A DNA stretch of 10,667 nucleotides from Desulfovibrio sp. (GTDB lineage Bacteria; Desulfobacterota; Desulfovibrionia; Desulfovibrionales; Desulfovibrionaceae), in the NCBI GenBank assembly GCA_028708195.1, contig JAQVZK010000051.1:1-10667 (forward strand), given 5' to 3'. Positions 1-10,667 of this stretch are shown piece by piece. Both the position numbers and the translations under genes were made by a program. The notes below the pieces were generated by a model. It searched no databases and was not told the origin of the DNA. It saw only the letters and a program-made list of their open reading frames with translations. How positions within the stretch are numbered: position 1 is the first letter of the stretch; each line of letters opens with the position of its first letter.

Positions 1-1
1 G

Positions 2-205
2 CAAAACCGGCTGGAGAACACCATCTCCAACCTTACCACTCAGTCCGAAAACCTGCAGGCGGCCGAATCCCGCATTTCAGACGTGGACGTAGCCACGGAA
101 ATGACGGCATTCGTGCGCAACCAGATCCTCACCCAGTCTGCTGTGGCCATGCTTTCGCAGGCTAACAGCATGCCTCAGATGGCGCTTTCGCTCATCTCCA
201 GGTAG
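2..205 (+). CDS. fliC: Flagellin, C-terminal fragment (5' end outside window)
   Basis: The reading frame that is open from base 2 encodes the last 67 residues of a flagellin, the subunit of the flagellar filament exported through the flagellar type III apparatus. The fragment is the C-terminal D1/D0 helix: it reads ...AAESRISDVDVATEM followed by FVRNQILTQSAVAMLSQAN and ends MALSLISR, matching the classic pattern SRI.D.D.A.E......QIL.Q...AML.QAN..P...L.L. This amphipathic helix packs in the core of the filament and is also needed for export and chaperone binding. The stop at 203-205 is followed 79 bases later by a strong terminator, so this is the end of its transcript. Motile bacteria of this type often carry several flagellin copies; which paralogue this is cannot be told from the tail alone. 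Confidence 0.93.
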   Translation, partial: QNRLENTISNLTTQSENLQAAESRISDVDVATEMTAFVRNQILTQSAVAMLSQANSMPQMALSLISR

Positions 206-283
206 GGCTGGAGAACCAGGTGGTGGAGGGCGCTTGCCCTTGATAGCCTTGTGGCAGGGGAGTGCTGCACGGCAATAAAAATT

Positions 284-320
284 AAAACTGCCGGTCTGTC
301 ATTGACAGACCGGCAGTTTT
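284..320. terminator. Bidirectional intrinsic terminator between flagellin and the hydrolase gene
   Basis: A perfect 17-bp inverted repeat (284-300 with 304-320) with a 3-base loop has a GC-rich core, ACTGCCGGTCTGTC, flanked by AAAA and TTTT. The plus strand continues with a further T run (322-326) and the minus strand continues into T-rich sequence, so it can end both the plus-strand flagellin transcript and the minus-strand transcript coming from 1068. The two genes are convergent, as expected for a shared terminator. Confidence 0.9.
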
Positions 321-381
321 GTTTTTGCGGCTGGCGCAAGCCAACCGTACTTTCTGACCAGCCGTACAGTTTTTGGCCTGC

Positions 382-1068
382 TCAAGCAGTAAAGGGGCGC
401 GTCTGGCCAGGGGCCATGACGGTGCAGGCGCAGGGGAGCGTAAGCTTGGCAAGCTCTGCCTCAAAAGTTTTTGTGTCCTGCGCCAACACGGGGAAAGTTC
501 CCCAGTGCATGGGCACCACTGCTTTGCACTTGAGCAGTTTACAGGCCAGGGCGGCCTGCGCCGCGTCCATAGTAAAAACGCCGCCAATGGGCAGCAGAGC
601 CACGTCAATGGAGTAGAGCTGCCCCCACAAGGCCATGTCGCCAAAAACGCAGGTGTCGCCCGAATGGTAGACGGTGAGGCCGTCAGGCATGCGCACGATG
701 TAGCCCGCCGGGCAGCCCGAGTCGCTGGTGTGGAAGGCCTGGGTCATAGTGACGCTGACCCCCTTGTGCGTAACGGTGCCGCCCATGTTGAAGCCAATAC
801 CGTTGAGTATCTGGTTGTCGGGCAGCCCAGCAGCGGCATTTTGTGCCGTGCCGACAATGGCCCCCAGCATGGCCCCGGTTTTGTGGCATATGCTCACGGC
901 TTCACCCACATGGTCGCCGTGGTCGTGGGTCAGAAGAACAATATCGGCGTGGCCCACAGTGTCTGCTGTAAAGCCGTACTGGGGCGCCAGAAAAGGATCA
1001 ATGACAACATGGGTGTCATGGCAGCTGATTTTGAAAGCCGAGTGCCCAAACCATGTGATACTGCTCAT
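382..1068 (-). CDS. Metal-dependent hydrolase of the metallo-beta-lactamase fold (UPF0173 type)
   Basis: This 228-residue protein belongs to the small YtkL/UPF0173 branch of metallo-beta-lactamase-fold hydrolases, cytoplasmic proteins of unsettled substrate. The metal-binding set is intact: ITWFGHSAF at the N-terminus (residues 4-12), LLTHDHGDH (45-53, ligands H48, H50, D52, H53), AFHTSDSG (H113), VYHSGDT (H135, D138) and PMHWGTFP (H188). The length equals the family norm. The ATG at 1066-1068 is preceded by AGAGGAG eight bases upstream, a strong ribosome-binding site that fixes the start. There is no signal peptide or membrane segment. It lies downstream of the ubiX-type gene on the same strand, but 319 bases containing a repeat separate them, so co-transcription is doubtful. 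It converges with flagellin on the terminator at 284-320. The fold and metal site are firm; the physiological substrate is not known. Confidence 0.9.
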
Positions 1069-1091
1069 ATGTGTCTCCTCTGAAATACTTT

Positions 1092-1190
1092 GGGGGAGGA
1101 CTTTTTTGTATCTTGGAGTGTTTTGTGGGGGAGGGACTCTTTTGTAAAAGGGGCCTTCCCCCCCACGCCCCCCCCCTAAAACTTTTATTT
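1092..1190 (-). repeat. G-rich palindromic intergenic repeat, copy A
   Basis: This element shares its two ends with the one at 8066-8134 in opposite orientation. The left end reads GGGGGAGGACTTTTTTG, then TTGGAGTGTTTTGTGGGGGAG. The right end is CCCCCTAAAACTTTTATT. The core (1120-1182) can fold because GTTTT-GGGGG faces CCCCC-TAAAAC. Copy A carries about 30 extra bases in the core, including GACTCTTTTGTAAAAGGGGCC, compared with copy B. Read on the minus strand it follows the ubiX-type gene and precedes the hydrolase gene. I associate such G-rich palindromes with intergenic regions of Desulfovibrio genomes; that family link is from memory and not verified here. Confidence 0.65.
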
Positions 1191-1387
1191 ATACTTCAAT
1201 CTGCTGCAAAGAGTTCCCTGACTAACGCCGGGTTTTTATGAGCAAAGCCTCTTAAGTCTGCCACTGCCGCACCTTTGATCCGCGCTAGAGAATTTTTATT
1301 TGAAATGCCAGCTCAATACGGTACCTGACTGGAAAAAATGGCTTTTTGACGCAGTCAGTTGGACAAAGAATTATTTTGAGACAGCCT
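1191..1387. other. Non-coding spacer between ubiX-type gene and repeat A
   Basis: No convincing gene, RNA or strong terminator is visible in these 197 bases. The T- and A-rich patches (1234-1237, 1291-1300, 1336-1347) and a weak CTGACT/AGTCAG inverted repeat (1325-1330 with 1355-1360, long loop) are the only structure. The minus strand holds a TATAAA at about 1188-1193 that could be a -10 box for the hydrolase gene, but no good -35 partner is present. Confidence 0.4.
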
Positions 1388-2047
1388 TCAGCCGGTCCAG
1401 CGGCCCAGGGTATGCGGCAGCGCCACCTGATCGAATATCCGGCCGCACATATGCAAGAGCATGTCTTCCAGTGTTTGCGGATTGAGATAAAAACCGGGCG
1501 AAAATGGCATGATGACGGCCCCGGCCTCGCGCAACGCAAGCATGTTGCGCAGATGAATGGCCGAGAGTGGGCTTTCACGCGTGACCAGCACCAGAGGCAA
1601 CCGTTCCTTGAGGGCTACATCCGCAGACCGGTGCACAAGGTTGCGCGTGGCCCCCGAGGCTATGGCCCCCAAGGTGCCCATAGAACAGGGCACCAAAATC
1701 ATGGCCGCAGGCGCAGCCCCTCGCCGCCACCACGAGCCACTGGACGGCCCGGCCCCAAGGTTGGCCGCATCATAAACACGGCTGGCGTGCGTCGTCAGCA
1801 GTTCTGGCCCGGCCCCGCATTCTGTTTGCAACACCGCGTGCGCCCCCTGTGAGACAACACAGTGAACCCGCACCAAGGGCATGGCCGACAGGCAGCGCAA
1901 CAGGCAGACCGCGAGCGGCATGCCGCTCGCACCGCTGACGCCCACCAGGATGTCGCGCACAGCGGGGTCAGAAGCCGGGGTTTGCTCTGTAGAGGCCTGT
2001 GGGGCCAAGGGTGATGGAGTCGCGGGTGGGGGCGTTGTGTCTGACAT
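1388..2047 (-). CDS. ubiX: UbiX/Pad1-type flavin prenyltransferase
   Basis: This 219-residue flavoprotein is of the UbiX family, which joins dimethylallyl phosphate to reduced FMN to make the prenylated flavin cofactor of UbiD-type decarboxylases. The phosphate-binding GVSGASG loop is at residues 36-42, the glycine-rich PCSMGTLGAIASG stretch at 120-132, the conserved RLPLVLVTRESPLS at 149-162, and PFSPGFY, the counterpart of the usual P..PAFY, at 181-187. The open frame extends upstream to 2155, but the ATG at 2045-2047 has AGGGAG just upstream and family-like length follows, so it is preferred. The first 30 residues are proline-, threonine- and alanine-rich and precede the Rossmann-like core; such a leader is not part of the family core. 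No ubiD partner is present in the window, so the cofactor must serve an enzyme encoded elsewhere. Confidence 0.93.
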   Translation of the reverse strand: MSDTTPPPATPSPLAPQASTEQTPASDPAVRDILVGVSGASGMPLAVCLLRCLSAMPLVRVHCVVSQGAHAVLQTECGAGPELLTTHASRVYDAANLGAGPSSGSWWRRGAAPAAMILVPCSMGTLGAIASGATRNLVHRSADVALKERLPLVLVTRESPLSAIHLRNMLALREAGAVIMPFSPGFYLNPQTLEDMLLHMCGRIFDQVALPHTLGRWTG

Positions 2048-2197
2048 TATTCTTCTCCCTGTCGGCCCAACTGATGAAACTCGCCGGGCTGCCTTGGGTA
2101 TGCATACCTGACAAAAAAGCGCCATGCAAATAAAGGGCGGCAACTGAGATCTCATGCCCCGTGGCAGATATGCCCGCCCCAGTCAGGCAGGTACGCC

Positions 2198-2279
2198 GGG
2201 CAACAAAGCTCCTGCGTCGGGCGGTAAAGCTCCTGCGGCGGGGAACAATCCTGTGGCCGGGAGGCAAGGCTCTCGCGCC
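2198..2279 (+). repeat. Four imperfect tandem repeats of about 21 bp
   Basis: Units at 2198-2218, 2219-2239, 2240-2258 and 2259-2279 each begin GGG and end in a GC-rich triplet such as GTC, GGC or GCC. Units 1 and 2 share AAAGCTCCTGCG; unit 3 is 19 bp and more diverged, and unit 4 has AAGGCTCTCGCG. The array sits between the divergent ubiX-type gene and the tRNA-Arg promoter, ending 10 bases before the -35 box. An open frame runs through it, but this is a by-product of the 21-bp period. Confidence 0.6.
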
Positions 2280-2289
2280 GGGCGCGCCC

Positions 2290-2318
2290 TTGACAGCAGA
2301 GACGAGTCGGCATATCAA
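2290..2318 (+). promoter_or_regulatory. Sigma-70-type promoter of the tRNA-Arg gene
   Basis: A perfect -35 hexamer TTGACA (2290-2295) is separated by 17 bases from TATCAA (2313-2318), a fair -10. Transcription would start near 2325, about six bases before the mature tRNA 5' end, which fits a single-tRNA transcript. Confidence 0.6.
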
Positions 2319-2330
2319 GACAAATCTTGT

Positions 2331-2407
2331 GCGCCCGTAGCTCAGTCGTATAGAGCGTTGGCCTCCGGAGCCAAAGGCCGTGCGTTCGAATCGCGCCGGG
2401 CGCACCA
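2331..2407 (+). tRNA. tRNA-Arg (anticodon CCG)
   Basis: A complete cloverleaf folds here: the acceptor stem GCGCCCG pairs with CGGGCGC, the D arm is GCTC...GAGC, and the anticodon stem TTGGC/GCCAA encloses the loop CTCCGGA with anticodon CCG at 2365-2367, reading the arginine codon CGG. The T arm contains GTTCGAATC. The discriminator A and the 3' CCA (2405-2407) are encoded in the DNA. It has its own promoter and terminator and is a single-gene unit. Confidence 0.97.
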
Positions 2408-2417
2408 TAATGAATTC

Positions 2418-2452
2418 AAGCGGTTAGTTGTAAAAAGCTGACCGCTTTTTTT
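2418..2452 (+). terminator. Intrinsic terminator of the tRNA-Arg gene
   Basis: The arms AAGCGGTTAG (2418-2427) and CTGACCGCTT (2438-2447) form a 10-bp stem with one G-T pair and a 10-base loop, followed by a run of seven T (2446-2452). It lies 11 bases after the tRNA CCA end. Confidence 0.85.
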
Positions 2453-2463
2453 GTGGTTTTTGT

Positions 2464-2487
2464 GGCTCTACACCAAAGACGGGGGCA
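2464..2487 (+). repeat. Left copy of a perfect 24-bp inverted repeat
   Basis: The sequence begins GGCTCTACACC and ends AAAGACGGGGGCA. It is the exact reverse complement of 8900-8923. It lies 12 bases beyond the T run of the tRNA-Arg terminator and 170 bases before the Bro-N-type gene. Outside the 24 bp the two copies diverge, apart from a shared GCGT three bases further in. Starting with GG at the outer end resembles insertion-sequence ends such as those of the ISL3 family, but no transposase gene is present. Confidence 0.8.
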
Positions 2488-2657
2488 AGGCGTGAGGTGT
2501 GGCAATCCCGGTCAGCTTTGGCTAGGATTAGGAGCACAGCGCTCCAACTGGTTTTTATGACTATTTGGTTGGCGCACAGGCCCACTGACCGAAGCTGAAT
2601 AGATAGGCTGGTTTGAGTCTGGCGATGTTTTGGGGCGTGGATTGATGTGAGGAACAA

Positions 2658-3476
2658 ATGACCAAAGAAGAAATCGCAGCTTTTGAAAGATGGCATGTTC
2701 GCCGCCAGTTCGATGAAGAGACCGAGACCTGGTATTTTTCGGTGGTGGATATTGTTGCGGCGTTGACGGAGCAGCAAGATTTTCAAACATCTCGCAAATA
2801 CTGGAACAAGCTTAAAGAACGGCTAAAAAAGGAAGGAAGCGAACTGGTGACAAAATGTCACCGGTTGAAGCTAACTGCCGAGGATGGTAAGAAAAGGCTT
2901 ACCGACGTTGCCGACGTTGAAACCCTTCTCCGCCTTATCCAGTCAGTCCCAAGCCCAAAAGCCGAGCCTATCAAGCTCTGGCTGGCCCGCATCGGGTATG
3001 AGCGCATCAAGGAAACGGAAGACCCTGAGGCAGGGATTGCCCGCGCCCGTTCTGTTTGGAAAAAGCAAGGGCGCTTTGATGACTGGATTAACCAACGCAT
3101 GCTGAGTGTTCGTGTCCGTAACTCCCTCACTGACTTTTGGGACGAACACGGGATAAAAGAGGGCGTAGAGTTCGCCCGCCTCACTGGCATCACCCACAAG
3201 GAATGGACTGGGCTTTCTGTACGCCAGCACAAAGAATTAAAAGGGTTGAAATCACAAAACCTGCGCGACCATATGAGTGATGCGGAGCTTGTTCTGACAA
3301 TGTTGGCGGAAATTTCCACAAAGCAGATTGCCGAGAATATGGACGCAACCGGCTTTGACAAAAATGCCGAGGCGGCCAAAGAGGGCGGCGGGGTCGCCAA
3401 GAAAGCCCGTGAAGAATTGGAAAGCAAATCTGGGAAGTCCGCGCTGTCTGGAAGCAATTTTTTGCCGAAGAAGTAA
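2658..3476 (+). CDS. Bro-N domain protein with DinD-like C-terminal domain
   Basis: This 272-residue protein combines an N-terminal Bro-N domain (about residues 14-113; FSVVDIVAALTEQ and LTDVADVETLLRLIQSVPSP are typical) with a C-terminal half resembling E. coli DinD and its chromosomal relatives (about 150-268; TGITHKEWTGLSVRQHKELK, LRDHMSDAELVLTMLAEIST, GFDKNAEAAKEGG). Bro-N domains bind DNA and are known from phage antirepressors and baculovirus BRO proteins; DinD is SOS-induced and modulates RecA filaments. The exact role here is unknown. GAGG five bases before the ATG supports the start. It is the first gene after tRNA-Arg and the left 24-bp repeat, a position typical of acquired genes, and has no phage genes beside it. 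It looks intact and transcribed alone; I see no LexA box of known type upstream. Confidence 0.88.
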   Translation: MTKEEIAAFERWHVRRQFDEETETWYFSVVDIVAALTEQQDFQTSRKYWNKLKERLKKEGSELVTKCHRLKLTAEDGKKRLTDVADVETLLRLIQSVPSPKAEPIKLWLARIGYERIKETEDPEAGIARARSVWKKQGRFDDWINQRMLSVRVRNSLTDFWDEHGIKEGVEFARLTGITHKEWTGLSVRQHKELKGLKSQNLRDHMSDAELVLTMLAEISTKQIAENMDATGFDKNAEAAKEGGGVAKKAREELESKSGKSALSGSNFLPKK

Positions 3477-3835
3477 GTAGTGGCGCCTACAGCCTCTTAG
3501 CCCCTGCCCTTCAACGTCCTGATGCGGGTGCTGAGCTCGGTTCCGGTCAATTGAGCATGGTCTTTGCCAAACTCCCTGTAGCTCAGGGTCGCTGCCGATT
3601 GTCCTTTTTCTGAGCGATTTTTTGACCAGCCCGACCTGCTTTGACGATGCGGGTTTTGAGCCTCCACCATTGAGCATGGCCCTGTCTTGCGGTCTGTCCT
3701 GTGGCTCTTGAGAGTGTGCACCCGCGCATGATATACATCATATAATTCATTGTAGTTCTGTTGGGCCATGCTTTGGTGTGGGCCTTTTAAAAATGACAAC
3801 TGATATTGACAAGCGTATATTACATACTAAATTAA
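3477..3835. other. Region without a firm gene; weak minus-strand ORF 3497-3769
   Basis: The only open frame of note runs on the minus strand from ATG 3769 (or TTG 3799) to 3497. It would give a basic, hydrophilic 90-residue protein starting MAQQNYNELYDVYHARVH. I do not recognise it. A minus-strand promoter-like pair, TTGTCA then TAAAAG with 17 bases between (about 3785-3813), stands upstream, but there is no ribosome-binding site before the ATG. Two copies of ATTGAGCATGG lie at about 3550 and 3670. It may be a real small gene, a decayed remnant that came with the Bro-N gene, or non-coding. Confidence 0.3.
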
Positions 3836-3924
3836 TAAGGCTTCGTTGGCCCCTGATGACGCTCTTCGAGTGACAACAGGAGAAGCAGCCCGCCGGGATT
3901 AGCCCGAGCGGGCTTTTCTTTATT
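3836..3924 (+). ncRNA. Candidate short non-coding RNA (promoter, structured body, terminator)
   Basis: TTGACA (3806-3811) and TAAATT (3828-3833), 16 bases apart, would start a transcript near 3840. An intrinsic terminator follows at 3887-3924, giving an RNA of roughly 80 bases with no start codon and ribosome-site pair. Its body can fold: CCTG (3851-3854) pairs with CAGG (3877-3880), and CGCTC pairs with GAGTG around a three-base loop, with an internal loop between the two stems. I do not recognise it as 6S, SRP or tmRNA. It could instead be a leader or an element relic; evidence is structural only. Confidence 0.3.
3887..3924 (+). terminator. Intrinsic terminator after the candidate RNA
   Basis: AGCCCGC (3887-3893) and GCGGGCT (3908-3914) form a 7-bp GC-rich stem with a 14-base loop, followed by TTTTCTTTATT. 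The plus-strand orientation fits a short transcript from the promoter at 3806-3833, or read-through from the Bro-N gene 410 bases upstream. Confidence 0.65.
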
Positions 3925-4317
3925 GGTGAAAGCGGGTTGCCTTTACAGGGGGCATGCCTGAAGGGCGTGCCAAGGGTTATACGTTGCTTTCTGCAGTAAA
4001 CCTGTGCTGGTAGGCTTTGTGCTGCAACTCTGACCCGGTTCAGAACGATGGGCCATCAACATGGTTGGCAGTGGCTTATCAACAATGGATACCATATGGG
4101 TAGTGTAATAATAGTAGCTGTTTTGTGTAGTTGAAATAAGGCCTATAGCTTGCAAAATTTTCTCCGATATGTTGTTAAGAAAGCCCCTGTAAATCAGAAA
4201 TATCGACGGCGTTTGTTGACGTCGCCTTACTCCCGTGCAACCTGCAAACACTGCAGTAGCGTATATTAACTCAAAAAAGAGCCGATTTTTTTCAACTCTT
4301 AGCCAAGCAGCATCACT
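3925..4317. other. Upstream region of the chemoreceptor gene
   Basis: These 393 bases are AT-richer than the flanking genes and hold no credible gene. Shortly before the chemoreceptor start, GCCGATTT (4281-4288) matches the -10 core of flagellar sigma-28 promoters. Eleven bases upstream, TATATTAA (4262-4269) is only a poor match to the -35 element. An 11-base string, AGCGTATATTA, occurs both at 3812-3822 and at 4258-4268. A small CGACG/CGTCG inverted repeat lies near 4204-4222. A flagellar-type promoter is plausible but weakly supported. Confidence 0.35.
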
Positions 4318-6081
4318 ATGAATTCATTCTCGTTACGTGGAAAATTTATTCTGACAATTACCATTGGGGCTGCGGCCCTTGCCATCATGTTCGGCTTTTC
4401 TCTCGACTCGGTATCCACCTTGAGCCGTTCCTTTTCGCAAATGCGAGACGTGGACGTGGTGGGCAAAATTACCAGTCTTGAAATCGCCAAGGACATTAAC
4501 TATGTAAGCCGTCTTACCCGCGACGCCATGCTGGGTGGTGACCTGGAAAAAGACATCAAGCAGCAGAGCGAAATTGCTGCCCGCAGTGAAAAGCGTTTTC
4601 AGCAGCTTGCCACAATGCCATTCAGCAGTCAGGAAAAAAAGATCATCTCCGAGGCCCAAAAAGCCGCCATCAGCTTTATAGCCAACGGACGGGACGTGCT
4701 TTTGCCGCTCAAGGGCGTTCCGGTTGGAGAGCGCCACAAAAGCTACAGTGACTATGCCAAGGTGGCCACCCCGTACGCTATGGCGTACCGCGAACAGGGC
4801 GGCCAGTTCGACAAGGCCATGAATGCCCGTTTTGACGAGGGCTTGCGGGTCATGCAAAAGCAGATCGAGCAAAGCCGCACCAATATGTGGATAGTGCTGG
4901 CGGTTTCTATGCTGGCTATCTACGGCGTGGGTTTTCTCTCCACCAGTCGCGACCTCAACGTCATGCGCCAGTGCGAAGTCTTTGCCCGCCAATTGGGTTC
5001 TGACAATCTGGACGCCAGGCTGGATACCAGCAAAAAATCATCCCTCACGCCTCTGGTGCAGGCCCTGAACGCCACGGCAGACAATCTTGCCGGATTTAGG
5101 GCTGAAACACTCAAGGCCACAGCCGAGGCCCAGAAAGAGCGTGATGAGGCGCAAGAGTTTATGAAGCAGGCCCAAGAAGCCAAGGAAAACGCCGAAAAGG
5201 CCAAGGCCGAGGGCATGCTTTACGCCGCAAACCAGCTTGAGGCTGTTGTGCAGGCTCTCAACCTTGCCTCTGACAATCTTTCTACGCTTATTCATAGCGC
5301 TGACAGAGGTTCCATACAGCAGGCTGACCGCGTGCGCGAAACGGCGTCTGCTATGGAGCAGATGAACGCCTCCATGCTGGAGGTGGCGCAAAGCTCGTCC
5401 CACGCGGCCGATACCGCCGACCATGCCAGAAGCAAGGCCCAGGAAGGTTCTTCATCTGTTACGGATCTGCTCGACAACATCCGCCAGGTGCAGCAACAGG
5501 CCGAAGAAATGAAAGAAGGCATGACCGGGCTTGGCGTGCAGGCCGAGGCCATCGGCAAGGTGCTGAATGTCATTGCCGACATTGCCGACCAGACAAACCT
5601 GCTGGCCCTCAACGCTGCCATTGAGGCGGCCCGCGCGGGCGACGCCGGGCGCGGCTTTGCCGTGGTGGCCGACGAGGTGCGCAAACTGGCTGAAAAAACC
5701 ATGATGGCCACCCGCGAAGTAGGGGAGGCCATTGGCGGCATTCAGTCAGGCACCAAGCACACGATTGACGTTGTGACCCGCACGGTATCGCGCATTCAGG
5801 GCGCGGGCGATCTGGCCGACCAGTCTGGCGCGGCCCTGGCCGAGATTGTGTCAATGGTAGATATGACTACCGACCAGGTGCGTGCCATTGCCGCCGCTTC
5901 GGAAGAACAGTCCACCGCCAGCGGAGAAATCAACCGCAGCCTGGACGAAGTGGACAGGATTTCGGGAGAAAACGCCGACTATATGCATCGGTCTTCCGAG
6001 GCCATTTCTGAGCTTTCTCGCCAAGCCAATGTGCTGCAGGGGCTTATCAGCGAAATGAAGCAGGGCGGTGGCGAATCTTAG
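4318..6081 (+). CDS. Methyl-accepting chemotaxis protein (transmembrane chemoreceptor)
   Basis: This 587-residue chemoreceptor senses signals outside the inner membrane and controls CheA kinase through CheW. Transmembrane segment 1 is at about residues 9-29 and segment 2 at about 189-209. They enclose a mainly helical periplasmic domain of some 160 residues, resembling four-helix-bundle sensors. A HAMP-like linker (about 210-262) leads into a long coiled coil. The highly conserved hairpin tip, [20 protein letters not shown] continuing to [20 protein letters not shown], spans 417-457. A glutamate- and alanine-rich adaptation region lies on both sides. The C-terminus ends GGGES and lacks the aromatic pentapeptide that tethers CheR. 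The ATG at 4318 has no strong ribosome-binding site, but later starts would lose segment 1. The ligand cannot be inferred. The gene appears to be a single unit, as scattered receptor genes in such genomes often are. Confidence 0.96.
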
Positions 6082-6113
6082 AGCAGATTAACTTTGAAAA
6101 AGTTAATCTGCTC
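6081..6113. repeat. Perfect 15-bp hairpin at the chemoreceptor stop codon
   Basis: The arms GAGCAGATTAACTTT (6081-6095) and its complement (6099-6113) enclose the loop GAA. The first arm starts on the last base of the stop codon TAG. No T run follows on either strand, so it is not a standard intrinsic terminator. It may protect the mRNA 3' end or be a dispersed palindrome. Confidence 0.8.
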
Positions 6114-6165
6114 CGGGGCAGAGTGCCATTAAGGTCGCGCAGTCCAAAAAATTACGACACTAATA

Positions 6166-6214
6166 AACGAGCAGAGCAGGTTGCCATTGAACACAGTGAC
6201 CTGCTCTGCTCGTT
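6166..6214. repeat. 16-bp inverted repeat with structured loop
   Basis: The arms AACGAGCAGAGCAGGT (6166-6181) and 6199-6214 are perfectly complementary. Within the 17-base loop, CATTG can pair with CAGTG around AACA, giving a long hairpin with a three-base bulge. The minus strand continues TTTATT after the stem, a weak terminator signature; the plus strand has none. Confidence 0.75.
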
Positions 6215-6227
6215 GGCATGCCCCGCC

Positions 6228-6256
6228 GGGCAGGGCACCATGCGCAGTGCCTGCCC
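6228..6256. repeat. GC-rich hairpin upstream of dgt
   Basis: GGGCAGGGCAC (6228-6238 region) pairs with GTGCCTGCCC (6247-6256) with one bulged G and an eight-base loop. No T run follows. It is the third successive hairpin after the chemoreceptor gene. Confidence 0.5.
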
Positions 6257-6458
6257 CTACCCAGGCTGCCGCGTGGATTCTGACGGCCTTGTGCGCGAGG
6301 CAGCCCTATGTGGCTTTTGCCGCCGGGGTTGACGAAAGCAGATATAAACCCCACTTTGCCCAGTGACCGCAAGCCTCGCATATATTTGCTCTCGGCGGGA
6401 TGTACAGGGGGCGAACCGCGAAGCGGAGGCCGTTATTTTACAGATGGAAGGAGAATGT
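6257..6458 (+). other. Leader region of the dgt gene
   Basis: The open frame of dgt extends upstream into this stretch from a GTG at 6363, but the good ribosome-binding site is at 6446-6453, so this is taken as untranslated. TATATT (6380-6385) could be a -10 box; TTGCCC 19 bases upstream is a poor -35. Nothing else is recognisable. Confidence 0.35.
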
Positions 6459-7802
6459 ATGGGCAGCCATAAAGAGCAATGGAGCCGTTTGCTGGCTCCT
6501 TACCGCAAGACCCGTAAAGACAAACAGCCTGCCCCTCTGGATGTGGTGCGTAATCCCTTTGTGCAGGACTATGACCGCATCATCTTTTCCAGCTCCTTCC
6601 GCAGGCTGGCCAAAAAAACTCAGGTGCACCCTCTGGTGCGCAACGACCATATCCATAACCGTCTCACCCATTCGCTTGAGGTAAGCTGCGTTGGCCGTTC
6701 GCTGGGCCTTCAGGTTGGCCAGGCCCTGACGGATATGGGGCATTTGCCGGATGGCGTCCGCCCCGACCACCTTGGCCAGATCCTTCAGGCGGCGTGCCTT
6801 GCGCACGACATCGGCAATCCGCCCTTTGGGCATGCCGGGGAGGAAGCCCTTCGCGACTGGTTTAAGGACACAAGCCACACCGAGCATTATTTTAAAGATC
6901 TGCTGCCTGTCGAACGGGCGGATTTTGAAGCTTTTGACGGCAATGCCCAAGGCTTTCGCGTTATTAATACGCTTGAAAACAATAAGGATGCTGGCGGCTT
7001 GCGGTTGACGTTCCCCGTGCTGGCCAGCCTTGTAAAGTACCCCTGTTCTGCTCATGAGGCCCTGGGGCAGGGCAGCGGAAAGTTCAATTTTTATAGGGCG
7101 GAGCAGGAAGTTTTTGCGGATATTTTTACCACGCTGGGCCTGATGCGTGATGGCCTGGCGTGCCGACATCCGCTTTCCTACCTGCTGGAGGCGGCCGACG
7201 ACATCTGCTACCGCATCATTGATATGGAAGACGCGCGCGAGTTGCGCATCATCACCTATCAGGACATCAAGGACGCCATGACGCCGCTGCTGGGCGAGGA
7301 GGATATGGACGCAGGCCGCCTTGACGCGATGGATTCTGACCGGCGGCGCTCGGGCATGCTGCGCACCCGGGCCATGATGCACATCATCCCCTCGGTGGTG
7401 CAGACATTTTTTGATACCTATGAAGATATGATGAAAGGCACGCTCAAGGGCGATTTGCTCAAGCACGCCAAGCCGGAAGTGGCGGACTTTATGGCTGCGG
7501 CCAAGGGGGTCTTCAACAGCAAGATCATGAATAATCCGCAAAAAACCGCTCTGGAAATCGGCACCTACACGCTGTACAAGCGCCTGATGGATGTCTTTAT
7601 TCCAGCCTGCTTCAACTACAGCAAAAAGAATTCCATGTCCTATCAGGAAACGCGCGCTTTGACCCTTATGGGCAGCAATGCCCCGGCAGAGGGCGCGTGC
7701 CTGTATACGGCCTATCTGCGCGTGGTGGATTTTGTGTCTGGCATGACAGACGACTACGCTACCTTTATTTCACAGCAGTTTTCGGGCACGGCGGCCCAGT
7801 AG
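6459..7802 (+). CDS. dgt: dGTPase-family HD hydrolase (deoxyguanosinetriphosphate triphosphohydrolase)
   Basis: This 447-residue cytoplasmic enzyme belongs to the dGTPase branch of the HD superfamily, which removes tripolyphosphate from dNTPs and so controls nucleotide pools; some members limit phage DNA synthesis. Recognition features are RNPFVQDYDRIIFSSSFRRL (31-50), KTQVHPL (53-59), NRLTHSLEVS (67-76) with metal ligand H71, the HD pair in LAHDIGNPPFGHAGEEAL (114-131; H116, D117) and AADDICYRIIDMEDA (245-259) with the fourth ligand D near 247. Length is typical. AAGGAG five bases before ATG 6459 decides the start over the upstream GTG at 6363 and ATG at 6444. It stands alone, after three hairpins and 377 bases from the chemoreceptor gene, and faces the minus-strand kinase gene. 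Confidence 0.95.
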   Translation: MGSHKEQWSRLLAPYRKTRKDKQPAPLDVVRNPFVQDYDRIIFSSSFRRLAKKTQVHPLVRNDHIHNRLTHSLEVSCVGRSLGLQVGQALTDMGHLPDGVRPDHLGQILQAACLAHDIGNPPFGHAGEEALRDWFKDTSHTEHYFKDLLPVERADFEAFDGNAQGFRVINTLENNKDAGGLRLTFPVLASLVKYPCSAHEALGQGSGKFNFYRAEQEVFADIFTTLGLMRDGLACRHPLSYLLEAADDICYRIIDMEDARELRIITYQDIKDAMTPLLGEEDMDAGRLDAMDSDRRRSGMLRTRAMMHIIPSVVQTFFDTYEDMMKGTLKGDLLKHAKPEVADFMAAAKGVFNSKIMNNPQKTALEIGTYTLYKRLMDVFIPACFNYSKKNSMSYQETRALTLMGSNAPAEGACLYTAYLRVVDFVSGMTDDYATFISQQFSGTAAQ

Positions 7803-7927
7803 CCAGGCGTCCCAGTTGCCCCCCTGCCTGCCGCACAGTGACCAGATAGTACAGCGCCCCGGTCGCAGCAGATCAGAAAAGAAATTTGGGCGGCGCAAAT
7901 GCCCGGCATCGGGGCCATACATCGCAG

Positions 7928-7981
7928 AAAAAGCACAATCCCCGTAAAGCCTGATCAATCAGGTTTTACGGGGATTGTGCT
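7928..7981 (-). terminator. Intrinsic terminator of the adenylylsulfate-kinase-like gene
   Basis: Arms 7932-7954 and 7959-7981 form a 23-bp stem with a single G-T pair and a TCAA loop. On the minus strand the stem is followed by TTTTTCTG; on the plus strand no T run follows. It therefore ends transcription coming from 8721, about 150 bases after that gene's stop, and might also slow transcripts from dgt. Confidence 0.8.
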
Positions 7982-8024
7982 CTGTATAAGGATCGGGGAC
8001 TGTCTTGTCTTTGGGCTGAACACC

Positions 8025-8045
8025 CCGCCTCGCAACTGGAGGCGG
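8025..8045. repeat. Short GC-rich hairpin
   Basis: CCGCCTC (8025-8031) pairs perfectly with GAGGCGG (8039-8045) around GCAACTG. It has no T run and lies between the kinase gene's terminator and repeat B. Its role is unknown. Confidence 0.45.
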
Positions 8046-8065
8046 CTGTAGCTTACTGCGGCACG

Positions 8066-8134
8066 AATAAAAGTTTTAGGGGGAAGGGGTGGCTCCCCCA
8101 TAAAACATTCCAATATGCAAAAAATCCCTCCCCC
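8066..8134 (+). repeat. G-rich palindromic intergenic repeat, copy B
   Basis: On the plus strand it begins AATAAAAGTTTTAGGGGG and ends AAAAAATCCCTCCCCC, directly abutting the minus-strand stop codon at 8134-8136. Both ends match copy A (1092-1190) when reverse-complemented, with a few substitutions. GTTTTA-GGGGG faces CCCCC-TAAAAC (8073-8106). Alternatively TAGGGGGAAGGG can pair with CCCTCCCCCTA at the far end, so two mutually exclusive folds exist. In both copies the AATAAAAGTTTTAGGGGG end comes first when read in the direction of the preceding gene (dgt here, ubiX-type gene for A). Confidence 0.65.
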
Positions 8135-8721
8135 TACAGCGCGAAGCTGTGGCTCCGGCTGGTCAGTGCCAGCGGGCTTTCGGGCAGGGTATGCCCCATG
8201 CGTGCCCAGTTGTGGGCTTCGTCCAGGGCGCTCAGGGCGAGATCGCGCAAAAGCAGGTAGCTTTCCACCAGGCTGTGGCGGTCAGTATCTATTACATGGT
8301 CAGCGTGGCGGGGTTCATCAAAGGCGTCGGTAAGGCCGCACAGGCCGCTTACGTGCGTACATCCGGCCTTGGCGTAGAGGCCTCTGGTGTCACGGTCAAC
8401 CAGGGTTTGTAGTGAGCAGCGCACCCATACTTCGCGGTACCAGGGCAAAATTTCGCGGTTTTTCTGGCGCATGAAGGCATAGGGGGTGGTGGCCGCCACA
8501 ACGCACACCCTGTCCTGGGCGTGCTGCTGCAGCACGTGGTCACGCAAGGCATCCACAGCGGAAATGCGCGTTTCTGGGACAATATCGGTCTGGCGGCAAA
8601 ATCTGCCTTCATCAATAAAGTCGGTTTTAATGCCCTGCCCCTCAAGGTACAGCCGCAAAAGAGAACCAAGGGCGGTTTTGCCGCTGCCAGAAAGGCCCAG
8701 CAGCCAGATCACAGGCGTCAT
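8134..8721 (-). CDS. Divergent adenylylsulfate (APS) kinase-like protein
   Basis: This 195-residue P-loop protein resembles CysC, which phosphorylates APS at the 3' position to make PAPS, the sulfate donor. GLSGSGKT (9-16) is the nucleotide-binding loop, and RDTRGLYAKA (110-119) with CGLTDAFDEP (128-137) and VIDTD (143-147) match the CysC signatures KGLYKKA and TGI..PYE.P. Divergences are clear: the DGD.VR segment is IDEGRFCRQ (36-44), the FS..DR.ENIRR segment is hardly recognisable, and TG is replaced by CG at 128-129. The substrate may therefore be APS or something related. ATG 8721 has GAGG about six bases upstream. The gene has no partner such as a sulfate adenylyltransferase or a sulfotransferase nearby and its own terminator, suggesting a single unit. 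Confidence 0.78.
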   Translation of the reverse strand: MTPVIWLLGLSGSGKTALGSLLRLYLEGQGIKTDFIDEGRFCRQTDIVPETRISAVDALRDHVLQQHAQDRVCVVAATTPYAFMRQKNREILPWYREVWVRCSLQTLVDRDTRGLYAKAGCTHVSGLCGLTDAFDEPRHADHVIDTDRHSLVESYLLLRDLALSALDEAHNWARMGHTLPESPLALTSRSHSFAL

Positions 8722-8899
8722 ACTTACCTCGCTTGCTCGCGCGTTGCGTTGGGCGCGGATGCCGCGCCAAAGAACGTCTGTAAAAATGCAATAACCCGGC
8801 CATCTTATAAAAGATGTAATATTTTATGCAGATATGACGTTGGGACAGGGGGCTGCGCGCATTTTTGACATGCGGCACGTGGTCGGATTGGGGACGCTA
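8722..8899. other. Spacer upstream of the kinase-like gene
   Basis: No gene is visible. It contains a bulged GC-rich hairpin (TTGG-GCGCGG with CCGCGCCAA, 8749-8770) and a short CATCTT/AAGATG hairpin near 8802-8817 next to an AT-rich patch that could hold the minus-strand promoter; TATAAG on that strand is a possible -10, without a clear -35. Confidence 0.35.
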
Positions 8900-8923
8900 T
8901 GCCCCCGTCTTTGGTGTAGAGCC
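8900..8923 (-). repeat. Right copy of the perfect 24-bp inverted repeat
   Basis: On the plus strand it begins TGCCCCCGTC and ends TTTGGTGTAGAGCC, the exact reverse complement of 2464-2487. Its outer end points to the tRNA-Asp/tRNA-Val unit, whose terminator starts 49 bases away. Together the two copies bound 6460 bp. Confidence 0.8.
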
Positions 8924-8947
8924 AGCCGTGTAGAGCCGTGTAGAGCC
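8914..8947 (+). repeat. Three copies of GTGTAGAGCC at the right repeat tip
   Basis: Copies of the 10-mer lie at 8914-8923, 8928-8937 and 8938-8947. The first is the outer end of the 24-bp inverted repeat; the other two repeat only that tip, the second set off by AGCC and the third directly adjoining. The left repeat at 2464 has no such extra tips. Confidence 0.8.
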
Positions 8948-8971
8948 ATCAACGAGGTGGGGAAGCAAAAT

Positions 8972-9003
8972 GAAAAAGAGGAGTCAGTAAACTGACTCCT
9001 CTT
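8972..9003 (-). terminator. Intrinsic terminator of the tRNA-Val/tRNA-Asp unit
   Basis: AAGAGGAGTCAG (8976-8987) and its complement (8992-9003) form a 12-bp stem with a TAAA loop. On the minus strand it is followed by TTTCATTTTG, extending the stem's own T residues to a run of five. It starts 8 bases after the CCA end of tRNA-Asp. Confidence 0.85.
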
Positions 9004-9011
9004 AAACTTTC

Positions 9012-9088
<77 letters not shown>

Positions 9089-9096
9089 GGATTTGT

Positions 9097-9172
9097 TGGT
9101 GGGCAGTACAGGACTTGAACCTGTGACCCCCGCCGTGTGAAGGCGGTGCTCTACCAGCTGAGCTAACTGCCC
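9097..9172 (-). tRNA. tRNA-Val (anticodon CAC)
   Basis: The minus strand folds as a full cloverleaf: acceptor GGGCAGT/ACTGCCC, D arm GCTC...GAGC, anticodon stem CCGCC/GGCGG with loop TTCACAC and anticodon CAC (9137-9139), reading GTG. The T arm reads ACAGGTTCAAGTCCTGT. Discriminator A and an encoded CCA are present. It is the first gene of the two-tRNA unit. Confidence 0.97.
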
Positions 9173-9185
9173 TCCCGGAGACACG

Positions 9186-9214
9186 TTTCTATGCAAAAGT
9201 ACCCCAGGAGTCAA
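9186..9214 (-). promoter_or_regulatory. Promoter of the tRNA-Val/tRNA-Asp unit
   Basis: On the minus strand TTGACT (9209-9214) and TAGAAA (9186-9191) are exactly 17 bases apart. Transcription would start some 6-8 bases before tRNA-Val. Directly upstream (9215-9290) is a very AT-rich stretch with A and T tracts, as in UP elements of stable-RNA promoters. Confidence 0.6.
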
Positions 9215-9445
9215 GAGAAAATTATATGGTAAAAAAATTTTTACAAGGCAAAAAAATTATCTATATGATTTTATTGTATAAAACTGAATTTTGGTCAGCC
9301 TTGTGTTTTCATTGTCTTGCGCCGGGGCGGGCTGAGTGCTAGACCCTCCGTTAGCACTTCTTGCGGTTGGCATGTGTGGCATTGGCCAGAGTACGCCCGC
9401 CAAAATGGCCCGGCGGGGAAGTGACAGCAGTTTTTTAGAGGCAAT
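9215..9445. other. AT-rich divergent promoter region and deacetylase leader
   Basis: The part 9215-9295 is strikingly AT-rich, with GTAAAAA/TTTTTAC forming a small inverted repeat (9230-9245), and separates the minus-strand tRNA promoter from the plus-strand deacetylase gene. TATAAA at about 9279-9284 may be the deacetylase -10 box, without a clear -35. Downstream, GAGTGCTA/TAGCACTT (9334-9341 with 9352-9359) and CCCGCC/GGCGGG (9396-9401 with 9412-9417) can fold in the leader. Neither has a T run. Confidence 0.4.
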
Positions 9446-10564
9446 ATGATGAAATCCTTATGGATTCGCCTTTGGGCGGTATTTTTTTTCGGTTTGACGT
9501 TATCAGCCGCTTCTGCCTCTGAGGCCCGCGTGGTGGACGGCGGCGTCATTATGGATCAGCGCATGCGTGAAAACCTGTGTGCGCTGACCTTTGACGACGG
9601 CCCCTCCCTCAATACTCCACGGCTGCTGGATATGCTGAGTGAATATGGCATTCCGGCCACATTTTTTCTTTTGGGCAAGCAGGCCGAGCGCTACCCGTCG
9701 TTTGTGCAGCGCATTGTGGCTGAAGGGCACGAGGTGGGCAATCACACCTATTCGCACCCCAACCTGCGTTTGCTTTCGCCTGCAAACAAGACGCAGGAGA
9801 TTGCCCGCACGGATGCGATTCTTCGCTCGCTTGGGGCCAATCCTTCCTTCATGCGTCCCCCATATGGGTCTTATGACAACCACACGGTGACCGCAGCCGA
9901 GCAACTGGGCCTGGCGGTCATGCTCTGGTCGCTGGACAGCCGCGACTGGAAAAGCCTGCCCGCCAATTATGCGACCTTGCGCAGCACGCGGGGCACGGTG
10001 TATGGACCCGGCACCCTGCGCGGTATTTTTCTTTTTCATGATACGCACAGGCGCACGGTTGAAGACCTGCCCCGCATTATCAGCGATTTGCGCGCCGGGG
10101 GCTGTCAGCGTTTTGTGACCGTGAGCGACTACCTGGACGGGTTGATTGATCCTGAGCCGGGCGTGCTTATGACCCGCCGTACGCAGCCCACAGGGCAACC
10201 TGACGGGATGGGCCCCAGTGGCCTTGCCCCTGCCGCCGAGGCCCGCAAGATTGAACAGCCCCCCCAGAACAAGGAAAGTTTTCAGGAACTGCCGCCAGAG
10301 AGTTACCCCGCTGGCACAGCTACTCTGCCCTTGGCCCGCACCAGCCGCCCCTGGCAGGTAGTGGAAGACGCCGCCGGGGAGCTTCAGTCAAACGCCCATA
10401 GTGACAATCAGGGCAGCGCTAGCGAAGGCAGGCAGGCTAATCAGCCTGAGGGGCTGCAGCCCCTGCACCGCGGCGCCCCCGTTGCTCCTGGCCCCAATTC
10501 GGGCCTGCCCGTGGGCGGGGCTGTTTCCCGGCCAGCCGTAACTGGGGAGCCCGCCGGGGCCTGA
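9446..10564 (+). CDS. Secreted polysaccharide deacetylase (NodB/CE4 family) with proline-rich tail
   Basis: This 372-residue exported enzyme removes N- or O-acetyl groups from a polysaccharide, possibly peptidoglycan. The signal peptide is residues 1-24 (KSLWIRLWAVFFFGLTLS, cleavage after ASA). The NodB domain spans about 44-232 with all five motifs: TFDDGP (48-53, catalytic base D50, metal D51), NHTYSHP (99-105, metal H100 and H104), RPPYGSYD (137-144), WSLDSRDW (161-168) and IFLFHDTH (194-201, catalytic H198). Residues from about 240 to the end form a proline-, glycine-, alanine- and glutamine-rich tail with no recognisable domain, probably disordered. AGAGG stands four bases before ATG 9446 and seven before the second ATG 9449; either may be used. 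No neighbour points to a specific polymer. Confidence 0.93.
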   Translation: MMKSLWIRLWAVFFFGLTLSAASASEARVVDGGVIMDQRMRENLCALTFDDGPSLNTPRLLDMLSEYGIPATFFLLGKQAERYPSFVQRIVAEGHEVGNHTYSHPNLRLLSPANKTQEIARTDAILRSLGANPSFMRPPYGSYDNHTVTAAEQLGLAVMLWSLDSRDWKSLPANYATLRSTRGTVYGPGTLRGIFLFHDTHRRTVEDLPRIISDLRAGGCQRFVTVSDYLDGLIDPEPGVLMTRRTQPTGQPDGMGPSGLAPAAEARKIEQPPQNKESFQELPPESYPAGTATLPLARTSRPWQVVEDAAGELQSNAHSDNQGSASEGRQANQPEGLQPLHRGAPVAPGPNSGLPVGGAVSRPAVTGEPAGA

Positions 10565-10667
10565 ACCTGCTGACCTGCCTGATCAGGTGACCTGCCTGGC
10601 TGTGCGGCAATGATGCGGTCACCCTGTATACAAAAAGACCCCCGGTTTGGTCTGTCCCTTTGCCACG
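10565..10667. other. Downstream spacer with short direct repeats
   Basis: TGACCTGCCTG occurs at 10571-10581 and 10588-10598, flanking the palindrome CCTGATCAGG (10578-10587). AGACC/GGTCT (about 10636-10653) is too short a stem to call a terminator with confidence. No gene is seen before the window ends. Confidence 0.4.

Follow-up and report, generated by a model that had tools for sequence, protein, structure and literature searches.

Tips of an ISL3-family insertion sequence past tRNA terminators as the probable source of a perfect inverted repeat in a Desulfovibrio genome

The perfect 24-bp inverted repeat at the edges of positions 2464–8923 of the window (the whole stretch of 10,667 nucleotides of Desulfovibrio sp. 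DNA analysed here) very probably stems from two separate insertions of an ISL3-family insertion sequence (IS) that have decayed to their outer tips, situated past two convergent tRNA units. Sequence comparison identifies the 24-mer as the terminal repeat of this IS, and the genomic positions of its copies indicate that the right end, the one following the transposase gene, is found preferentially about 70–105 nt past a tRNA gene, beyond the terminator and facing it. The 2464–8923 block itself is not a mobile element, the genes between the tips being ordinary chromosomal genes.

A perfect inverted repeat between convergent tRNA units

As claimed in an earlier note on this DNA, the segments 2464–2487 and 8900–8923 are exact reverse complements over 24 bp. 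A 23-nt pattern matched twice, both times exactly, and had no match in any of 200 shuffles. A repeat finder extended the inverted repeat to 31 nt at 94% complementarity (2463–2493 / 8894–8924). Beyond 24 nt the copies diverge, the left one continuing with AAGGCG and the right one with ATAGCGTCCCC, and iterated tip pieces, consisting of GGCTCTACAC twice and then GGCT, lie outside the right copy. ARAGORN agrees with the note in placing tRNA-Arg on the left and tRNA-Val/Asp on the right, both reading toward the block (Table 1).

Table 1 Features at the two edges of the block (feature, positions in the window, strand, source).
tRNA-Arg (CCG), left target unit, reading toward the left tip	2331..2407	+	ARAGORN
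Intrinsic terminator of tRNA-Arg, hairpin of -17.4 kcal/mol and T run	2418..2455	+	Own script and reading
Left copy, solo tip of 26 nt from the right end of the ISL3-family IS	2464..2489	+	Sequence comparison
Right copy, 36-nt solo tip, outer sequence right-end, interior left-end	8888..8923	-	Sequence comparison
Iterated pieces of the tip beyond the right copy (GGCTCTACAC twice, GGCT)	8924..8947	-	
Intrinsic terminator of the tRNA-Val/tRNA-Asp unit, hairpin of -19.1 kcal/mol and T run	8971..9003	-	Own script and reading
tRNA-Asp (GTC), right target unit, reading toward the right tip	9012..9088	-	ARAGORN
tRNA-Val (CAC), sharing a unit with tRNA-Asp	9097..9172	-	ARAGORN

The left tip is located 57 nt past the 3′ end of the nearest tRNA, tRNA-Arg, and the right tip 89 nt past the 3′ end of tRNA-Asp and 174 nt past tRNA-Val, the farther gene of the pair, with the outermost iterated piece, at 8947, only 65 nt from tRNA-Asp. 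The two tips are inverted with GG outermost because the two tRNA units are convergent and the right ends face the terminators. For neither window copy did a partner end turn up within 1.5 kb, as a MITE would have, and the lack of an 8-bp duplication outside the two repeats fits copies that are one-ended relics. Plasmid records gave no match to window positions 2400–2700.

The repeat belongs to an ISL3-family insertion sequence

Four two-ended copies of the IS, with lengths of 1374–1377 bp, are present in the complete genome G100, which belongs to the window's genus. Their imperfect terminal inverted repeats read GGCTCTACCTCAAAGACGGGGGC at the left end and GG(C/G)TCTACACCAAAGACGGGGGC at the right end. 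One of these copies encodes a 417-aa transposase matching the NCBIfam ISL3 model NF033550 with 278 bits (cut-off 180) and PF01610 with 224.9 bits (cut-off 23), bearing out the ISL3 affiliation guessed in the note. The window's own genome yielded transposase fragments only; at C159, the transposase C-terminus adjoins the motif. These two-ended copies, together with the single-ended tips of the window, support the reading of two independent solo IS ends that the note had listed among its options. A search of solved structures with the sequence gave no match.

A related IS in G108, a genome of another genus, exhibits 8-bp duplications in four of its five copies. Copies with an 8-bp duplication were not seen in the window's genus, and one G100 copy (L135) is flanked by a 28-bp direct repeat. 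The latter had first suggested long IS1202-type duplications, a possibility against which the 8-bp duplications in G108 argue. The IS thus shares with the ISL3 family the transposase, terminal repeats starting with GG, a length of about 1.4 kb and, in the G108 relative, the 8-bp duplications.

Gene order runs across the edges of the block

The perfect match at both edges is what a single 6.46-kb composite or transposable element that has lost its transposase, with the 24-bp repeats as its ends, would display, and the note had considered this reading. Pfam models match the genes it had named inside the block, namely Bro-N, MCP signalling (the chemoreceptor), HD (dgt-like) and APS-kinase. At this locus the relatives G021, G036 and G002, however, carry no copy of the repeat, and their gene order runs on over the edges: mcp, dgt, APS kinase, tRNA-Asp, tRNA-Val and deacetylase are contiguous in G021, as are mbl, ubiX, tRNA-Arg, APS kinase, tRNA-Asp, tRNA-Val and deacetylase in G002, both without the motif. 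In addition, the two copies agree in their outer sequence for no more than 24 nt, and the genome-wide search found the motif dispersed over 12 places in the window's own genome, allowing up to 3 mismatches of 20. No sign of the block moving as a unit was found, and we regard such an element as extremely improbable.

Right-end tips follow tRNA genes and face their terminators

The note's third reading, a motif scattered through the genome downstream of tRNA genes, could be put into numbers, the motif being the IS tip. At 30 of the 44 non-nested right-end tips a tRNA gene lies no more than 200 nt away and reads toward the tip, at none does one read away, and 14 have no tRNA in this range, whereas only 2/25 left-end tips have a tRNA within this distance. 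Likewise, a terminator pointing at the tip was called by our own simple script, which is not a published predictor, for 32/44 right-end tips versus 2/25 left-end tips and 42/660 intergenic controls; a terminator-like signal pointing away is also present at 17 of the 44, many hairpins being two-way. Tips nested in other IS sequence were counted apart from the 44 and 25, and neither the five right-end nor the two left-end ones had a tRNA (0/5, 0/2) or a terminator (0/5, 0/2). These counts leave out tips with less than 60 nt outside them, tips 60 nt or less inside another tip on the same strand, and duplicates.

In G100 alone, 11 of 17 right-end tips are near a tRNA, compared to a mean of 0.02 and a maximum of 2 in 20,000 random sets; two of these 11 represent one iterated site, and tips occupy 10 of the 39 tRNA units. 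The copies are hence found beside tRNA genes far above chance and at a preferred distance, the pattern of a tRNA-directed element. A fresh set consisted of 37 of the 50 tip clusters listed outside the discovery genomes, the other 13 having been retrieved before, and covered 14 genomes, six of which had yielded other tips before. Among the fresh tips listed, a tRNA was present at 23/37, in no case reading away, and absent within 200 nt at 14/37; a terminator was called at 25/37, and either a tRNA or a terminator at 30/37. One further fresh tip sits 91 nt past 5S rRNA.

The association is weaker for family relatives, where, with G209 included, just 8/18 tips have a tRNA within 200 nt. Three of the five identical G108 copies are beside a tRNA, and the other two have neither a tRNA nearby nor a terminator call. 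For distant ISL3 copies in related bacteria, only 2/40 stretches contained a tRNA, in a control where three stretches (L221–L223) did not match the comparison copy and two (L213, L214) matched only partly. The oriented position past tRNA terminators was not seen in these 40 stretches.

Site choice and alternative explanations

We consider it reasonably likely that these sulfate-reducer-like bacteria harbour an ISL3-family clade whose members home, with the right end leading and in one orientation, to sites downstream of stable-RNA units (tRNA and at least once rRNA), sensing the terminator or the terminating polymerase. The transposase would pick sites past tRNA terminators during integration, the most likely cue being the hairpin of the terminator or else the condition of DNA and RNA polymerase at terminators in heavy use. 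A tRNA sequence is probably not the cue, since 15 tRNA isotypes are used as sites and the distance from tip to terminator is independent of the gap between tRNA and terminator (rho 0.02, p 0.88). Later copies may land in or beside older tips, and IS bodies may be lost by recombination and deletion, leaving tips and miniature elements behind.

The evidence consists of positions in standing genomes, with no transposition observed, and several IS copies are decayed. Both points are compatible with survival bias, whereby insertion is widespread but copies persist only where they do no harm, for example in the space past tRNA terminators. Such a bias alone would leave unexplained the difference between right and left ends as well as the scarcity of tRNA genes near distant ISL3 copies, and near-intact copies are also located past tRNA genes (L133, L134 and L135 in G100; three of five in G108), so that we judge this explanation unlikely.

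Alternatively, tips and miniature elements could themselves be mobile, with the IS transposase acting in trans, and the window tips could have arrived as tips. Two-ended miniature elements without a transposase gene do exist, with 51 bp in the window's own genome (C188) and 69 bp in G025 (L033, L162), and many solo tips end within 20–40 nt even though the IS spans about 1375 bp. DDE transposases, however, normally act on two ends, whereas each window copy has one, and no target duplication was seen in the flanks of the miniature elements, making arrival as tips quite unlikely. Homing of a full IS followed by decay remains our preferred explanation.

Relation to known systems

Transfer RNA genes are well-known landing sites of phage-type integrases, which recombine within the tRNA gene. 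A DDE IS using the space past tRNA terminators, in fixed orientation and across 15 isotypes, would represent a different, host-sparing site choice. This landing habit looks unusual for bacteria: in the limited library of literature consulted, no bacterial IS, including those of the ISL3 family, is described with tRNA-terminator targeting.

The habit would resemble that of tRNA-directed retrotransposons in compact eukaryotic genomes. Dictyostelium TRE3 and Skipper insert downstream of tRNA genes at a distance of about 100 bp (PMC5006619), and yeast Ty1 and Ty3 are tRNA-directed, Ty3 being guided by RNA polymerase III factors (PMC5911963). The likeness consists in a preference for sites near tRNA genes, with many isotypes used, and in a similar downstream distance, whereas elements and enzymes are unrelated and bacteria are devoid of the RNA polymerase III factors guiding Ty3. 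On balance, we favour the view that such homing would make this IS the equivalent, among bacterial DNA transposons, of tRNA-seeking retrotransposons, its bare tips serving as a record of earlier visits.

Among bacterial elements, group IIC introns are described as inserting beside the stem-loop of Rho-independent terminators (PMC7923331), an RNA-based process of a ribozyme and a reverse transcriptase, in contrast to the DDE transposase here. IS1202-family elements are described at dif sites in one orientation and at a fixed offset from this chromosomal landmark, with 16–28-bp duplications in one subgroup (PMC10132070); the shared feature is an oriented IS at a landmark, whereas the transposase family differs and the landmark is the XerC/XerD site. 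In Enterococcus faecium, vanHAX DNA ending in an ISL3-family element has inserted into the terminator of an rRNA operon, with a duplication of 8 bp (PMC11702846); these insertions are reported as selected single events rather than as a target preference. If the proposed homing is true, it makes testable how termination of transcription could be sensed by a transposase in bacteria, and, on the practical side, it accounts for short inverted repeats adjoining tRNA genes in these genomes.

Distribution of the IS and RNA genes near its tips

A phylum-level transposase search at E 1e-60 retrieved 3 of 395 genomes, each in the window's genus. The exact 20-mer occurred in three records of the genome collection, two Bacteroidota and one deltaproteobacterial MAG; single one-mismatch matches in G006, G026 and G030 were not used, as they do not exceed the background given by the reversed-pattern control. 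Among plasmids, four records from Legionella adelaidensis matched the IS, over only 9–11% of its length. Rfam was used to look for other stable RNAs at tips without a tRNA. At 19 discovery and family loci it yielded six matches, all of them tRNA; one of the six, a weak match (29.8 bits, cut-off 29) for which ARAGORN made no call, is located 70 nt outside the L183 tip. At 14 fresh loci the matches were a single rRNA operon and, some 256 nt away from their tips, two tRNAs.

Identity of the inverted repeat

Repeat finding in the window returned the exact 24-bp inverted repeat at 2464–2487 and 8900–8923 described in the earlier note, with chance ruled out within the window (0 matches in 200 shuffles), and the flanking tRNA genes as well as the four inner genes were likewise recovered as described. 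Within the window's own genome (2.3 Mb, 344 contigs) the 24-mer occurs at 12 places with at most 3 mismatches of 20. On contig C159 it lies ~80 nt after the C-terminus of an ISL3-family transposase, an arrangement also found in G100, a single-contig genome of the window's genus that carries four two-ended copies of the insertion sequence (IS). The 24-mer is the terminal sequence of this IS, whose two ends are unlike, the left reading GGCTCTACCTCAAAGACGGGGGCATAGCG and the right, following the transposase gene, GG(C/G)TCTACACCAAAGACGGGGGCAAGCCCCTTC. A 417-aa frame is present in the G100 copies L132 and L135, L133 is open across the full transposase query, and the match in L134 is limited to residues 107–417. 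The L135 protein scored 278 bits against NF033550 and 224.9 bits against PF01610, and the best-named close relative of the transposase stems from Maridesulfovibrio (62% identity), which would fit a Desulfovibrio-like host. The direct repeat flanking the intact L135 copy (1940–3314) is 28 bp, not 8 bp.

Terminal sequences (tips) in the window and two-ended elements in the genomes compared
Feature	Location	Length and character
Left copy	2464–2489	26-nt right-end tip
Right copy	8923 back to 8888	36 nt; outer part right-end, interior left-end
Tip pieces outside right copy	8924–8947	two of 10 nt and one of 4 nt
Two-ended IS copy, G100	L132	1374 bp
Two-ended IS copy, G100	L133	1375 bp
Two-ended IS copy, G100	L134	1377 bp
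Two-ended IS copy, G100	L135	1375 bp
Two-ended miniature element	C188	51 bp
Two-ended miniature elements	L033 and L162	69 bp

The framed block is not a unit

The suggestion that the 6.46-kb block 2464–8923 is itself an element did not survive gene-order comparison with relatives, for which 11 loci around the APS-kinase homologue were analyzed by tblastn and ARAGORN. The order mcp-dgt-APS kinase-tRNA-Asp-tRNA-Val-deacetylase is kept in the related genome G021 and, from dgt onward, in G036, while G002 shows mbl-ubiX-tRNA-Arg-APS kinase-tRNA-Asp-tRNA-Val-deacetylase. As gene order thus continues in all three and a 24-mer-like match is absent from 10 of the 11 loci, we rejected the block as a single unit. 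The eleventh locus (L145 of G013) holds two such matches, located ~120 nt downstream of the tRNA-Asp gene present there. At the right site the window tip falls opposite a gap in the G021 alignment, within a diverged stretch, and at the left site there was no useful alignment to G002 beyond the tRNA. The remaining loci are rearranged, the G017 stretch comprising APS kinase and dgt without a tRNA, and the Bro-N gene (2658–3476) was not found in any of the 11 loci.

Right-end tips tend to lie past tRNA genes and terminators

We examined the sequence outside each tip in six genomes of the genus. Of 44 non-nested right-end tips, 32 had an intrinsic terminator within 100 nt that pointed at the tip, whereas left-end tips had one in 2 of 25 cases (Fisher p 1.6e-7); the corresponding counts were 42/660 for intergenic control positions and 24/600 for random ones. 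Signals pointing away were also found at 17 of the 44 right-end tips, because many hairpins are two-way. A tRNA gene lay within 200 nt of 30/44 right-end tips, every one reading toward the tip, versus 2/25 left-end tips, both of which belong to nests in G100 (L132, L133); nested tips had none (0/5 and 0/2). For the complete G100 genome, 11 of 17 right-end tips followed a tRNA unit, with one iterated site accounting for two of them, against a mean of 0.02 and a maximum of 2 upon random placement (20,000 sets). The tips occupy 10 of its 39 tRNA units, or 12 when left ends are included. These counts bear out the alternative proposal of a dispersed motif following tRNA genes. The window's repeat is inverted because right-end tips face the tRNA units lying outside them, and the two units here are convergent.

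When 348 genomes of the order were searched with the motif alone, 21 of them, belonging to 6 genera, gave matches. From these, 37 tips not examined earlier (14 genomes) served as a fresh set. A tRNA gene within 200 nt read toward the tip in 23/37 and away in none; terminators pointed at 25 and away from 5, and 30/37 had either a tRNA or a terminator. Beyond those, two tips lay ~256 nt past a tRNA, and a right-end tip in genome G204 (L277, 295–409) followed a 5S rRNA gene at a distance of 91 nt, which makes rRNA operons possible further targets. A further 18 tips came from family relatives and G209 (one had been counted in the discovery set), and 8 of these were within 200 nt of a tRNA. In genome G108, three of five identical IS copies follow a tRNA gene, tRNA-His at 94 nt, tRNA-Ala at 77 nt and tRNA-Pro at 72 nt, the other two having no tRNA within 200 nt; four of the five show an 8-bp duplication.

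The tips are therefore biased in position and orientation, a bias that probably arises at integration, with the transposase or a host factor meeting the terminator hairpin or the terminating RNA polymerase. The main, though less probable, rival is survival bias, with the pattern reflecting which copies persisted. Against it speak the end-specific orientation and a negative control in five genomes from the same family, where only 2 of 40 stretches of 2.8 kb around distant ISL3 transposases (26–30% identical across the aligned portion) contained a tRNA.

Distances were taken from 64 tips linked to a tRNA, some of them sharing a nest; 15 isotypes are represented. The median from tRNA end to tip was 83.5 nt (quartiles 73 and 103). 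Where a terminator was called (55 tips), the tip–terminator distance did not vary with the tRNA–terminator gap (rho 0.02, p 0.88), and the tip–tRNA distance rose with it (rho 0.35, p 0.009). This hints weakly at a terminator-based ruler, as the gap has a narrow range and the second correlation is in part a consequence of the first.

Among the matches listed in mostly non-subscription literature, no bacterial insertion sequence was described as landing past tRNA terminators. Comparators are tRNA-directed retrotransposons (PMC5006619; PMC5911963), group IIC introns (PMC7923331) and IS1202-family elements (PMC10132070). A possible parallel comes from Enterococcus, where DNA ending in an ISL3-family element was reported to have inserted into the terminator of an rRNA operon, producing a duplication of 8 bp (PMC11702846).

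Partial, chimeric and iterated copies

Numerous other copies are incomplete: they are two-ended miniature elements, fragments, or solo tips that resemble the IS for about 20–50 nt and no further. Such tip-only copies are relics, the IS bodies of which would have been lost later. In six stretches (L003, L165, L013, L152, L151, L026) solo-tip likeness often ends at 26–32 nt, near the terminal-repeat length. Chimeras with a right-end outer part and left-end interior, resembling the right copy, are also found on contigs C39 and C188 and could result from recombination of an IS's left end with its right end. Other copies likewise carry iterated tips, spaced by 17 or 27–28 nt. Since IS copies in G100 lie within or abut other copies (L132, L133), a simple origin would be successive insertions at the same spot and subsequent recombination. 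In both stretches the nested copies are flanked by tRNA units, and a left-end fragment forms a fold-back.

A second dispersed repeat, AAAAGTTTTAGGGGG with G/C-rich flanks, also forms an inverted pair in the window (1172–1186, minus strand; 8069–8083, plus strand; 46 nt, 74% complementary), and exact matches to its 15-mer number 16 in the window's genome versus 0 for a reversed-pattern control.
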